A stretch of 64,000 nt of DNA from an uncultured Parabacteroides sp. (lineage in GTDB: Bacteria > Bacteroidota > Bacteroidia > Bacteroidales > Tannerellaceae), in assembly GCA_934725305.1 (NCBI GenBank), contig CAKVBA010000002.1, positions 42,549 through 106,548 of the forward strand. Direction: 5' to 3'. This document shows positions 1-64,000 of the stretch, piece after piece. The notes below the pieces were generated by a model, which searched no databases, was not told the DNA's origin, and saw only the letters and a list, made by a program, of their open reading frames with translations. The first letter of the stretch is position 1; each line of letters opens with the position of its first letter. Both the position numbers and the translations under genes were made by a program.

Positions 1-165
1 GCGCTGCAACGCCTCTTCTGACAAGAATTGTTCCGGCTGATCAACCGAATAGCCCGAACATCCCTTGTCCTTCAAATAGACACGAAAGAAATACTCCTCT
101 CCTTTGACCTCGTCAAAAGGAAGAAGAGCAAACAGACATATACATAAACAGAGATATTTCATCAT
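1..165 (-). CDS. S8 (subtilisin-like) serine peptidase, N-terminal fragment
   Basis: Only the first 55 codons are in the window; the gene runs off the left edge. It starts with two consecutive ATG codons (163-165 and 160-162), followed by a short hydrophobic signal segment (LCLCICLFALLPF). The mature start contains EEYFFRVYLKDKG and then GYSVDQPEQFLS, a pattern I associate with the N-terminus of secreted Bacteroidales subtilisin-family proteases, where it precedes the catalytic domain. No catalytic residue is visible, so the family call rests on this N-terminal pattern alone. It is transcribed away from the window, upstream-divergent from nothing: the next gene to the right also reads leftwards and is separated by a strong terminator. 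Confidence 0.5.
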   Translation of the reverse strand, partial: MMKYLCLCICLFALLPFDEVKGEEYFFRVYLKDKGCSGYSVDQPEQFLSEEALQR

Positions 166-194
166 ATAGACAAAGATAAAAATAAAAGGAGATA

Positions 195-244
195 AATCAT
201 AAGAGGCTGTACCGAACAATTGAACGATACAGCCTCTTATGATT
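195..244 (-). terminator. Perfect 17-bp inverted-repeat terminator after the Lrp gene
   Basis: Arms at 195-211 and 228-244 are perfectly complementary (AATCATAAGAGGCTGTA and its reverse complement) around a 16-nt loop. The site lies directly after the stop of the minus-strand Lrp gene. Its arm AAGAGGCTGTA matches the dispersed terminator family also found at 9039, 24034, 32603 and 56978. Confidence 0.75.
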
Positions 245-262
245 GTTTCACGCAATCATACT

Positions 263-733
263 CTATTCTTCAAACTCTTTATAGATAGGAATCTCACGCT
301 TGACACTCTGTCTGAGTGAAATCAATGTTTCAGTAGCAGTAACACCCGGAATCTCCTGAATGCGGTTATTCAACAGCTCCATCAGATGTTCATTATCTTG
401 TGCATACAACTTGATCAGCAACGTGTACGGACCCGTTGTAAAATGGCATTCAACCACTTCAGGAATCTTTTCGAACTCGGGAACTACATCTTTATACATA
501 GATCCACGCTCCAGCTTCACTCCTATATAGGTACATGTATTATAACCTAAGATTTTAGGATTGATATGATAACCTGATCCTATTATCACATTCATATCAA
601 TCATGCGTTGGACTCTTTGATGAATAGCCGCACGAGACACTCCGCACTCTTCGGCCACATCTTTAAATGGAATCCTGGCGTTCTTTGAAATAATATTCAA
701 GATTTGCCGATCTAGTTTGTCTATCTTTTCCAT
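263..733 (-). CDS. Lrp/AsnC family transcriptional regulator
   Basis: The 156-residue protein has the normal length and two-part build of the Lrp/AsnC family. Residues 5-50 form the winged helix-turn-helix (LDRQILNIISKNAR followed by VAEECGVSRAAIHQRV), and residues 65-145 form the RAM ligand-binding and oligomerisation domain, ending in LISLRQSV. Family members act in the cytoplasm as dimers to octamers and respond to amino acids or related small molecules. The effector cannot be read from the sequence. It is a single-gene unit between its own promoter at 774-781 and the terminator at 195-244. The neighbours give no strong hint of its target genes; autoregulation is common in this family. Confidence 0.9.
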   Translation of the reverse strand: MEKIDKLDRQILNIISKNARIPFKDVAEECGVSRAAIHQRVQRMIDMNVIIGSGYHINPKILGYNTCTYIGVKLERGSMYKDVVPEFEKIPEVVECHFTTGPYTLLIKLYAQDNEHLMELLNNRIQEIPGVTATETLISLRQSVKREIPIYKEFEE

Positions 734-773
734 ATGACAACAGATTTATAAATGTTTTTCATTTTATTTGTAT

Positions 774-781
774 CAAAAGTA
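774..781 (-). promoter_or_regulatory. Bacteroidetes -7 box for the Lrp gene
   Basis: CAAAAGTA on the plus strand reads TACTTTTG on the minus strand, a perfect match to the Bacteroidetes -7 consensus TAnnTTTG. It lies about 40 bp upstream of the Lrp start. Confidence 0.6.
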
Positions 782-839
782 CATAAATATTTTCAATCTG
801 TTGCCATTATGAAAGGAAAAAGTGATTCATAAACCAGAA

Positions 840-880
840 AAGCGGACAAAATGATGCTTTCAAGCATATTTCGCCCGCTT
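840..880 (-). terminator. Hairpin terminator after the FKBP operon
   Basis: AAGCGGACAAAATGATGCTT and AAGCATATTTCGCCCGCTT pair around a 2-nt loop with a few mismatches. The hairpin follows the stop codon of the minus-strand FKBP lipoprotein gene by about 35 bp. Confidence 0.55.
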
Positions 881-916
881 ATTTCTAACAAAAGACTAAT
901 TTTGTTACTTCCTAAT

Positions 917-1627
917 TTAATCCTTTACAATATCCAACAGTTCAACTTCGAATACCAATGTGCTGTTCGGCTTGATGTCCTGGCCTGCACCTCTTTCACC
1001 GTATGCCAATTCTGACGGGATCCACAAGATGTATTTTGAACCAACCGGCATGATCTGCAAACCTTCAGTCCAGCCCTTGATTACCTGGCTAACACCAAAT
1101 TCAGCCGGTTCACCGCGGTCAACAGAGCTATCAAACTTAGTACCGTCAAGCAATGTACCTGTGTAGTGTACCTTTACTTTGTCACTCAAAGTCGGCTTAG
1201 CACCTGTACCTTCAGTGATCACCTTATACTGCAAACCGCTTTCAGTAGTGATAACGCCTTCTTTTGTCTTGTTTTCAGCCAAGAAAGCTTCACCCTCTTC
1301 CTTAGTCTTCTGAGCTTCTTTAGCAGATGCTTCGATAAAATAAGTCTGCAAATAAGTCTGAGCGTCCTGCGGAGTCATCTTCATAGCAGAAGAATCGCCC
1401 TTGATAGCGTGAATAAAACCGGCAATCAGATCATCTACGTTAGCGTTACCGCCAGGCAGAGTCTGCAAATTAGTCTTGTAACTTGCACCTGTGCTGATAC
1501 CAATTGCATAACTTGCACTATCTACAGATGTCTGCAACTTTGCATTTGAGTGCGAAGAGTTACAAGAAACAACTGATGCTCCCAATGCTACGATGGCTGA
1601 AGCAGCCAAAACATTCAACTTTTTCAT
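917..1627 (-). CDS. FKBP-type peptidyl-prolyl isomerase, lipoprotein
   Basis: The 236-residue protein catalyses cis-trans isomerisation of proline peptide bonds and probably acts as a folding helper in the cell envelope. A signal segment ends in a lipobox with Cys22 (ASVVSC). Residues 35-120 resemble the helical FKBP N-terminal dimerisation domain. Residues 140-236 are the FKBP fold, with [32 protein letters not shown] and the C-terminal [12 protein letters not shown]. It is the second gene of a two-gene operon, 20 bp after a cytosolic paralogue with the same C-terminal domain, so the pair looks like a tandem duplication with one copy sent to the envelope. It resembles FkpA/Mip-type proteins. 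Confidence 0.92.
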
Positions 1628-1647
1628 TTTCTTACTTGTATCTATTA

Positions 1648-2235
1648 TTATTTTACGATATCCAACAATTCAACGTCAAAGACAAGTGTGCTGTTTGGTT
1701 CAATAACCTGACCTGCACCGTGCTCGCCATAAGCCAGCTGTGAAGGGATAAACAAACGCCATTTAGCTCCTACCTGCATCAACTGCAATGCTTCAACCCA
1801 TCCCGGAATCACCTGGTTTACACCAAATACTGCCGGTTCACCACGATCGACAGAGCTGTCAAACACAGTGCCATTAATTAATGTACCGTGATAGTGACAT
1901 TTCACCTTGTCTGTAAGGGCTGGTTTTACGCCTGTTCCCTGCTTCAACACCTCATACTGCAATCCGCTAGGCAACTCAACAACACCCGCTTTGTGGCGGT
2001 TGATATTCAGGAACTCTTCGCCGGCCTTCTTGTTGATTTCAAGCTTTTCCTGCTGAAGTTTCACGAAATACTCATTAATTACCTGCTTTGCTTCGTCGTA
2101 TGTGATAGACGGTGTTGCTTCAGAAAACACATCCTGCAAACCTTTCATAAAATCTTCTACATGAAGATCCTTGATGCCTGAGTTCTGGAAATTATTTCCA
2201 ATACTTAAGCCCAATGCGTAACTTACTTTATCCAT
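1648..2235 (-). CDS. FKBP-type peptidyl-prolyl isomerase, cytosolic
   Basis: The 195-residue protein has the same architecture as its downstream neighbour (FKBP N-terminal helical domain about residues 1-85, FKBP fold about 95-195) but no signal peptide, so it should act in the cytoplasm. Conserved FKBP segments include [32 protein letters not shown] and LAYGEHGAG. It is the first gene of the operon, with a -7 box at 2267-2274 just upstream. The 20-bp gap to the lipoprotein paralogue supports co-transcription. Substrates are unknown. Confidence 0.92.
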
Positions 2236-2266
2236 TCTATTTTATTGTTCAACTAATTACAAATTG

Positions 2267-2274
2267 CAAATGTA
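2267..2274 (-). promoter_or_regulatory. -7 box for the FKBP operon
   Basis: CAAATGTA reads TACATTTG on the minus strand, a perfect TAnnTTTG match about 32 bp upstream of the first FKBP start codon. Confidence 0.6.
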
Positions 2275-2442
2275 GTGTTTTTACCTGCATTATACCTCTT
2301 TAGTCCAGCTTTTTTACATTATTAATTGGGTGTGAAATGAAAAAATCATAAAATAAGGGGCTTTTAATAGCCACATTCAATAGGAATATCTTATCTTACT
2401 ACCAAATAAATGTATAATATTGAAGGCAAAAAATAAAACGAC

Positions 2443-3135
2443 ATGAAGAAGTTGGTTGTATTAACAGGTGCCGGCATGAGTGCAGAGAGCGGTATTGCTA
2501 CCTTCCGCGACTCAGACGGCTTATGGATGAACTATAATGTAGAAGAGGTAGCAACGCCCGAAGGTTTCGCTGCCAATCCGGCTTTAGTATTGAATTTCTA
2601 CAACGAGCGTCGGCGCGAAGTGATGAAGGCCCAGCCCAACGAAGGACATCTGGGTTTAGCGGCCTTAGAGAAGCTTTTCGATGTTCATATCATTACACAA
2701 AACATTGACAATCTGCACGAACGTGCGGGCAGTCATCATGTATTACATCTGCATGGAGAGATTATGAAGTCTTGCCCCGTGGGAGATACACAGACCACAT
2801 ACGATATTCCGGCCGATCAGCCCGATTTACATGTAGGCGATTTGGATCCACAAGGCCGTCAGCTACGTCCCTTTATCGTCTGGTTTGGAGAAGCCGTTCC
2901 TATGATCGATCCGGCCATCAAGCTGGTGGAGTCTTGTGATATCCTGGTGATTATCGGAACCTCTTTAAATGTCTATCCGGCTGCAGGTCTTATCAATTAT
3001 GTACGCCGTGGCCAACCGATTTATCTAATCGACCCCAAGAGCGTGAACACCTATCGTTCAGACATCTACCATATTCAGAAAGGTGCATCCGCCGGTGTCC
3101 GTGAATTAACAGAGTTGCTGAAGAAGCAGATATAA
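2443..3135 (+). CDS. SIR2-family NAD-dependent protein deacylase (sirtuin)
   Basis: The 230-residue protein removes acyl groups from lysines using NAD. The Rossmann motif GAGMSAESGIATFRD is at about residues 9-23, TQNIDNLHERAGS at about 85-97, the catalytic His in LHLHGE at about 103-108, and the late NAD-binding motif GTSLNVYPAAGL near 180. Its length matches CobB-like bacterial sirtuins. The zinc-ribbon region after HGE (residues about 108-150) contains only one Cys (KSCPVG) instead of the usual four, so a canonical structural zinc is unlikely. The gene stands alone on the plus strand. Whether it deacetylates or desuccinylates is not decidable here. Confidence 0.92.
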   Translation: MKKLVVLTGAGMSAESGIATFRDSDGLWMNYNVEEVATPEGFAANPALVLNFYNERRREVMKAQPNEGHLGLAALEKLFDVHIITQNIDNLHERAGSHHVLHLHGEIMKSCPVGDTQTTYDIPADQPDLHVGDLDPQGRQLRPFIVWFGEAVPMIDPAIKLVESCDILVIIGTSLNVYPAAGLINYVRRGQPIYLIDPKSVNTYRSDIYHIQKGASAGVRELTELLKKQI

Positions 3136-3235
3136 AGCTATCCAAAGCGGTACTTCATAATTAGCAAGAATGAGACCGAAGTCCAAAATCATGACGCACC
3201 GCAAGTAAAGCCATTCGAATGCCTATATATTCTTC

Positions 3236-3273
3236 AATCAGCGGCGGCGATTATATAATCAGCCGCGGCGATT
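3236..3273. repeat. Two 17-bp repeats 21 bp apart, inside a 52-bp inverted repeat
   Basis: AATCAGCGGCGGCGATT (3236-3252) and AATCAGCCGCGGCGATT (3257-3273) are direct repeats with one mismatch and a 21-bp period, about two helical turns. Each unit begins AATC and ends GATT. The outer arms ATTCTTCAATC (3229-3239) and GATTGAAGAAT (3270-3280) are perfectly complementary, and GATTATATAATC (3249-3260) is a perfect palindrome. The site lies between the sirtuin stop and the GSCFA start. It could be a sirtuin terminator or a paired operator; there is no clear T-run. Confidence 0.5.
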
Positions 3274-3348
3274 GAAGAATAAACGGGTATCTTGGCATCT
3301 TTAACATAAGCACAAACAAAGAATACATCGGAGAAGAAAACAGTTAAC

Positions 3349-4356
3349 ATGATACTGACAACAACTATAGACATTCCCAAAGGACCCTTTGGCTTTGGCT
3401 ACGAAGAGCCGATTATGCTGATGGGATCATGCTTTGCCGAGAATATCGGGAAGAGACTCAGTGACAATCAATTCAAGACAGATCTGAATCCCTTTGGTAC
3501 ACTCTACAACCCCGCTTCTGTGGCCAGCGCACTAAAAAGGCTGCTACATCCGGCTCCTTTTACGACTACAGATCTGTTCCAACAAGATGGCGTCTATCAC
3601 AGCTTTGCCCATCACAGTCGCTTCTCTTCCACAAGCGAGGCGGACTGTTTGGAGCAGATTAATAACCGGCTCAACGATTCAGCCACCTTCTTAACCAAGG
3701 CATCCCGACTGATCATCACTCTTGGTACAGCCTATGTCTATCAACTGAAGAGTAGCGGTGAAGTGGTGGCCAACTGCCATAAGTTGCCCGAAAAGCTATT
3801 TGAACGCTCAATGCTTTCTGTTGAAACAATTACAGAGGAATGGCAGATATTGTTACAACAACTGTGGCAACACAATCCGCTGCTGAAAGTTTTGTTTACC
3901 GTCAGTCCTATCCGTCATTGGAAAGATGGTGCACATGGCAACCAGCTGAGTAAAGCCACTCTGCTGCTGGTTATCGACCAACTGCAACAACGTTTCCCGA
4001 AGCAGATCCACTACTTTCCGGCCTATGAGCTGATGATGGACGAGCTACGCGATTACCGTTTCTATGCCGACGATATGCTGCACCCATCTTCACTGGCAAT
4101 CGACTATATTTGGGAACGGTTCAAGGAGAGTCTTCTGACCCATGAGGCCTTGAAACTCTTGAACGAATGGCAAACGATTAAAAAAGCAATTGATCATAAG
4201 CCGTTTCGCCCACAAAGTGAAGCCTACAAGCAATTTTTACTGCAAACTTTGTTAAAGATTGAACGAATTAACAAGAAAATAGCGTCCTTTGCACCACAAG
4301 AAGAAGAAGAGCTGCGTAGAAGACTAAAGGAGTTTGGCCGAGACGCATCGCTATGA
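3349..4356 (+). CDS. GSCFA family protein
   Basis: The 335-residue protein begins with the family signature around residues 25-35 (MLMGSCFAENIGKRL), followed by FGTLYNPASV. It also contains ITLGTAYVY, FTVSPIRHWKDGAHGNQLSKATLL and, near residue 245, DDMLHPSSLAIDYIWE. The GSxx, N-containing and late DxxH-like blocks suggest an SGNH-hydrolase-like fold, which would make it an esterase or acyltransferase, but no function has been established that I know of. No signal peptide is visible, so it should be cytoplasmic. Its end lies 31 bp before the preferred start of the MurF-Alr fusion, which suggests an operon and a loose link to cell-wall synthesis. Confidence 0.85.
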   Translation: MILTTTIDIPKGPFGFGYEEPIMLMGSCFAENIGKRLSDNQFKTDLNPFGTLYNPASVASALKRLLHPAPFTTTDLFQQDGVYHSFAHHSRFSSTSEADCLEQINNRLNDSATFLTKASRLIITLGTAYVYQLKSSGEVVANCHKLPEKLFERSMLSVETITEEWQILLQQLWQHNPLLKVLFTVSPIRHWKDGAHGNQLSKATLLLVIDQLQQRFPKQIHYFPAYELMMDELRDYRFYADDMLHPSSLAIDYIWERFKESLLTHEALKLLNEWQTIKKAIDHKPFRPQSEAYKQFLLQTLLKIERINKKIASFAPQEEEELRRRLKEFGRDASL

Positions 4357-4387
4357 CACTTTACTTACTAATTTTTTACCGTTGGAT

Positions 4388-6853
4388 ATGGAATATGCAA
4401 TTAGAGAAATAGCCGGAATCATTGGAGCAGACTATAACACACTCCACGATGACACCATCAACATACTGTTGACAGATAGCCGTCGTCTCTCTTTTCCGGA
4501 ACAGAGTCTATTCTTTGCCCTAAAGACAAAGACCAATGATGGGCATCGATACATCAGCGAACTCTATCGTCTTAGAGTACGAAACTTCGTTGTCAGCGAG
4601 ATGTTGCCCGAATATGATAATCTGCCCGAAGCCAATTTCCTCGTGGTGAAAGATACGCTGAAGGCATTGCAGAAACTTGCAACACACCATCGGAAACATT
4701 TCAACATCCCGGTTATCGGTATCACCGGAAGCAATGGAAAGACGGTCGTCAAAGAATTCCTATACCAACTGCTACACAACGATTTCAACATCGTACGTTC
4801 GCCTCGTAGCTACAACTCACAGCTGGGTGTTCCTCTGTCGGTATGGCAAATGAACGATAAACATACATTAGGTATCTTTGAGGCAGGCATCTCTCAACCC
4901 GACGAGATGGAACGGTTACAGCCTATCATTGCTCCGACCATTGGCGTAATCACCAATATCGGTGAAGCTCATCAAGAGAACTTCATCTCTACCAACCAAA
5001 AGTGTATGGAGAAGCTGACGCTTTTCAAAGATTGCAACAATATTATCTATGATGGAGACAACACCTTCATCAGCAACTGTATCGAAGCCTCCTGCTTATC
5101 GCACAAGGCTCTCTGCTGGAGCCGCACCGACTCAGAGGCGCCGCTCTTCATCGAATACATCGAGAAGAAAGAAGGAGAAACCATCATCCATTGTACACTC
5201 TTGGGCTTCAGCCGCGTCGTCACAATTCCCTTTACAGATGACGCTTCCATCGAAAATGTCATCCAGTGTCTGGCCGTGATGTTGCTATTGAAACCGACCA
5301 GCGTGAATGATCTGGAAAAGTTCCGCCATCTGGAGCCGGTGGATATGCGACTCGACGTAAAACAGGGCATCAACAACTGCCTGCTGATTAATGACACCTA
5401 TAATTCGGATATCAACTCACTCGACATTGCACTCGATTTCCAACAGAGCCGCCGCGTTGGCAAGAATCTGAAATCGACTCTGATCCTATCCGATATCTTG
5501 CAGAGTGGCACACTGCCGAAATCTCTTTATAAGAAGGTGGCAGACCTTGTACACCGCAAGAAGATCGACCGCATCATCGGTATCGGACGCGATCTGAAAG
5601 AGTATGGCAATGTGTTTGAAATGGAGAAGGAATTTTATCTGACAACGGATGAGTTTATCCAGTCGCCTTCATTCCGACGGTTCAAAGACGAGCTGATCCT
5701 GTTGAAGGGATCGCGCCGCTTCCATTTCGAGAAGATCTCAGATCTGTTGGAAAAGAAGGTACACGAGACTATTCTGGAGGTAGATTTGGATGCCGTGGTA
5801 CATAACTTCAACTTTTATCGCTCCAAACTGAAGCCCGAGACCAAAATGGTCTGCATGGTCAAGGCGTTTGCCTATGGTGCGGGTTCTTACGAACTGGCCA
5901 AGACCCTGCAGGAACATCGCTGCGACTATCTGGCCGTGGCCGTGGCCGACGAAGGTGCCGAATTGCGCAAAGAGGGCATCTCTATCCCTATCATCGTGAT
6001 GAATCCCGAATTCAGCAGCTTCAATGTGCTCTTCGAGAACCACCTGGAACCGGAGGTTTATAGCTTCCGCCTGCTGGATGCCATGATTCATGAGACCGAA
6101 CGTAGAGGTATCACTTCCTACCCGATTCATATCAAAATAGATACCGGAATGCACCGACTGGGCTTCCAACCGAAAGATATTCCTGCCATCTGCGAACGCA
6201 TCAAATCACAAAGTGGCGTTGTGGCTCGCTCTGTATTCTCCCATTTAGCCGGTAGTGACTCCTATATCTTTGATGAGTTTACCGAAAAGCAGATCCACAC
6301 CTTCCGCAAAGCTGCTGCTGAACTGGAAGAGGGATTGGAATACCGGGTGATCAAACACATCCTGAACTCTGCCGGCATCGAGCGTTATCCCAACGACCAG
6401 CTTGACATGGTGCGATTGGGTATCGGCCTTTATGGTGTAAGTGCATCCGGACAGAAGGGCTTACGCAATGTGAGCACACTGAAGACAACCATCCTGCAGA
6501 TACAGGAGATTCCCAAAGGCGACTCCATCGGATATAGCCGCATGAGCTATGCAGAACGGGATTCTCGTATCGCCATCATCCCTATCGGATATGCCGATGG
6601 TCTGGACCGCCACTTCAGCAATGGCAATGGCGTGGTATCGATCCGCGGACACCGCTGCCCCATCATTGGCAACATCTGCATGGATGCCTGCATGGTGGAT
6701 GTAACGGATGTGGGTGCACAAGAGGGCGATTCCGTGATTATTTTCGGCGAAGAGCTGCCTGTCAGTGAGCTATCCGAAACACTGAAAACAATTCCCTACG
6801 AAGTGCTGACCTCGATATCGCCTCGCGTAAAAAGAGTCTATTATCGTGAATAA
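4388..6853 (+). CDS. Bifunctional UDP-MurNAc-tripeptide:D-Ala-D-Ala ligase / alanine racemase
   Basis: This 821-residue fusion makes D-alanine and could join D-Ala-D-Ala to the peptidoglycan precursor. Residues 1-450 are a Mur ligase, with the P-loop GITGSNGKTVV near 115-125 and NDTYNSD near 335. Residues 460-821 are a PLP-dependent alanine racemase, with the Lys in MVKAFAYGAG, HILNSAGIERYP, the Tyr-containing IGYSRMSYAERD and CMDACMVDV. The open frame extends upstream to 4334, overlapping the GSCFA gene, but ATG 4388 starts at the family-like MEYAIREIAGIIGA and avoids the overlap. A separate MurF is encoded at 37485. The ligase half has GKTVV where the other MurF has GKTTT, so its activity is less certain than the racemase activity. 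Confidence 0.92.
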   Translation: MEYAIREIAGIIGADYNTLHDDTINILLTDSRRLSFPEQSLFFALKTKTNDGHRYISELYRLRVRNFVVSEMLPEYDNLPEANFLVVKDTLKALQKLATHHRKHFNIPVIGITGSNGKTVVKEFLYQLLHNDFNIVRSPRSYNSQLGVPLSVWQMNDKHTLGIFEAGISQPDEMERLQPIIAPTIGVITNIGEAHQENFISTNQKCMEKLTLFKDCNNIIYDGDNTFISNCIEASCLSHKALCWSRTDSEAPLFIEYIEKKEGETIIHCTLLGFSRVVTIPFTDDASIENVIQCLAVMLLLKPTSVNDLEKFRHLEPVDMRLDVKQGINNCLLINDTYNSDINSLDIALDFQQSRRVGKNLKSTLILSDILQSGTLPKSLYKKVADLVHRKKIDRIIGIGRDLKEYGNVFEMEKEFYLTTDEFIQSPSFRRFKDELILLKGSRRFHFEKISDLLEKKVHETILEVDLDAVVHNFNFYRSKLKPETKMVCMVKAFAYGAGSYELAKTLQEHRCDYLAVAVADEGAELRKEGISIPIIVMNPEFSSFNVLFENHLEPEVYSFRLLDAMIHETERRGITSYPIHIKIDTGMHRLGFQPKDIPAICERIKSQSGVVARSVFSHLAGSDSYIFDEFTEKQIHTFRKAAAELEEGLEYRVIKHILNSAGIERYPNDQLDMVRLGIGLYGVSASGQKGLRNVSTLKTTILQIQEIPKGDSIGYSRMSYAERDSRIAIIPIGYADGLDRHFSNGNGVVSIRGHRCPIIGNICMDACMVDVTDVGAQEGDSVIIFGEELPVSELSETLKTIPYEVLTSISPRVKRVYYRE

Positions 6854-6910
6854 TCAGCTATTTCAGCACTGCATTTGCATGAAGCGATTGTATATATTGC
6901 ACATTTTATG

Positions 6911-6918
6911 TACTTTTG
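6911..6918 (+). promoter_or_regulatory. -7 box for fabI
   Basis: TACTTTTG is a perfect TAnnTTTG match 24 bp upstream of the fabI ATG, just downstream of the stop of the murF-alr gene. It gives fabI its own promoter. Confidence 0.6.
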
Positions 6919-6941
6919 TGCCGTAAACTAAAGAATTAGGT

Positions 6942-7799
6942 ATGAGTCATAATTTATTGCAAGGCAAACGAGGCATCATTTTCGGAGCACTGAACGAGAT
7001 GTCTATTGCCTGGAAAGTGGCAGAAAAAGCTGTTGAAGAGGGCGCAATCATCACACTAAGTAACACACCCGTAGCTGTCCGCATGGGACAAGTAGATGCT
7101 TTAGCCCAAAAACTGAACGCTGAAGTGTTGCCCGCTGATGCTACAAACGTAGAAGATCTGGAAATGGTGTTTGCCAAATCGGTTGAAATATTAGGAGGAA
7201 AAATAGACTTCGTCTTGCACTCAATCGGTATGAGCCCCAATGTCCGCAAAAAACGCACTTACGATGATTTGGACTACAGCATGTTGGAAAAGACGCTGGA
7301 TATATCAGCTCTCTCATTCCATAAGATGTTGCAGGTTGCCAAGAAACAAGATGCTATTGCCGATTACGGTTCAGTAGTGGCTCTCACTTACGTAGCCGCT
7401 CAAAGAACTTTCTTCGGATATAACGATATGGCAGATGCTAAGAGCCTGTTGGAATCTATCGCCCGTAGTTTTGGTTACATCTATGGTCGTGAAAAGAATG
7501 TCCGTATCAACACCATCTCTCAGTCACCGACACTGACAACTGCCGGTAGCGGTGTGAAGGGCATGGATCATCTGATGGACTTTGCCAACAAGATGAGTCC
7601 GCTGGGTAACGCAACTGCAGAAGAGTGTGCCGACTACTGTATCATGATGTTCTCAGACTTCACTCGCAAGGTGACTATGCAGAACCTGTATCACGATGGC
7701 GGTTTCTCAAGTATGGGTATGAGTCTTCGTGCTATGAACCAATATAGCAAAGGTCTGGAAGAATATACAGACGAGAACGGCCATATTATCTACGGCTAA
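6942..7799 (+). CDS. fabI: Enoyl-[acyl-carrier-protein] reductase (NADH), FabI type
   Basis: The 285-residue short-chain dehydrogenase carries out the last reductive step of type II fatty acid elongation. The N-terminal nucleotide-binding segment GKRGIIFGALNEMSIAW (about 8-24) is characteristic of FabI. VLHSIGMSP at about 90-98 and the catalytic Tyr-x6-Lys in YNDMADAK at about 163-170 are present. QSPTLTTAGSGVKGMDHL follows near 200 and matches the FabI substrate loop. It is cytoplasmic. It has its own promoter at 6911-6918 and its own terminator at 7819-7861, so it is a single-gene unit. Confidence 0.95.
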   Translation: MSHNLLQGKRGIIFGALNEMSIAWKVAEKAVEEGAIITLSNTPVAVRMGQVDALAQKLNAEVLPADATNVEDLEMVFAKSVEILGGKIDFVLHSIGMSPNVRKKRTYDDLDYSMLEKTLDISALSFHKMLQVAKKQDAIADYGSVVALTYVAAQRTFFGYNDMADAKSLLESIARSFGYIYGREKNVRINTISQSPTLTTAGSGVKGMDHLMDFANKMSPLGNATAEECADYCIMMFSDFTRKVTMQNLYHDGGFSSMGMSLRAMNQYSKGLEEYTDENGHIIYG

Positions 7800-7818
7800 T
7801 TAAAACAGTCAAACATAC

Positions 7819-7861
7819 AAAGGGAATGCGTTGGAATGATCATTTCGACTCATTCCCTTTT
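7819..7861 (+). terminator. Intrinsic terminator after fabI
   Basis: AAAGGGAATG (7819-7828) pairs perfectly with CATTCCCTTT (7851-7860), followed by further T residues. Confidence 0.8.
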
Positions 7862-7883
7862 TTATAAATAAGAGGAAGCAACT

Positions 7884-8492
7884 ATGTTAATCAAGATTTA
7901 TCCGGGAAACCCCAACCTGAAAGAGATTGATAAGGTGGTCAATCTATTGCGCGACGGAGGACTTGTCATCTACCCGACCGACACGGTGTATGCCATCGGT
8001 TGTGATGCCTTGAATGTGCGTGCAGTAGAGAAGATTTGCCGTCTCAAAGGAGTAAACCCACAGAAGAGCGATCTGTCAATCATCTGTTACGACCTGTCGA
8101 ACTTGAGCGAATATGCCAAGATAAGTAATCTGGCCTTTAAGCTGATGAAGAAGAATCTACCTGGTCCTTTCACCTTTATCCTGCCAACCAGTAATCAGCT
8201 GCCCAAAATCTATAAGAATCGCAAAGAGGTGGGCATTCGCATACCGGACAACAACATTGTGCGCACGTTGGTAAAAGAGTTGGGTAATCCTATCCTAACT
8301 ATGTCGGTCCACGACGAAGAGGATGATATTCTTGAATATACAACCGACCCCGAATTGATTGAAGAGAAGTATAATGGACAGGTTGATATTGTGATCGATG
8401 GTGGATATGGCGGCATCGAACCTTCAACAGTAGTAGATTGCACAACGGACGAGTTTGAAGTGGTGCGTCAAGGGAAAGGAGAGCTTGCTTAA
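7884..8492 (+). CDS. L-threonylcarbamoyladenylate synthase (Sua5/YciO/YrdC family)
   Basis: The 202-residue protein makes threonylcarbamoyl-AMP from threonine, bicarbonate and ATP for the t6A37 modification of tRNAs that read ANN codons. The YrdC fold spans almost the whole protein, with GGLVIYPTDTVYAIGCDA near residues 26-43, RLKGVNPQKSDLSII near 54-68 and the late block PSTVVDCTTDEFEVVRQG. It lacks the C-terminal Sua5 domain and so is the short form. The YciO subgroup is hard to separate from TsaC without alignment, so no gene symbol is given. It follows the fabI terminator and precedes a repeat-filled intergenic region. Confidence 0.88.
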   Translation: MLIKIYPGNPNLKEIDKVVNLLRDGGLVIYPTDTVYAIGCDALNVRAVEKICRLKGVNPQKSDLSIICYDLSNLSEYAKISNLAFKLMKKNLPGPFTFILPTSNQLPKIYKNRKEVGIRIPDNNIVRTLVKELGNPILTMSVHDEEDDILEYTTDPELIEEKYNGQVDIVIDGGYGGIEPSTVVDCTTDEFEVVRQGKGELA

Positions 8493-8607
8493 CTCCAAGG
8501 CGGCCATCAGGCCGAAAGAGCCTTGCTTTCTACTGATTCGGACAAAGCTAGTACTTATTTTGAGTAGATTACAATGGCTGCGTTGAAGACGTATTTATCA
8601 ACCCTAA

Positions 8608-8946
8608 AAATACAATAAGTCAACAGGCAGACAAGAGACTACTAATCCGGTCAAAAAGGAGTAAGCTATTTCCGGAAATTGGGTGCCTACCCATTTCCGA
8701 CGGAGTAGTTATTCCGTCCCAACGGAGTGCCTACCCATTTTCAAAAAAGTCCCTACCCTTTTTCCGAAAAGTCTATACCCTTTTTCCAAAAACTCTATAG
8801 ACTATTGAAAGAGAGGCTATAACCCCTTTTTTCAGGGTGTTTGGGCCGAGACAGATTCGTCTGTCAAGTCCGGCGAAGTTGCTCATTGTTTCTGCCGGAT
8901 CCGTTACCGCTTTTAGCAAATAATAATTCGGATAAAAACACAATAA
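8608..8946 (+). repeat. Intergenic repeat core, copy A
   Basis: This core of about 339 bp starts with AAATACAATAAG (8608-8619) and ends with AAAACACAATAAC (8934-8946), the two terminal direct repeats of the family. It contains the shared CAACAGGCAGACAAGAGACT block, an inverted GGGTRNCTAC/CGGAGTGCCTACCC section, and the 22-bp A-tract/T-tract array at about 8738-8800. The right part contains a hairpin, GACAGA-TTCG-TCTGTC. It occupies the convergent gap between the YrdC-family gene and susD. The rest of the 8493-9093 gap holds a short left arm (8568-8607) and the small palindromic element listed next. Confidence 0.85.
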
Positions 8947-8963
8947 CTATCTCTCAGCGCATA

Positions 8964-9040
8964 TTTAACCCAAATCGGTCATTAGAAAATTTCGCTCTCT
9001 TTTTGCACGAAAAAATCTCTAATGACCGATTTGAGTTAAA
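8964..9040. mobile_element. 77-bp palindromic element bounded by the family terminal inverted repeats
   Basis: The left end (8964-8985, containing AACCCAAATCGGTCATTAG) and the right end (9019-9040) are inverted copies with one mismatch over 22 bp, separated by 33 bp. The same ends bound the larger composite copies at 32742 and 50189. It looks like a minimal MITE-like derivative or internal deletion. No coding capacity is present. Confidence 0.6.
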
Positions 9041-9079
9041 GGGGCTGCATCAAAACTAACCATTTTGATACAGCCCCTT
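9039..9079 (-). terminator. Palindromic terminator after the first susD
   Basis: Arm 9039-9055 (AAGGGGCTGCATCAAAA) pairs with 9063-9079 (TTTTGATACAGCCCCTT) with one mismatch. It lies 15 bp after the minus-strand susD stop and belongs to the dispersed terminator family. Confidence 0.75.
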
Positions 9080-9093
9080 GTCAGTTATACTTA

Positions 9094-10749
9094 TTAGAAG
9101 TTTCCAACGTTGGCCTTATCCCACCATACGCGAGTACCACCTATATCACCTGTAAACTTAGAACTTGTATTCTCTTTGTTCAGCAGTTCAATACCCTTCT
9201 GCAATTCAGCATTGTTTGTATTGATTTCAACAGATGAATAGATCAAACGACGGATCTGTTCGTCGGTATCAATTGTACCGTCACTGCTATTTACGCGGTT
9301 CGGGAACAACTTAGGATAACCTGTACGACGATATTCAGCCCAAGCTTCTGTTGACAACGGGAAGTTTGCAATCCACTTCTGGATGATGATACGCTGCAGC
9401 TTTTCTTCGTTGCTGGCTGCTTCGTTCCACTTAACAGAAACACCGTTCATAGCCTTAATGCTATTTTCACTATTTACCGGGTCAACAAAATCCTTCTGTG
9501 TAGAAGTACCGTTGATATAAGCATCAATCTCTTCGTCAGAAATTGAAGATACGCCAGCAAATACACCTTTATACTTCAACTCATTCTTGATAGAGATGCG
9601 GATACCTTCTTCATACAACTCTTTAACGCTGCCGCCCATATTCCAGCCACGCAAAGCACCTTCTGCACGCAAGAAGTAAGCTTCAGCCACCTTCAATACA
9701 GGGAACGGAGTTGAATAAGCACAAACGATACCAGAAAATTTACCCCATTCATTCGGTTTGTTCGGCAAATTACATCCCGGACGAATACCGATATACTGAG
9801 TTCCCTTAGCTATCTTTGAACCATCAGCACAGCTGATTTCATTTGTATTCATTGTAATATACAACGGCAGACGCGGGTCGTTATATCCATCCATGATAGT
9901 TACCAAGTTGGCATTGATACCACAGTCGCCCCATTCAAACATACGGATCAACTCGTTGCTCAAGCCCTGATCGATCACGATATCCTTATCGGCTTCAGTC
10001 AAAACACCATCGCGAACAGCCTCTTCAGCTTTCGCCTTAGCCAATGTTGGGTTGGCCTTTACGATACGCATGGCAAAACGCAACTTGAACTGATTGGCAA
10101 CACGAACCCACAATTCTTTGTTACCCTGACACCAATAGTCAAAAGCCTGCATATCTTCCGCAGAAGAAGTACCTTTCTTGAAACCGGCAATAGCATCATC
10201 CAACAGAGTGAACAAATCGTTATAGATGCTTTCCTGAGTATCATAAGCAAATGCTACTGTGTTGCCTTCCAATACTGAACGGTAAGCAACCGGACCATAG
10301 GCATCAGTCATTGTTGACAAAGCATAAGCCTGAACAACACGCATTACGGCAGCATAATCGCTCAACCCTTTTTCTTCACAAGCCTGAATCAAACGGCGAG
10401 TATTATTGAAGATGTGCAAGTTGAAGTTTTCATACATACCACCACAGAAACCACGGTTCAAACGATAATCAACATTACCATTACCGCCGAAGTTGTGAGG
10501 AGTCATGAAATAACCGCCAAACAGGTCGATACTCAAGTTTGTCCAGAACTGGAACATATTCTGATGAGGAGCATACACATAAGTCAACGGTTCAATAAAC
10601 TGCGCAGCAAACGGCATGTTATCAGGATTCACTTCGTACTTATTAGTATTCAAATCCTCAAAATTGTCGGTACAACCAACGAACGTAGAACCTGCTGCCA
10701 AAGTGAAGGCAGATGCTACAACATATGTCAATAATTTATTTCTTTTCAT
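9094..10749 (-). CDS. SusD/RagB-like outer-membrane lipoprotein (SusD-like_2 type)
   Basis: The 551-residue lipoprotein is the surface ligand-binding partner of the SusC-type transporter encoded just upstream (15 bp gap, same strand). The signal segment ends in a lipobox with Cys26 (STFVGC), followed by acidic residues (TDNFED) as in surface-exported Bacteroidetes lipoproteins. The N-terminal EDLNTNKYEV and the C-terminal NFPLSTEAWAEYRRTGYPKL match the SusD-like_2 subgroup, which is often linked to peptide or less defined substrates rather than starch. TPR-like helices fill the middle. No glycoside hydrolase or sensor gene lies nearby, so the substrate is unknown. Confidence 0.9.
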   Translation of the reverse strand: MKRNKLLTYVVASAFTLAAGSTFVGCTDNFEDLNTNKYEVNPDNMPFAAQFIEPLTYVYAPHQNMFQFWTNLSIDLFGGYFMTPHNFGGNGNVDYRLNRGFCGGMYENFNLHIFNNTRRLIQACEEKGLSDYAAVMRVVQAYALSTMTDAYGPVAYRSVLEGNTVAFAYDTQESIYNDLFTLLDDAIAGFKKGTSSAEDMQAFDYWCQGNKELWVRVANQFKLRFAMRIVKANPTLAKAKAEEAVRDGVLTEADKDIVIDQGLSNELIRMFEWGDCGINANLVTIMDGYNDPRLPLYITMNTNEISCADGSKIAKGTQYIGIRPGCNLPNKPNEWGKFSGIVCAYSTPFPVLKVAEAYFLRAEGALRGWNMGGSVKELYEEGIRISIKNELKYKGVFAGVSSISDEEIDAYINGTSTQKDFVDPVNSENSIKAMNGVSVKWNEAASNEEKLQRIIIQKWIANFPLSTEAWAEYRRTGYPKLFPNRVNSSDGTIDTDEQIRRLIYSSVEINTNNAELQKGIELLNKENTSSKFTGDIGGTRVWWDKANVGNF

Positions 10750-10764
10750 ACGATGCTTCCTTTA

Positions 10765-13700
10765 TTAGAAATTAAGTTTCAAATTCAAACCAAAACTACG
10801 AGAAGAAGGCAATGCGAACATATCGCAACCCTGCCAACCATTACCAGTACCTACTGATACATCCGGATCCATTGGTGCATCTTTATAGAAGAAGAACAAG
10901 TTACGGCCAATCAAAGAGGCACTCAAGTTCTTTCCTAAACCTAACAAGTTACGGAATGTATAACCGAATGAAACCTCACGCAAGCGAACGTTAGTAGCAT
11001 CATATACATACAATTCATTTGCATACTGAGAGTTGAAGTTTGTAGCACCTACAGTTGAATAGAATTTCTGAGGATCAAATGTTACACCTTCAAATACAAC
11101 CTGACCAGCATCACGAGCTGCACCAGAACGTTCTGATACGCCCCAACCGTCTAATGTTGCTTCAGTCATAGACATTACCTTACCACCAAACTTAGCATCA
11201 ACCAAGAAAGACAATGTAAAATCTTTATAGTGGAATGTATTTGTCCAACCCATGTTCACCTTAGCGTTCATATCACCTACATACTTCAAGTCTGCGATAC
11301 CGTCGCCACCCAGTTTAGGAGCGCCATTTTCTACAACAGGCTTACCAGCTTCGTCACGCTTAATCTGACGTACATATAAATCACTGTAGTGACCGCCTTC
11401 TTTCAGGATGATTTTACCACCACCAAAGTCAGACAATGTCAAACCATCAGACAACTCTTCAACCAATTCCTTAATCTCGTTTGTATTGTAAGAGAAGTTA
11501 TAGTTTGTGCTCCAGCTAAACTTATCATTGAACTGATGATGCCAGCCTAAACCAATTTCAAAACCCTGGTTCTGTACGTTACCGGCATTTACATAACGCT
11601 GTCTCAAACCTGTTTCCCAAGGAGCATCGATAGCAAAGAACTGGTTCTTTGTATTTGTCTTATAGTAAGTCATATTAACCTCTAAGCGATTCTGGAAGAA
11701 TGCACCGTCGAAACCAATTTCCAAAGAGTTAGTCTTTTCAGGTTTCAATGTCTTGAACGGAGCCTTTTCCGGAGGAGTCAAAGAGCCCTGATCCTTCAAA
11801 GTATAACGCAAGTTACTCATAAATACAGGAACGTCGTTACCTACGATTGAGTAAGAAGCACGAAGCTTGAACAAATCAACATTCTTACCGAAGTCGATAA
11901 AACGGTTCAGCAATGCACTGGCACCTACTGACGGATAGAAGAATGAAACACCTTCTGTAAAGGCCAAAGCTGAAGACCAGTCGTTACGAGCTGAAACATC
12001 CAGGAACAAACCATCTTTATAACCGAACTGAGCTGTAGCAAACACTGAATTCAATCGTTTTTCCTTCAATGATTCTGAAGTTGTCATACGATAGTAGTTT
12101 GCCGGAGAGAAGATGTTCGGATAATAAGCGCTACCTGTCGGTTTACCATCGATTACCTTAAACTCTGAGTCACCCCAACCGATCAAATCAACAGAAGAAC
12201 CGGTTGTCTTAGTGAAGCTGCTACCAGCAGTAACTGACAATGAATAAGTATCATCCCATACTTTGTTATAGCTTACCAATGCATCGCCATACATCTGTTC
12301 GCTGAAGATACGAGAATCTTTCATTGTACCCATCAAGTTACGTCCACCTGTACTTGATGCATATTCATTATAGATCCACTTTTCATCACCACGTTCATAA
12401 CGCAAACGACCTGTTACTGAAAGACCTTCCATAATATCATACTTCACGGTACCACCAAATTCATAACGGTTACGATCAGAAGTAGGAACCTGACGGTTTA
12501 CCATCCAGTACGGGTTTGAGAACTGTTCCTGTTTTGTATTAGTCCAACGCTGAACTTTAGTATTCAATACAGGATCGAACACTTCGAATTCATTCTTATA
12601 ACCATTCCAATCTTCGCCTCTCGGGAACAGGTAAGCACCTGTAATAGGGTTGTTCAAGAAACCGGCAGCAGCCTGGTTTTCGATGTGCTGCTTGTTATAA
12701 CGGGCACTTACATCAACATGAACCTTTTTCCATAAGTTGAAACCAACCTTTGCCAACAAGTTATGGCTCATATACTCATTTTCAGGAGTAATACCATTAG
12801 AGGCAACGTTTGCATAAGAGAAATAAGAAGAGATATTTTCATTACCGCCTGCTAAAGAAATAGAGTTGTTTGTTGTAAAACCTGGCTGATAGAATTCTTT
12901 AGCATAGTTAGGAGTTGAAGAAGACAGCTTGTTACCCCAGCTGAATGTACCTTCGTTACTCATTCCATAATGATCCTGGAACTTAGGCAATGACATTACA
13001 GACTCTACCGTTGTATTACTTGATACATTGATTGAAACCTTACCAGCCTGAGCCGATTTAGTTGTAATCATGATAGCACCATTGGCAGCAACAGCACCAT
13101 ACAAAGCAGCGGCAGAAGCACCTTTCAACAAGGTAATCTGAGCGATATCATCCGGGTTGATAGTTGACATAGCGTCACCACCATCACGGCCACCACCATA
13201 GTTGCTGTTAACCTGAGAATCTGATACGTTCATCATCAAAGGCACACCATCAACAACAACCAACGGCTGGTTGCTACCACTGATAGACTTATTACCACGG
13301 AACAAAATCTTAGAAGCACCACCTGCACCTGTTGAGTTCGGAGTAATCTGCAAACCGGCACTCTTACCCTGCAGAGAGTTGATCATGTTAACGTTTTTGA
13401 TCTCATTCAAATCTTTACCACCAACGGTCTGAGCTGAATAGGTCAAAGTCTTAGATTCACGCTTGATACCCATGGCTGTTACTACTACTTCTTCAATAGC
13501 CTTGGCATCAGAAACCATCTCTACATTAATAACAGAACGATTTCCAACAACCTCTTCTTTAGTCAACATACCAATGTAAGAGAATTCCAAAGTTGCTTTT
13601 TCACCAACTTCCAATGTGTAGTTACCATTCAAATCGGTAACCGTACCGTTTGTTGTCCCTTTTTCAAGAACGTTACAACCAATCAATGGCAGATTAACTC

Positions 13701-13800
13701 CCTTTTCCATGACAACACCACTTACTTTCTTCTGTGCCAAAAGCACATTTGTACATGTCCCTATCAGAAACAGCACAAACAAAACTAAGCTCTTCCTCAT
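10765..13800 (-). CDS. SusC/RagA family TonB-linked outer-membrane transporter
   Basis: The protein of 1011 residues is a TonB-dependent importer that works with its SusD lid. After a signal peptide (LVLFVLFLIGTCTNVLLA) comes a carboxypeptidase-regulatory-like domain (about 28-100), then the SusC signature EEVVVTAMGIKRESK near 105-118, the plug domain (about 120-250, with GASAAALYGAVAANGAIMITTK) and a 22-strand barrel ending in SFGLNLKLNF. ATG 13800 starts the signal peptide; an in-frame ATG two codons upstream at 13806 is an alternative. A -7 box at 13924-13931 implies a leader of about 115 nt. No anti-sigma or hybrid two-component gene adjoins it. Confidence 0.95.
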   Translation of the reverse strand: MRKSLVLFVLFLIGTCTNVLLAQKKVSGVVMEKGVNLPLIGCNVLEKGTTNGTVTDLNGNYTLEVGEKATLEFSYIGMLTKEEVVGNRSVINVEMVSDAKAIEEVVVTAMGIKRESKTLTYSAQTVGGKDLNEIKNVNMINSLQGKSAGLQITPNSTGAGGASKILFRGNKSISGSNQPLVVVDGVPLMMNVSDSQVNSNYGGGRDGGDAMSTINPDDIAQITLLKGASAAALYGAVAANGAIMITTKSAQAGKVSINVSSNTTVESVMSLPKFQDHYGMSNEGTFSWGNKLSSSTPNYAKEFYQPGFTTNNSISLAGGNENISSYFSYANVASNGITPENEYMSHNLLAKVGFNLWKKVHVDVSARYNKQHIENQAAAGFLNNPITGAYLFPRGEDWNGYKNEFEVFDPVLNTKVQRWTNTKQEQFSNPYWMVNRQVPTSDRNRYEFGGTVKYDIMEGLSVTGRLRYERGDEKWIYNEYASSTGGRNLMGTMKDSRIFSEQMYGDALVSYNKVWDDTYSLSVTAGSSFTKTTGSSVDLIGWGDSEFKVIDGKPTGSAYYPNIFSPANYYRMTTSESLKEKRLNSVFATAQFGYKDGLFLDVSARNDWSSALAFTEGVSFFYPSVGASALLNRFIDFGKNVDLFKLRASYSIVGNDVPVFMSNLRYTLKDQGSLTPPEKAPFKTLKPEKTNSLEIGFDGAFFQNRLEVNMTYYKTNTKNQFFAIDAPWETGLRQRYVNAGNVQNQGFEIGLGWHHQFNDKFSWSTNYNFSYNTNEIKELVEELSDGLTLSDFGGGKIILKEGGHYSDLYVRQIKRDEAGKPVVENGAPKLGGDGIADLKYVGDMNAKVNMGWTNTFHYKDFTLSFLVDAKFGGKVMSMTEATLDGWGVSERSGAARDAGQVVFEGVTFDPQKFYSTVGATNFNSQYANELYVYDATNVRLREVSFGYTFRNLLGLGKNLSASLIGRNLFFFYKDAPMDPDVSVGTGNGWQGCDMFALPSSRSFGLNLKLNF

Positions 13801-13923
13801 AAACATAGATTTTTAGGCAATTATTAATATATTTCTCACTTAACAATCAGAACTTTTCTATTTGTAAACGTTTCAAGATTTAACCCAACATTTTCTACAC
13901 TTTCTTCTTTTTGCGATTCTGCA

Positions 13924-13931
13924 CAAAGATA
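13924..13931 (-). promoter_or_regulatory. -7 box for the first susCD operon
   Basis: CAAAGATA reads TATCTTTG on the minus strand. It lies about 124 bp upstream of the susC start, giving a long leader of the kind in which Bacteroides susC genes can be regulated post-transcriptionally. No specific leader motif is identified. Confidence 0.55.
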
Positions 13932-14085
13932 CGTTTTTAAATAATACATGATGCTTTTTTGATAAAAAAAACACAACGCTCACTAAAGTTTTAACACTTG
14001 AAACCGAAAAACAACAGAAAGAGATTCGTTGCCACAGATATTTTAATGAATAAATAGAAAAAATCCATGTTTCCTGTTTTTTAGT

Positions 14086-14093
14086 TACATTTG
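14086..14093 (+). promoter_or_regulatory. -7 box for the dGTPase gene
   Basis: TACATTTG is a perfect consensus match. A TTG codon that could extend the dGTPase frame upstream (14091) lies inside this box, so the real start must be downstream. Confidence 0.6.
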
Positions 14094-14126
14094 TGGATTC
14101 ATAAACTTAAAATGATTCACAAGATG

Positions 14127-15452
14127 ATGAACTGGGGGCAACTTCTTTCCGGCAAACGTTTTGGTATGGAAGAGTATCATGAACGGAAACACGAACGGAC
14201 CGATTTTCAGCGAGACTATGATCGTCTTATCTTCTCTTCTCCTTTTAGAAGACTACAGAACAAGACACAGGTATTTCCGTTGCCAGGCAGCATTTTCGTA
14301 CACAACCGACTAACACATAGCCTTGAGGTTTCATGTGTGGGCCGATCATTGGGCAATAATGTTGCGAAGGAGTTGATGCGTAAATATCCCGAAGGAAGCA
14401 TCAACTTCCCGGAAATAGGATCTATTGTCTCTGCGGCTTGTCTGGCTCATGATATGGGAAATCCTCCTTTCGGCCACTCAGGAGAGCGAGCCATTCAGGC
14501 CTATTTTTCCGAAGGGAATGGCATGAAGCTGAAAGAGACTATACAGAGCGAGGCGGGTCGCTGGGACGACTTTATCCATTTCGAAGGCAATGCCAATGCC
14601 ATCAGACTGCTGACTCATCAGTTTATAGGCCGTCGCAAAGGAGGATTCGCCATGACCTACAGCACATTGGCCTCTATAGTCAAATATCCCTATGCCTCAA
14701 CTTATGCCGGCAGCTCCGGCAAGTTTGGCTTCTTCCAGTCGGAAGAGAAGAGTTATCTGCGCATTGCCCAAGAGTTAGGCATAGAGAAGAATCCGCAAAA
14801 GCCGGAGAAGTTTCTACGTTATCCGCTGGTCTATCTGGTCGAAGCGGCCGATGACATCTGCTATCAGATTATGGACATCGAAGATGCCTGCAAGTTGCAT
14901 ATCTTAACTCCTGAAGAAGCCAAGAGCCTGTTGATGGGATTCTTTGAGCCGAAACGTCTCGACCACATCACACAGGTCATGAAAATGGTGGACGATACTA
15001 ATGAACAGTTGGCCTATCTGCGTTCATGCATCATAGGATTATTGGTGGATGAATGCTCGCGTGTATTTCTCGAGAATGAGCAGGGATTGTTAGACGGCAG
15101 CTACAATCTGCCGCTGATTGAACAGATCAACGATCATGCCAAAGAGGCCTATAAAGCCTGTTCGGCAACCGCTTACCGCAAGATATACAAAGCCAAAGAG
15201 GTGCTCGATATCGAATTAGCCGGTTACCATATCTTCGGACATCTGATTGACAGCCTGACCGAAGCCGTGATGAACCAGAATCATGCTTACAGCAAACTGC
15301 TGTTGCAACGTATTCCGGAACAATACGACACACAAGCTCCCACCACATACGGAAAGATCCAGTGCGTGTTAGACTATATATCGGGAATGACCGATGTGTA
15401 TGCTTTGGATTTATACCGAAAGATTACAGGCATGAGCCTGCCGGCCGTATAA
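14127..15452 (+). CDS. dgt: Deoxyguanosinetriphosphate triphosphohydrolase (dGTPase)
   Basis: The protein of about 441 residues hydrolyses dGTP to deoxyguanosine and triphosphate and helps balance dNTP pools. It belongs to the HD superfamily. RTDFQRDYDRLIFSSPFRRLQNKTQVF at about 22-48 is the typical dGTPase N-terminal region. The metal-binding HD residues are in RLTHSLEVS and CLAHDMGNPPFGHSGE, with the late VEAADDICYQIMDIEDA block near 245. ATG codons at 14112, 14124 and 14127 are all possible; MNWGQLLSGKRFG at 14127 fits family N-termini best. It is a single gene in the cytoplasm, with its own promoter. Confidence 0.93.
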   Translation: MNWGQLLSGKRFGMEEYHERKHERTDFQRDYDRLIFSSPFRRLQNKTQVFPLPGSIFVHNRLTHSLEVSCVGRSLGNNVAKELMRKYPEGSINFPEIGSIVSAACLAHDMGNPPFGHSGERAIQAYFSEGNGMKLKETIQSEAGRWDDFIHFEGNANAIRLLTHQFIGRRKGGFAMTYSTLASIVKYPYASTYAGSSGKFGFFQSEEKSYLRIAQELGIEKNPQKPEKFLRYPLVYLVEAADDICYQIMDIEDACKLHILTPEEAKSLLMGFFEPKRLDHITQVMKMVDDTNEQLAYLRSCIIGLLVDECSRVFLENEQGLLDGSYNLPLIEQINDHAKEAYKACSATAYRKIYKAKEVLDIELAGYHIFGHLIDSLTEAVMNQNHAYSKLLLQRIPEQYDTQAPTTYGKIQCVLDYISGMTDVYALDLYRKITGMSLPAV

Positions 15453-15496
15453 TGGAACGGATAGACAAGGCTTGCCCGAATTGATAAATTGCAAGA

Positions 15497-16429
15497 TCAA
15501 TATTCCTCTCTATACTTGCTCTCCTGTTTATCTTCCAGGATGCTCAGATAGCTCTTGTAGCGAGACTCACTGATGTAATGTTCACGCACGGCCTCCAAGA
15601 CAGCACATCCCGGTTCGTGGCGGTGCGAACAATTATTGAATCGGCAATTGGCAGCAAACTTAAACAACTCGGGGAAGTAATGAGAAATCTCTGCACCTTC
15701 CATTTCGATGGTGCCAAAGCCTTTGATTCCCGGAGTATCTATCAGATAACCGCCTCCGGGCAGACTGATCATCTCTGAGAAGGTGGTTGTGTGCATACCT
15801 TTATTATGATACTCGGAAATATGGCCCGTCTTCAGGTTTACGCCCGGTATCAATTTATTGATAATAGTAGATTTTCCCACACCCGAATGACCGGAAAGCA
15901 GGGTAATCTTACCCTTCAGCTCTTCACGCAGAGCCTCCATGCCCTCTTCGCTGCGGGCACATAATTTAGAGCAGGGATAACCAATCGTTGTGTACAGATT
16001 AATCAGTCCCTCAAGATATTCCATATCTCCGGAATTATAGCGATCGACTTTATTGAACACCAGCTTTACCGGGACACGATATGCCTCGGCAGTCGCCAAG
16101 AAGCGGTCGATAAAGACAGTAGTAGTAACCGGATAATTGACGGTCACAATCAGCATGGCCTGATCGAGATTGGCCGCAATGATATGAGACTGTTTTGACA
16201 GATTAGAGGCTCGACGTATGATATAGTTCTTACGGTCATCAATCTCTGTAATAAAAGCTGTTCCTTCGGAGTTCACATCAATAGACACACGGTCACCTAC
16301 CGCCACCGGATTCGTGCTGCGAATTCCTTTCAAACGGAAGTTCCCCTTCACCTTACATTCAATGTCTGTTCCCTCGTCGGTACGAACAGTATACCAGCTA
16401 CCTGTGTTTTTGATCACCAATCCCTTCAT
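15497..16429 (-). CDS. rsgA: Ribosome small-subunit-dependent GTPase A
   Basis: The protein of 310 residues is a circularly permuted GTPase that checks late 30S subunit maturation. The OB-fold spans about residues 1-75. The G motifs appear in permuted order: NKVD (G4) first, then [14 protein letters not shown] (G1) and DTPGIKGFG (G3). The C-terminal zinc knuckle is [14 protein letters not shown]. The frame is open to 16489, but ATG 16429 starts the expected [13 protein letters not shown]. It lies 76 bp downstream of frr on the same strand, so the two translation-related genes are probably co-transcribed. Confidence 0.95.
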
Positions 16430-16505
16430 AATGAACACCAAAAAGAAACGAAGATATGCCTCGGAGCCATCCTCGAGACATTTCCCCATTTCCTACTTTC
16501 ATATA

Positions 16506-17069
16506 TTATACAGTCATAATTTCTTTTTCCTTAGCAGCATACAAGTCGTCAACCTTCTTGATATACTTATCATGGATCTTCTGTACATCAGCTTCAGCAT
16601 CTTTTTCCACATCTTCAGGAACGCCATCAGATTTCACGCTCTTCTTCAAAGCATCAATAGCATCACGGCGAGCATTGCGGATACTAATCTTAGCTGTTTC
16701 AGCCTCCTGCTTACACTGCTTAGCCAACTGAGTACGGCGTTCACCTGTCAACGGAGGAATGCCCAGACGAATAATCTCACCATTGTTTTCCGGAGTGATA
16801 CCCACTTCTGAATTCAAAATAGCCTTTTCAATCTCTTTGATCAACGGTTTTTCCCACGGAGTAATAACGATTGTTTTTGCATCCGGAGTATTAACAGTTG
16901 CAACATTGCTTAAAGGAACCAAACTTCCATAGTAGGGCACCTTTATACCATCCAAAATCTTCGGATTTGCTTTACCTGCACGAATATGAGCTAACTGTTC
17001 ATCCAGATAACTGATGGCAAACGTCATTTTCTCTTCTGCCGCCTTTACGTATTGCTTCGTATCAATCAT
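16506..17069 (-). CDS. frr: Ribosome recycling factor
   Basis: The 187-residue protein splits the post-termination ribosome together with EF-G. It has standard family length and sequence, including [42 protein letters not shown] and [21 protein letters not shown]. It is cytoplasmic. It is the first gene of a likely frr-rsgA operon, with a -7 box 38 bp upstream. Confidence 0.97.
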
Positions 17070-17106
17070 AATTATATATGTTTTTGTTTGCGATGAATTT
17101 AATTAA

Positions 17107-17114
17107 CAAAAGTA
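17107..17114 (-). promoter_or_regulatory. -7 box for the frr-rsgA operon
   Basis: CAAAAGTA reads TACTTTTG on the minus strand, a perfect TAnnTTTG match 38 bp from the frr start. Confidence 0.6.
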
Positions 17115-17160
17115 ATAAAGATTTTGAACACTCCAAATGAATTGAATGCTGTTTGAATTT

Positions 17161-17345
17161 TCATTTTTTCTTTTTCCAACGAAATAACCCATTTTCCATC
17201 CGGGCAGTTCCTGTTTAGAACCGCCCGTTTTTTGAGTTGGGTAACAAGTCCGTTGGAAAAGACAGAATGAATCCGTTTTGGGAAAAGGTCGGCATCTTTT
17301 TGAGAAAAGGGCGCACCCTTTTTGGAAAAAGGTCGGCATCGCTTT
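17161..17345. repeat. Distant relative of the intergenic repeat family (region F)
   Basis: This divergent gap between frr and surE has the same architecture as the five repeat cores but a different sequence. At about 17283-17345 there are three units with a 22-bp period, each an A-tract, a GC-rich centre and a T-tract (AAAAGGTCGGCATCTTTTT, AAAAGGGCGCACCCTTTTT, AAAAAGGTCGGCATCG then T7). GGGTAAC-n-TCCGTTGGA near 17240 resembles parts of copy B. The remainder, 17346-17477, contains two AACGGCATTAA repeats and nothing else I recognise. Confidence 0.5.
17201..17233 (+). terminator. Terminator-like hairpin with no upstream gene
   Basis: CGGGCAGTTC (17201-17210) pairs with GAACCGCCCG (17218-17227) with one mismatch, followed by six T. 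It points in the plus direction, but no plus-strand gene ends upstream in this divergent gap, so it may end a small RNA or belong to the repeat. Confidence 0.5.
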
Positions 17346-17520
17346 TTTTGAACGGCTTTTTAACGGCATTAAAACGGCATTAAAACACCGTTTAAACAGT
17401 GTTCCCAAAAGGAGCAGACTCTTTGCCGGGAATGGACAGTCATTCCTTTTCAGTCATCAAAAGACAAACGCTATTATTTGATAATTTCAATCCGCCAATG
17501 GGTATATAAAAGGATTTTAC

Positions 17521-17528
17521 TAATTTTG
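17521..17528 (+). promoter_or_regulatory. -7 box for surE-lpxB
   Basis: TAATTTTG is a perfect TAnnTTTG match 16 bp upstream of the preferred surE ATG. It excludes the longer reading frame that opens at 17478. Confidence 0.6.
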
Positions 17529-17543
17529 CTAAAGAAAATTTAT

Positions 17544-18317
17544 ATGACAATGAACGACAAACCGCTTATTCTACTTACAAACGATGATGGAGTGTGGGCA
17601 AAGGGAATCAATGAGTTGATTAAATGCCTGAAAGACTTAGGAGAGATTATTGTTTTTGCACCGGATGGCCCACGATCAGGCATGGCCAGTGCTATCACCT
17701 CTTTACTTCCCATTAAATATAGATTGATAAAAAAGGAAGAAGGAGTAACTATTTATAGCTGCACCGGTACACCGGTCGATTGTGTCAAACTGGCATTGAA
17801 TGAAGTGCTCGACCGCAAGCCCGACCTGTTGGTTTCCGGCATCAACCACGGAGGCAACATGGCTATCTGTGTCAACTATTCAGGAACTATGGGTGCGGCT
17901 GCCGAAGGTTGTATCTTCGACATTCCGTCTATGGGCGTTTCTTTGCTGGATCACTCCGCTGATGCCGACTTTACGGAAAGCTGCCGTTTCGGACGTATGC
18001 TGGCCCGCCGTGTATTGAAAGAGGGTTTGCCTCATGGCACCTACCTGAATCTGAATGTGCCCAACATACCTCAAGTGAAAGGTATGAAGATCTGCCGACA
18101 GACCGATGGCAAATGGGTTCGTGAATTCAAACGCTCCGAAAATGCAAGCAACGAGCCTGTATTTTGGCTGACCGGTTCATTCGAAAGCCGCAAACCAATC
18201 CATCCGGACAATGACATGCTGGCTTTGGACAGTGGTTATGCCTCATTGGTGCCGTGCAAAGTGGATGTGACCGACTACGACTTTATGGCTAAAATCAATC
18301 ATTGGGAAGAACATTAA
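17544..18317 (+). CDS. surE: 5'/3'-nucleotidase SurE
   Basis: The protein of 257 residues is a metal-dependent phosphatase acting on nucleoside monophosphates. ILLTNDDG near residues 8-15 holds the metal-binding Asp pair. [15 protein letters not shown], the SGINHGGN metal/phosphate loop near 95 and [11 protein letters not shown] are all conserved. The start ATG 17544 (or 17550, two codons on) lies just after the -7 box. lpxB begins 1 bp after the stop codon, so the two are one operon, an arrangement I recognise from other Bacteroidetes. It is cytoplasmic. Confidence 0.95.
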
Positions 18318-18318
18318 T

Positions 18319-19452
18319 ATGAAATATTATCTGATAGCCGGAGAAGCTTCGGGCGATTTACATGCTTCAAACTTGATGGCTGCCTTGAAACAGCAAGACT
18401 CTCATGCTCAATTCAGATTCTTAGGAGGTGATCTCATGCAGGCTCAAGGCGGAACATTGGTGAAACACTACCGCGAGATGGCCTTTATGGGGTTTATTCC
18501 CGTTTTGCTGAATCTCAAGACCATCTTGCGCAACATGCAAACCTGCAAGGAGGATATCCGCAGCTATCAGCCCGATGTTGTAATCTTAATTGACTATCCC
18601 GGTTTTAACCTAAAGATAGCCAAGTTTGTAAAGACCGTGCTGCATCTGCCGGTCTATTATTATATTTCTCCCAAGATTTGGGCCTGGAAACAATACCGTA
18701 TCAAAGATTTCCGCCGCTATGTAGACCGCATGTTCTGTATTCTGCCCTTTGAAAAGGATTTCTTCCGGAAACTAAACTATCCGGTCGTTTATGTGGGTAA
18801 TCCATCGGTGGATTCCGTGGCTCAATTCAGAGCGAATCATCAGAGCAGTTTCGAAGAGTTCACCACCGAAATGAAACTAAACAGACAGCCCATCTTGGCG
18901 CTATTGGCCGGTAGCCGCAAGCATGAGATCAAGGAAAATCTGCCTACAATGCTAAAGGTGGCGGCCTCTTTTCCCGGCTATCAACTGGTTATTGCCGGAG
19001 CGCCGGGCATCGATCCGGATTATTACAAGAGCTATACAGAGGGTTATCAGGTTGACGTCTTGTTCGGACAGACTTATTCCCTATTGACCTACAGCCGGGC
19101 CGCATTGGTCACTTCGGGCACGGCAACATTGGAAACCGCTCTATTCCGCATTCCGCAGGTTGTCTGTTATTATGTAAAGGGCGGTTCACTGGTCAACTTT
19201 GTATTCAACCACTTCTTCCATATACCTTATATATCATTAGTCAATCTGATTGCCGGCAAAGAGGTGGTGAAAGAGCTGTTTGGCGCCCTCTTTTCAGAGG
19301 AGAATATCCGCCGTGAACTCCAGCATATTATAGAGGATGGCGATAAGCGCACCGCCATGCTGAAGGAGTATGACCGTATTATCCAGCTATTGGGCCAGCC
19401 AGGTGCAGCCGAACGGACGGCCCGGCTTATCTATCAATCGCTAAAAGATTAA
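18319..19452 (+). CDS. lpxB: Lipid-A-disaccharide synthase
   Basis: The 377-residue GT19 glycosyltransferase condenses UDP-2,3-diacylglucosamine with lipid X to form the lipid A disaccharide at the inner face of the inner membrane. The family N-terminus YYLIAGEASGDLHASNLM is clear, followed by FLGGDLMQAQGG, YISPKIWAWKQYRIKDF, LLAGSRKHEI and TSGTATLETALF. Length is normal. It follows surE with a 1-bp gap and is probably translationally coupled. The NigD-like lipoprotein begins about 95 bp downstream. Confidence 0.96.
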   Translation: MKYYLIAGEASGDLHASNLMAALKQQDSHAQFRFLGGDLMQAQGGTLVKHYREMAFMGFIPVLLNLKTILRNMQTCKEDIRSYQPDVVILIDYPGFNLKIAKFVKTVLHLPVYYYISPKIWAWKQYRIKDFRRYVDRMFCILPFEKDFFRKLNYPVVYVGNPSVDSVAQFRANHQSSFEEFTTEMKLNRQPILALLAGSRKHEIKENLPTMLKVAASFPGYQLVIAGAPGIDPDYYKSYTEGYQVDVLFGQTYSLLTYSRAALVTSGTATLETALFRIPQVVCYYVKGGSLVNFVFNHFFHIPYISLVNLIAGKEVVKELFGALFSEENIRRELQHIIEDGDKRTAMLKEYDRIIQLLGQPGAAERTARLIYQSLKD

Positions 19453-19547
19453 CATCTTTTATCAGCTCACTTTGCAGCATTTCATATAACATCTTCATCT
19501 TTCTAAGTATAACAACATTAAAACATTAATTTATACTGTAAACGATT

Positions 19548-20294
19548 ATGAAGACGTTGAAATTTCTTTCTATTGCGATTGGAATGCTATTGGCGACCTT
19601 GTCTTTCAACTCTTGCCTGGATGATAATGATGGCTACTCGCTGGACAACTTTGTACTAAGCGTTGCTTCCGTCAAAACACAAGGAGGAAGTGCACCCTTT
19701 TTCAGACTGGATAACGGGAAGACTCTCTGGCCGGCTGCCGGACAAATCAATGCCTCTATTCTTAAAGATAATCAGCGTGTATTGCTGAACTATACGCTAC
19801 TGGGTGATTCCACAACCGGAGCTGTAGGCTTCGACTACTACATCCGCATCAATGGTATTGATACACTGCTGACCAAACCTATTGTTGAGAATTTAGCGGC
19901 TAAGAACGACTCGGTCTATGGCACAGATCCTGTGCGCATCGTCAATATGTGGACTGGCAACGGACACCTTACCGTTGACTTTGAGGCTAACTTCGGAAAC
20001 AAACGGGCTCATCTCATCAATCTGGTAGCTACCGATTGGGAAAAGACTCCCTACACATTGGAATTCAGACAGAACGCTTTTGATGATCCGCAGATTACGA
20101 GAGCGAAAGGTTTGGTTTGTTTCGACTTGTCTAAATTACCGGCTCAGCTCGACAAGGATTCTATCCAACTGACTATCCGAGTCAACACATTTGACGGACT
20201 CAAAGAGTATGCTGTCAAGTATAATCCTACGGATAGAAGCAGCCAGAGACAAGCGATACACCTCAACCGCAGTGTTATGGATTGGATAAATTGA
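19548..20294 (+). CDS. NigD-like lipoprotein
   Basis: The 248-residue protein has a signal segment ending in lipobox Cys23 (SFNSC) followed by acidic residues (LDDNDGYS), then the NigD-type pattern DGYSLDNFVLSVASV. NigD-like proteins are Bacteroidales envelope lipoproteins first named from a bacteriocin-related locus; their biochemical role is not known to me. The C-terminal half is mostly predicted beta strand (LTIRVNTFDGLKEYAVKY). No bacteriocin gene is nearby. It could be transcribed with surE-lpxB or on its own, and a good terminator follows. Confidence 0.8.
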   Translation: MKTLKFLSIAIGMLLATLSFNSCLDDNDGYSLDNFVLSVASVKTQGGSAPFFRLDNGKTLWPAAGQINASILKDNQRVLLNYTLLGDSTTGAVGFDYYIRINGIDTLLTKPIVENLAAKNDSVYGTDPVRIVNMWTGNGHLTVDFEANFGNKRAHLINLVATDWEKTPYTLEFRQNAFDDPQITRAKGLVCFDLSKLPAQLDKDSIQLTIRVNTFDGLKEYAVKYNPTDRSSQRQAIHLNRSVMDWIN

Positions 20295-20334
20295 TTACCT
20301 TCCCACATAACTTTTATTTTATCATTTAATTCAA

Positions 20335-20358
20335 GAAAAGACATCGTGAGATGTCTTT
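20335..20358 (+). terminator. Intrinsic terminator after the NigD-like gene
   Basis: AAAAGACATC pairs with GATGTCTTTT around a 4-nt loop, followed by a T-run. Confidence 0.8.
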
Positions 20359-20567
20359 TTTTGTGCTGTGCCAAGGAGAAGAGAAACAACAACAAGTGAA
20401 ACACATTCAATCTTACACTCTTACTGATCAAATTGTTTATCCTTGTATAGGACCGCTGTCTGATTACAGACAAAACGCTGTTAGGGCTTAATAATCCATG
20501 CTTCGAGACCAAGAGAACCGCTTCGCGAAGACCGCAGTAATAGACTCCATTTATAACCAGATAAAAA
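20359..20567. other. Unassigned intergenic stretch
   Basis: About 210 bp between the NigD terminator and the cyd promoter region. It contains a perfect 10-bp palindrome, CTTCGCGAAG (20521-20530), and no convincing reading frame, repeat-family match or RNA. A minus-strand frame across it looks spurious. Confidence 0.4.
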
Positions 20568-20617
20568 TTATCTATCTGATTCATAGATAAGGTTTTTAAT
20601 ACATTGTTGTATATTTG
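20568..20617 (+). promoter_or_regulatory. cyd operon promoter with upstream inverted repeat
   Basis: TATATTTG (20610-20617) is a -7 box 58 bp before the DUF4492 start. Upstream, TTATCTAT (20568-20575) and ATAGATAA (20583-20590) form a perfect inverted repeat with a 7-bp spacer. The repeat is centred about 31 bp upstream of the -7 box, where it would cover or touch the -33 region. It is a candidate operator for oxygen or redox control; the regulator is not identified. Confidence 0.45.
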
Positions 20618-20674
20618 GAAAGTTCAGGGGAATATAAAATGAAAGAAGAATTTCATTTCTAAAGACATTTACGT

Positions 20675-20902
20675 ATGAAAGAAAAGCCAATATGGAAACG
20701 CATTTTTCTCTTCTATAAAGAGGGATTTCAAGAGATGAGACTGGGGAAAACACTCTGGTGCATCATCCTATTAAAACTATTCATCATGTTTTTCATATTG
20801 AAACTATTCTTCTTTCCCCACTTTCTTGGACAGTTTGATAACGATGCAGCCAAAGAAGAGCATGTTTCCGGCGAATTGATAGAACGAGCTATTAAACCTT
20901 AA
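20675..20902 (+). CDS. DUF4492 small membrane protein of the cytochrome bd operon
   Basis: The 75-residue protein has a basic, amphipathic N-terminus (KEKPIWKRIFLFYKEGFQEM) and one transmembrane segment at about residues 27-48 (WCIILLKLFIMFFILKLFFFP), then an acidic tail. DUF4492 proteins are found directly before cydA in Bacteroidetes. A role in oxidase assembly or as a small accessory subunit, comparable to CydX elsewhere, is an inference from position. It ends 14 bp before cydA. Confidence 0.85.
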   Translation: MKEKPIWKRIFLFYKEGFQEMRLGKTLWCIILLKLFIMFFILKLFFFPHFLGQFDNDAAKEEHVSGELIERAIKP

Positions 20903-20916
20903 AAACTAAATAATAT

Positions 20917-22467
20917 ATGATTGAAAGCATCAACTCCTCATTAATTGACTGGTCAAGGGCACAATTTGCTCTAACAGCCATGTATCATTGGCTTTTTGTT
21001 CCACTCACGCTTGGTCTGGGTGTTATACAAGCCATTATGGAAACGATCTATTACCGGACAGGTAATGAGCTTTGGAAAAAGAGTGCTCAATTCTGGATGA
21101 AACTGTTTGGTATCAACTTCGCTATCGGTGTGGCCACCGGATTGATTCTTGAGTTTGAATTTGGCACAAACTGGTCGAACTACAGCTGGTTTGTAGGTGA
21201 CATATTCGGAGCTCCTTTGGCTATCGAAGGCATCTTGGCCTTCTTTATGGAAGCCACCTTCATTGCAGTCATGTTCTTTGGATGGGAAAAGGTGAGCAAA
21301 CGTTTTCACCTGATCTCTACTTGGCTGACTATCATAGGTGCAACACTTTCTGCTTTATGGATCTTGATTGCCAATGCCTGGATGCAATATCCGGCCGGCA
21401 TGAGCTTCAACCCCGATTCTGTCCGCAATGAGATGTTCGATTTCTGGGCTGTAGCGCTTTCTCCGGTAGCTATCAACAAGTTCTTCCACACCGTTTTGTC
21501 AGGATGGATTGTGGGTGGTCTGTTTGTAGTAGGTGTCAGCAGCTGGTTCCTGCTACGGAAAAGACATACCGAATTTGCTCTTTCCAGCATCAAAGTGGGA
21601 GCTATCTTCGGCCTGGTGGCCTCAATCCTTACGGCATGGACCGGCGACGGATCGGCTTATCAAGTGGCTCAGAAACAACCGATGAAGCTGGCAGCTATGG
21701 AAGGTTTGTATGAAGGCGGCAACAGCCAAGGCCTGGTGGCCATTGCCCTGCTGAATCCCGAAAAGGCAAAATACAATGATCAGGTGGATCCATTTCTGTT
21801 CCACATAGAAATCCCTAAGATGCTGTCATTATTGGCCGAACGCCAACAAGATGCCTACGTTCCGGGCATTGTCAACCTGCTGGATGGTGGCTACACACTC
21901 AAAGATGGTAGTGTGGCTTTATCGGCCGAAGAGAAGATTTCCCGTGGCAAGACGGCAATTCAGGCACTGGCTCTCTATCGCAAGGCAAAGAAGGAAAACA
22001 ACGAAGCTGATGCCGCTATCCAACGTCAGCTACTGGAAGAGAACTTCCCCTATTTTGGTTATGGCTATATCAAGGACACAACCGAACTGATTCCTCCGGT
22101 AAGTCTCATCTTCTACTCATTCCGTGTCATGATTATGTTGGGTGGATTCTTCATCCTGCTGTTTGGCCTCGCCCTGTTATGGAGCAGAAACGGAAAGTTT
22201 GTACAAGCTCCCTGGCTGCAGTGGATCTCTGTTTTCTCTATTCCGTTAGGATATATTGCCGGACAAGCCGGTTGGATTGTTGCCGAAGTAGGCCGTCAGC
22301 CTTGGGCGATCCAAGACATTCTGCCAACCAGCGCAGCCATTTCCAAGCTGGATCCATCGTCTGTGCAGGTGACCTTCTTCCTATTCCTGATTCTCTTCAC
22401 GGTGTTGCTGATTGCTGAATTGGGCATTATGATCAAGGCAATCAAAAAAGGGCCGGAAGGCTTGTAA
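20917..22467 (+). CDS. cydA: Cytochrome bd ubiquinol/menaquinol oxidase subunit I
   Basis: The 516-residue inner-membrane subunit binds hemes b558, b595 and d and oxidises quinol while reducing oxygen to water. The N-terminal WSRAQFALTAMYHWLFVPLTLGL contains the heme-ligand His region. FGINFAIGVATGLILEFEFGTNWSNYSW, the GDGSAYQVAQKQPMKLAAMEG Q-loop entry, and the late GYIAGQAGWIVAEVGRQPWAIQ block are all typical. About nine transmembrane helices are expected. In an anaerobe such as this, it would support nanaerobic respiration and oxygen scavenging. Confidence 0.97.
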   Translation: MIESINSSLIDWSRAQFALTAMYHWLFVPLTLGLGVIQAIMETIYYRTGNELWKKSAQFWMKLFGINFAIGVATGLILEFEFGTNWSNYSWFVGDIFGAPLAIEGILAFFMEATFIAVMFFGWEKVSKRFHLISTWLTIIGATLSALWILIANAWMQYPAGMSFNPDSVRNEMFDFWAVALSPVAINKFFHTVLSGWIVGGLFVVGVSSWFLLRKRHTEFALSSIKVGAIFGLVASILTAWTGDGSAYQVAQKQPMKLAAMEGLYEGGNSQGLVAIALLNPEKAKYNDQVDPFLFHIEIPKMLSLLAERQQDAYVPGIVNLLDGGYTLKDGSVALSAEEKISRGKTAIQALALYRKAKKENNEADAAIQRQLLEENFPYFGYGYIKDTTELIPPVSLIFYSFRVMIMLGGFFILLFGLALLWSRNGKFVQAPWLQWISVFSIPLGYIAGQAGWIVAEVGRQPWAIQDILPTSAAISKLDPSSVQVTFFLFLILFTVLLIAELGIMIKAIKKGPEGL

Positions 22468-22503
22468 TAAATCAACAGTATTAAACGAATAAAGTATCTT
22501 ATT

Positions 22504-23655
22504 ATGGAAACATATCAATTACTACAACACTACTGGTGGTTTCTCGTCTCTCTGTTAGGCGCTTTGTTGGTATTCCTGCTCTTTGTGCAAGGCGGACAGT
22601 CATTGTTATTCACCATTGGTAAAAACGAACTACAACAGAAGATGTTGCTCAACTCAACCGGACGCAAATGGGAATTTACCTTCACCACACTGGTGACCTT
22701 TGGCGGAGCCTTCTTTGCCTCCTTTCCGCTGTTCTATTCTACCAGTTTCGGCGGAGCCTACTGGGTGTGGATACTGATTCTACTCTGCTTTGTATTGCAG
22801 GCTGTTTCGTATGAATACCAGGCTAAGAAGGGCAACCTGTTGGGCAAAAAGACCTATCAGATCTTTCTGCTGATCAATGGCATTGCCGGACCGGTTTTAT
22901 TGGGCACAGCCGTTGGCACCTTCTTCAACGGAGCTGAGTTTGTCATCAACAAAGCCCAGCTGACCGATATAGCTATGCCGGTTATCTCTTCGTGGGCCAA
23001 TCCGTTGCATGGTCTGGAAGCTGCCTTTGTCGTATGGAATCTCTTCCTGGGGCTGGCTGTCTTCTTCCTAGCTCGTGTAATGGCTCTGCTCTATTTCATC
23101 AACAACATCAATCATGCAGAGATCAACGAGTGTTGTCGTAAAAGACTGATACCGGAAGCGACCCTTTTCTTGGTATTCTTCTTGGTCTTTGTGATTCGCC
23201 TGATGCTGGTGAATGGTTTTGCCGTGAATCCTGAGACGAACGAAGTGTTTATGCAACCGAACAAATATCTTCTGAACCTGATTGAGATGCCGGCCGTATT
23301 GGCGGTGTTGCTGGTGGGAGTCATTGCCGTATTGTTTGGTATCGGCAAAAGTATTCTGGTTGCAACCTGGAAAAAGGGCATTTGGTTTGCCGGTGTGGGC
23401 ACTGTGCTGACCGTATTGGCACTACTGCTTTGTGCCGGTTGGAACAACACGGCCTATTATCCTTCATTGGTGGATCTGCAGAGTTCTCTGACTCTACAAA
23501 ATAGCAGCTCAAGTCTCTTTACGCTAAAGACCATGAGCTATGTCTCTATCTTGGTGCCTTTCGTTCTGGCTTATATCTTCTATGCTTGGCGAGCTCTCGA
23601 CCTGCATAAGATCACAGCCGAAGAGATGGCAGACGAAGAAGGTCATACATATTAA
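22504..23655 (+). CDS. cydB: Cytochrome bd oxidase subunit II
   Basis: The 383-residue membrane protein is the partner of CydA. It begins with LLQHYWWFLVSLLGALLVFLLFVQGGQSLLF, a characteristic CydB N-terminus, and has eight or nine hydrophobic helices, including VTFGGAFFASFPLFYSTSFGG and the late YVSILVPFVLAYIFYAWRAL. It lies 36 bp after cydA and completes the operon. Intergenic repeat copy B begins 3 bp after its stop codon. Confidence 0.96.
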   Translation: METYQLLQHYWWFLVSLLGALLVFLLFVQGGQSLLFTIGKNELQQKMLLNSTGRKWEFTFTTLVTFGGAFFASFPLFYSTSFGGAYWVWILILLCFVLQAVSYEYQAKKGNLLGKKTYQIFLLINGIAGPVLLGTAVGTFFNGAEFVINKAQLTDIAMPVISSWANPLHGLEAAFVVWNLFLGLAVFFLARVMALLYFINNINHAEINECCRKRLIPEATLFLVFFLVFVIRLMLVNGFAVNPETNEVFMQPNKYLLNLIEMPAVLAVLLVGVIAVLFGIGKSILVATWKKGIWFAGVGTVLTVLALLLCAGWNNTAYYPSLVDLQSSLTLQNSSSSLFTLKTMSYVSILVPFVLAYIFYAWRALDLHKITAEEMADEEGHTY

Positions 23656-23658
23656 TAG

Positions 23659-23998
23659 GTTATTGTAATTTAAGGCAAAGTGTGTTTAGTAGAAATGGGT
23701 AACGATTCCATCCGAAATAACGGATGAATCCGTTGGAACTGACAGACGAGTCTGCCTCGACCCAAACGCCCTTCAAAAAGAGGTTATAGCCTATCTTTCA
23801 GGAGTCTATAGAGTCTTTGGAAAAAGGGTATAGACTTTTTGAAAAAAGGGTAGGGACTTTTTTGAAATTGGGTAGGCACTCCGCTGGGAAGGAATAACTA
23901 CTCCGTTGGAAATGGATAGTTACCCAATTTTCGCAAATAAACGAATCAGATCTGCCACCGCTAACGGCAGCTTGTCCGCTCGTTGGCTTATTGTATTT
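23659..23998 (-). repeat. Intergenic repeat core, copy B (inverted)
   Basis: This 340-bp copy is in the opposite orientation to the other four. Its ends are CTTATTGTATTT (23987-23998, the left end of the family) and GTTATTGTAATTT (23659-23671, the right end). The 22-bp A/T-tract array is at about 23805-23880. The block that matches CAGGCAGACAAGAGACT in other copies has diverged here. It fills most of the convergent gap between cydB and the DUF3109 gene. Confidence 0.8.
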
Positions 23999-24033
23999 TT
24001 ATAGTTAATGTAGAGGTAAAAATCACTAAGGTT

Positions 24034-24077
24034 GGGGTTGTGTTAAAACAGTTGTTTTTGGCACAGCCCCTTTTTTT
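24034..24077 (+). terminator. Terminator of the dispersed palindrome family, cyd side
   Basis: GGGGTTGTGTTAAAA pairs with TTTTGGCACAGCCCC using G-U pairs, followed by seven T. It is the likely end of the cyd transcript, about 380 bp after cydB, beyond repeat copy B. Confidence 0.65.
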
Positions 24078-24138
24078 AACCCAATTCGGTCATTAGATTA
24101 CGATTCGTGTTGGTGCTTGTTTTGAACAGGTTGCAATT
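24075..24138 (+). mobile_element. Solo left end of the repeat-associated element
   Basis: TTTAACCCAATTCGGTCATTAG-like end (24075-24096), then ATTACGATTCGTGTTGGTGC and on to TTGCAAT, matching the left arms of the composite copies at 32742 and 50189. Here it is on the plus strand while the adjacent core B is inverted, and no matching right end is seen. Confidence 0.55.
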
Positions 24139-24152
24139 ATGACGCACTGCAC

Positions 24153-24737
24153 TTAATCCTTATGATTCTGCTTCAACCACTCTTCTGCACAAGTCTCCAA
24201 CGCCTTGTACCACTCTTCACCGAACTTGCGTATCAGCGGCTCTCTCAAGAACTTATAGACAGGAACCTTCTCCTTCGCCCCTAAGATTTCAGCTGCTCTA
24301 CACACATCCCAACGGTGATAGTTCACAGCCTGAAAGCTATCATACTTAGTAATTCGAATAGGATAAAGATGACAAGAAACCGGTTTATAGAAAGAAACTC
24401 TGCCCTCACGATAGGCCTTCTCAATGGCACATTTACAGATGCCATCACCATCCTGACAAGTAAAGACACAGTTTTTATTTCCAACGATTGAAGTCACCAG
24501 ATCACCATCTTCGTCCGTATAAGCTACACCCTGACGATTGATCACCTCCTGCGCTTCGGGTGCCAAATCGCTCCACACCTCAGGCAAAACCTTCTTCAGT
24601 TCCTCCTCTTCTTCGGGCTCCAGTGGTGCTCCTGAATCTCCTTCAATGCAACATTCGCCCTTACAACAAGAGAGGTCGCAAAGGAATTTACGTTCCACAA
24701 CATCCAGACTGATCAGTGTATCATCTATCTGAAACAT
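24153..24737 (-). CDS. DUF3109 family cysteine-rich protein
   Basis: The 194-residue protein belongs to the DUF3109 family, related to YkgJ-type putative iron-sulfur or zinc cluster proteins. Cysteines are clustered: CDLSCCKGECCIEGDSGAP at about residues 19-37, then NCVFTCQDGDGICKCAIE at about 88-105 and VSCHLYPIRI near 120. The spacing suggests a metal cluster, but the ligand set and the reaction are unknown. It is cytoplasmic. It sits convergent to the cyd operon and shares a strand with gpmI, whose start is far downstream, so co-transcription is unlikely. Confidence 0.85.
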   Translation of the reverse strand: MFQIDDTLISLDVVERKFLCDLSCCKGECCIEGDSGAPLEPEEEEELKKVLPEVWSDLAPEAQEVINRQGVAYTDEDGDLVTSIVGNKNCVFTCQDGDGICKCAIEKAYREGRVSFYKPVSCHLYPIRITKYDSFQAVNYHRWDVCRAAEILGAKEKVPVYKFLREPLIRKFGEEWYKALETCAEEWLKQNHKD

Positions 24738-24755
24738 ATTCTATCTACTTAAAAA

Positions 24756-24805
24756 AGAATGAGAACTGAAGCCTTCGCCAATCGGGTTGCTTCAATTCTC
24801 ATTCA
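24756..24805 (-). terminator. Terminator after gpmI
   Basis: GAATGAGAACTGAAGC (24757-24772) and GCTTCAATTCTCATTC (24789-24804) form a long stem with one internal mismatch. On the minus strand a run of T follows (AAAAAA on plus, just left), as expected for the end of gpmI. Confidence 0.75.
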
Positions 24806-24858
24806 ATATATATTTAACGATTCAAATCTTAAAACGATATTCGTGTAAGGCCTGTCGA

Positions 24859-26373
24859 TTAGCCGATCAAGTCTTTACCCGTCATTTCAGCCGGCTGCTG
24901 CATACCCAAAATATGCAAGATAGATGGAGCTACATCGGCCAATACACCGTCTGCAACCTTAGCCTCTTTGTTTTCAGTTACATAAACAAACGGAACCGGA
25001 TTCAATGAGTGAGCTGTGTTCGGAGTACCATCAGCGTTCAATGCGTGGTCGGCGTTACCGTGGTCGGCGATGATAATCACTTCATAACCGTTAGCCTTAG
25101 CTGCCTCTACTGTATCTTTCACGCAGTTGTCGATAGCAACAACAGCCTTTTCGATAGCCTCATAGATACCTGTATGACCCACCATATCACCGTTTGCATA
25201 GTTCACAACGATGAAGTCATATTTTTGTGTACCGATAGCTTCAACCAATTTATCCTTCACTTCGTAAGCACTCATTTCCGGCTTCAAGTCGTAGGTAGCA
25301 ACCTTCGGGCTCGGAACCAAGATACGTTCTTCGTTGTCATACGGAGTTTCGCGACCACCGTTGAAGAAGAAAGTTACGTGGGCATACTTTTCTGTTTCAG
25401 CAATGTGCAACTGAGTCTTGCCGTTGCTTGCCAGATATTCACCCAATGTATTCTGTACATTTTCCTTGTCGAACAAGATGTGAACGCCCTTGAATGATGC
25501 ATCATACGGAGTCATACAATAGTATTGCAAGCCCGGGATTGTATGCATGCCCTGTTCAGGCATATCCTGCTGAGTCAAAACGATAGTCAACTCTTTAGCA
25601 CGGTCGTTGCGGTAGTTGAAGAAGATAACAGCATCACCCTCTTTGATAGTACCGTCAACAGTTGCGTTGTGGATCGGCTTGATAAATTCGTCGGTAACGT
25701 CTTCATCATATGATTCCTGCATAGCCTGAACCATATCAGTTGCCTGCTTACCTTTACCTTCGATCAACAGATCGTATGCTTCTTTGACACGTTCCCAACG
25801 TTTGTCACGATCCATAGCATAGAAACGACCTACGATAGAGGCAATCTTACCTGCAGACTGTTCGCAATGAGCTGTCAACTGTTCGATAAAACCTTTACCA
25901 CTCTTCGGGTCGGTGTCACGACCATCCATAAAACAGTGGATGAATGTATTTTCAATACCGTATTCTTTAGCGATATCACACAATTTGAACAAATGATCGA
26001 AAGAGCTGTGTACACCACCATTAGATGTCAATCCCATGAAGTGGATGTTCTTGCCGTTTTCCTTTGCATAAGAGAAAGCAGAAACAATTTCCGGATTCTT
26101 CATGATACTGTTGTCAGCACATGCTCGGTTGATTTTAACCAAGTCTTGGTACACAATACGTCCTGCACCAATATTCAAGTGCCCTACTTCAGAGTTACCC
26201 ATCTGTCCATCAGGCAGACCTACGTTTTCACCACTTGCCTGCAATTGTGAATGAGGATAAGTAGCCAACAGGCTATCCCAATAAGGAGTTGGAGTATTAA
26301 AGATTACGTCATCTTTTCCATGATCGCCGATTCCCCAGCCATCAAGGATCATTAAAAGGGCTTTTTTGCTCAT
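24859..26373 (-). CDS. gpmI: 2,3-bisphosphoglycerate-independent phosphoglycerate mutase
   Basis: The 504-residue manganese enzyme of the alkaline phosphatase superfamily interconverts 3- and 2-phosphoglycerate in glycolysis. [18 protein letters not shown] at the start carries the first metal Asp. [21 protein letters not shown] near residues 58-78 contains the catalytic phosphoserine, [13 protein letters not shown] is near 143, and [11 protein letters not shown] and [11 protein letters not shown] near 440-475 complete the metal site. Length is standard. It is a single gene with a -7 box about 53 bp upstream. Confidence 0.96.
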
Positions 26374-26425
26374 GATCGTTTAATTATATTATAGTGTTTA
26401 TATTTTGTTGCCTTTATTTGGGCTG

Positions 26426-26433
26426 CAAAGTTA
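26426..26433 (-). promoter_or_regulatory. -7 box for gpmI
   Basis: CAAAGTTA reads TAACTTTG on the minus strand, a perfect TAnnTTTG match 53 bp upstream of the start codon. Confidence 0.6.
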
Positions 26434-26897
26434 ATGAGAATATTTCAAATGAATTGCCCACTATCAACAAATAACAACTTTTGTATCAGTTTATCTGCTC
26501 CCGACGGTTGGTTTCAGCAAATATTTCAACTGAGATTCCAATATCTGACGAAATAGCCCTCACAAATCAATCTCCTACTGGAAGAATTAAATTTATAAAA
26601 TTGCATAAGAGTAAAGGAAATATGCGTAATGCTAAAAATTAACATATTAATATCTTATTAATAATTCCTATATACATATATCCTATGTTTTATAGCATAT
26701 TATTGACACCACAAACAAAATGCCCCTATTTTAGCACACTAAATGACAATCTGATCCGGCATGCGTTTAGCATCGCTGTTCATCACTCCTTTTTGCCTCT
26801 GCTCTGAGGGCCGGAAACGGAGCAACTGCCCATCTCCAACAAAGTTCCTACCCTTTTAAAGCTGTTTTCATAACTTATACCTACCTTTACACCCGAT
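26434..26897. other. AT-rich intergenic stretch
   Basis: About 460 bp between gpmI and the YgjP-like gene. The part at 26590-26720 is very AT-rich. The last 60 bp contain AAAGTTCCTACCC, a single unit reminiscent of the intergenic repeat array, and TACCTTTA (26884-26891), a near-consensus -7 box just before the next gene. I see no gene or structured RNA. Confidence 0.4.
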
Positions 26898-27596
26898 ATG
26901 GAAAAGAAGATTGTAGATAAAGGGTTAGGAGAAATCATACTGCGCCACAGCTCACGGGCAAAGCACTACACACTGAAGATCAGTAATGGACAAATTACGG
27001 CGATTCTCCCGTTGCAGGGCGATGAGAAAAAGATGCTGCAATTTATAGAAGATAACCGTGGCAAACTGCTAAAAGCTCTGCAAAAGCATCCCCGCAAACA
27101 GCTATTCGATGATAGAACCGAAAGGCAGATGACAACCTTCAGCCTACACATCTTCCGGACAGAGAGAGCGAATTTTTACATGAAGTTAGAAAAGGGCATC
27201 CTACATATTGCATGTCCACAAGACACTGATTTCCAATCCGAAGAGGTACAAGATATATTGAAGCAGCTGATAGAAAAGGCTTTGCGCCATGAAGCTAAGC
27301 GATTGCTTCCCTCCCGCCTGCTATCGCTTGCCAAACAGCATGGATTCACCTGTACCGGAGTAAAAATCAACAACAGTCATACACATTGGGGATCGTGTAA
27401 CGGTAAGAAAAGCATCAATTTATCGTTACAGCTGATGACTCTTCCCTGGCACTTGATTGATTATGTGCTGCTACACGAATTGTGCCATACAGTTGAAATG
27501 AATCATAGCGAGAAATTCTGGATGCAGATGAATCGGGTCACTAATGGAAAAGCGCAAGCTCTGCGCCAAGAGCTGAAGACGAATCATACACTGTAA
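26898..27596 (+). CDS. YgjP-like (M48/SprT-related) metallopeptidase
   Basis: The 232-residue protein matches the YgjP-like/DUF45 family. The zinc-binding HELCH is in DYVLLHELCHTVEMNHSEKFW near residues 190-210, with the third ligand His in NHS. The preceding KINNSHTHWGSCNGKKSINLSLQL is a family signature. The N-terminal half (RHSSRAKHYTLKISNGQITAILP) is beta-rich. It is cytoplasmic, without a signal peptide. In other bacteria the family is often found near type I restriction genes, but none occur here. Confidence 0.88.
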   Translation: MEKKIVDKGLGEIILRHSSRAKHYTLKISNGQITAILPLQGDEKKMLQFIEDNRGKLLKALQKHPRKQLFDDRTERQMTTFSLHIFRTERANFYMKLEKGILHIACPQDTDFQSEEVQDILKQLIEKALRHEAKRLLPSRLLSLAKQHGFTCTGVKINNSHTHWGSCNGKKSINLSLQLMTLPWHLIDYVLLHELCHTVEMNHSEKFWMQMNRVTNGKAQALRQELKTNHTL

Positions 27597-27901
27597 GAAC
27601 AGATGAAGGAAACAAGGTAAACACAACTAAACTAAAAGAATCATAAAATATCACAGCCCTAAACACCGTGCTAATAAAAGTTAATTAACCAACATATATA
27701 AAAAAATGTGCATCAATATGCAATATATGTGAATATTAAACACTACTTTTACAGCCGTTTTAAAAAATTACAAAAAACGATTTGTCAGCATGCTTGTAAT
27801 TGTCTATTACTCATACTGACACTCCAGGAAGGGCTTCTGCCAAAAAACAGCCTTTTTTAGACGCCGTCCTGTACGAATCAATATTAATTAAAATATTAAT
27901 C
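27597..27901. promoter_or_regulatory. Upstream region of the second susCD operon
   Basis: This AT-rich stretch of about 305 bp has a near-consensus -7 box TACTTTTA (27743-27750, one mismatch) that would give a leader of about 145 nt. A weak hairpin followed by T6 (about 27830-27860) lies in the leader. No known riboswitch is recognised. Confidence 0.35.
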
Positions 27902-30900
27902 ATGAAACAGAAAAAGTTTCCTAGTACTACGAAAAATGTTGATCTTAGTTTCGTAAAAAGAGAAAAAACGCTGCAGAAAAGAGTCATTTGCTTATGCTTA
28001 GCCGCCTGCACAACTCCCCTATTTGCTGGAGCAGCGACAGCAACTAACACATCGGCCTTTACCGATAGTGAATCTGTAGAACTGCTCATGCAACAGACCA
28101 AGCAGATAACAGGAACAGTGGTAGATGGTGCCGGTATTCCCATTATTGGAGCCAATGTGGTTGTAAAAGGTACAACCAACGGTACTATCACAGACCTGGA
28201 TGGTAAATTTATACTCGAAGCAGAGCAGGGTGCTACACTCGAAATCAGTTACATTGGATACATAACCCAAGAGATTAAAATAACAGGTAGCCAGTTGTCG
28301 GTGACACTGAAAGAGGATACTCAAAACCTGGAAGAGGTGGTAGTGGTAGGTTATGGTACACAGAAGAAAGTGAACCTGACCGGAGCTGTCAGCAATGTGA
28401 AATCAGAAATGATGGAAAACCGTACTACATCAGACCCCGTCAATATGTTGACTGGTAACGTGTCTGGTGTTACCATCGTTCAGAACTCAGGTCAGCCGGG
28501 AGCCGACGGAGCCGCTTTGCGTGTGCGTGGTGTCGGCACCTTGGGTAACTCCGAAGCTATGGTTATCATTGACGGTGTAGAATCATCTATGAACAATGTT
28601 GACCCCAACGACATCGAGAACATCTCTGTATTGAAAGATGCTGCAGCAGCTTCTATCTATGGTGTGCGTGCTGCCAATGGTGTTATCTTGGTTACAACTA
28701 AAAAGGGTAAAACTGGTAAACCGGTTGTTTCTTACAACAGCTATGTAGGATGGCAGCAGAAGACTCGCATGCCGAACTACTTGGATTCGTACAACTATGC
28801 TGTACTTTTGAACGAAGCCTATCAGAATGATAACTTGAAACCGCTGTACAGCGAAAGCGAATTGGAGAAATTCAAGAATCATTCCGACCCTGATCATTAT
28901 GCAGATAGCGACTGGTTGGGCACTTTGTTGAGCGAAAACGGATTGTTCCACAATCATCACCTTAGCGTGAATGGAGGTTCTGAAGCCGTACAATATTCTG
29001 TTTCTTTAGGCTATCACGACAAAGACGGTTTGATGCCTAATACTTCATTCAACCGATTCAACGTGCGCTCAAACATTGACGCAAAGATCAATGACCGTTT
29101 GAGCTTTGCCTTGAACCTTTCGGCTCACCGCAGCAAACAGGTTTCACCGGCTGCCGGCGTAACCAGCATCATGTACTATGCTTTCAGAGAAACGCCTACT
29201 ACTCCGATCCAGTTTACAAACGGCAATTACGGTTTGTTCAAGAACGAACATAACTCAGTTGCTTCGGCTCTAAACAGTGGTCTGGCAAATAGCTATAACA
29301 ACAACTTCCAGGGTAATGTGTCGCTGAACTACAAGATCATTGACGGATTGTCACTGAGAGGTAGTGCTTCTACTATTTTCAACCTGCAGGACGATCATGT
29401 CGATCTGAAAAGCATGAAGTTCTACAAGGCAGATTCTGATACTCCTATCCGTACTACTCGTAGCCAGGTTGAGAATCAGGACAACAAGATGCTTGAGGTT
29501 AATCTGCAAGCCTATTTAGACTATGCCAAGACTTTTGGCAAGCACGATGTAAAGGGTTTGTTGGGTTATTCACAGATCTACAACCAATATCGTCTGTTGT
29601 ATGCTTCACGTAAAGATCTTCCGCTAAACAACAACTTGGGAGAAATAAATGCCGGAGACATCACAACTCAAGAAACAGCCGGTAACTTGGTAGAATATGC
29701 TTTGCGTTCAACCTTTGCCCGCGTGAACTATGCGTATGACAACCGCTATTTGTTCGAAGCAAACATCCGTTATGACGGAACTTCACGCTTCCCGAAAAAC
29801 AATCGTTTCGGTGCTTTCCCTTCATTCTCTGCAGCATGGCGTCTGTCAGAAGAGAGCTTCTTCCAGGCTCCTTGGGTAGATAACTTGAAGATCCGTGGAT
29901 CATGGGGTCTGTTGGGTAACCAGGAGATTGGTGACTATGCCTTCTACAACACCTACATGTTTGGTCAGAACTACAGCTTCAACAACGTGTTGACACCGGG
30001 TGTTTCTATCAATGGCACAATGGCCAACTCAGTTATTACTTGGGAGAAAACCGATCAGATCGACTTGGGTGTGGATGCAGACTTCTTGGGTGGAAAGTTG
30101 AACTTCACCGGAGACTTCTTTATCAAGAACACTAAAGATATCTTGTTGGAACTTCCTGTTCCTGAAATTGTGGGCGTAAATCCGCCTATGCAGAATGCCG
30201 GTAAAGTACGTAATACTGGTGTTGAATTCCAGATTGGCCACAACAACCAGATTCGCGATTTCAAGTATAACGCAAGCTTCAACTTCAGCTACGTTCACAA
30301 TGAAATCACAGACCTTAGCGGTGGTGACGTGCCGGGACGTTCAGTAGGTGATCCTATCAACAACATCTATGGTTATGTTTGTGAAGGTATCTTCCAGAAT
30401 CAGGCAGAGATTGACGCACATCCGAAACAGATTTGGGGCGCTGTTCCTGGTGATTTGAAATATGCCGACCTCAACAACGATGGTGTTGTCAATGAATTAG
30501 ACCGTAAGTCTATCGGTACTTATTTCCCCAAAATCAACTTCGGTATCCGTTTGGGATTTGAATACAAGAATTTCGACTTCACTGCTTTGATGCAGGGAGC
30601 TGGTATGGTTAAAGCCATTGTGAAAGCAGAAGTCAACAAGGCCTTCTATAATGGTGGTAAAGTAACAGATTACCATTTGGACCGTTGGACACCGGAAAAT
30701 CCGGATGCTACTTATCCACGTCTTTCTATGCAAAACTCTAAGAAGAACTGGATGGCTTCAACTTTCTGGGCACAAAATGCTTCTTACCTGAAAATGAGAA
30801 ATATGCAGTTAGGCTACTCTCTTCCGAAGGCTTGGTTGGGCAACAGCGGCATCAGTCGACTCAGAGTCTATTGCAGTATTGACAACCTGTTTACAATCAC

Positions 30901-31015
30901 CGGATTTGATGGTGCAGACCCAGAATCAGCATACAACATGAAGGATCTGACAGTTGCCAGCAGCTATTATCCGTTGACAAGAAACTATTCATTTGGTGTT
31001 AATGTATCATTTTAA
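27902..31015 (+). CDS. SusC/RagA family TonB-linked outer-membrane transporter
   Basis: The protein of 1037 residues is a TonB-dependent importer paired with the SusD 15 bp downstream. It has a carboxypeptidase-regulatory-like domain (GTVVDGAGIPIIGANVVVKGT near 65-85), the motif EEVVVVGYGTQKKVNLTGAV, the plug (about 160-260, with DAAAASIYGVRAANGVILVTTKKG) and the barrel, ending in RNYSFGVNVSF. ATG 27902 is preferred over the frame opening at 27800, since the upstream codons do not look like a signal peptide. Even so, about 26 hydrophilic residues precede the hydrophobic segment (VICLCLAACTTPLFAGAA), which makes this an unusually long signal. Substrate unknown. Confidence 0.95.
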   Translation: MKQKKFPSTTKNVDLSFVKREKTLQKRVICLCLAACTTPLFAGAATATNTSAFTDSESVELLMQQTKQITGTVVDGAGIPIIGANVVVKGTTNGTITDLDGKFILEAEQGATLEISYIGYITQEIKITGSQLSVTLKEDTQNLEEVVVVGYGTQKKVNLTGAVSNVKSEMMENRTTSDPVNMLTGNVSGVTIVQNSGQPGADGAALRVRGVGTLGNSEAMVIIDGVESSMNNVDPNDIENISVLKDAAAASIYGVRAANGVILVTTKKGKTGKPVVSYNSYVGWQQKTRMPNYLDSYNYAVLLNEAYQNDNLKPLYSESELEKFKNHSDPDHYADSDWLGTLLSENGLFHNHHLSVNGGSEAVQYSVSLGYHDKDGLMPNTSFNRFNVRSNIDAKINDRLSFALNLSAHRSKQVSPAAGVTSIMYYAFRETPTTPIQFTNGNYGLFKNEHNSVASALNSGLANSYNNNFQGNVSLNYKIIDGLSLRGSASTIFNLQDDHVDLKSMKFYKADSDTPIRTTRSQVENQDNKMLEVNLQAYLDYAKTFGKHDVKGLLGYSQIYNQYRLLYASRKDLPLNNNLGEINAGDITTQETAGNLVEYALRSTFARVNYAYDNRYLFEANIRYDGTSRFPKNNRFGAFPSFSAAWRLSEESFFQAPWVDNLKIRGSWGLLGNQEIGDYAFYNTYMFGQNYSFNNVLTPGVSINGTMANSVITWEKTDQIDLGVDADFLGGKLNFTGDFFIKNTKDILLELPVPEIVGVNPPMQNAGKVRNTGVEFQIGHNNQIRDFKYNASFNFSYVHNEITDLSGGDVPGRSVGDPINNIYGYVCEGIFQNQAEIDAHPKQIWGAVPGDLKYADLNNDGVVNELDRKSIGTYFPKINFGIRLGFEYKNFDFTALMQGAGMVKAIVKAEVNKAFYNGGKVTDYHLDRWTPENPDATYPRLSMQNSKKNWMASTFWAQNASYLKMRNMQLGYSLPKAWLGNSGISRLRVYCSIDNLFTITGFDGADPESAYNMKDLTVASSYYPLTRNYSFGVNVSF

Positions 31016-31030
31016 AAGCAATTTACAATT

Positions 31031-32578
31031 ATGAAATTAAAATATATTCTCGTCTCTTTGACAACACTGTGGGCTGTTAGCTGTAATGACAGTTTCTTGG
31101 AACGCATCCCGCAGGATAAATTATCGGATGAATCTTTCTGGCAGGAAGAACAAGATGCGATTCAGTATTCAACAGCTATCTATCGCCATCTGATTCAACC
31201 AGGTAACCACATGGTAATGTTGGATGCCTATACCGACAATGCAATTCCTGTGCATATCCATGCTGAGCAGGGCGATATCTCTTCTTGTACAGCTACCGCT
31301 TCAAACCCGCACTTCAAACAGGTATGGCAAGATGCTTACCGTGGTATCAGAAGATGTAATATCTTCATGGAAAACATCCAGAAGGTAAAAATGAATCCAG
31401 AGGATAAAGATGTACTGATTGGCGAAGTAGAGTTTTTGCGTGCATATTTCCATGCTACTCTGCTGAAGTTCTACGGCGGTATTCCTATCTTGACTCACGC
31501 ATTAGAACTGAACGAGACCATTCCGGCACGTAACAGCGCAGAAGAGGTATATGAGTTCATCGTTAAGGAATGTGATAATGCCGCTAAAAAGCTTCCGCTA
31601 CAGCGCACCGAATCTAACGAGATTGGTCGTGCCAACAAAGGTGCAGCTTTGGCTCTGAAGGCTCACATTGCCTATTTGATGAAGAAATACGACGTTGCGG
31701 CTCAAGCTGCAAAAGAGGTAATGGATCTGGGCATCTATAAGTTGTTCGACAACTATGGTGGTCTGTTTGAAAAAGCAAATGAAAACAACTGTGAGGTGAT
31801 CTTTGACCATCAGTATATGGACAATGCTTTGGATTATCTCTATACAGGTAGCTGGATTGACCAGTACTTCTCTCCGTTGATGATGGGTGGATGGGAAGCA
31901 TTGTCTCCGACTCAAGATCTGATCGACAGCTATGAATGTATCGATGGTAAATCAATCGAAACTTCTCCTTTGTATAATCCGGAAAAGCCTTACGAAAACC
32001 GCGATCCTCGTCTGGCCTACTCTATCTTGTGGCATGGCTGTGAATTCGCAGGTATGACCTATTCAACAATGGGTACAATGGGTAATGGTAATGCCACTCG
32101 AACAGGTTACACCATGAGAAAATATATTGATGCAACCAATATGGGAAATGAATATCCTGGTGCTATCAACTATATTCTGTTCCGTTATGCCGAAATGTTG
32201 TTGATCTATGCAGAGTCAATGAACGAACTGAATGGTCCTACTGCTGATGTTTATGCAGCCGTTAACCAGGTACGTCAACGTCCTAGCGTTGAGTTGCCTC
32301 AGTTGCCTGCTGGTTTGACAAAAGATCAAATGAGAGAGGCTATTCGTCATGAACGTCGTGTGGAATTCGTCTTTGAAGGTATCCACTTGTTTGAAACAAG
32401 AAGCTGGCGTACAACTGAAGCATGTGTAAACAAACCGGCTTATGGTTGCACTTATGACGGTCAAAAGGTATTGATTGAACAGCGTAAATTCAATCCGGAA
32501 AAAGATTATCTGTGGGCTATTCCTTTGACTGAAATAGACTTGGCAAAGGGTTCATTGGTACAGAATCCGGGATATTAA
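31031..32578 (+). CDS. SusD/RagB family outer-membrane lipoprotein
   Basis: The 515-residue lipoprotein is the substrate-binding lid for the preceding SusC. The signal segment ends in lipobox Cys18 (LWAVSC), followed by NDSFLERIPQDKLSDESFW, the classical SusD N-terminus. Other family blocks are EVEFLRAYFHATLLKFYGGIPI, AEMLLIYAESMNEL and the late IRHERRVEFVFEG followed by YLWAIPLTEIDL. It ends with a strong terminator at 32603-32646. No glycan-degrading enzyme or regulator adjoins the pair. Confidence 0.95.
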   Translation: MKLKYILVSLTTLWAVSCNDSFLERIPQDKLSDESFWQEEQDAIQYSTAIYRHLIQPGNHMVMLDAYTDNAIPVHIHAEQGDISSCTATASNPHFKQVWQDAYRGIRRCNIFMENIQKVKMNPEDKDVLIGEVEFLRAYFHATLLKFYGGIPILTHALELNETIPARNSAEEVYEFIVKECDNAAKKLPLQRTESNEIGRANKGAALALKAHIAYLMKKYDVAAQAAKEVMDLGIYKLFDNYGGLFEKANENNCEVIFDHQYMDNALDYLYTGSWIDQYFSPLMMGGWEALSPTQDLIDSYECIDGKSIETSPLYNPEKPYENRDPRLAYSILWHGCEFAGMTYSTMGTMGNGNATRTGYTMRKYIDATNMGNEYPGAINYILFRYAEMLLIYAESMNELNGPTADVYAAVNQVRQRPSVELPQLPAGLTKDQMREAIRHERRVEFVFEGIHLFETRSWRTTEACVNKPAYGCTYDGQKVLIEQRKFNPEKDYLWAIPLTEIDLAKGSLVQNPGY

Positions 32579-32602
32579 GAAGATTATTCTTCCTATACCA
32601 AC

Positions 32603-32646
32603 AAAAGGGGTTGTGTCGAACAAACAGGTTCGATGCAACCCCTTTT
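32603..32646 (+). terminator. Palindromic terminator after the second susCD operon
   Basis: AAAAGGGGTTGTGTCGAAC pairs with GTTCGATGCAACCCCTTTT using G-U pairs. It lies 25 bp after the susD stop and belongs to the dispersed terminator family. Confidence 0.8.
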
Positions 32647-32741
32647 AGGTGTTTCTGCCTTAACAAAAGACAAGGTCTGAAGATGAGAGCAGCAGGAGTT
32701 TACCGGCGGTCGAATTCCCGAAAGCAATGCAGCTGTTTGCA

Positions 32742-33268
32742 TTTATCCCAAATCGGTCATTAGATTACGATTCTTGTTGGTGCTTGTTTTGAGCAGATTG
32801 CAATGGCTGCGTTGAAGGTATATTTATCAGCCACAAAAATACAATAAGCCAACAGGCAGACAAGAGACTGCTAATCCTATCAAAAAGGATTAAGCTATTT
32901 CCGAAAATTGGGTAACTACTCCGTTCGAACGGAGTGCCTACCCAATTCCAACGGAGTGCCTACCCAATTTCAAAAAAGTCCCTACCCATTTTTGAAAAAG
33001 TCTATACCCTTTTTCCCAAAAACCTATAAACTATTGAAAGAGAGCCTATAATACCTTTTTTCAGGGCGTTTGAACCGAGACAAAGTCGTCTGTCAAGTCC
33101 GGCGAAGTCGCCCGCCGTTTCTGCCGGATCTATTACCGCTTTTAGCAAATAATAATCCGAATAAAAACACAATAACTATCTCTCCGATGGCTATAGGCAG
33201 TATGTCGAGACAACCGATGAAAACATCATATTTATCATCCTTTCGCTCTAATGACCGATTTGCATTTA
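32742..33268 (+). mobile_element. Composite repeat element, copy C, with terminal inverted repeats
   Basis: Left end CCCAAATCGGTCATTAG (32747-32763) and right end CTAATGACCGATTT (33248-33261) are inverted over 14 bp. The octamer GCATTTAT occurs directly outside the left end (32739-32746) and directly outside the right end (33262-33269), as a target-site duplication would. Inside are the left arm (32764-32836), the repeat core and a right arm of about 70 bp. No transposase is encoded. Confidence 0.6.
32837..33176 (+). repeat. Intergenic repeat core, copy C
   Basis: This 340-bp core runs from AAATACAATAAG (32837-32848) to AAAACACAATAAC (33164-33176). It includes CAACAGGCAGACAAGAGACT, the CGGAGTGCCTACCCA units (here two in a row) and the A/T-tract array at about 32969-33025. 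It lies in the convergent gap between susD and ackA. Confidence 0.85.
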
Positions 33269-33291
33269 TGACACACTGACCGTCATAAAAC

Positions 33292-33326
33292 AAAAAAGGC
33301 TGCCTCAACCGATGTCGAGGCAACCT
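33292..33326 (-). terminator. Terminator facing ackA
   Basis: On the minus strand AGGTTGCCTC pairs with GAGGCAGCCT (one G-U) and is followed by six T. A second perfect 8-bp inverted repeat, CTAATCCT/AGGATTAG (33332-33339 and 33358-33365), lies between it and the ackA stop. Confidence 0.7.
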
Positions 33327-33380
33327 AAACACTAATCCTTGTGTTTTGTAAGCTGTGAGGATTAGAACAAAAAATATAAA

Positions 33381-34580
33381 TTATTTACTCAAAATATCCA
33401 ATGTATCAGAAGCGATCATAAACTCTTCGTCAGTAGGAACAACGATAATAGTCACCTTACTATCCGGAGTGCTGATAACCATTTCTTCGCCACGCATCTT
33501 ATCGTTCTTTTCTACATCGATCTTCATACCCATGTATTCCATATCCTGACAAACCACACGGCGAGTTTCCCACTGGTTTTCACCTACACCACCAGTCCAA
33601 ACCAAGATATCACAACCGCCCATAGCTGCTGCATAAGCACCTACATACTTCTTAATACGGTAATTGTAAACATCCATTGTCATGATAGCACGTTCATCGC
33701 CCTTTTCAACAGCAGCTTCCAGGTCACGCATATCAGAAGAACCGCCAACCAAACCAGCTACACCACTCTTCTTGTTGAACAAGTCAGACAAACCAGCAGC
33801 ATCCAAGCCTTCCTTCTCCATAATGAAAGGAATAGCGCCCGGATCAACGTCACCACAACGAGTACCCATCAGCAAACCTTCAGTAGGAGTCAGACCCATA
33901 GTTGTATCTACACACTTACCGTTGCAAACAGCAGCAATTGAACCACCATTACCAATATGAGCTGTAATGATCTTCTGGCTTTCATACGGAACGCCCAAGA
34001 TTTCACAAGCACGCTTAGATACATAACGATGACTAGTGCCGTGGAAACCATAACGACGGATACCATATTTAGTATACAATTCATAAGGCAAACCATACAT
34101 GTAAGCCTTAGGCGGCATAGTCTGGTGGAAAGCTGTATCGAAAACAGCTACCTGAGGAATACCAGGAATCAATGCTTCCATGGCATTCACACCCTTCAAG
34201 TTTGCCGGATTATGTAGCGGAGCCAAGTCAGAGCATTCTATCACTTTATTAATCACATCCTGAGTGATCAACACACTGCTTGCAAACTTTTCACCACCAT
34301 GTACCAAACGGTGACCTACTGCATCAATCTCTTTATAATCCTTGATACAGCCATATGTTGCGTCTGTCAAAACGCTCAAGATAAACTGAATACCTTCCTG
34401 ATGACCCGGGATTTCTTTTTCAAGAATCACCTTCTTACCATTCTTGTCAGTCAATTTCAAGAATGCACCCTGCAAACCAATCTTTTCGATACCGCCCTGA
34501 GCCATTACCTCATGAGAAGTCATATCGAACAATTTATATTTAATAGAACTACTACCGCAGTTTAATACTAAAATCTTCAT
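33381..34580 (-). CDS. ackA: Acetate kinase
   Basis: The 399-residue enzyme converts acetyl phosphate and ADP to acetate and ATP, the energy-yielding end of acetate fermentation. MKILVLNCGSSSIKYKLFD, VFDTAFHQTMPPKAYMYGLP, RRYGFHGTSHRYVSKRA, HIGNGGSIAAVCNGKCVDTTMGLTPTEG and GGVGENQWETRR are all family hallmarks. It follows pta by 31 bp on the same strand, so the two are one operon. It is cytoplasmic and of standard length. Confidence 0.97.
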   Translation of the reverse strand: MKILVLNCGSSSIKYKLFDMTSHEVMAQGGIEKIGLQGAFLKLTDKNGKKVILEKEIPGHQEGIQFILSVLTDATYGCIKDYKEIDAVGHRLVHGGEKFASSVLITQDVINKVIECSDLAPLHNPANLKGVNAMEALIPGIPQVAVFDTAFHQTMPPKAYMYGLPYELYTKYGIRRYGFHGTSHRYVSKRACEILGVPYESQKIITAHIGNGGSIAAVCNGKCVDTTMGLTPTEGLLMGTRCGDVDPGAIPFIMEKEGLDAAGLSDLFNKKSGVAGLVGGSSDMRDLEAAVEKGDERAIMTMDVYNYRIKKYVGAYAAAMGGCDILVWTGGVGENQWETRRVVCQDMEYMGMKIDVEKNDKMRGEEMVISTPDSKVTIIVVPTDEEFMIASDTLDILSK

Positions 34581-34611
34581 GTTTTGTTCCTCCAGTTGTT
34601 ATTAGATTCAA

Positions 34612-35625
34612 TTATTTTGCAGACTTCAGACCGATAGACTGGTTACAAGAGATAGCAACCATCTTATAGATATCTTCTACTGAGCAACCACGAGACAAGT
34701 CGTTAACCGGAGCAGCCATACCCTGCAAAATAGGGCCAACAGCTTCAGCACCACCCAAGCGCTGAACCAACTTATAAGCGATATTACCTACTTCGAGAGT
34801 CGGGAATACCAATACATTGGCACGGCCTGCAATTTCGCTATCCGGAGCCTTCTGTGCAGCTACCTTTGCAACCAAAGCTGCGTCAGACTGCAATTCACCA
34901 TCAATCTTCAATTCAGGAGCCAATTCTTTCGCCATGCGAGTAGCCTCAACAACCTTATCAACCATTTCGTGAGAAGCACTACCCTTTGTTGAGAAGCTCA
35001 ACATAGCCACACGCGGTTCAATATTTGCAATAGCACGAGCTGTACCGGCAGTAGCAACAGCAATACTTGCCAATTCTTCAGCAGTAGGATTCGGCATAAC
35101 AGCACAGTCTGCAAAGATCAACAGGCCGTTTTCACCATACTGCGGAGTCTGAGTAAACATCAAGAAAGCACCAGATACACACTTCATGCCAGGAGCAGTC
35201 TTAATGATCTGCAAAGCTGGACGAAGCACATTACCTGTTGTATTCAATGCACCAGCAATTTCACCGTCTGCATCACCTGACTTGATCATCAAGCAAGCCA
35301 AGAACAACGGATCTTCAACCAACACAGCGGCCTTTTCAGGTGTCATACCCTTTTTCTGACGCAACTGTACCAATAGGTCGGCATATGCTGCCTTCTTCTC
35401 ATGATTCTTAGGATCAACAATGGTTGCCTTACCAATGTGTTTCAATCCATACTCAGCAGCCAATTTATTGATTTCAGCGGGATTGCCAATCAAAATAATG
35501 TCTGCTACCTGGTCGGCCAATAGACGGTCGGCTGCTTTCAATGTTCTTTCTTCTATACCTTCGGGAAGAACGATACGCTGCTTGTTTGCTTTTGCGCGCG
35601 CAATGATGTCTTGCATTAAGTCCAT
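34612..35625 (-). CDS. pta: Phosphate acetyltransferase
   Basis: The 337-residue enzyme makes acetyl phosphate from acetyl-CoA. It is the short form without the N-terminal regulatory DRTGG domains. [75 protein letters not shown] and the C-terminal [21 protein letters not shown] are typical. It is the first gene of the pta-ackA operon, with a -7 box at 35678-35685. Confidence 0.97.
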
Positions 35626-35677
35626 GATGGAAGATGTTTTTTATATTATTTAATGATTTACATTCACTATGTGCCTA

Positions 35678-35685
35678 CAAAAATA
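35678..35685 (-). promoter_or_regulatory. -7 box for pta-ackA
   Basis: CAAAAATA reads TATTTTTG on the minus strand, a TAnnTTTG match about 53 bp upstream of pta. Confidence 0.55.
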
Positions 35686-35755
35686 AACAAAATGTCATAT
35701 CGAGATTACAAAACAGGCAAAATAATTGCTTGCAGAAAGTTCTCTTTCAGAACAT

Positions 35756-36541
35756 TTAACAATAATTCGTAACAACTCGTTCACCAGACAAGATCTGCTG
35801 TAACTCTTCGGCAGTCACATTCACACTAATCTTACCATTATGAGCTACGGAAATCTTTCCTCGCTCTTCGGAAACAATGATCACCAACGCATCGGTCTCG
35901 AGCGACATTCCCAAGCCGGAACGGTGACGAAGCCCCATTTCTTTCGGCAACGACGCATTCTGAGCCACCGGCAAAATACATCCTGCAGCTTTGATGCGGT
36001 TGTCTGCTATAATCATGGCACCATCATGAAGTGGACTATTCTTAAAGAAGATATTCTCGATCAAGCGGGCATTCACATCCGCCACAAACATCTCTCCTGT
36101 ATGCTCAAAGACCGTGAGATCGACATCTTGCTGTATGCAAATGAGTGCACCGGTCTTCTTCTTCGCCATATTCATACAAGCCAGTACAATCGGCGCGATG
36201 AACTTACCATCGTTTTCTGCCTCTGCATTACGCTTAGAGAAAAGCTTTGCCACAAACTTCCATCCCCGATGCGAACCCAAGGCCAACAGAAAGCGACGAA
36301 TCTCATCTTGAAACAAGATGACCAACACCACAAAACCTACGCTAATGAACTTATCCAAGATCGCTCCCATCAGACGCATCTCAAGCACCTGCGAGATCAA
36401 AATCCATACAACAATAAAAGAGACCACACCACTAAATATGGCCAATGTACCCGAACTCTTCATCAACTTATAGGTCTGGTACAGGAAAAAGGCGACCAGT
36501 AATACATCAATCAGGTCTTTGATTCCAAAATGCATCCACAT
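35756..36541 (-). CDS. cdaA: Diadenylate cyclase, CdaA type
   Basis: The 261-residue membrane enzyme condenses two ATP into the second messenger c-di-AMP. Three transmembrane helices occupy about residues 8-80 (DVLLVAFFLYQTYKL; LAIFSGVVSFIVVWILISQVL; FISVGFVVLVILFQ). The DisA_N catalytic domain follows, with SPLHDGAMIIADNRI (the DGA motif) near 165-180 and GLRHRSGLGMSLETDALVIIVSEE (the RHR motif) near 200-225. It lies 25 bp downstream of folP, a pairing I recognise from other Bacteroidetes; no glmM or CdaR gene is adjacent. An ATG two codons downstream (36535) is an alternative start. Confidence 0.93.
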   Translation of the reverse strand: MWMHFGIKDLIDVLLVAFFLYQTYKLMKSSGTLAIFSGVVSFIVVWILISQVLEMRLMGAILDKFISVGFVVLVILFQDEIRRFLLALGSHRGWKFVAKLFSKRNAEAENDGKFIAPIVLACMNMAKKKTGALICIQQDVDLTVFEHTGEMFVADVNARLIENIFFKNSPLHDGAMIIADNRIKAAGCILPVAQNASLPKEMGLRHRSGLGMSLETDALVIIVSEERGKISVAHNGKISVNVTAEELQQILSGERVVTNYC

Positions 36542-36566
36542 AGATATCTCTATTTTTACGATCCTC

Positions 36567-37412
36567 TCACTTATGAGTTGTCAACATCTGCACAATACGC
36601 ACCGCCTCAATCGCTTCGCGCACATCATGCACACGCAAGATATGGGCTCCTTGCATCAAAGCATAGGTATGCAACACCGATGTACCATTCAAGCTATCAT
36701 TAGGCGTTCCTCCCAACAAACGATATATCATGCTCTTACGAGAGATACCGACCAACAAAGGCAGGTCGAACAGATGAAACTCGGACAGATGCTGCATCAG
36801 CTCGTAATTCTGCTCCAAGGTTTTGCTGAATCCAAAACCGGGATCAAGAATAATATCATTGACTCCCATCAAATTGAGCTGGCGCACTTTCTCGGCAAAG
36901 TAACGCATAATATCACCGGTCAAATCGGCATAAACGGTATGTTGTTGCATGGTCTGTGGAGTTCCACGCATGTGCATCATAATATAAGGTACCTGCAAAT
37001 CGGCCACTGTCTGAAACATATCCTTGTCCAGTTCTCCACCCGAAATGTCATTGATCATAGCTACGCCATACTCCTCAACACATTGCCGGGCAATGCCACT
37101 ACGAAAGGTATCAACCGACACCCACACGTCGGGATAGTGTGCCTTCAATATATTCAAAGCAAAAGCCAAACGCTCCATCTCCTCTTCGGGCGTTATTTCA
37201 GCCGCATCCGGGCGCGATGAATAACCGCCGATATCAATCATCTTTCCGCCTTCTGCCAGAATCGTTTGAATACGTTCTTCAATGGCAGCTTCTGTCTGCT
37301 TACGACTACCGGCATAAAAAGAATCGGGTGTCACATTCAAGATTCCCATCACCCAAGGTGTTGAAAGCGAAGCCAAGCTTCCCCTCATATTAAGTGTTTT
37401 CTCTTTCATCAT
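36567..37412 (-). CDS. folP: Dihydropteroate synthase
   Basis: The protein of about 281 residues joins p-aminobenzoate to the pterin diphosphate in folate synthesis and is the target of sulfonamides. VMGILNVTPDSFYAGSR near 22-38, MIDIGGYSSRPDAAEITPEEE near 62-82, INDISGGELD, YIMMHMRGTPQTMQ and the late VGISRKSMIYRLLGG and LRVHDVREAIEAVRI are conserved. The open frame begins with TTG at 37430, but this codon lies in the -7 box at 37428-37435, so ATG 37412 or 37409 is the likely start. It is the first gene of folP-cdaA. Confidence 0.94.
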   Translation of the reverse strand: MMKEKTLNMRGSLASLSTPWVMGILNVTPDSFYAGSRKQTEAAIEERIQTILAEGGKMIDIGGYSSRPDAAEITPEEEMERLAFALNILKAHYPDVWVSVDTFRSGIARQCVEEYGVAMINDISGGELDKDMFQTVADLQVPYIMMHMRGTPQTMQQHTVYADLTGDIMRYFAEKVRQLNLMGVNDIILDPGFGFSKTLEQNYELMQHLSEFHLFDLPLLVGISRKSMIYRLLGGTPNDSLNGTSVLHTYALMQGAHILRVHDVREAIEAVRIVQMLTTHK

Positions 37413-37427
37413 TTCCCATGTTTGCAG

Positions 37428-37457
37428 CAAAGATAGGAAATTAAATTACTACATTTG
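37428..37457. promoter_or_regulatory. Divergent -7 boxes for folP-cdaA and murF
   Basis: CAAAGATA (37428-37435) reads TATCTTTG on the minus strand for folP. TACATTTG (37450-37457) is on the plus strand for murF. They are only 14 bp apart, so the two promoters overlap back to back and their polymerases should compete. Confidence 0.6.
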
Positions 37458-37484
37458 CCTCAAATTCGACGTGAAAGAAAATTA

Positions 37485-38780
37485 ATGAATAAAGCTATGA
37501 GCATTTCAGAGTTGTATGAATTGTTTATCCATCATCCGAAGGTAACGACAGATAGCCGGAACTGCCCGAAAGGATCTATCTTTTTTGCCCTGAAAGGGGA
37601 GAATTTTGACGGCAACCAATATGCCAGTAAAGCATTAGACGCCGGCTGCGACTATGCAGTCATTGATAATCCAGATTGCTATATCAACAAACGAACTATT
37701 CTTGTAGACAATGTCTTACAGACACTACAGCAGTTGGCTCACCGCCATCGTAAAGTGATTGGACTGCCCATTATCGGCATCACCGGCACCAATGGAAAAA
37801 CAACAACCAAGGAGTTGCTGGCGGCCGTGTTGTCAAGCAAATATAACCTTCTCTATACCGAAGGCAATCTAAACAACCAAATTGGTGTGCCGCTGACCTT
37901 GTTGCGCCTCAATCACGACCATGAAATGGCTGTTATCGAGATGGGTGCCAGTCATCCGGGTGACATCAAAGAACTGGTTGATATTGTTCAGCCCAACTAC
38001 GGACTGATCACTAACGTGGGACGTGCTCATCTGGAGGGATTTGGATCATTCGAGAATATCATCCGCACTAAAGGAGAACTCTATGACTATATACGTCATA
38101 TCCACGGTAAAATATTCATCAAACAGGAGAATGAATTTCTCCGTGGTATTGCCAATGGTATCGAACAGATCACCTATGGACATAGCAATGAATCTTTTGC
38201 TTGGGGTAATGTTGTGGCCTGTGATCCTTTCCTTAGCTTCGAATGGCAACAGCAAGGCAAGGTTCACACCGTTAAAACTCATCTGATTGGAAGCTATAAC
38301 ATCGACAATGTGTTGGCGGCCGTAGCGGTGGGACGCTACTTCAAGATTCCGGCAGAACGCATCAGCCGTGCCATTGCTTCCTATGAGCCTACCAACAACC
38401 GTTCTCAGTTGAAGAAGACAGAAAAGAATGAACTGGTGATTGATGCCTATAATGCAAACCCCAGTAGTATGAAGGTAGCTATCGACAACTTTGCTCAGAT
38501 GAACGGTTCACCCAAAGCTGTGATCTTAGGAGACATGAAAGAATTGGGCCCTACAAGTGTGCAGCTGCATCAAGAGGTAATAGACCAACTAAAAGGGCTG
38601 AAGATCGACAAGATATTACTATGCGGTGACGAATTTGCCAAGACGGACAATAGCTTCGATACCTTCGCCAATCAAAAGGCTCTGACCGACTATTTGGGCA
38701 GTCATCCATTAGAGGGATATCAGATACTTATCAAGGGTTCGCACAGTATGGAACTGGAAAAGATAGCCGAATGGCTCTAA
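37485..38780 (+). CDS. murF: UDP-N-acetylmuramoyl-tripeptide--D-alanyl-D-alanine ligase
   Basis: The protein of 431 residues adds D-Ala-D-Ala to the UDP-MurNAc tripeptide, the last cytoplasmic step of the peptide stem. The substrate domain occupies about residues 1-85 (TTDSRNCPKGSIFFALKG). The P-loop GITGTNGKTTTKELL is near 100-114, followed by YTEGNLNNQIGVPLTLL, AVIEMGASHPGDI and the C-terminal DAYNANPSSMKVAIDNF. A longer frame opens with TTG at 37455 inside the -7 box, so ATG 37485 (or 37497) is the start. Unlike the fused MurF-Alr at 4388, it keeps the full GKTTT motif and is probably the main MurF. Confidence 0.95.
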   Translation: MNKAMSISELYELFIHHPKVTTDSRNCPKGSIFFALKGENFDGNQYASKALDAGCDYAVIDNPDCYINKRTILVDNVLQTLQQLAHRHRKVIGLPIIGITGTNGKTTTKELLAAVLSSKYNLLYTEGNLNNQIGVPLTLLRLNHDHEMAVIEMGASHPGDIKELVDIVQPNYGLITNVGRAHLEGFGSFENIIRTKGELYDYIRHIHGKIFIKQENEFLRGIANGIEQITYGHSNESFAWGNVVACDPFLSFEWQQQGKVHTVKTHLIGSYNIDNVLAAVAVGRYFKIPAERISRAIASYEPTNNRSQLKKTEKNELVIDAYNANPSSMKVAIDNFAQMNGSPKAVILGDMKELGPTSVQLHQEVIDQLKGLKIDKILLCGDEFAKTDNSFDTFANQKALTDYLGSHPLEGYQILIKGSHSMELEKIAEWL

Positions 38781-38844
38781 TTGGTACTAAATGCGGCAAG
38801 CCATACTTGTCATAGATTCGTAACTTATCAAACACAATAACATC

Positions 38845-39753
38845 ATGCATGAACTTTGTTGTGTGGGACATATCACATTGGATAAGATTGTGACTCCCAA
38901 GAATACAATACACATGCCGGGAGGAACCTCTTTCTATTTCTCTCATGCGATCAAACATTTCAAGGATGCCGACTATGCGCTGGTTACTGCTGTGGGCGAA
39001 TCAGAGATGAATGTCGTTGACAACCTGCGTAATAAAGGTATCGACGTTTCCACTATGCCAAGCCGATATTCGGTCTATTTCGAGAACACCTATGGTGAGA
39101 ATCAGAACAACCGCACACAAAGAGTTCTGGCAAAAGCGGATCCTTTCACAGTAGAAGCGTTGGAAAAGGTCGAAGCTAAGATATTTCACTTAGGCAGTCT
39201 GTTAGCTGATGACTTTTCTCTGGATGTAATCAAATATCTGGCTCAAAAAGGATTGGTCTCGGCCGATTCACAAGGCTATCTGCGCGAGGTACGCGACACG
39301 AAAGTGTTTGCCGTGGACTGGGAAAAGAAACGTGAAGCCCTGAAATATATCCACTTCCTAAAGGCCAACGAGCATGAAATGGAAGTATTGACCGGTTCGG
39401 CTGATGCCCGCACTGCCGGCAAGATCTTATATGATTGGGGCGTCAAAGAGGTATTGCTGACCTTTGGAGATGTGGGTTCGGTGATTTATGACGGCGTTAC
39501 CTTCCACCGCATACCAGCCTATAAACCCAAAGAGGTTGTGGATGCAACGGGTTGTGGCGACACCTATATGACCGGCTACCTCTATCAACGCAGCAAGGGC
39601 GCCAGCATAGAAGAAGCCGGTAAATTTGCAGCGGCCATGTCCACAATCAAGATCGGCGTAAGCGGACCTTTCCATGGAAGCAAGGCAGATGTGTTCCATT
39701 ACATGGAGACAGCAGAGACAATCTATCCTGATGCCTTCTTACCGAACAAGTAA
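38845..39753 (+). CDS. PfkB-family carbohydrate/nucleoside kinase
   Basis: The 302-residue protein is a ribokinase-like kinase. MPGGTSFYFSHAIKHF near residues 28-43 is the PfkB substrate-binding Gly-Gly region. The anion-hole and catalytic-base motif VVDATGCGDTYMTGYLYQ near 230-247 is complete. LKANEHEMEVLTG is near 170. The substrate (sugar, nucleoside or other alcohol) cannot be assigned. It is cytoplasmic. Its stop overlaps the end of uvrA, which reads towards it, by 15 bp. Confidence 0.88.
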   Translation: MHELCCVGHITLDKIVTPKNTIHMPGGTSFYFSHAIKHFKDADYALVTAVGESEMNVVDNLRNKGIDVSTMPSRYSVYFENTYGENQNNRTQRVLAKADPFTVEALEKVEAKIFHLGSLLADDFSLDVIKYLAQKGLVSADSQGYLREVRDTKVFAVDWEKKREALKYIHFLKANEHEMEVLTGSADARTAGKILYDWGVKEVLLTFGDVGSVIYDGVTFHRIPAYKPKEVVDATGCGDTYMTGYLYQRSKGASIEEAGKFAAAMSTIKIGVSGPFHGSKADVFHYMETAETIYPDAFLPNK

Positions 39754-42531
39754 CTTTTCTTTAAGATATTTGCCTGTATAGGACTCCGGACAGCAGACCA
39801 GCTGTTCGGGCGTTCCGGCAAATACCAAATTTCCTCCCTCTTTTCCTCCTTCGGGACCTAAGTCGATAATATAATCGGCACATTTGATCACATCCATATT
39901 ATGCTCTACAATCACCACGGTGTGACCTTTGGCTATCAGTACATCAAAGGCCTTCAACAGGGTTTTGATGTCGTGGAAATGAAGTCCGGTGGTCGGCTCA
40001 TCAAAGACAAACAGGGTTGGTTGTTGCTTTTCTTGTCCCAAATAATAGGCCAACTTCACACGCTGATTTTCACCTCCCGATAAAGTTGACGAGGTCTGTC
40101 CCAACTTGATGTACCCCAAACCTACATCCTGCAAGGGCTTCAATCGCTTGATTATCTTCTTCTCCTGAGATCCGGTAGCTGCCTCGAAAAACTCAATTGC
40201 CTGATTGACGGTCATTTCCAACAGATCGTAGATGGTGCAACCACGGTATTCCACATCAAGCACCTCCTGTTTGAAACGTTTGCCATGACAAACTTCACAC
40301 TTTAAGGTGATATCTGCCATAAACTGCATCTCTACCGTGATTTTACCTTCGCCTTTACACTCTTCGCATCGTCCTCCCTCTTTGTTGAATGAGAAATAGG
40401 AGGCATTGAAACCCATCTGTTTAGACAATGGTTGCTCGGCAAACAACTTGCGAATCTCATCATAAGCTCCAATATAGGTCACCGGATTAGAGCGGGAACT
40501 CTTTCCGATAGAGTTCTGATCGACAAATTCAATTCCTTTGATCAGACTAAAATCACCGGTCATTTCGGAACAATCAACCGACAGACGGGCATCATCGAGC
40601 TGACGTTTCACTCCTTCATAGAAGATGTCACGCACCAGCGAACTCTTTCCCGATCCGCTAACGCCGGTAACCACCGTCATCACATTCAAGGGGAAACGTA
40701 CATCAAAGCCCTTCAGGTTGTTGTGACGTGCGCCCTTCACCTCGATATAGTTATTCCACTGACGGCGATAAGGCGGCAGTTCTATCTGTTCTTCTCCTAA
40801 AAGATATTGTACGGTGTAACTGTTCGTATTTCGATCCAACGAATCAACTTCGCCTTGATAGACGACTTCACCTCCCAAACGTCCGGCCTTCGGACCAATA
40901 TCTATAATGTAGTCGGCAGCACGAATAATCTCTTCGTCATGCTCCACAACCACCACCGTATTACCCAACGCCTGAAGCTGACGCAACACTTTCACCAACA
41001 GATCGGTATCGCGCGAATGCAATCCGATGCTGGGTTCATCCAATATATAGAGTGAACCAACCAGACTACTGCCCAAAGAGGTGGCTAAATTGATACGCTG
41101 GCTCTCACCGCCCGAGAGCGTAGAAGAGAGTCGGTCGAGCGTCAGATAGCCCAAGCCAACATCGAGCAAGAACTGCAGACGGCTATTGATCTCTGTCAAC
41201 AGACGCTTCGCAATGGCGGCGTCGTTCTCATCGAGCTGCAACTGATCAAAAAAGGCCTTGGCTTCCGTGATAGGCATAACCACAATCTCGGCAATATTCT
41301 TACCGCCTATCTTGACGTAGAGTGCTTCGGGTTTCAGACGTCCGCCTTTGCAGGCCGGACAAGTAGTCTTGCCCCGATAACGGGCCAACATCACACGATA
41401 TTGAATCTTATAAAGATTCTCCTCTACAAACTTAAAGAAGTCGTCAATGCCGTGTACTCCTTTAGCTCCATGCCATAACAAATCTTTCTCCTTCTCAGTC
41501 AAGTCGTAATAGGGTCGGTGTATCGGAAACTTATAGCGTTCACTACTCCGAATGAATTCCCTCAGCCATTCTCCCATCACATCGCCCTTCCAACAGACGA
41601 CAGCTCCTTGATATAATGAAAGGCTCTTGTCGGGAATGACAAGGTTCTCGTCGATACCTAACACCTTACCGAAACCTTCACATACAGGGCAGGCACCCAA
41701 GGGATTATTGAAGTTGAACATCATATCGGTAGGTTCTTCAAAGGTCATGCCGTCTGCTTCGAACCGTTTGGAATAACTCTTCAGCTCCACCTTGTCTTGC
41801 AGATAGATACGAACCAGGCAAGTGCCCTGACCTTCAAAAAAGGCTGTATCAGCCGAATCGGCCAAACGACTCTTCAATGTCTTATCATCCGAGATGGCCA
41901 GACGGTCGATCAGCAATTCTATCTCGGGCGCCGACAACAATGCCTCGTCTGCCAACACCTCACTGATGCGGCAGATGGCGTCTTGGATATAAAGACGTGT
42001 ATAACCCTCTTTCTGAAGAATCTCCAACTGCTCTCGCATCGAACGGCCAGCCGGAGGAATCACCGGGGCAAACAGAGCAAAACGAGTGCCCAAAGGATAG
42101 GCCAACACCTCGCGAACCACATCCGAAGCCTGATGCTTCTTCACCTCTACTCCCGATACCGGCGATATTGTCTTTCCGATACGGGCATACAACAGACGCA
42201 GATATTCATAAATCTCTGTCGATGTGCCCACAGTAGAACGAGAGTTACGGGTATTTACCTTCTGTTCAATGGCAATAGCGGGCGGAATACCCTTGATATA
42301 GTCACACTCCGGTTTGTTCATACGACCTAAGAACTGACGTGCATAGGCAGAAAGGCTCTCCACATAGCGTCTCTGTCCTTCTGCATAAAGTGTATCAAAT
42401 GCCAAGGAAGACTTGCCGCTACCTGATAAACCGGTGATCACAACCAATTTATCACGCGGAATCTTCACGTCAATATTCTTCAGATTATTCACCCGTGCTC
42501 CTTTGATGATAATTTGCCTCTCTTCTGCCAT
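39739..42531 (-). CDS. uvrA: Excinuclease ABC subunit A
   Basis: The protein of 930 residues is the DNA damage sensor of nucleotide excision repair and carries two ABC ATPase modules. The first Walker A is [20 protein letters not shown] near 33, with signature [12 protein letters not shown] near 480. The second is [15 protein letters not shown] near 640 with [12 protein letters not shown] near 830. Zinc-finger Cys pairs [24 protein letters not shown] and CEVCHGKR are visible. ATG 42531 starts [16 protein letters not shown]; the open frame up to 42597 lies beyond the promoter. The gene end overlaps the pfkB-like gene by 15 bp. Confidence 0.97.
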
Positions 42532-42561
42532 AAACGTCCCTCTTTTTGTATGTGTAGCATA

Positions 42562-42569
42562 CAAAGATA
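42562..42569 (-). promoter_or_regulatory. -7 box for uvrA
   Basis: CAAAGATA reads TATCTTTG on the minus strand, 31 bp upstream of the chosen uvrA start. Confidence 0.6.
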
Positions 42570-42676
42570 CGACATAAACCCGTTGGCGGAATAACATTGA
42601 TAAAACAATTTGATAGGCGGTTCCCTGTTAAAACAAGTTATCTACCCGTTTTCCCATGATGATAGTGGTGTGTCAT

Positions 42677-43017
42677 AAATACAATAAGTCAATGAACAGA
42701 CAAGAGATTACGAACCTCGTTAAAACGGAGTAGGCTATTTCCGGAAATTGGATACCTATCCATTTCCAACGGAATGCCTACCCAATCCGAACGGAGTGCC
42801 TATCCATTTTCAAAAAAGTCCCTACCCTTTTTTCAAAAAGTCTATAGACTAATTTCATAAAGTCTATAAACGCCTGAAAACCAGTCTATAACACATCTTC
42901 CAAGAGTATTTAAACCAAGACGGATTCGCCTATCAATTCCAACGGAATCGCCCGCCGTTTCAGACGGATTTGTTACCTGTTTCCAACAAGCAAGTTCATT
43001 GCTTAAAATACAATAAC
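42677..43017 (+). repeat. Intergenic repeat core, copy D (degenerate)
   Basis: This 341-bp copy runs from AAATACAATAAG (42677-42688) to AAAATACAATAAC (43005-43017). Its block reads AATGAACAGACAAGAGATT and the array units have drifted (TCTATAGACT replaces TCTATACCC), so it is the oldest-looking copy. It lies in a divergent gap between uvrA and the GH10-like gene. No terminal inverted repeats are recognisable, though GGTGTGTCATAAA just left of it is the reverse complement of TTTATGACACAC at the right edge of copy C. Confidence 0.75.
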
Positions 43018-43130
43018 CCCTCTTTCCACCCGTTGCTATCGACCTGTCAAAAAACAAGCTGCACCAAGCCCTAATATCCGAATTAGGCTAAAAAGGAAGA
43101 CATTCTTTTCATAGAATGAAAGAGAATCCC

Positions 43131-43138
43131 TACTTTTG
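43131..43138 (+). promoter_or_regulatory. -7 box for the GH10-like/clostripain-like operon
   Basis: TACTTTTG is a perfect TAnnTTTG match 35 bp upstream of the GH10-like start codon. Confidence 0.6.
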
Positions 43139-43172
43139 CTTTGAAAGTTTATTATAGAAATAAAAAGAGATC

Positions 43173-44702
43173 ATGCATAACTACTTTTTACGGTTATTGA
43201 CCCTCCTGTTAGCAGGAGTTCTCGGGGCTTGTTCTACCACTCAAAAGACACCCCAACAAACCAACACAGGCCGCACAGCCAAACGTGAATTCCGCGGAGC
43301 CTGGATTCAAACAGCTTTTCAAGGTGAATACAAAGAGATGACGCCGGCCCAGATGAGACGAAGCTTCATCAAAAAGCTGAACTTCCTACAAGCCTGTGGC
43401 ATCAATGCCATTATTTTTCAGGTGCGACCCGAAGCCGACGCTTTCTACAAATCCGATATTGAACCATGGAGCCGGTTTTATACCGGTGTACAGGGAAAAG
43501 CTCCTGCCGGAAACTTCGACCCGATGGCATTCCTTATCGAAGAGTGTCATAAACGTAACATGGAGTTTCATGCCTGGCTGAATCCTTACCGCATCAGCAC
43601 GGCCGGAAATACCCGTTTTGCCGATTCGCATATCTATCACCGCCACCCGGAATGGTTTGTTACCTACAACAAACAGATTCTTTTCGATCCGGGCCTGCCC
43701 GATAGTCGCAAGTTCATCTGCAAGGTGGTAAAAGATATTGTAACTCGCTATGATGTAGATGCCATCCACATGGATGACTATTTCTATCCCTATCCGGCTG
43801 CGGGCATGTCCTTTCCTGACGACCGTAGCTTCTATAAATATGGCCTTCGTAAAGGATATACCGAGGCCCAACGAGCCGATTGGAGACGAGAGAATGTCAA
43901 TAAGCTGATTCAGGAGATTAAACGTACCATTCTGCTGACCAAGCCTTGGGTTCGCTTCGGCATCAGTCCGTTCGGCATCTACCGCAACAAGAAAAGCACT
44001 CCGGACGGATCGGGAAGCCAGACCAACGGACTTCAAAACTATGATGACCTATATGCCGATGTTACTCATTGGGTAAAACAGGGCTGGATCGACTATAACA
44101 TTCCACAGATCTATTGGGAAATTGGTCACCCGGCAGCCGATTACATCACACTGATTAAGTGGTGGAACAAACAGGCCGGAAACCGTCATCTCTATATCGG
44201 ACAGGATGTAGCACGCACCATGAAGGCCGATCAGCTGACACGCAAGATGCGTTATGAACGGGCTTTGTCTCAGATTGACGGTAACTGCTTCTGGCCTGCC
44301 AACGAGATCTTATGGAATAATCAGGGAATAGCGGATAGCTTGAAACATCACTATCACCGCTATCCGGCATTGATTCCTGCCTATACCTTTATGCACGACC
44401 GTGCGCCAAAAGAGGTGTCGGGCTTAAAAACCCAATGGACCGAAAGAGGTTTTGAATTGCGCTGGAAAGCCAAGCAGAGTCCGACCAATCCGGAACTGGC
44501 AAACTACTTTGTCATCTATCGTTTCAAGGACAAAGAGCCTATCAATCTGAATGATCCTGCTAAGATTGTGGCCACAACACGCAACTGCTACTATCTATTG
44601 CCCTATGACAAAGGTCAACGGAAGTATCGATATGTAGTGACAGCCGTTGACCGCTTCCACAATGAAAGCGTAAAGGGAAAGAATAAGAAAGTTAAACTTT
44701 AA
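43173..44702 (+). CDS. Family-10-like glycosyl hydrolase lipoprotein (DUF187/GHL10)
   Basis: The 509-residue protein has a signal segment with lipobox Cys20 (GVLGAC), so it should be an envelope lipoprotein. The DUF187 (GHL10) TIM barrel spans about residues 40-360, with REFRGAWIQTAFQGEY, INAIIFQVRPEADAFY, FHAWLNPYRIS, VDAIHMDDYFYPYP and RFGISPFGIYRN. A C-terminal beta-sandwich of fibronectin type III character (about 415-505) ends in YRYVVTAVDRFHNES. Related proteins are thought to act on peptidoglycan or other glycans, but this one's substrate is not shown. The clostripain-like gene follows after 12 bp. Confidence 0.88.
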   Translation: MHNYFLRLLTLLLAGVLGACSTTQKTPQQTNTGRTAKREFRGAWIQTAFQGEYKEMTPAQMRRSFIKKLNFLQACGINAIIFQVRPEADAFYKSDIEPWSRFYTGVQGKAPAGNFDPMAFLIEECHKRNMEFHAWLNPYRISTAGNTRFADSHIYHRHPEWFVTYNKQILFDPGLPDSRKFICKVVKDIVTRYDVDAIHMDDYFYPYPAAGMSFPDDRSFYKYGLRKGYTEAQRADWRRENVNKLIQEIKRTILLTKPWVRFGISPFGIYRNKKSTPDGSGSQTNGLQNYDDLYADVTHWVKQGWIDYNIPQIYWEIGHPAADYITLIKWWNKQAGNRHLYIGQDVARTMKADQLTRKMRYERALSQIDGNCFWPANEILWNNQGIADSLKHHYHRYPALIPAYTFMHDRAPKEVSGLKTQWTERGFELRWKAKQSPTNPELANYFVIYRFKDKEPINLNDPAKIVATTRNCYYLLPYDKGQRKYRYVVTAVDRFHNESVKGKNKKVKL

Positions 44703-44714
44703 TACATATATATA

Positions 44715-45860
44715 ATGTATATCCGCTGGATTATTTACTTATGTATCACGCTTCTTGCTTGTAGCAGCTGTTCGAATGACAATGAACCGCCGGTTGACAG
44801 CATAGCCAAACGCACCGTACTTATCTATATGGCTGCAGACAACAATCTGAGCAGCTATGGCCGACAGAATCTGCAAGAGCTTCTAAAAGGGGCTCAAAGT
44901 TATGGATTGCGTCATGAGAATCTGATCGTCTATATCGATCCTTATAAGGAATCTCCACGACTATTACAAATACATGAAAACAGACTGGGCGTGATGATAA
45001 TTGACACCCTGCAGACTTATCCGGAGCAAAACTCTGCGACACAGGAGGTAATGAAGGGTGTTATTCAAGAAGTTCTCTCTGCTTTTCCGGCTCAGAGCTA
45101 TGGACTGATATTATGGAGCCATGGCACATCTTGGCTTCCTCAAAATTTCAGCACTAAGCTACGCTCTTTTGGCTTGGACGACAATAACGAAATGGAGATC
45201 GAACAATTGGCGGCAGCCTTGCCAGACAAGACCTTCAATTATATCTTGTTTGATGCCTGCTATATGGCCAGTACAGAGGTGGTTTATGAGTTGCGAAACA
45301 AATGTAACTATATCATAGGATCGCCGGTAGAAATTCTGGCCGGCGGTTTTCCTTATAGACAGATTGTTCCCTATCTGTTTGGCGACGATACTCAATTACA
45401 GGGGATCTGTCAATCGTTTTATGATTTCTATAACCAGCAAAGCAATCTGCTCCGTTCGGGAGCCGTCTCCTTGACAGCGACAGCTCATCTGGAAACACTG
45501 GTCGAGATCTCTAAAGAGATCATAATCAACAAAGAGAAGGAGATCAAACAACTGCCCCTGAACGAGATTCAGCAACTCGACCTGATTTCTCATCGTTTCC
45601 ACTTGCTCTACGATTTGGATGACTTTATCCGCAGGATAGCAACAGACGAACAGTACAAACGTTTCCAGGAATGCCTGGAGAAGATTGTTCTCTACAAACA
45701 GACTACACCGAAAATCACCTACGGACTGTCTAGTAATTCTCAATTGTCCATGAATCATTACAGTGGGCTCTCGATCTACATTCCACAGGCCGCCTATCCA
45801 ACGCTCAATCATTGGTATAACGTACACACCGCCTGGGGAAAAGCGCTGTATGCGAAATGA
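44715..45860 (+). CDS. Clostripain-related cysteine peptidase (C11 family), lipoprotein
   Basis: The 381-residue protein has a signal segment with lipobox LLAC (Cys16) followed by SSCSNDNEP, suggesting surface display. TVLIYMAADNNLSSYG near 34-49 is the family N-terminal strand and metal-binding region. The catalytic His is in LILWSHGTSWLP near 135-146 and the Cys in YILFDACYMASTEV near 178-191. Clostripain-like enzymes cleave after Arg or Lys and often self-process. It is the second gene of an operon with the GH10-like lipoprotein, and its end is 13 bp from the convergent lamin-tail gene. Confidence 0.9.
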   Translation: MYIRWIIYLCITLLACSSCSNDNEPPVDSIAKRTVLIYMAADNNLSSYGRQNLQELLKGAQSYGLRHENLIVYIDPYKESPRLLQIHENRLGVMIIDTLQTYPEQNSATQEVMKGVIQEVLSAFPAQSYGLILWSHGTSWLPQNFSTKLRSFGLDDNNEMEIEQLAAALPDKTFNYILFDACYMASTEVVYELRNKCNYIIGSPVEILAGGFPYRQIVPYLFGDDTQLQGICQSFYDFYNQQSNLLRSGAVSLTATAHLETLVEISKEIIINKEKEIKQLPLNEIQQLDLISHRFHLLYDLDDFIRRIATDEQYKRFQECLEKIVLYKQTTPKITYGLSSNSQLSMNHYSGLSIYIPQAAYPTLNHWYNVHTAWGKALYAK

Positions 45861-45873
45861 TAGAGAACAGCTC

Positions 45874-48800
45874 TCAATGAACCAAGAAGATCTTTTTGTA
45901 GCGCTTTGTTATCCCCTTCGGATGATAAAGCTCTACATAAAAGATATACAAACCTTGTGTAAGAGAGCCACCATCTGCTCCTCGCCCATTCCAAGATAAC
46001 TTTCCCTTCGTACCTAACAAGACATGATTGGCAATCTCTGCCACTCGCCGTCCGGATGTATCAAACACATAGGCACGACAACTATATCCTGCCTGATCCA
46101 ACAGATAAGAAATGGTATAATCTCCCGTCCAATCCGAATAGATTGGCGATTCGATACCCAACAGTTCATCTCCTTCGCCGAACAGATCTTGTTGTGAATT
46201 GGCATATCCCGGTGTTCCATATCCGGCCGATTCAGCAGCAGAGGTCCAATTGTCTCTATCTTGTGTAGGCCGCTCATAACTGATACGCTCCAAGGCCACT
46301 CCTTTTTCATCCTTAATAGATGGAGCATGCCACAAAACAGAATAACAAACCTCATCAATCACCTCGAATGTTTTACTGTGGAACAATACGATATCGGAAG
46401 CTGTATTGGGCAATACCGGCAGATTCAATTCATAGAGACAAGAGGCATCTTTAACCAAATAGAAATCCTCAACTCCGGCTACCGACTTACTCAACACAAC
46501 ATAGCCTTTCGGTCCTATCGGTTCAGTAATGGAAGAGAGTGTGTAATGAGTTCCCAAATTACCGTCTCTCTTACGAATAGCCAATGATAAACCAGCGAGG
46601 GACAAAGGTCGATCTGTATGGTTGTATAGCTCTATGTATTCACTTCCATCGGTATAAGGATTGACCAGCAACTCACTAAACAATATCTCTCCTGATGCGA
46701 TATTCGTATCTCCTGTTATCTCCGGCTTATCGGGTTTATCCGGTTCCGGTGTTGGATCGGGATCAGGTTCTTCCGGTTCGGGTTTGGGAGTTGGATCGGG
46801 TTTCACTTCGCCCGAAGAGTTCTTTGCGCCGGGCGTTCCTCCGCTCTCCGCTGAACAGAGATGAAAGCCCTCTTCTGAACGTTCCCATGAAACGCCAGGT
46901 TTGGCCTTGCCATAGCTAATCTTATCAATCAACAGGCCGGAAGAATTTGTCAGCTGAAGAGTCTTTCCGCTATTATTCAACGGCAAGAAGGATTCTATTG
47001 GAACCTTTACGGCACTGGCCGCACAGATCATTGACAGCTCAGACGAATAGAGCACGGCATAACCTTTGGCAGACAAAGAAACTGCCGGAAGCTCTCTTTT
47101 ACGAGTACCGACCCAAAACAACAGGTCTTCTAAAGAGAATGACTTTTCCGTGGGATTATATAATTCTATATATTCCGGATACATACTGCCCTTAGGATCG
47201 GCCATCACCTCATTAATCAAAATTGATCCTTCGGCCGGTTCATCGGGTTTATCCGGTTCCGGTGTTGGATCTGGATTAGGTTCATCCGGTTCGGGCTTGG
47301 GAGTTGGATCGGGTTTCACTTCGCCCGAAGAGTTCTTTGCGCCGGGCGTTCCTCCGCTCTCCGCTGAACAGAGATGAAAGCCCTCTTCTGAACGTTCCCA
47401 TGAAACGCCAGGTTTGGCCTTGCCATAGCTAATCTTATCAATCAACAGGCCGGAAGAATTTGTCAGCTGAAGAGTCTTTCCGCTATTATTCAACGGCAAG
47501 AAGGATTCTATTGGAACCTTTACGGCACTGGCCGCACAGATCATTGACAGCTCAGACGAATAGAGCACGGCATAACCTTTGGCAGACAAAGAAACTGCCG
47601 GAAGCTCTCTTTTACGAGTACCGACCCAAAACAACAGGTCTTCTAAAGAGAATGACTTTTCCGTGGGATTATATAATTCTATATATTCCGGATACATACT
47701 GCCCTTAGGATCGGCCATCACCTCATTAATCAAAATTGATCCTTCGGCCGGTTCATCGGGTTTATCCGGTTCCGGTGTTGGATCTGGATTAGGTTCATCC
47801 GGTTCGGGCTTGGGAGTTGGATCGGGTTTCACTTCGCCCGAAGAGTTCTTTGCACCGGGCGTTCCTCCGCTCTCTGCTGAACAGAGATGAAAGCCCTCTT
47901 CTGAACGTTCCCAAGAAACGCCGGGTTTGGCCTTGCCATAGCTGATCGTATCGATCAACAGACCGGAAGCATTCGCCAGCTGAAGAGTCTGTCCCTTATT
48001 ATTCAACGGCAAGAAGGATTCTATCGGAATCTTTACGGCACTGGGGTCACAAATCATAGACAGTTCGGACGAATAGAGCACGGCATAGCCTTTAGCGGAC
48101 AATGTTACCGCCGGAAGTGTTCTCTTACGACGGCCGACCCAAAACAACAGACCTTCTAAAGAGAATGACTTTTCCGTGGGATTATATAATTCTATATATT
48201 CCGGATAAATACTACCTTTAGGATCGGCCATCACCTCATTAATCAAGATTGATCCTTCGGTCGGTTCATCGGGTTGCTCTGGTTCCGGTGTTGGCTCTGG
48301 ATCAGGTTCATCCGGTTCGGGCTTGGGAGTTGGATCGGGTTTCACTTCGCCCGAAGAATTCTTTGCACCGGGCGTTCCTCCTTCTTCTGCGGAACAGAGA
48401 TGGAAGCCATCTGCGGAACGTTCCCAAGAAACACCGGGTTTGGCCTTGCCATAGCTAATCTTATCAATCAACAGGCCAGAAGCATTCGTCAGCTGAAGAG
48501 TCTTTCCCTTATTATTCAATGGTAAGAAGGATTCTATTGGAACCTTTACGGCACTGGGAGCACAAATCATAGACAGCTCGGATGAATAGAGCACGGCATA
48601 ACCTTTGGCGGACAATGTAACCGCCGAAAGCTCTCTTTTACGAGTTCCAACCCATAAAAGACAGCCTTTCAACGACACAGATTGCTCTGTCGTATTATAT
48701 AATTCTATGTATTCCGGATACATACTACCCTTAGGATCGGCCATTACCTCATTAATCAAGATTGAGCCCTCTTGAAGCCCATCTACTCCTTCCGGTTTAT

Positions 48801-48903
48801 TGGGTTGTTGAAGTTCTACACCACACCTTTCAACGGTGTCACTAAATCGGGCAAATACACAAATAGGTAGTAATAACGCAAATATTAGAAATATTCGTCT
48901 CAT
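45874..48903 (-). CDS. Secreted lamin-tail-domain protein with four near-identical tandem repeats
   Basis: The 1009-residue protein has a signal peptide (MRRIFLIFALLLPICVFA). Lamin-tail domains start near residues 48, 219, 390 and 561, each opening ILINEVMADPKGS and YPEYIELYN, with an exact 171-residue period. A fifth, divergent domain starts near 735 (GEILFSELLVNP). Pro/Glu/Asp-rich linkers (PDPTPKPEPDEP) join them. Residues about 930-1009 resemble a FlgD-like Ig domain (GRRVAEIANHVLLGTKGKLSWNGRGADG), often seen at the ends of secreted Bacteroidetes proteins. The function is probably structural or adhesive at the cell surface. It is transcribed divergently from asd. Confidence 0.85.
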   Translation of the reverse strand: MRRIFLIFALLLPICVFARFSDTVERCGVELQQPNKPEGVDGLQEGSILINEVMADPKGSMYPEYIELYNTTEQSVSLKGCLLWVGTRKRELSAVTLSAKGYAVLYSSELSMICAPSAVKVPIESFLPLNNKGKTLQLTNASGLLIDKISYGKAKPGVSWERSADGFHLCSAEEGGTPGAKNSSGEVKPDPTPKPEPDEPDPEPTPEPEQPDEPTEGSILINEVMADPKGSIYPEYIELYNPTEKSFSLEGLLFWVGRRKRTLPAVTLSAKGYAVLYSSELSMICDPSAVKIPIESFLPLNNKGQTLQLANASGLLIDTISYGKAKPGVSWERSEEGFHLCSAESGGTPGAKNSSGEVKPDPTPKPEPDEPNPDPTPEPDKPDEPAEGSILINEVMADPKGSMYPEYIELYNPTEKSFSLEDLLFWVGTRKRELPAVSLSAKGYAVLYSSELSMICAASAVKVPIESFLPLNNSGKTLQLTNSSGLLIDKISYGKAKPGVSWERSEEGFHLCSAESGGTPGAKNSSGEVKPDPTPKPEPDEPNPDPTPEPDKPDEPAEGSILINEVMADPKGSMYPEYIELYNPTEKSFSLEDLLFWVGTRKRELPAVSLSAKGYAVLYSSELSMICAASAVKVPIESFLPLNNSGKTLQLTNSSGLLIDKISYGKAKPGVSWERSEEGFHLCSAESGGTPGAKNSSGEVKPDPTPKPEPEEPDPDPTPEPDKPDKPEITGDTNIASGEILFSELLVNPYTDGSEYIELYNHTDRPLSLAGLSLAIRKRDGNLGTHYTLSSITEPIGPKGYVVLSKSVAGVEDFYLVKDASCLYELNLPVLPNTASDIVLFHSKTFEVIDEVCYSVLWHAPSIKDEKGVALERISYERPTQDRDNWTSAAESAGYGTPGYANSQQDLFGEGDELLGIESPIYSDWTGDYTISYLLDQAGYSCRAYVFDTSGRRVAEIANHVLLGTKGKLSWNGRGADGGSLTQGLYIFYVELYHPKGITKRYKKIFLVH
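46784..47853 (-). repeat. Exact 513-bp tandem duplication inside the lamin-tail gene
   Basis: Sequence from about 46784 to 47340 recurs without a difference I can see at an offset of +513 bp (47297 to about 47853). Repeat units one and two of the protein (nearer its N-terminus) differ from these at many synonymous and some non-synonymous sites, so the last two units were copied most recently. Confidence 0.85.
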
Positions 48904-48931
48904 AGTTAGCCTGTTTTGAATTAAAAATATC

Positions 48932-48939
48932 TATCTTTG
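48932..48939 (+). promoter_or_regulatory. -7 box for asd
   Basis: TATCTTTG is a perfect TAnnTTTG match. It implies a transcript start near 48946 and a leader of about 110 nt before the asd ATG, which contains the hairpin at 48975-48996. Confidence 0.55.
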
Positions 48940-48974
48940 CACCCCAATAAAATACAACTGTAAATTACATAGGG

Positions 48975-48996
48975 GAGTTTGATTTACACCAAACTC
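48975..48996 (+). other. Leader hairpin upstream of asd
   Basis: GAGTTTG (48975-48981) and CAAACTC (48990-48996) pair perfectly around an 8-nt loop. AGGGGAG on the left and CTCCTCT on the right (49001-49007) could form an alternative pairing. Regulatory function is a guess. Confidence 0.35.
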
Positions 48997-49056
48997 ATAT
49001 CTCCTCTACAAAGTTATCAGTTTATCTCTGAACAAACAATTAAATTCGTGTTCAAA

Positions 49057-50067
49057 ATGAAAGTAGCAATAGTTGGTGTTAGTGGAGCAGTAGGACAAGA
49101 ATTCTTGCGTGTGCTCGATCAAAGAAACTTTCCGATGGACGAACTGGTTCTTTTCGGTTCGTCTCGTAGTGCCGGACGTGTTTATACCTTCCGTAATAAA
49201 CAGTACACCGTAAAGGAGCTGAAACATAACGATGACTTCAAGGGAATTGATATTGCTTTTGTCTCTGCCGGAGGCAGCACATCAAAAGAGTTTGAAAAGA
49301 CAATCACCAAATTTGGTACTGTAATGATCGACAACTCAAGTGCATTCCGTATGGACGAAGATGTACCTTTAGTTGTTCCCGAAGTGAATCCGGAAGATGC
49401 TTTGAACCGCCCACGCAATGTGATTGCCAATCCGAACTGTACAACCATTCAGATGGTAGTAGCTTTGAAAGCTATCGAAAACATTTCACATATCAAACGT
49501 GTACATGTTTCAACCTATCAGGCAGCCAGTGGAGCTGGTGCCACAGCTATGGCCGAATTGGTTAAACAATATGAACAGCTGTTGAAAGGCGAAGAACCTA
49601 CTGTAGAGAAATTCGCTTACCAATTGGCATACAATGTTATTCCTCACGTAGATGTATTTACAGAAAATGGATACACAAAAGAGGAAATGAAGATGTATAA
49701 CGAGACTCGCAAGATTATGCACTCAGATATTGAAGTGAGTGCCACTTGTGTGCGTGTTCCGGTGATGCGTGCTCATAGCGAAACTACATGGATTGAGACA
49801 GAACGCCCAATCAGTGTAGAAGAGGCTCGTAAAACATTTGCAGAAGCAGAAGGAGTAGTGCTGCAGGATAACACCGAAAAGAAAGAATATCCGATGCCGC
49901 TGTTCGTGGCCGACCATGAACCGGTATATGTGGGCCGTATTCGTAAAGACCTTTGCAACCCGAACGGCTTGACATTCTGGACTGTCAGCGACCAGATCAA
50001 GAAGGGTGCTGCTCTGAATGCTGTTCAGATTGCCGAATATCTGTTGAAGGTAGGAAACATCAAATAA
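49057..50067 (+). CDS. asd: Aspartate-semialdehyde dehydrogenase
   Basis: The protein of 336 residues reduces aspartyl phosphate to aspartate semialdehyde, the branch point to lysine, diaminopimelate, threonine and methionine. The NADP-binding start [17 protein letters not shown], the [10 protein letters not shown] segment, the active-site Cys in [10 protein letters not shown] near 128-137 and the substrate-binding [14 protein letters not shown] near 230 are all present. ATG 49057 begins at the conserved N-terminus; the frame is open to 48979 but that would add about 26 residues without family support. It is a single gene with a long leader. Confidence 0.96.
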
Positions 50068-50135
50068 AAGAGGCTATTCTATTGCCCCTACGAGGTTGTA
50101 TCATGATTGTTCTTTAATCGCGGCCTCATCCTTAT

Positions 50136-50184
50136 AAAGTCTGCAAGTTTCTCTGTATAAAAAGACAGGAGCTTGCAGACTTTT
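50136..50184 (+). terminator. Terminator after asd
   Basis: AAAGTCTGCAAG (50136-50147) pairs perfectly with CTTGCAGACTTT (50172-50183), followed by T residues. Confidence 0.75.
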
Positions 50185-50188
50185 CTGC

Positions 50189-50787
50189 TTTAACCCAAAA
50201 CGGTCATTAGATTACGATTCTTGTTGGTGCTTGTTTGGAACAGATTGTAATGGCTGCATTGAAGACTTATTTTTCATCCATAAAATACAATAAGCCAACA
50301 GGCAGACAAGAGACTACTAATCCGGTCAAAATGGAGTAAGCTATTTCCGGAAATTGGGTAACTACTCCGCCGGGACGGAGTAGTTATTCCGTCCGAACGG
50401 AGTGCCTACCCAATTTCAAAAAAGTCCCTACCCTTTTTTGAAAAAGTCTATACCCTTTTTTCCAAAAACTCTATAGAGGACTATAATCCATTTTTTCAGG
50501 GTGTTTGGATCGAAGCAGATTCGCCTGTCAAGCCTGGCAAAGTAACCCGTTGTTTCTGCCGGATTCGTTACCGTTTTTAGTAAATAATAATCCGGATAAA
50601 AATACAATAACTATCCCTCAGCGCATATTTAATTCAGAGAGGATAGACTATTCATTTATATAAACAGGCAAGTTGATGTTTATTCACTTGAGAAGCATTA
50701 GCCGAAAGAAGAGCTGACAAGAATTGGAAAGAATAAAAATAGTCAGCTGTTTTACTTTTTCGTTCTAATGACCAATTTGGGTTTAAA
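50189..50787 (+). mobile_element. Composite repeat element, copy E, with terminal inverted repeats
   Basis: Left end 50189-50210 (AACCCAAAACGGTCATTAG) and right end 50765-50787 (CTAATGACCAATTTGGGTT) are inverted with few mismatches over about 20 bp. Inside are a left arm (ATTACGATTCTTGTTGGTGC onward), the repeat core and a right arm of about 150 bp that begins CTATCCCTCAGCGCATATTT, as does copy A. At 599 bp it is the most complete member. No coding region is present. Confidence 0.65.
50283..50611 (+). repeat. Intergenic repeat core, copy E
   Basis: This 329-bp core runs from AAATACAATAAG (50283-50294) to AAAATACAATAAC (50599-50611). It shows the family features clearly: CAACAGGCAGACAAGAGACT, an inverted GACGGAGTAG/CTACTCCG section, and array units AAAAAAGTCCCTACCCTTTT and AAAAAGTCTATACCCTTTT at about 50418-50475. 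Confidence 0.85.
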
Positions 50788-50956
50788 ATACAAGGCGCTG
50801 AGCCGACGCTGCAATAGCAAGAGGATTGTTTGCCGGTGTAGCCACATTACTGCCAGAGATGTTCCTTCTCTTTCATAGCCAGGCCAAAGCGATAAAAAAA
50901 CAGTCCATTTACTCCAAATTTTTCACTCCTGAGATTTTCTTTTTTCTCTTTTTTTT

Positions 50957-50979
50957 TACTTTTGTAAGGTAATTACCTT
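50957..50979 (+). promoter_or_regulatory. Promoter of the GLUG operon with a 14-bp palindrome at the start site
   Basis: TACTTTTG (50957-50964) is a perfect -7 box. Directly after it, AAGGTAATTACCTT (50966-50979) is a perfect 14-bp palindrome lying over the expected transcript start. It is a strong candidate operator. The half-site ATTACCTT also occurs at the aroQ promoter. Between the composite element and this promoter (50788-50956) I recognise nothing else. Confidence 0.5.
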
Positions 50980-51006
50980 GAGTACTAAATACAAAAAAGA
51001 AAAAAG

Positions 51007-53982
51007 ATGAAAGCACTCCACTGGCTACTTTATTTAGGTTGCATTTGCATCCTATTCGCGGCTTGTCACGACGAGGATGAGCCAATAGATTTTCCCGAAG
51101 AAAGCAATATTCTATTTGCCGGGGAAAACAGGACTATTATGTTACAAGAACAGACCAAGAACTTCCATTCGTTCGAATACCGTTGTAAAATAAAAGCGGC
51201 AGACGGCACCATCTTCACCCGCTTGGGCGAACATGTTCGTTTGGAAGGCCAATCTACATTGACATTCCGAACGGGATTGAAACCGGGCATCTACCGCCTA
51301 CTCGCTTTGGAATATCCGGAAACGATCTCTGCTTCATCCGACACAACTTGGGTGGAATATGGATTAGGCTGCCGTATCGAAATCTCCAACTCAGGAGAAG
51401 TGAAGATACTTGACAGCTTCAACTCTTCCCTTAACTTTTCAGGTAAAGGAACAAAAGAGGAGCCATTTATCATCTCAAGCTATAGTCACCTGAAGAACCT
51501 CCGAAACATCATCAACGATCAACGTCAGAATTCGGAAGTTACAACGCATACCTATTTCCAACAGACGGCGAACATTGACATGGACAAAGCCTCATGGGAT
51601 AGCGACCATAACGAAGGATGGTATCCGATTGGCGCACAGCCAACCAACCCATTCCGAGGCGTTTATGACGGAAATGGACATACCATCAAGAATCTTTGGA
51701 GCAAACGCCCCAACTCTTCCGGTATCGCACTCTTTGGCTTTGTGGAACACGCCTACATCAAGAATGTCAAGATGGTCAATCCGAAAATGGAAGGAAACTA
51801 TGCCGTAGGCAGTCTTGTCGGGGCAAGCGTAACGGCTGGAGACAAAGCGGATACAACTTTTATCGCCTCTTGCTCCACTACCAAAGGTTACATTAAAGGA
51901 GGAACAGGCAGCATGGGTAACGGTGGACTAGTAGGTGTGGTCGATATGAAGAGCGTGCTATTGATGGATAGCTGTATCAACGAAAATACGAATGTAAGCG
52001 GAGATTATGCCGTAGGTGGATTGTTAGGTGCCGGCTCTTTATATTCTTATACAAACATCCAGCAAAGCGAGAATCACGCATCCATCAGCTCCATGCACAC
52101 CGGCGCCGGTGGTTTGGTCGGTTCTGTGGACTCCTTGTTTGTCTTGGCTTGCGTCAACACGGGCGACATCACAGGTGCCACCCAATATAACCCTTCCGAC
52201 AAATCAAGCGGAGGATTTGGCTCAGGCGGTATTGCAGGTGGAACAGGAATGTCTTTCATCCATGCTTCAAAGAATACAGGAGCCATAAAAGGATACACCG
52301 GAGTTGGCGGAATCATTGGTAGTACGCGTATCGGTTCGGATGAATTACTGTTTAACAATACATTAGTAAAGGGCAGTTCTAATGAAGGGGATATAGAAGG
52401 GCAGACATCTGTTGGCGGTATCTGCGGAGAAGCCCAATTCGGTGGTTACAAGGCTTATAATACCGGTAACATAACAGCCCATGGTTCGGATGCGTATATC
52501 GGAGGAATTGTTGGTAACACCTCTATCGCGGTAGTACACAATGTCCTCAACAGTGGAAACGTCAATGCCGCATCCAGCCATTGTGCAGGTGGTGTCATAG
52601 GCAAAACAACATGGGGAGCCGTTTTTGCTTGCCAGAATTATGGCGACATGAAGGTATCAGCCGACTATGCCGGTGGCGTTATCGGTCTGGCTGGTAATTA
52701 TACGATGGTGAACTATTGCAGCAACCTGGCAAACATACACAATTCGGGCAAAGGTCCGACGGGCGGTGTTATCGGTGAGATTGGCGACCCAAGAAAATGG
52801 TCGGCCATGGATATCGTCGGCTGTGTGTTGGGCAGTGTAGAATGTGTATTGGGTGTGGCCGGACCGCTAATTGCAGTAACGGGGGATGCTTTGAAAGGAT
52901 CAGCTAGCACAACCGCTAAGGTCTTTGGGAAATTAACACACGTATTGCATATGGCAGAAACGGGACTCGAGTATGCCTTGATAGCCACAGATGCGTCGCT
53001 CTTATGTTATGGAATATTTGAGATGGTGGATGAAAAAGACTTACAATTGATGAAGAGTTCGTTGCAGACAAAAGCTACAGGGGCAGTTGATGAAGTCGCA
53101 CAAGCCATGAGTAACATACGAAGCGGCCGTTCCTGGTCTTTATCATTGCTGTCAGACGGATTGACTACGGAAGTAGCCCAAATGCAGTTGGCAAACACCA
53201 ACAATGTGTTATCATTCTACGAAAAATCGGATGATAACAATACTACCGTCAATTTCAATATCAACAACAAGCGAGAAGAGCGTTACAAGGAAATCGAAAA
53301 GTCAAGAAAGATTCAGAGCATCGTACAGAAGTGCATCACCGGTGCCTGCTGTGTGGCAGGAACAGCCCTCGCCATAGCTTCTATGGTTGTTACGGCAGGA
53401 ACCTCAGCCGCAGCCGTAGTGGCCGTAGCCGCTCCGATAGTGACAGTAGTTGGAGGTACGAATGCAATTATCGAAGGAGCTACCGACTATCAGAATAATG
53501 CCGTGGTTGTTTCCCAATGCTTCAATGTAGGAGAGATAAAGGTAGATAAAGTTGACAAAGTTGGTGGCGTTTTGGGACATGCCCAGCAATTCTGCGAAAT
53601 AACGGATTGTGTCAATGCCGGTCCGTTCAACGGAAAAGCAACCACCAAAACCGGAGGCGTGGTCGGAAGAGCAGACTCCCGATCTGTCATTAAGAATTGT
53701 TTGAACGTGGGCAAAAACTGGAATTTTGTCATCTACAGCACAGGAGATGCCGTCACAACTACTAACCTCTATTATTACGATCCATACTTGAAGATACCTT
53801 CTGGAGAGTTGCCTCCTTCTGGCTTTTTCGGAAAATACCTCACCTTGGATAAGCTGTATAAAGAAGACACTTACAAAGGATGGACTTTCGGTGGAGACTT
53901 CGCAAGGTGGCAAGTAACGGATAGCAAAGGCTATTTCCCGATACCTTACCACTCTGAAATGGAAGAAACGATCAAGCAATAA
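51007..53982 (+). CDS. GLUG-repeat surface lipoprotein with a hydrophobic helical insert
   Basis: The 991-residue protein has a lipobox at Cys20 (LFAAC) followed by HDEDEP, an acidic stretch like surface-export signals. Residues about 30-140 are beta-rich. From about 150 it has repeated GLUG-type units (NGHTIKNL, GGLVGVVD, GGLLGAGS, GGIIGSTR, GGVIGKTT), typical of adhesin or M26-like beta-solenoids. Residues about 596-830 break the pattern: helical, with hydrophobic runs near 601-624 and 776-820 (VVTAGTSAAAVVAVAAPIV), and the GLUG units then resume (GGVLGHAQ, GGVVGRAD). No catalytic motif is seen. It is the first gene of a two-gene operon. Confidence 0.75.
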   Translation: MKALHWLLYLGCICILFAACHDEDEPIDFPEESNILFAGENRTIMLQEQTKNFHSFEYRCKIKAADGTIFTRLGEHVRLEGQSTLTFRTGLKPGIYRLLALEYPETISASSDTTWVEYGLGCRIEISNSGEVKILDSFNSSLNFSGKGTKEEPFIISSYSHLKNLRNIINDQRQNSEVTTHTYFQQTANIDMDKASWDSDHNEGWYPIGAQPTNPFRGVYDGNGHTIKNLWSKRPNSSGIALFGFVEHAYIKNVKMVNPKMEGNYAVGSLVGASVTAGDKADTTFIASCSTTKGYIKGGTGSMGNGGLVGVVDMKSVLLMDSCINENTNVSGDYAVGGLLGAGSLYSYTNIQQSENHASISSMHTGAGGLVGSVDSLFVLACVNTGDITGATQYNPSDKSSGGFGSGGIAGGTGMSFIHASKNTGAIKGYTGVGGIIGSTRIGSDELLFNNTLVKGSSNEGDIEGQTSVGGICGEAQFGGYKAYNTGNITAHGSDAYIGGIVGNTSIAVVHNVLNSGNVNAASSHCAGGVIGKTTWGAVFACQNYGDMKVSADYAGGVIGLAGNYTMVNYCSNLANIHNSGKGPTGGVIGEIGDPRKWSAMDIVGCVLGSVECVLGVAGPLIAVTGDALKGSASTTAKVFGKLTHVLHMAETGLEYALIATDASLLCYGIFEMVDEKDLQLMKSSLQTKATGAVDEVAQAMSNIRSGRSWSLSLLSDGLTTEVAQMQLANTNNVLSFYEKSDDNNTTVNFNINNKREERYKEIEKSRKIQSIVQKCITGACCVAGTALAIASMVVTAGTSAAAVVAVAAPIVTVVGGTNAIIEGATDYQNNAVVVSQCFNVGEIKVDKVDKVGGVLGHAQQFCEITDCVNAGPFNGKATTKTGGVVGRADSRSVIKNCLNVGKNWNFVIYSTGDAVTTTNLYYYDPYLKIPSGELPPSGFFGKYLTLDKLYKEDTYKGWTFGGDFARWQVTDSKGYFPIPYHSEMEETIKQ

Positions 53983-54016
53983 CAAACGAGTATATAATCT
54001 AAAATCATATCATCAG

Positions 54017-56947
54017 ATGAAAATACAAAGAATACCTATAGTCAGTCTATTATTTGCCCTCCTATTGATGGTGGGCAATAGCTGTAGTGACGACAATCCA
54101 TACTTATCAAACGAGTTTGGTTCAAAGCTGGAAACGAACAAGGATTACAAGCTGAGTACATTCTCATTGGAAAAGCATATATGGGAAATTCCTGATTCTA
54201 CAGAATATATCACCCTCCAGTTCCGTTCGCATACAGATTCTTCTATAAAGGAGTTCAATGCAATCGTCAGCATCAAGGATGGCAAGTGCGTGTTCTGTGT
54301 TCAAATTCCAAAAAACGCCAGCCTTGCTGATAGCGACTACGATGTGATAGGCATTTTGCCAAACGGCAAGAAGTTGGGCGCTCGTCTAATCGCTACGTTC
54401 AAGAATGAGATGCTCCATCTGATCATGAGCAATGAGGTGGAATACGGCTTGGAGAATGGTGACGGAAGCGCCGAGGATCCCTACTTGATTTACACGGCGG
54501 AAGACTTCGACACGTTCGCATTCGGATTATACAAGGATACCGTCAACCACGCTAAAGGGATATACTTCAAGCAAGCGGGCGATTTCATCGCTCCTCCTTT
54601 GAGCGACGTGTATAGCGGCAGAAACTATGCGGGCTACACCTTTGCAGGAACGTATGACGGAGGCGGACACACCATCATGCTCAACTACACGGGCTCTAAC
54701 TCAGATAAAGACCAGGACATCGGATTGTTCAAGATCCTCTGCGACGGCGCAGTCATCAAGAATTTGAATGTGAATGCCAACATAAGAGGTGTCAAGAATA
54801 ATGCGGGAGCGATTGCCGGCAAGACGGAAGGAAGGGTCTCTTTAGAAGGAATTCAGGTAAGTGGCAGCATACAGGATTGCGGTAATAACATCGGTGGGTT
54901 CATTGGAATGAGCCAAAATCTTACCGCCACCAACTGCCGGATTTTGGCAACTGTTAGCGGAACGAATAGTGTCGGCGGATTGGTTGGTTTAACAGAGGGC
55001 AAGCTGACCGTGATGAACTACACCAATTTGGTGCCGGGCAAAGAATCGGGCACCATTGGTATCCTTGCCAAAGGATTACGTGTTGGCGGTATCGCAGGCT
55101 TCATTAACAATGGTGAATTAAAAGCTTCGAATATTTCACTTTTCCATGCCATCCCTCAAGAGGACATTGACCTTAAGATTATCTACAGCAAAGACGGATT
55201 TGCAGGAGGATTGGTAGGTCAACTGACCAACAGCTCTACTTCGCAGATTATCAATACGCAAGTGGCAGCTTCAGTACGCAGCGACGGCAACTGCGTGGGT
55301 GGATTCATTGGAATGTACAGGTCGAATAATCTGACCATCAGTAACAGTCAGTTCAATTCCTACGTGAAAGGCAATGTAAGTGTAGGAGGATTGATCGGCG
55401 ATGCAACAGGAGAGATCAAGGTCGAAGGAAACTCGCAAATAGCACAAGTATATAATGGAGGATATAACTCTATTGAAGGCAACGAATCAGTAGGAGGTAC
55501 CATTGGCTTTGCTAAATGCACACTGACCGCAAAAGATGAATTCACCATCAATACACAAGTGGTAGCCTACAAAACTACTGTGGGAGGATTAATCGGACGA
55601 TTAGACGCTAAGACATTGACATTAGAGAATTTTACGTTTGACCAGAATATGCACGTCTATGGTCCGGATGCTGTAGGTGGCGTAGTGGGCCAAGCGATGA
55701 ACGGCAGTGTCATTGATGGCAAAGCCAACGTCTCTTTGGACAACTCCATACCGAAAGCCGATAGTTTTACCAGCCATTTCCCCGGAACGGTATCGTCGGG
55801 TTCTCCTTATGGAGGATCTTCTTCTAACGGAACAGCCATGGGAGGAATTGTCGGATATGCTTACTCGTCAAGCATTATCGGTGTATGCTTCTCCGGCACG
55901 GTGGTTGGAGGAGAGCGAGTAGGCGGAATCGCTGGCCAAATCCACTGGGCTGACGCCGGTTATTCGTTCAAGAATTGCATTAACAAGGGAAAGAGTGTAA
56001 CCAATAGTTCAGGCTCCAAAACAGGAGGTGTCTGTGGATTCTTGCAATACTACCATGGAGATGTAGGTAATCTTATCAACTATGGCAAAGTGGATGGGTC
56101 GTCAGCTACTGGCGGTATCTTTGGCCAAGCCACGGTAGAAGGCGGAGATAAAATGGTTCTTACCTATATGGTCAATGCGGGAGATGTCACAGGAAAAGAT
56201 AACGTAGGCGGTTGTGTCGGATACATCACCGGAAGCGAATCTCCAGGAAATGAAATCAATAATTCGGTCAACTTTGGGTCTGTCACCAACAACGGTGGAG
56301 GAAGCATTGGCGGCATCTTAGGATTTGGCGATACCGCCAGATCATGTATTTTCACCAGTGCCAACCATGGAGATATTAAAGGCGGATCAAGCGGCGCATC
56401 AAACGTCGGCGGCATTTGCGGAAGATTCGGATGGCATTCCAGCTCATCAGTGAGTAAGAGATATAACATCGAATTGGCCAGATGCTGCAACACCGGCACC
56501 ATCTCCAGTGGCCATAAGGATTCGTATGTAGGCGGTGTGCTGGGCAGACAAGCCTTAGGTAGTACAACCGACGAAACCCACTGGATGGTGCACGATTGCT
56601 ACAACAAAGGCCCTATTCCTTCAAAGCATGATTCAGACACCGGAGGAATCGTCGGATATGTGGACCACACATCGGAAGTGCAATGTTGCTACAGCTCGGG
56701 AGATATTAAAAAGGGCAACGGTGTTGTAGGAACGCACAAAGGTGGATCGACATGGTATCACCATCATCTCTATTACTTGGAAGATACTGCGGATGGCTGG
56801 AACTGCGACAAAATCAAAAAGAGTAACAAAGGAAAAGAATCTTCCTACGGCGGATTTGATTTCAAGAACGTATGGCATATCGATTCGGGCAAAAACGATG
56901 AAATGCCTCATCTCAAGGATTGCCATTTCCAATTCTTCAGCCTCTGA
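54017..56947 (+). CDS. GLUG-repeat surface lipoprotein
   Basis: The 976-residue protein has a lipobox at Cys23 (VGNSC) followed by SDDNP. A beta-rich N-terminal region (about 30-150) precedes at least fifteen GLUG-like units, such as GGFIGMSQ, GGLVGLTE, GGIAGFIN, GGLIGDAT, GGVVGQAM, GGICGRFG and GGIVGYVD, spread from about 240 to 920. The C-terminus (GGFDFKNVWHIDSGKNDEMPHLKDC) resembles that of other GLUG proteins. It starts 34 bp after the first GLUG gene and shares its layout, but lacks the helical insert. A shared role in surface adhesion is likely but unproven. Confidence 0.75.
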   Translation: MKIQRIPIVSLLFALLLMVGNSCSDDNPYLSNEFGSKLETNKDYKLSTFSLEKHIWEIPDSTEYITLQFRSHTDSSIKEFNAIVSIKDGKCVFCVQIPKNASLADSDYDVIGILPNGKKLGARLIATFKNEMLHLIMSNEVEYGLENGDGSAEDPYLIYTAEDFDTFAFGLYKDTVNHAKGIYFKQAGDFIAPPLSDVYSGRNYAGYTFAGTYDGGGHTIMLNYTGSNSDKDQDIGLFKILCDGAVIKNLNVNANIRGVKNNAGAIAGKTEGRVSLEGIQVSGSIQDCGNNIGGFIGMSQNLTATNCRILATVSGTNSVGGLVGLTEGKLTVMNYTNLVPGKESGTIGILAKGLRVGGIAGFINNGELKASNISLFHAIPQEDIDLKIIYSKDGFAGGLVGQLTNSSTSQIINTQVAASVRSDGNCVGGFIGMYRSNNLTISNSQFNSYVKGNVSVGGLIGDATGEIKVEGNSQIAQVYNGGYNSIEGNESVGGTIGFAKCTLTAKDEFTINTQVVAYKTTVGGLIGRLDAKTLTLENFTFDQNMHVYGPDAVGGVVGQAMNGSVIDGKANVSLDNSIPKADSFTSHFPGTVSSGSPYGGSSSNGTAMGGIVGYAYSSSIIGVCFSGTVVGGERVGGIAGQIHWADAGYSFKNCINKGKSVTNSSGSKTGGVCGFLQYYHGDVGNLINYGKVDGSSATGGIFGQATVEGGDKMVLTYMVNAGDVTGKDNVGGCVGYITGSESPGNEINNSVNFGSVTNNGGGSIGGILGFGDTARSCIFTSANHGDIKGGSSGASNVGGICGRFGWHSSSSVSKRYNIELARCCNTGTISSGHKDSYVGGVLGRQALGSTTDETHWMVHDCYNKGPIPSKHDSDTGGIVGYVDHTSEVQCCYSSGDIKKGNGVVGTHKGGSTWYHHHLYYLEDTADGWNCDKIKKSNKGKESSYGGFDFKNVWHIDSGKNDEMPHLKDCHFQFFSL

Positions 56948-56977
56948 TTGATTACAAAATAAACTCTTGAATACCGG

Positions 56978-57020
56978 AAAAGGGGTTGTGTCAAAATGGT
57001 TGTTTTGATGCAGCCTCTTT
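56978..57020 (+). terminator. Palindromic terminator after the GLUG operon
   Basis: AAAGGGGTTGTGTCAAAA pairs with TTTTGATGCAGCCTCTTT using G-U pairs and one mismatch. It belongs to the dispersed terminator family and lies convergent to xerD. Confidence 0.75.
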
Positions 57021-57044
57021 ACCGTCATTTTTCGCTTATACATT

Positions 57045-57947
57045 TTACCTTTTGTTGCGTGGATGATGCTCCAGAATCTCTTTACGCAAGAACTCACGAT
57101 CTATATGGGTATAAATCTCCGTTGTGGTAATCTTTTCATGCCCCAACATCTCTTGAATAGCCAACAGATTAGCTCCACCTTCCAATAGATGAGTAGCAAA
57201 AGAGTGACGAAAAGTATGCGGACTAATGGTCTTGACAATACCGGCACATTCGGCCTGTACCTTGATAATATGAAACACCGTAATACGAGACAACGGCTTG
57301 CCTCTACGGAATGACAGAAACAGATAATCTTCGTATCCCGGCTTGACACTGATCAGTTCACGGTCTGACAGGTAATATTGTATCTCACGGATGGCCTTTT
57401 CCGAAATAGGCACAAGCCGCTGCTTGCCACCTTTACCTTCTACCCTCACAAAGCCCTCATCGGCATAGATATCCTGAAAGCGCAAGTTAATCAATTCGGA
57501 CACACGTAATCCGCAGCTATACAACACCTCCAGAATAGCCCGGTTACGCTGTCCCTCCTGCTGCGTCAGATCAATCGAATCAATCAGCCGGTCGATCTCT
57601 CCCACAGTTAATACTTCGGGCAATTTCATCCCGATCTTAGGAGATTCCAACAGCTCGGTAGGATCGGTCTGAATATAAGCTTCGAGCAACAAGAAACGGT
57701 AAAACGAGCGGATTCCCGAAATAATGCGAGCCTGTGACCGAGGATGAATGCCAATATCACGCAAACCGGCCACAAACAGCTGCAGATCTTCATAGGAAAT
57801 CTCCTTGAGATTCTTACCCTCACAGCTGGCAAAAGCACAAAGCTTATCCAAGTCACTCAAATAGGCCTCGCGTGTATTCTCCGACAACGACCTCTCTAAA
57901 CGAAGATATATCTGATATTGATTAATTAATTCATTTCCTTGTTGCAT
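57045..57947 (-). CDS. xerD: Site-specific tyrosine recombinase XerD
   Basis: The 300-residue recombinase resolves chromosome dimers at dif with a partner recombinase. The N-terminal SAM-like core-binding domain (YLRLERSLSENTREAYLSDL) is at about 11-90. The catalytic domain holds Arg in SCGLRVSELINL, Lys in VEGKGGKQRLVPI, the HTFRHSFATHLLEGG box, His in QEMLGHEKITTTEIY and the nucleophile Tyr in IYTHID. Length is exact for XerC/XerD; the match to XerD over XerC is by general resemblance. The gene is alone and not beside any integron, phage or mobile cargo, so it is the housekeeping enzyme rather than an integrase. Confidence 0.9.
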   Translation of the reverse strand: MQQGNELINQYQIYLRLERSLSENTREAYLSDLDKLCAFASCEGKNLKEISYEDLQLFVAGLRDIGIHPRSQARIISGIRSFYRFLLLEAYIQTDPTELLESPKIGMKLPEVLTVGEIDRLIDSIDLTQQEGQRNRAILEVLYSCGLRVSELINLRFQDIYADEGFVRVEGKGGKQRLVPISEKAIREIQYYLSDRELISVKPGYEDYLFLSFRRGKPLSRITVFHIIKVQAECAGIVKTISPHTFRHSFATHLLEGGANLLAIQEMLGHEKITTTEIYTHIDREFLRKEILEHHPRNKR

Positions 57948-57983
57948 TGTAGATATGTCATTATATATGTGTCAAATAAATTC

Positions 57984-58035
57984 ATTACCTTTGCCCGATA
58001 ATTTTAGCCTACCGAAAAGGCTATACAAAGGTAAT
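57984..58035 (+). promoter_or_regulatory. aroQ promoter flanked by a 10-bp inverted repeat
   Basis: TACCTTTG (57986-57993) is the -7 box. It forms part of ATTACCTTTG (57984-57993), which is perfectly inverted as CAAAGGTAAT (58026-58035) in the leader. Between them, AGCCT and AGGCT form a small hairpin. Confidence 0.45.
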
Positions 58036-58049
58036 AAACTTACAACAAA

Positions 58050-58475
58050 ATGAAGAAGATCCAGATCATCAACGGTCCCAATCTAAACTTGCTGGGCAAA
58101 CGTGAACCTGCCGTCTATGGCAATGCATCGTTCGAAGACTACCTGGAACAACTCAAAGCCAACTACCCATCTTGTAGCATCGCCTATTTCCAGAGTAATA
58201 TCGAAGGTGAAATGATCAACAAGATCCATGAGGTGGGTTTCGAATACGATGGAATCATCTTAAATGCAGGTGCTTATACACATACATCTATTGCCTTGCA
58301 TGATGCCATCAAAGCGGTGACAACACCGGTTGTTGAAGTACACATATCAAATGTTCATGCTCGTGAATCCTTCCGACACGTTTCCATGATTTCGGCGGCC
58401 TGCAAAGGTGTCATTCTTGGATTCGGATTAGATTCATACCGACTGGCCTTGGAGTCATTCCTTGCCGAGCACTAA
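58050..58475 (+). CDS. aroQ: 3-dehydroquinate dehydratase, type II
   Basis: The 141-residue enzyme dehydrates 3-dehydroquinate in the shikimate pathway. IINGPNLNLLGKREPAVYG at the N-terminus includes the flexible lid with the catalytic Tyr. ILNAGAYTHTSIALHDAI near 71-88, EVHISNVHARESFRHVS near 97-113 and the C-terminal GFGLDSYRLALESF match the dodecameric type II family in motif and length. It stands alone, with its own promoter, divergent from xerD. Confidence 0.96.
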   Translation: MKKIQIINGPNLNLLGKREPAVYGNASFEDYLEQLKANYPSCSIAYFQSNIEGEMINKIHEVGFEYDGIILNAGAYTHTSIALHDAIKAVTTPVVEVHISNVHARESFRHVSMISAACKGVILGFGLDSYRLALESFLAEH

Positions 58476-58533
58476 CAACATGACAGACAAAAGTATTAGG
58501 GTTATTATAGAATTAAATGTTTAATCACAATTA

Positions 58534-58570
58534 TCAAAAGGACGTGTAATTGCGCCTACCATCCTTTTGA
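58534..58570 (+). terminator. Hairpin between aroQ and pyk
   Basis: TCAAAAGGA (58534-58542) pairs perfectly with TCCTTTTGA (58562-58570). There is no good T-run, so it could be the aroQ terminator or a pyk leader structure. Confidence 0.4.
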
Positions 58571-58589
58571 CAACTGAAAATTAAGGTAT

Positions 58590-60047
58590 ATGTTAAAGCA
58601 TACGAAGATTGTTGCTACTATTTCCGACCAACGCTGTGAGGTCGATTTCATCCAATCACTGTACAAGGCAGGAATGAATGTGGTCCGTCTGAACACGGCT
58701 CACATGAATGAAGAAGGTTTAAGCCGCGTCGTTACCAATACACGTACTGTATCTAACCGTATCGGTATCTTAATGGATACAAAAGGTCCGGAAGTGCGCA
58801 CCACAGTCACTGTCGGCAAAGAGCCTATCGGATTCCACACCGGAGACAAAGTCATGATTGCCGGCAATCCTGACAAAGAGACTTCACACGATTTCATCTA
58901 CGTTTCTTATCGCAATTTCGTCAATGACTTGTCTGTTGGCAGTGACATTCTGATTGATGATGGTGATCTGGAGCTGAAAGTTATTGAAAAGACAGCAGAC
59001 TATCTGGTATGTGAAGCCGGCAATGATGCCACTTTAGGCAGCCGCAAAAGTGTGAATGTGCCAGGCGTACGCATCAACTTGCCGTCATTGACAGAAAAAG
59101 ACCGTAAAAACATCTTATGGGCTATCGACAATGATCTGGACTTCATCGCTCACTCATTTGTACGCAACAAGCAGGACGTTTTGGATATCCAGCGCATCTT
59201 GGACGAACACAACAGCCCTATCAAAATCATTGCCAAGATTGAGAACCAAGAGGGTGTTGACAACATCGATGAAATTCTGGAAGCTGCCTATGGCATCATG
59301 ATTGCCCGTGGAGACTTAGGTATCGAAGTGCCGGCAGAAAAGATTCCGGGCATCCAGCGTATCTTGATCCGCAAGTGTGTTGAGGTGAAGAAACCGGTAA
59401 TCGTGGCTACTCAGATGCTTCACTCTATGATTAACAACCCACGTCCTACACGTGCTGAGGTTACCGATATTGCAAACGCTATCTACTATCGCACAGACGC
59501 TTTGATGCTGAGTGGTGAAACGGCATACGGCAAATATCCGTTAGAAGCCGTTCAGACCATGGCAAAAGTGGCCCGCGAAGCAGAAAAGACCAAGTTGGCA
59601 GCCAACGATATTCGTGTACCTATCGAAGGTAACGACTTGGATGTCACTTCTTATTTGGCTAAGCAGGCGGTTAAGTCTTCTGCCAAACTACATGTTAAGG
59701 CCATCATCACAGATTGTCACACAGGCCGCACCGCTCGCTATTTGGCTGCTTTCCGCGGAACATCTACAGTATTCGCTATCTGCTACAATCAGCGCGTCAT
59801 GCGTACATTGTCTCTGTCATACGGTGTTTGGGCTGTTTACCAGCCATGGAACGACAGCCGTCGTGCCTACTTCTGTGATGCTTTGAACCAATTGATCCAG
59901 AGCGGACGTCTGACTCCGAACGATATGGTAGCTTACTTGAGCGGCAGCTTCGGTGAAGGTGGCGGTACAAGCTTCCTTGAAATCAACAACGTGGGACGAG
60001 TATTAGACACCAACAAATCTTATCAGTTGCCGACTTTTAAAGACTAA
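58590..60047 (+). CDS. pyk: Pyruvate kinase
   Basis: The 485-residue enzyme makes pyruvate and ATP from phosphoenolpyruvate. It has TKIVATISDQRCE at the N-terminus, MNVVRLNTAHMN, LMDTKGPEVRT, the B domain (about 70-165), IAKIENQEGVDNIDEI with the catalytic Lys, MIARGDLGIEVPAEKIPGIQ, KPVIVATQMLHSM and the C-terminal regulatory domain. It leads a tight cluster: the methyltransferase follows by 3 bp, then rbfA and the permease, so these four are probably co-transcribed. Confidence 0.96.
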   Translation: MLKHTKIVATISDQRCEVDFIQSLYKAGMNVVRLNTAHMNEEGLSRVVTNTRTVSNRIGILMDTKGPEVRTTVTVGKEPIGFHTGDKVMIAGNPDKETSHDFIYVSYRNFVNDLSVGSDILIDDGDLELKVIEKTADYLVCEAGNDATLGSRKSVNVPGVRINLPSLTEKDRKNILWAIDNDLDFIAHSFVRNKQDVLDIQRILDEHNSPIKIIAKIENQEGVDNIDEILEAAYGIMIARGDLGIEVPAEKIPGIQRILIRKCVEVKKPVIVATQMLHSMINNPRPTRAEVTDIANAIYYRTDALMLSGETAYGKYPLEAVQTMAKVAREAEKTKLAANDIRVPIEGNDLDVTSYLAKQAVKSSAKLHVKAIITDCHTGRTARYLAAFRGTSTVFAICYNQRVMRTLSLSYGVWAVYQPWNDSRRAYFCDALNQLIQSGRLTPNDMVAYLSGSFGEGGGTSFLEINNVGRVLDTNKSYQLPTFKD

Positions 60048-60050
60048 GCA

Positions 60051-60686
60051 ATGCAGATAGAAGCGTTAGACAACTACATACTCACTCATAGTGATGACGA
60101 AGGCGTTCTGTTGGCCGCCTTAAATCGAGATGCCAATGTCAACCTGCTGAGACCTCGCATGTTGTCGGGACATTTGCAGGGCCGCATCCTGAAGATGTTT
60201 TGTCGCATGCTGCGTCCCCAACGAGTTCTCGAAATCGGAACATATACAGGCTATGCTACCTTATGCCTTGCCGAAGGGCTTGATACAGGTGGCTTAGTCC
60301 ACACTATCGAGATCAATGACGAGATGGAAGACTTCATCCGGAAATACCTGACACAGTCTCCGCATCAAGACAAGGTAAGAGTGCACTTTGGAGATGCCAT
60401 GGAGATTATTCCTCAACTGGACGAAACATTCGATATGGTATTTATCGATGCCGACAAACGCTTGTATAGCGACTATTACGACCTGGTTTTCCCGAAGGTT
60501 CGCCCCGGCGGACTGATATTGGCCGACAACACCCTTTGGGACGGAAAAGTGATTGAAGAGGTTCATCCCTCAGATAAACAGACAGCCGGTATTCTGGCTT
60601 TTAACGATAAGATCAAACAAGACGAACGAGTGGAAAAGGTTATTCTTCCGCTACGCGACGGTCTGACGATGATCTGGAAAAAATAA
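60051..60686 (+). CDS. Class I SAM-dependent O-methyltransferase (methyltransferase family 3)
   Basis: The 211-residue protein belongs to the caffeoyl-CoA/catechol O-methyltransferase type. The SAM-binding motif is VLEIGTYTGYATLCLAEGL near 57-75. The metal and substrate region is FDMVFIDADKRLYSDYYDLVFP near 125-146, followed by GGLILADNTLWDG. The bacterial substrate is unknown. The gene starts 3 bp after pyk and is 14 bp from rbfA, so it is embedded in a housekeeping operon. Confidence 0.9.
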   Translation: MQIEALDNYILTHSDDEGVLLAALNRDANVNLLRPRMLSGHLQGRILKMFCRMLRPQRVLEIGTYTGYATLCLAEGLDTGGLVHTIEINDEMEDFIRKYLTQSPHQDKVRVHFGDAMEIIPQLDETFDMVFIDADKRLYSDYYDLVFPKVRPGGLILADNTLWDGKVIEEVHPSDKQTAGILAFNDKIKQDERVEKVILPLRDGLTMIWKK

Positions 60687-60700
60687 AAAGATAATATATT

Positions 60701-61036
60701 ATGGAAAGTACAAGATTACAAAAGATTGGACGTCTTCTACAGAAAGAGCTAAGTGACATATTTCAAAAACAGACACAAGCCATGCGTGGTGTGCTGGTTT
60801 CAGTGAGCGTGGTTCGTGTCAGCCCAGACTTGGGAGTAGCCAAAGCCTATTTGAGCATCTTCCCTTCAAACAAGTCAGAAGAATTGCTGGAGGCAATCCG
60901 TGCCAACACAAAAGCAATCCGCTACGATTTGGGTCAGCGCGTAGGCAAACAGTTGCGCATCATTCCGGAACTGAGCTTCTTCATTGATGACTCCTTGGAC
61001 TACATCGAACACATCGACGAACTATTGAAGAAATAG
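60701..61036 (+). CDS. rbfA: Ribosome-binding factor A
   Basis: The 111-residue protein binds the 30S subunit and assists 16S rRNA 5' end maturation. It has the KH-like RbfA fold, with RLQKIGRLLQKELSDIFQ at the start, VRVSPDLGVAKAYLSIFP in the middle and LRIIPELSFFIDDSLDYIEHIDELL at the end. Length is standard. It lies between the methyltransferase and the LolE-type permease with short gaps on both sides. Confidence 0.95.
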   Translation: MESTRLQKIGRLLQKELSDIFQKQTQAMRGVLVSVSVVRVSPDLGVAKAYLSIFPSNKSEELLEAIRANTKAIRYDLGQRVGKQLRIIPELSFFIDDSLDYIEHIDELLKK

Positions 61037-61044
61037 AAGAGACT

Positions 61045-62271
61045 TTGAATTTCCCTTTCTACATAGCACGGAGATACCTGTTCTCAAAGAAGTCACACAA
61101 TGCCATCAACATCATCTCTATGGTGTCGGTCTGTGGTGTGGTGATCGCAACCATTGCACTGGTTTGCGCTCTTTCGGTTTATAATGGATTCAATGACTTG
61201 ATATCGAATCTATTCAGCAATTTCGACCCCGAACTGAAAATCACACCACGAACAGGCAAAGTGTTTGATCCTACGCAACCAGCCATCAAGCAGGTCTGCT
61301 GCTTGCCCGAGATTGCCAGCTCTTGCGAGATATTACAAGACAACGCCTTAGTGCGCTACCGCGAACGGCAAGTAATTGCTACCCTGAAGGGCGTAGATAA
61401 TCACTTTAGCCAATTGACAGCTATCGACAGCGTACTGATTGACGGACGTTTCATTCTGCAAGACGAAGTAGTCAACTATGCCACACTGGGCATCGGACTG
61501 GCGTCTGCGTTGGGCGTAAACGCCGGCTTTGTCTCTCCTTTGGAACTATATGTGCCCAAGCGAGACGAAAAGGTCAACCTATCAAATCCGGCCACTTCTT
61601 TCAATCAGGAATATGCCTATATCGGTGGAGTTTTCTGTATCAACCAGCAGATCTATGATGAGAATTTTATGATTATCCCGATTACTCTGGCCCGTGATCT
61701 CTTTCACTACAACAATGAGGTGACTGCGATTGAGCTAAAACTTAAAGACGATAGCCATTTGGCCCAGACGCAACGGCATATCCAGCAAATACTGGGCAAC
61801 TCCTTCATCGTTGAAAACCGCTATGAACAACAGAAGGCTTCATTCAAAATGATGCAGGTAGAGAAGTGGATGACCTTCTTGATTCTCTGTTTCATCTTGA
61901 CAATTGCCCTGTTCAACGTAGTTGGTTCTCTATCCATGCTGATGATTGAAAAGCAACAAGATGTGCGCACCCTGCGCAATATGGGAGCCGACAACGTGCT
62001 GATACGTCGCATCTTCTTGTTTGAAGGATGGATGATTTCGGGATTTGGAGCCTTTATCGGCATCCTCATAGGCGTTACGCTATGCCTGTTACAACAATCA
62101 TTCGGACTGATTAAATTGGGTGAAATGAGTGATGCTTTCATTATTGATGCCTATCCGGTACGGGTTGAGCTGGGCGACATCGCCACTGTATTCCTGACAG
62201 TTCTGATTATCGGTTTCCTCGCTGCCTGGTATCCGGTTCGATATTTAGGCAACAAATGGATCAATGAATAA
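61045..62271 (+). CDS. LolC/LolE-type ABC transporter permease
   Basis: The 408-residue inner-membrane protein resembles the permease subunit that releases lipoproteins for transport to the outer membrane. The N-terminal FYIARRYLFSKKSHNAINIIS is diagnostic. Four transmembrane helices lie near 21-46, 275-300, 325-350 and 370-395, with a periplasmic domain between the first two. The late region MIEKQQDVRTLRNMGADNVLIRRIFLFEG is the FtsX-type coupling region. Translation starts at TTG 61045, 8 bp after the rbfA stop; the conserved N-terminus leaves no room for a downstream ATG. The LolD ATPase is not in the window. Confidence 0.9.
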   Translation: MNFPFYIARRYLFSKKSHNAINIISMVSVCGVVIATIALVCALSVYNGFNDLISNLFSNFDPELKITPRTGKVFDPTQPAIKQVCCLPEIASSCEILQDNALVRYRERQVIATLKGVDNHFSQLTAIDSVLIDGRFILQDEVVNYATLGIGLASALGVNAGFVSPLELYVPKRDEKVNLSNPATSFNQEYAYIGGVFCINQQIYDENFMIIPITLARDLFHYNNEVTAIELKLKDDSHLAQTQRHIQQILGNSFIVENRYEQQKASFKMMQVEKWMTFLILCFILTIALFNVVGSLSMLMIEKQQDVRTLRNMGADNVLIRRIFLFEGWMISGFGAFIGILIGVTLCLLQQSFGLIKLGEMSDAFIIDAYPVRVELGDIATVFLTVLIIGFLAAWYPVRYLGNKWINE

Positions 62272-62299
62272 AGGTGCTGCTTATATGACGCATCCTCAT

Positions 62300-62347
62300 A
62301 AAAAATCCCGCCTATGCCATAGTAACACTATCCATAGACGGGAAATT
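62300..62347. terminator. Bidirectional terminator between the permease and manC
   Basis: AAATCCCGCCTATG and CATAGACGGGAAATT are near-perfect inverted arms in a convergent gap, with A/T-rich tails on both sides. Confidence 0.7.
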
Positions 62348-62363
62348 TCATATAAGACTCAAA

Positions 62364-63446
62364 TCAATTAAATTCCTTGCCATACTTCATCTGAGCATCG
62401 GCCACAAACTGCTTGATGCGCTGTTCATCTTCTTTTCTGCAAATCAACAACACATTATCTGATTCAGCCACGATACAGTCTTGCAAGCCCTGCACAACCG
62501 TCAAACGAGCAGGATTATCCAACGCAACTATATTACCGGTAGATTCATAAAACAACACCTTGTCATTTTTCAACACCGCGTTGTTGTTATTGTCTTTATG
62601 GGCAATATCAAACAGCGTTCCCCATGTTCCCATATCGGCCCAACCAAAGTCCACACAAAGCATATACACATTGTCGGCCTTTTCCATCACACCATAGTCG
62701 ATAGAGATATTCAGACAGTAGGGGAAAATTGTCTGGATAAAGTCATACTCTTCAGGAGTATTAAATTTAGATTTGCCCAAATCAAACCGTGCAGAAACAT
62801 CCGGCAGATATTTCTGTAACGCCTCAATAATGGCACGAACATTCCAGACAAACAGACCTGAGTTCCAGAAAAACTCGCCACTCTCCTGAAACACCTTAGC
62901 CAATTCCAAATTAGGCTTTTCGGTAAAGGTCTTTACCTTCGTAAATTCTTTCAGCATGGTGTCGCTACTTTGGATATAGCCATATCCCGTTTCCGGACGA
63001 CTCGGCTTAATACCCAATGTAACCAATGCCTGATTCTCTTTCACAAACTCCAGACTCTTCAGCACATCACGCAAGAAGACATCCTCTTTCATAATCAAAT
63101 GGTCAGAGGGAGCAACCACGATGTTGGCATTCGGATTAATAGCCTGAATGTGATAAGCGGCATAAGCAATACATGGAGCTGTATTACGACGAGCCGGCTC
63201 CAACAGAATCTGCTGCGGAGCCACTTCGGGCAACTGCTCCTTTACCAATCCTTCATATTGTTCATTTGTTGCTATATAAATATTCTCAATGGGGATTATT
63301 TTGGCAAAACGGTCGAATGTCATTTGCAGTAAAGAGCGGCCTGTACCGAAGAAATCCAAAAACTGTTTTGGGTAACTTTCTCGACTAAACGGCCAGAAAC
63401 GACTACCTATTCCACCGCCCATGATAACGCAATAATTATCTTTCAT
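62364..63446 (-). CDS. manC: Mannose-1-phosphate guanylyltransferase
   Basis: The 360-residue enzyme makes GDP-mannose from GTP and mannose 1-phosphate, the donor for mannose and fucose in capsule, O-antigen and surface glycoproteins. The pyrophosphorylase signature GGGIGSRFWPFSRESYPKQFL is at about 10-30, LEPARRNTAPCIAYAA near 82-97, VAPSDHLI near 111, and FTEKPNLELA and FFWNSGLFVW near 174-200. It lacks the C-terminal isomerase domain of ManA-ManC fusions. It is a single gene with its own -7 box and is not within a visible polysaccharide cluster. Confidence 0.94.
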   Translation of the reverse strand: MKDNYCVIMGGGIGSRFWPFSRESYPKQFLDFFGTGRSLLQMTFDRFAKIIPIENIYIATNEQYEGLVKEQLPEVAPQQILLEPARRNTAPCIAYAAYHIQAINPNANIVVAPSDHLIMKEDVFLRDVLKSLEFVKENQALVTLGIKPSRPETGYGYIQSSDTMLKEFTKVKTFTEKPNLELAKVFQESGEFFWNSGLFVWNVRAIIEALQKYLPDVSARFDLGKSKFNTPEEYDFIQTIFPYCLNISIDYGVMEKADNVYMLCVDFGWADMGTWGTLFDIAHKDNNNNAVLKNDKVLFYESTGNIVALDNPARLTVVQGLQDCIVAESDNVLLICRKEDEQRIKQFVADAQMKYGKEFN

Positions 63447-63479
63447 GATACAGATTATTATATTATTATACTTCTCCTA

Positions 63480-63487
63480 CAAATGTA
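63480..63487 (-). promoter_or_regulatory. -7 box for manC
   Basis: CAAATGTA reads TACATTTG on the minus strand, 34 bp upstream of the manC start. Confidence 0.6.
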
Positions 63488-63547
63488 ACGTAATAATCCG
63501 ATATTTGTTATTAGGAATAATTTTTTTTGAAAAAAAACAACCAATCA

Positions 63548-63578
63548 TTTGCAGTTTCAAAAATAAACTCTACCTTTG
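63548..63578 (+). promoter_or_regulatory. Promoter of the tRNA-Leu pair
   Basis: TTTG (63548-63551) and TACCTTTG (63571-63578) match the Bacteroidetes -33 and -7 elements with a 19-bp spacer, the best complete promoter in the window. Transcription would start about 26 bp before the first tRNA. Confidence 0.7.
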
Positions 63579-63610
63579 CATCGCATTTGAGAGACAATCT
63601 TACAGCAAAT

Positions 63611-63694
63611 GCCCAGATGGCGGAATTGGTAGACGCGTTGGTCTCAAACACCAATGGATTCACTTCCATCCCGGTTCGATCCCGGGTCTGGGTA
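63611..63694 (+). tRNA. tRNA-Leu (anticodon CAA)
   Basis: The 84-nt gene folds as a class II tRNA. The acceptor GCCCAGA pairs with TCTGGGT (one G-U), the D arm contains AATTGGTAGAC, and the anticodon stem TTGGT/ACCAA encloses the loop CTCAAAC, giving anticodon CAA for codon TTG. The T arm CCGGTTCGATCCCGG is standard. The CCA end is not encoded. Confidence 0.95.
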
Positions 63695-63741
63695 CTTTTA
63701 AAGAACTTTTAACAGCGATAAGATTAAAACTTAATGCAAAC

Positions 63742-63825
63742 GCCCAGATGGCGGAATTGGTAGACGCGTTGGTCTCAAACACCAATGGATTCACTTCCAT
63801 CCCGGTTCGATCCCGGGTCTGGGTA
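63742..63825 (+). tRNA. tRNA-Leu (anticodon CAA), second identical copy
   Basis: All 84 nt are identical to the copy at 63611. The two are 131 bp apart start to start, and the 47-bp spacer is not repeated elsewhere nearby. They share one promoter and one terminator. Confidence 0.95.
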
Positions 63826-63833
63826 CGAACAGG

Positions 63834-63871
63834 AAGCTAAGTATTGAGCAATCATTACTTAGCTTTTTTAT
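63834..63871 (+). terminator. Terminator after the tRNA pair
   Basis: AGCTAAGTA pairs perfectly with TACTTAGCT, followed by six T. Confidence 0.8.
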
Positions 63872-64000
63872 TTACTCGACTTTTCCCACATTTTTCCTCA
63901 CAAACGCAAAAAGATATAGTAGTAAGGGCTCAGTAGAAATCTAGTGGGGATACGCATATAGCATAGCAATGCGGAATAGAAAGAACTTCTTATCTGCTAC
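63872..64000. other. Unassigned right edge
   Basis: About 130 bp after the tRNA terminator to the window edge. No gene start, RNA or repeat is recognised; it may be the upstream region of the next gene. Confidence 0.3.

What the first reader, a model, noticed from the sequence alone, without database searches (positions are those of the whole stretch)
50283..50611. Five-copy family of about 340-bp intergenic repeats with conserved direct ends
Cores at 8608-8946, 23659-23998 (inverted), 32837-33176, 42677-43017 and 50283-50611 are 329-341 bp long. All begin with AAATACAATAAG and end with AAAAYACAATAAC or a close variant. All sit between genes, and three of the five are in gaps between convergent genes. 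Length is held while sequence drifts, which argues for a constrained unit and not chance similarity. Five copies in 64 kb suggests hundreds per genome. They contain no gene, yet fold potential (GACAGA-TTCG-TCTGTC and a CCGGC/GCCGG stem on the right side) hints at a structured RNA or a DNA-architecture element. I do not recognise it as a named family.
Basis: partly seen in the sequence, partly recalled or inferred. Interest (0 to 1): 0.78.

Follow-up and report, generated by a model that had tools for sequence, protein, structure and literature searches.

The report
Intergenic repeat built on 22-bp palindrome ladder
Five related non-coding DNA elements of about 340 bp sit between genes of a bacterium related to Parabacteroides; each carries a ladder of short palindromes spaced about two DNA turns apart, and at least two of them lie inside a small transposon-like element.

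Summary
In detail: five homologous cores (329-341 bp) lie at the stated places, with abrupt ends (AAATACAATAAG ... AATAAC); the model finds no other full copy in the window. (1) c3 and c5 lie inside a larger element with CCCAAATCGGTCATTAGA inverted ends and 5-bp target duplications (TTTAT, TTTAA); c1 shares part of it, degraded. c2 and c4 lack it, so the core also spread another way. (2) The middle of the core, about 150 bp, is a 22-bp-period array of palindromes with symmetry axes mostly 11 bp apart. (3) Arrays of other sequence but the same geometry are common in intergenic DNA of six sampled Parabacteroides-like genomes: 63 of 152 palindrome pairs fall at multiples of 11 bp (about 15 if distances were even; 16 of 158 in 14 other Bacteroidia). 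Related species can hold different-sequence arrays in the same gap (few cases). A structured-RNA reading lacks covariation support. No full-length core was found in 123 genomes of the nearest family sampled. Closest known: PINSR of Prevotella intermedia (lineage-specific intergenic repeat without inverted ends) and BrickBuilt of Porphyromonas gingivalis (leader, 23-nt repeats, tail). Eight literature searches listed nothing on the ladder class. Function is inferred, not shown.

The parts
8608..8947 (+). core copy c1
   Evidence: R1 match 325 bits; ends checked
23659..23998 (-). core copy c2, beginning 4 bases after the last base of the cydB stop codon; no outer element
   Evidence: R1 match 296 bits
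32837..33176 (+). core copy c3
   Evidence: R1 match 312 bits
42677..43017 (+). core copy c4, divergent gap; no outer element
   Evidence: R1 match 284 bits
50283..50611 (+). core copy c5 (the finding); shorter through a 12-bp gap in the array part
   Evidence: R1 match 298 bits; alignment
50349..50498 (.). 22-bp dyad array inside c5 (approximate; alignment columns 67-227 in every copy)
   Evidence: TRF period 22; dyad centres of c5 at core positions 66, 90, 101, 112, 146, 157, 168, about 180, 191, 196
50194..50781 (+). outer element carrying c5, with inverted ends CCCAAA.CGGTCATTAGA
50189..50193 (.). left target duplication TTTAA of the c5 outer element (right copy 50782-50786)
32747..33264 (+). 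outer element carrying c3; last two bases of the right end changed
32742..32746 (.). left target duplication TTTAT of the c3 outer element (right copy 33265-33269)
8969..9035 (.). short element with the same inverted ends, right of c1; flanks TTTAA and TTAAA are not an exact duplication
24075..24137 (+). isolated left end of an outer element, inverted relative to c2 and outside it
   Evidence: BLAST 90% to the c5 left arm
17235..17404 (.). second 22-bp array of different sequence, in a divergent gap
   Evidence: TRF 17276-17340; model match over positions 70-235
26816..26881 (+). probable relic of the array part
   Evidence: model positions 114-172, 18 bits

Best explanation
The core is a lineage-restricted, non-coding interspersed repeat of modular plan: a leader of about 66 bp, a central 22-bp-period array of palindromes (about 150 bp), and a tail of about 115 bp with small hairpins. 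Shown: c3 and c5 lie between inverted ends with exact 5-bp duplications and share the whole left arm; c1 shares part of it. Inferred: an ancestral core came to lie in a non-autonomous inverted-repeat element and was carried by it; the right arms were later replaced or rearranged. Inferred: c2 and c4 descend from a separate dispersal of the core by an unknown route without target duplication; its direct ends could be recombination sites. Inferred: what is maintained is the array's geometry in double-stranded DNA (two-fold axes about one helical turn apart), acting as a same-face docking ladder for a DNA-binding protein or extruding as hairpins under supercoiling, and not as a defined RNA. Whether the host benefits is open.
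For: Inverted ends and duplications; two random intergenic 5-mers of the window agree with probability 0.002; two cases here and two in relatives (L018 ATAAA, L010 ATAAT). Left arms: c3-c5 88% over 92 bp, c1-c3 85% over 53 bp; right terminal 28 bp of c3-c5 86%. The array is the most alike segment in 5 of 7 comparisons between independent lineages, e.g. c1-c2 0.89 against leader 0.61 and tail 0.67. Dyad axes in the cores. Same geometry with other sequences in relatives: 35 of 43 intergenic tandem arrays have period 21-23; gap-based recount 30 of 37, with 3 such arrays in ten shuffles together. TRF-independent spacing: 63 of 152 palindrome pairs (9-60 bp apart) at 11/22/33/44/55 bp in six genomes and 11 of 27 in the window, against 5 of 52 possible distances; shuffles give about 3.8 and 0.2; 14 other Bacteroidia 16 of 158. 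Units are palindromic: 0.642 against null 0.526, sd 0.012, n=35. In G410 the cydB|DUF3109 convergent gap is at most about 70 bp with a terminator-like hairpin, against 497 bp here.
Against: Three core lineages (c1/c3/c5, c2, c4) from one window; no second genome with the core. The leader, not the array, is most alike in c1-c4 and c4-c5, and c3-c4 is nearly tied. At arms of 5 bp or more c2 shows only three axes, and the axes at 66/79 and between 112 and 146 are 13 and 34 bp apart, not multiples of 11. High array identity could come from conversion. No parent transposase: in 10 of 38 genomes with PF13701 matches no locus had a pair of ends around the gene; one (L042) had a pair on one side of it. 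No binding protein or expression data.
Confidence: 0.55

Rival explanations
1. A purely neutral, selfish repeat; the 22-bp ladder is a by-product of replication slippage and palindrome correction, with no binding partner.
For: Only intergenic; presence differs between relatives. A 147-bp array-bearing stretch absent from G406 is bounded by a direct AAAATAT, which fits deletion or insertion (by reading). PINSR in Prevotella is likewise amplified with no known function.
Against: Slippage does not by itself explain why unrelated sequences share one 22-bp register, or why arms of units stay constant while their centres vary in several arrays (by reading).
Confidence: 0.3
2. A 3'-end element: a tandem bidirectional terminator or mRNA-end stabiliser placed after genes.
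For: Three of five copies lie in convergent gaps, and c2 starts right after the cydB stop. Units of the AAAAAG...CTTTTT type could fold at RNA level on both strands; fold z -2.3 to -5.9.
Against: c4 is divergent. In six relatives the arrays occur in all gap types (8 convergent, 8 divergent, 14 tandem; per kb 0.58, 0.47, 0.34). Separate terminator-like hairpins stand beside c1, c2, c3 and c5 (by reading). Many units of the class have no terminator form (by reading).
Confidence: 0.15
3. A structured non-coding RNA gene family.
For: Fold energies below shuffles; tail hairpins in several copies.
Against: Both strands fold; covariation term unfavourable, 6 of 72 pairs with both sides changed; no Rfam match above gathering; no TTTG/TAnnTTTG promoter pair (recalled consensus) in or within 20 bp of the cores.
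Confidence: 0.08
4. A cassette-like unit moved by site-specific recombination between its direct AAATACAATAA ends.
For: Direct ends conserved in all five copies, without visible target duplication at c2 or c4.
Against: No recombinase was looked for or seen, and no empty single-site copy; apart from the core ends the window has 6 one-mismatch matches to the 11-mer.
Confidence: 0.07

Closest known systems
PINSR of Prevotella intermedia (PMC4755523: passages and section 3.4 read)
   Same: Intergenic, most likely non-coding, lineage-specific, without terminal inverted repeats; fixed length (188 bp); 177 and 184 copies per genome; function unknown.
   Different: 188 bp against 340 bp; other genus. 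The paper's section mentions no tandem or palindromic middle and no direct ends; its consensus is in a figure, so sequences were not compared.
BrickBuilt of Porphyromonas gingivalis (PMC4596501: abstract, sections 5, 7 part 1, 8, 10 and passages read)
   Same: Intergenic; leader, 23-nt tandem repeats, tail; 19 non-identical copies; predicted stem-loops; 84-991 nt.
   Different: BrickBuilt has inverted ends (consensus GAGACCTTCGCA) and 1 to 22.8 repeats. The core has direct ends and nearly fixed length; the outer element's inverted ends have another sequence.
BOX elements of Streptococcus pneumoniae (recalled, not searched)
   Same: Modular leader, repeated middle, tail; intergenic, non-autonomous.
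   Different: Other unit length and sequence; distant phylum.
MITEs with 5-bp A+T-rich target duplications (parent family unknown)
   Same: The outer element has inverted ends and 5-bp duplications.
   Different: Carries the core as cargo; parent transposase not found.
REP palindromes (recalled; PMC1525189 seen as listing and one passage)
   Same: Dispersed intergenic palindromes.
   Different: Here palindrome sequences differ between arrays and species while the 22-bp geometry recurs.

Membership tests
BrickBuilt | 22-23-nt tandem repeats between a leader and a tail | tested here: met
BrickBuilt | terminal inverted repeats like GAGACCTTCGCA | tested here: not met
   core ends are direct AAATACAATAA; outer ends are CCCAAATCGGTCATTAGA; BrickBuilt ends
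BrickBuilt | outward promoter activity | not testable with these tools
   needs reporter assays
PINSR | 188-bp consensus sequence | not tested
   consensus is in a figure not held; length differs (340 against 188 bp)
PINSR | intergenic, without terminal inverted repeats | tested here: met
   core ends are direct; gaps
PINSR | more than a hundred copies per genome | not testable with these tools
   genome not held
MITE (outer element of c3 and c5) | terminal inverted repeats | tested here: met
MITE (outer element of c3 and c5) | target site duplication | tested here: met
   TTTAA and TTTAT
MITE (outer element of c3 and c5) | autonomous relative sharing the ends | tested here: inconclusive
   one transposase family tested (PF13701), no pair of ends around a gene; others not tested
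MITE (core alone) | terminal inverted repeats | tested here: not met
   ends are direct
Rfam RNA family | covariance-model match above gathering score | tested here: not met

The most novel reading that the evidence does not exclude
Parabacteroides-like genomes carry a genome-wide class of intergenic 'dyad ladders' (22-bp period, axis every 11 bp) whose geometry is kept while the sequence is replaced, even in the same gap of related species. They are platforms for a filament-forming or face-selective DNA-binding protein, and the 340-bp core is one mobile package of such a ladder.
Probability: 0.25. Interest if true: 0.8.

Novelty: new variant of a known kind. Interest (0 to 1): 0.55.

Why it matters
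Repeats whose geometry is fixed while their sequence changes are unusual: they point to recognition of DNA shape or register, or to a generating mechanism locked to two helical turns. If the sample is representative, 35 arrays in 896 kb would mean somewhat over 150 in a 4.5-Mb genome. That would bear on nucleoid organisation, gene-end insulation and assembly breaks in a gut genus, and it can be tested by deletion, DNA pulldown and supercoiling assays. The core itself adds a third lineage-specific intergenic repeat of this order, beside PINSR and BrickBuilt.

Tried and rejected
BrickBuilt membership: rejected on end sequences. Structured RNA: no covariation support. Phage or plasmid origin: viral contigs hold neither a core 23-mer nor the outer 20-mer as exact matches; a protein beside c5 found no relative there; no match of 50100-50800 in plasmids. 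The one genome-contig hit (L001, Chitinophagales) is a lone 21-bp match, taken as chance. Core in relatives: BLAST over 38 genomes gave matches in 3, over the outer end only; a 25-base array pattern with 2 mismatches gave 0 of 38; the sequence-only model gave 25 of 123 genomes, mostly over the array part. Of the 30 loci fetched, 17 have a period 20-24 array beside the match, 5 more a 42-44 period, 8 neither. Orthologous gaps for c1: the neighbours after YrdC differ in G340 and G319. The script ignored contig strand, so only its L190 lead was used, placed and read. Promoter scan negative. Literature: eight searches listed no paper on 22-bp palindromic arrays in Parabacteroides; I judged by titles and abstract starts, plus passages of PMC5771137, PMC4755523 and PMC1525189. 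The library is partial.

Full report
What is there. Five cores are confirmed. The independent lineages show sharp ends: conservation begins with AAATACAATAAG and stops at AATAAC. At gathering thresholds Rfam finds only two tRNAs in the window. A bifunctional MurF-Alr protein of the window is 85% identical to proteins named Parabacteroides, but no whole genome is held.

An outer element. The 20-mer AACCCAAATCGGTCATTAGA occurs seven times in the window with up to 3 mismatches, against 0.01 expected. Around c5 (50194-50781) and c3 (32747-33264) two inverted copies bracket the core, and exact 5-bp duplications flank them, TTTAA and TTTAT. The left arms of c3 and c5 match over 92 bp; c1 matches them over about 55 bp. 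The right arms match only over their first 8 to 21 bp and their last 17 to 28 bp, which argues against plain copying of one composite. c2 and c4 have no such frame; an isolated left end lies beyond c2, inverted and outside it. Among 38 genomes of the genus of G340, 9 have a 16-base piece of the end with up to 1 mismatch; G403 has 60 sites, six pairs of them 170-173 bp apart in inverted order; reversed-pattern controls gave 2 hits in all (pair count by reading). Two elements with these ends, in G428 and G403, have 5-bp duplications ATAAA and ATAAT.

The core itself. Tandem Repeats Finder sees a 22-bp array in each copy. At arms of 5 bp or more, palindrome centres fall at core positions 66, 79, 90, 101, 112, 146, 157, 168, 179-180 and 190-196, not all in every copy: c2 shows only 146, 157 and 168 (positions 60-235 looked at). 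Most steps are 11 bp, but 66-79 is 13 and 112-146 is 34. By segment the array is the most alike part in 5 of 7 comparisons between independent lineages (c3-c4 nearly tied); in c1-c4 and c4-c5 it is the leader. Predicted folding is below shuffles on both strands (z -3.4 to -5.9 forward, -2.3 to -5.4 reverse); three other long gaps of the window, one strand, first 400 bases at most, give 0.15, -1.44 and 0.06. A single consensus fold is not supported by covariation.

A wider class. A sequence-only model of the cores hit 25 of 123 family genomes, mostly over the array part; 22 of the 30 loci fetched carry a 20-24 or 42-44-bp array there. I then sampled 896 kb of six Parabacteroides-like genomes and stretches of 14 other Bacteroidia. 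The choice was not blind: four of the six (G402, G405, G408, G431) had model hits, and the G405 stretches were laid around two of them. Arrays of period 21-23 make up 35 of 43 intergenic arrays in the six (83.7 kb intergenic) and 7 of 10 in the fourteen (about 102 kb), so the period is favoured in both, and the rate per kb is about six times higher in the six. Not every such array is palindromic (unit scores 0.36 to 0.91). Ten shuffles of the six genomes' gaps gave three such arrays in all. Without Tandem Repeats Finder, distances between palindrome centres pile up at 11, 22, 33, 44 and 55 bp: 63 of 152 pairs in the six, 11 of 27 in the window, 16 of 158 in the others, against 5 of 52 possible distances (sums mine); shuffles give about 3.8, 0.2 and 6.7. 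Axes at 11 bp follow from a palindromic 22-bp unit and are not a separate finding. The signal is uneven: G319 gives 33 of the 63, G408 and G340 one each. Without the two known G405 stretches it is 61 of 146; without G319, 30 of 109; G340 and G319 alone, which had no listed model hit, 34 of 51.

Turnover at one place. Two G431 arrays were used as queries. The AGTTTC family gives array-only matches in 15 of 38 genomes; the TGCCA family in G431 and G406, with single weak matches in G397 and G398 (genome counts by reading the rows). At the second gap G431 and G406 hold TGCCA...TGGCA arrays, G402 holds a different four-unit array, and the nine other relatives aligned show none (by reading). At the first gap G431 and G413 hold the AGTTTC type, while G406 and G402 hold other arrays (also seen by TRF) and G408 and G414 appear to; the left side of that gap is not orthologous in all 14 rows, so this is weaker. 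A synteny comparison over 100 kb had 37 gaps in G431, 21 with an ortholog in G406 and 18 in G402. There one array is shared by G431 and G402 but missing from G406 with 147 bp, and one divergent-gap array is kept in all three with changed centres and mostly constant arms (by reading). These are few cases.

Known relatives. It shows that lineage-specific intergenic repeats of this sort are a known kind in the phylum. BrickBuilt is closer in plan (leader, 23-nt repeats, tail) but fails on ends. Neither repeat's sequence could be compared.

Reading. The finding is a real, modular, interspersed non-coding element. At least c3 and c5, probably also c1, lie in an inverted-repeat element. The middle belongs to a geometric class of intergenic arrays that looks common in Parabacteroides-like genomes. 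The protein-ladder function is inference; a neutral slippage origin remains a serious rival.

Noticed in passing
window 17235-17404: A second 22-bp array of different sequence in a divergent gap.
   Followed up: partly
window 45874-48903: Long gene with a 33-bp tandem stretch recurring about every 510 bp (46739, 47246, 47759), so probably an internally repeated protein.
   Followed up: no
window 63611-63694 and 63742-63825: Two tRNA genes with the same score side by side.
   Followed up: no
L010, L012, L020 and other G403 loci: Elements of about 190 bp with the outer ends; 60 end sites in one 2.5-Mb genome, a number of them near contig ends.
   Followed up: partly
L014, L016, L019, L039, L042: Palindromic elements of about 70 bp with similar ends in several relatives; the right arm of c5 resembles the one in L042 (by reading).
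   Followed up: partly
L205 2730-2788: A further 22-bp palindromic array directly downstream of cydB in G403.
   Followed up: no
L204 3918-4115: A 41-bp tandem repeat, 4.8 copies, in G430.
   Followed up: no
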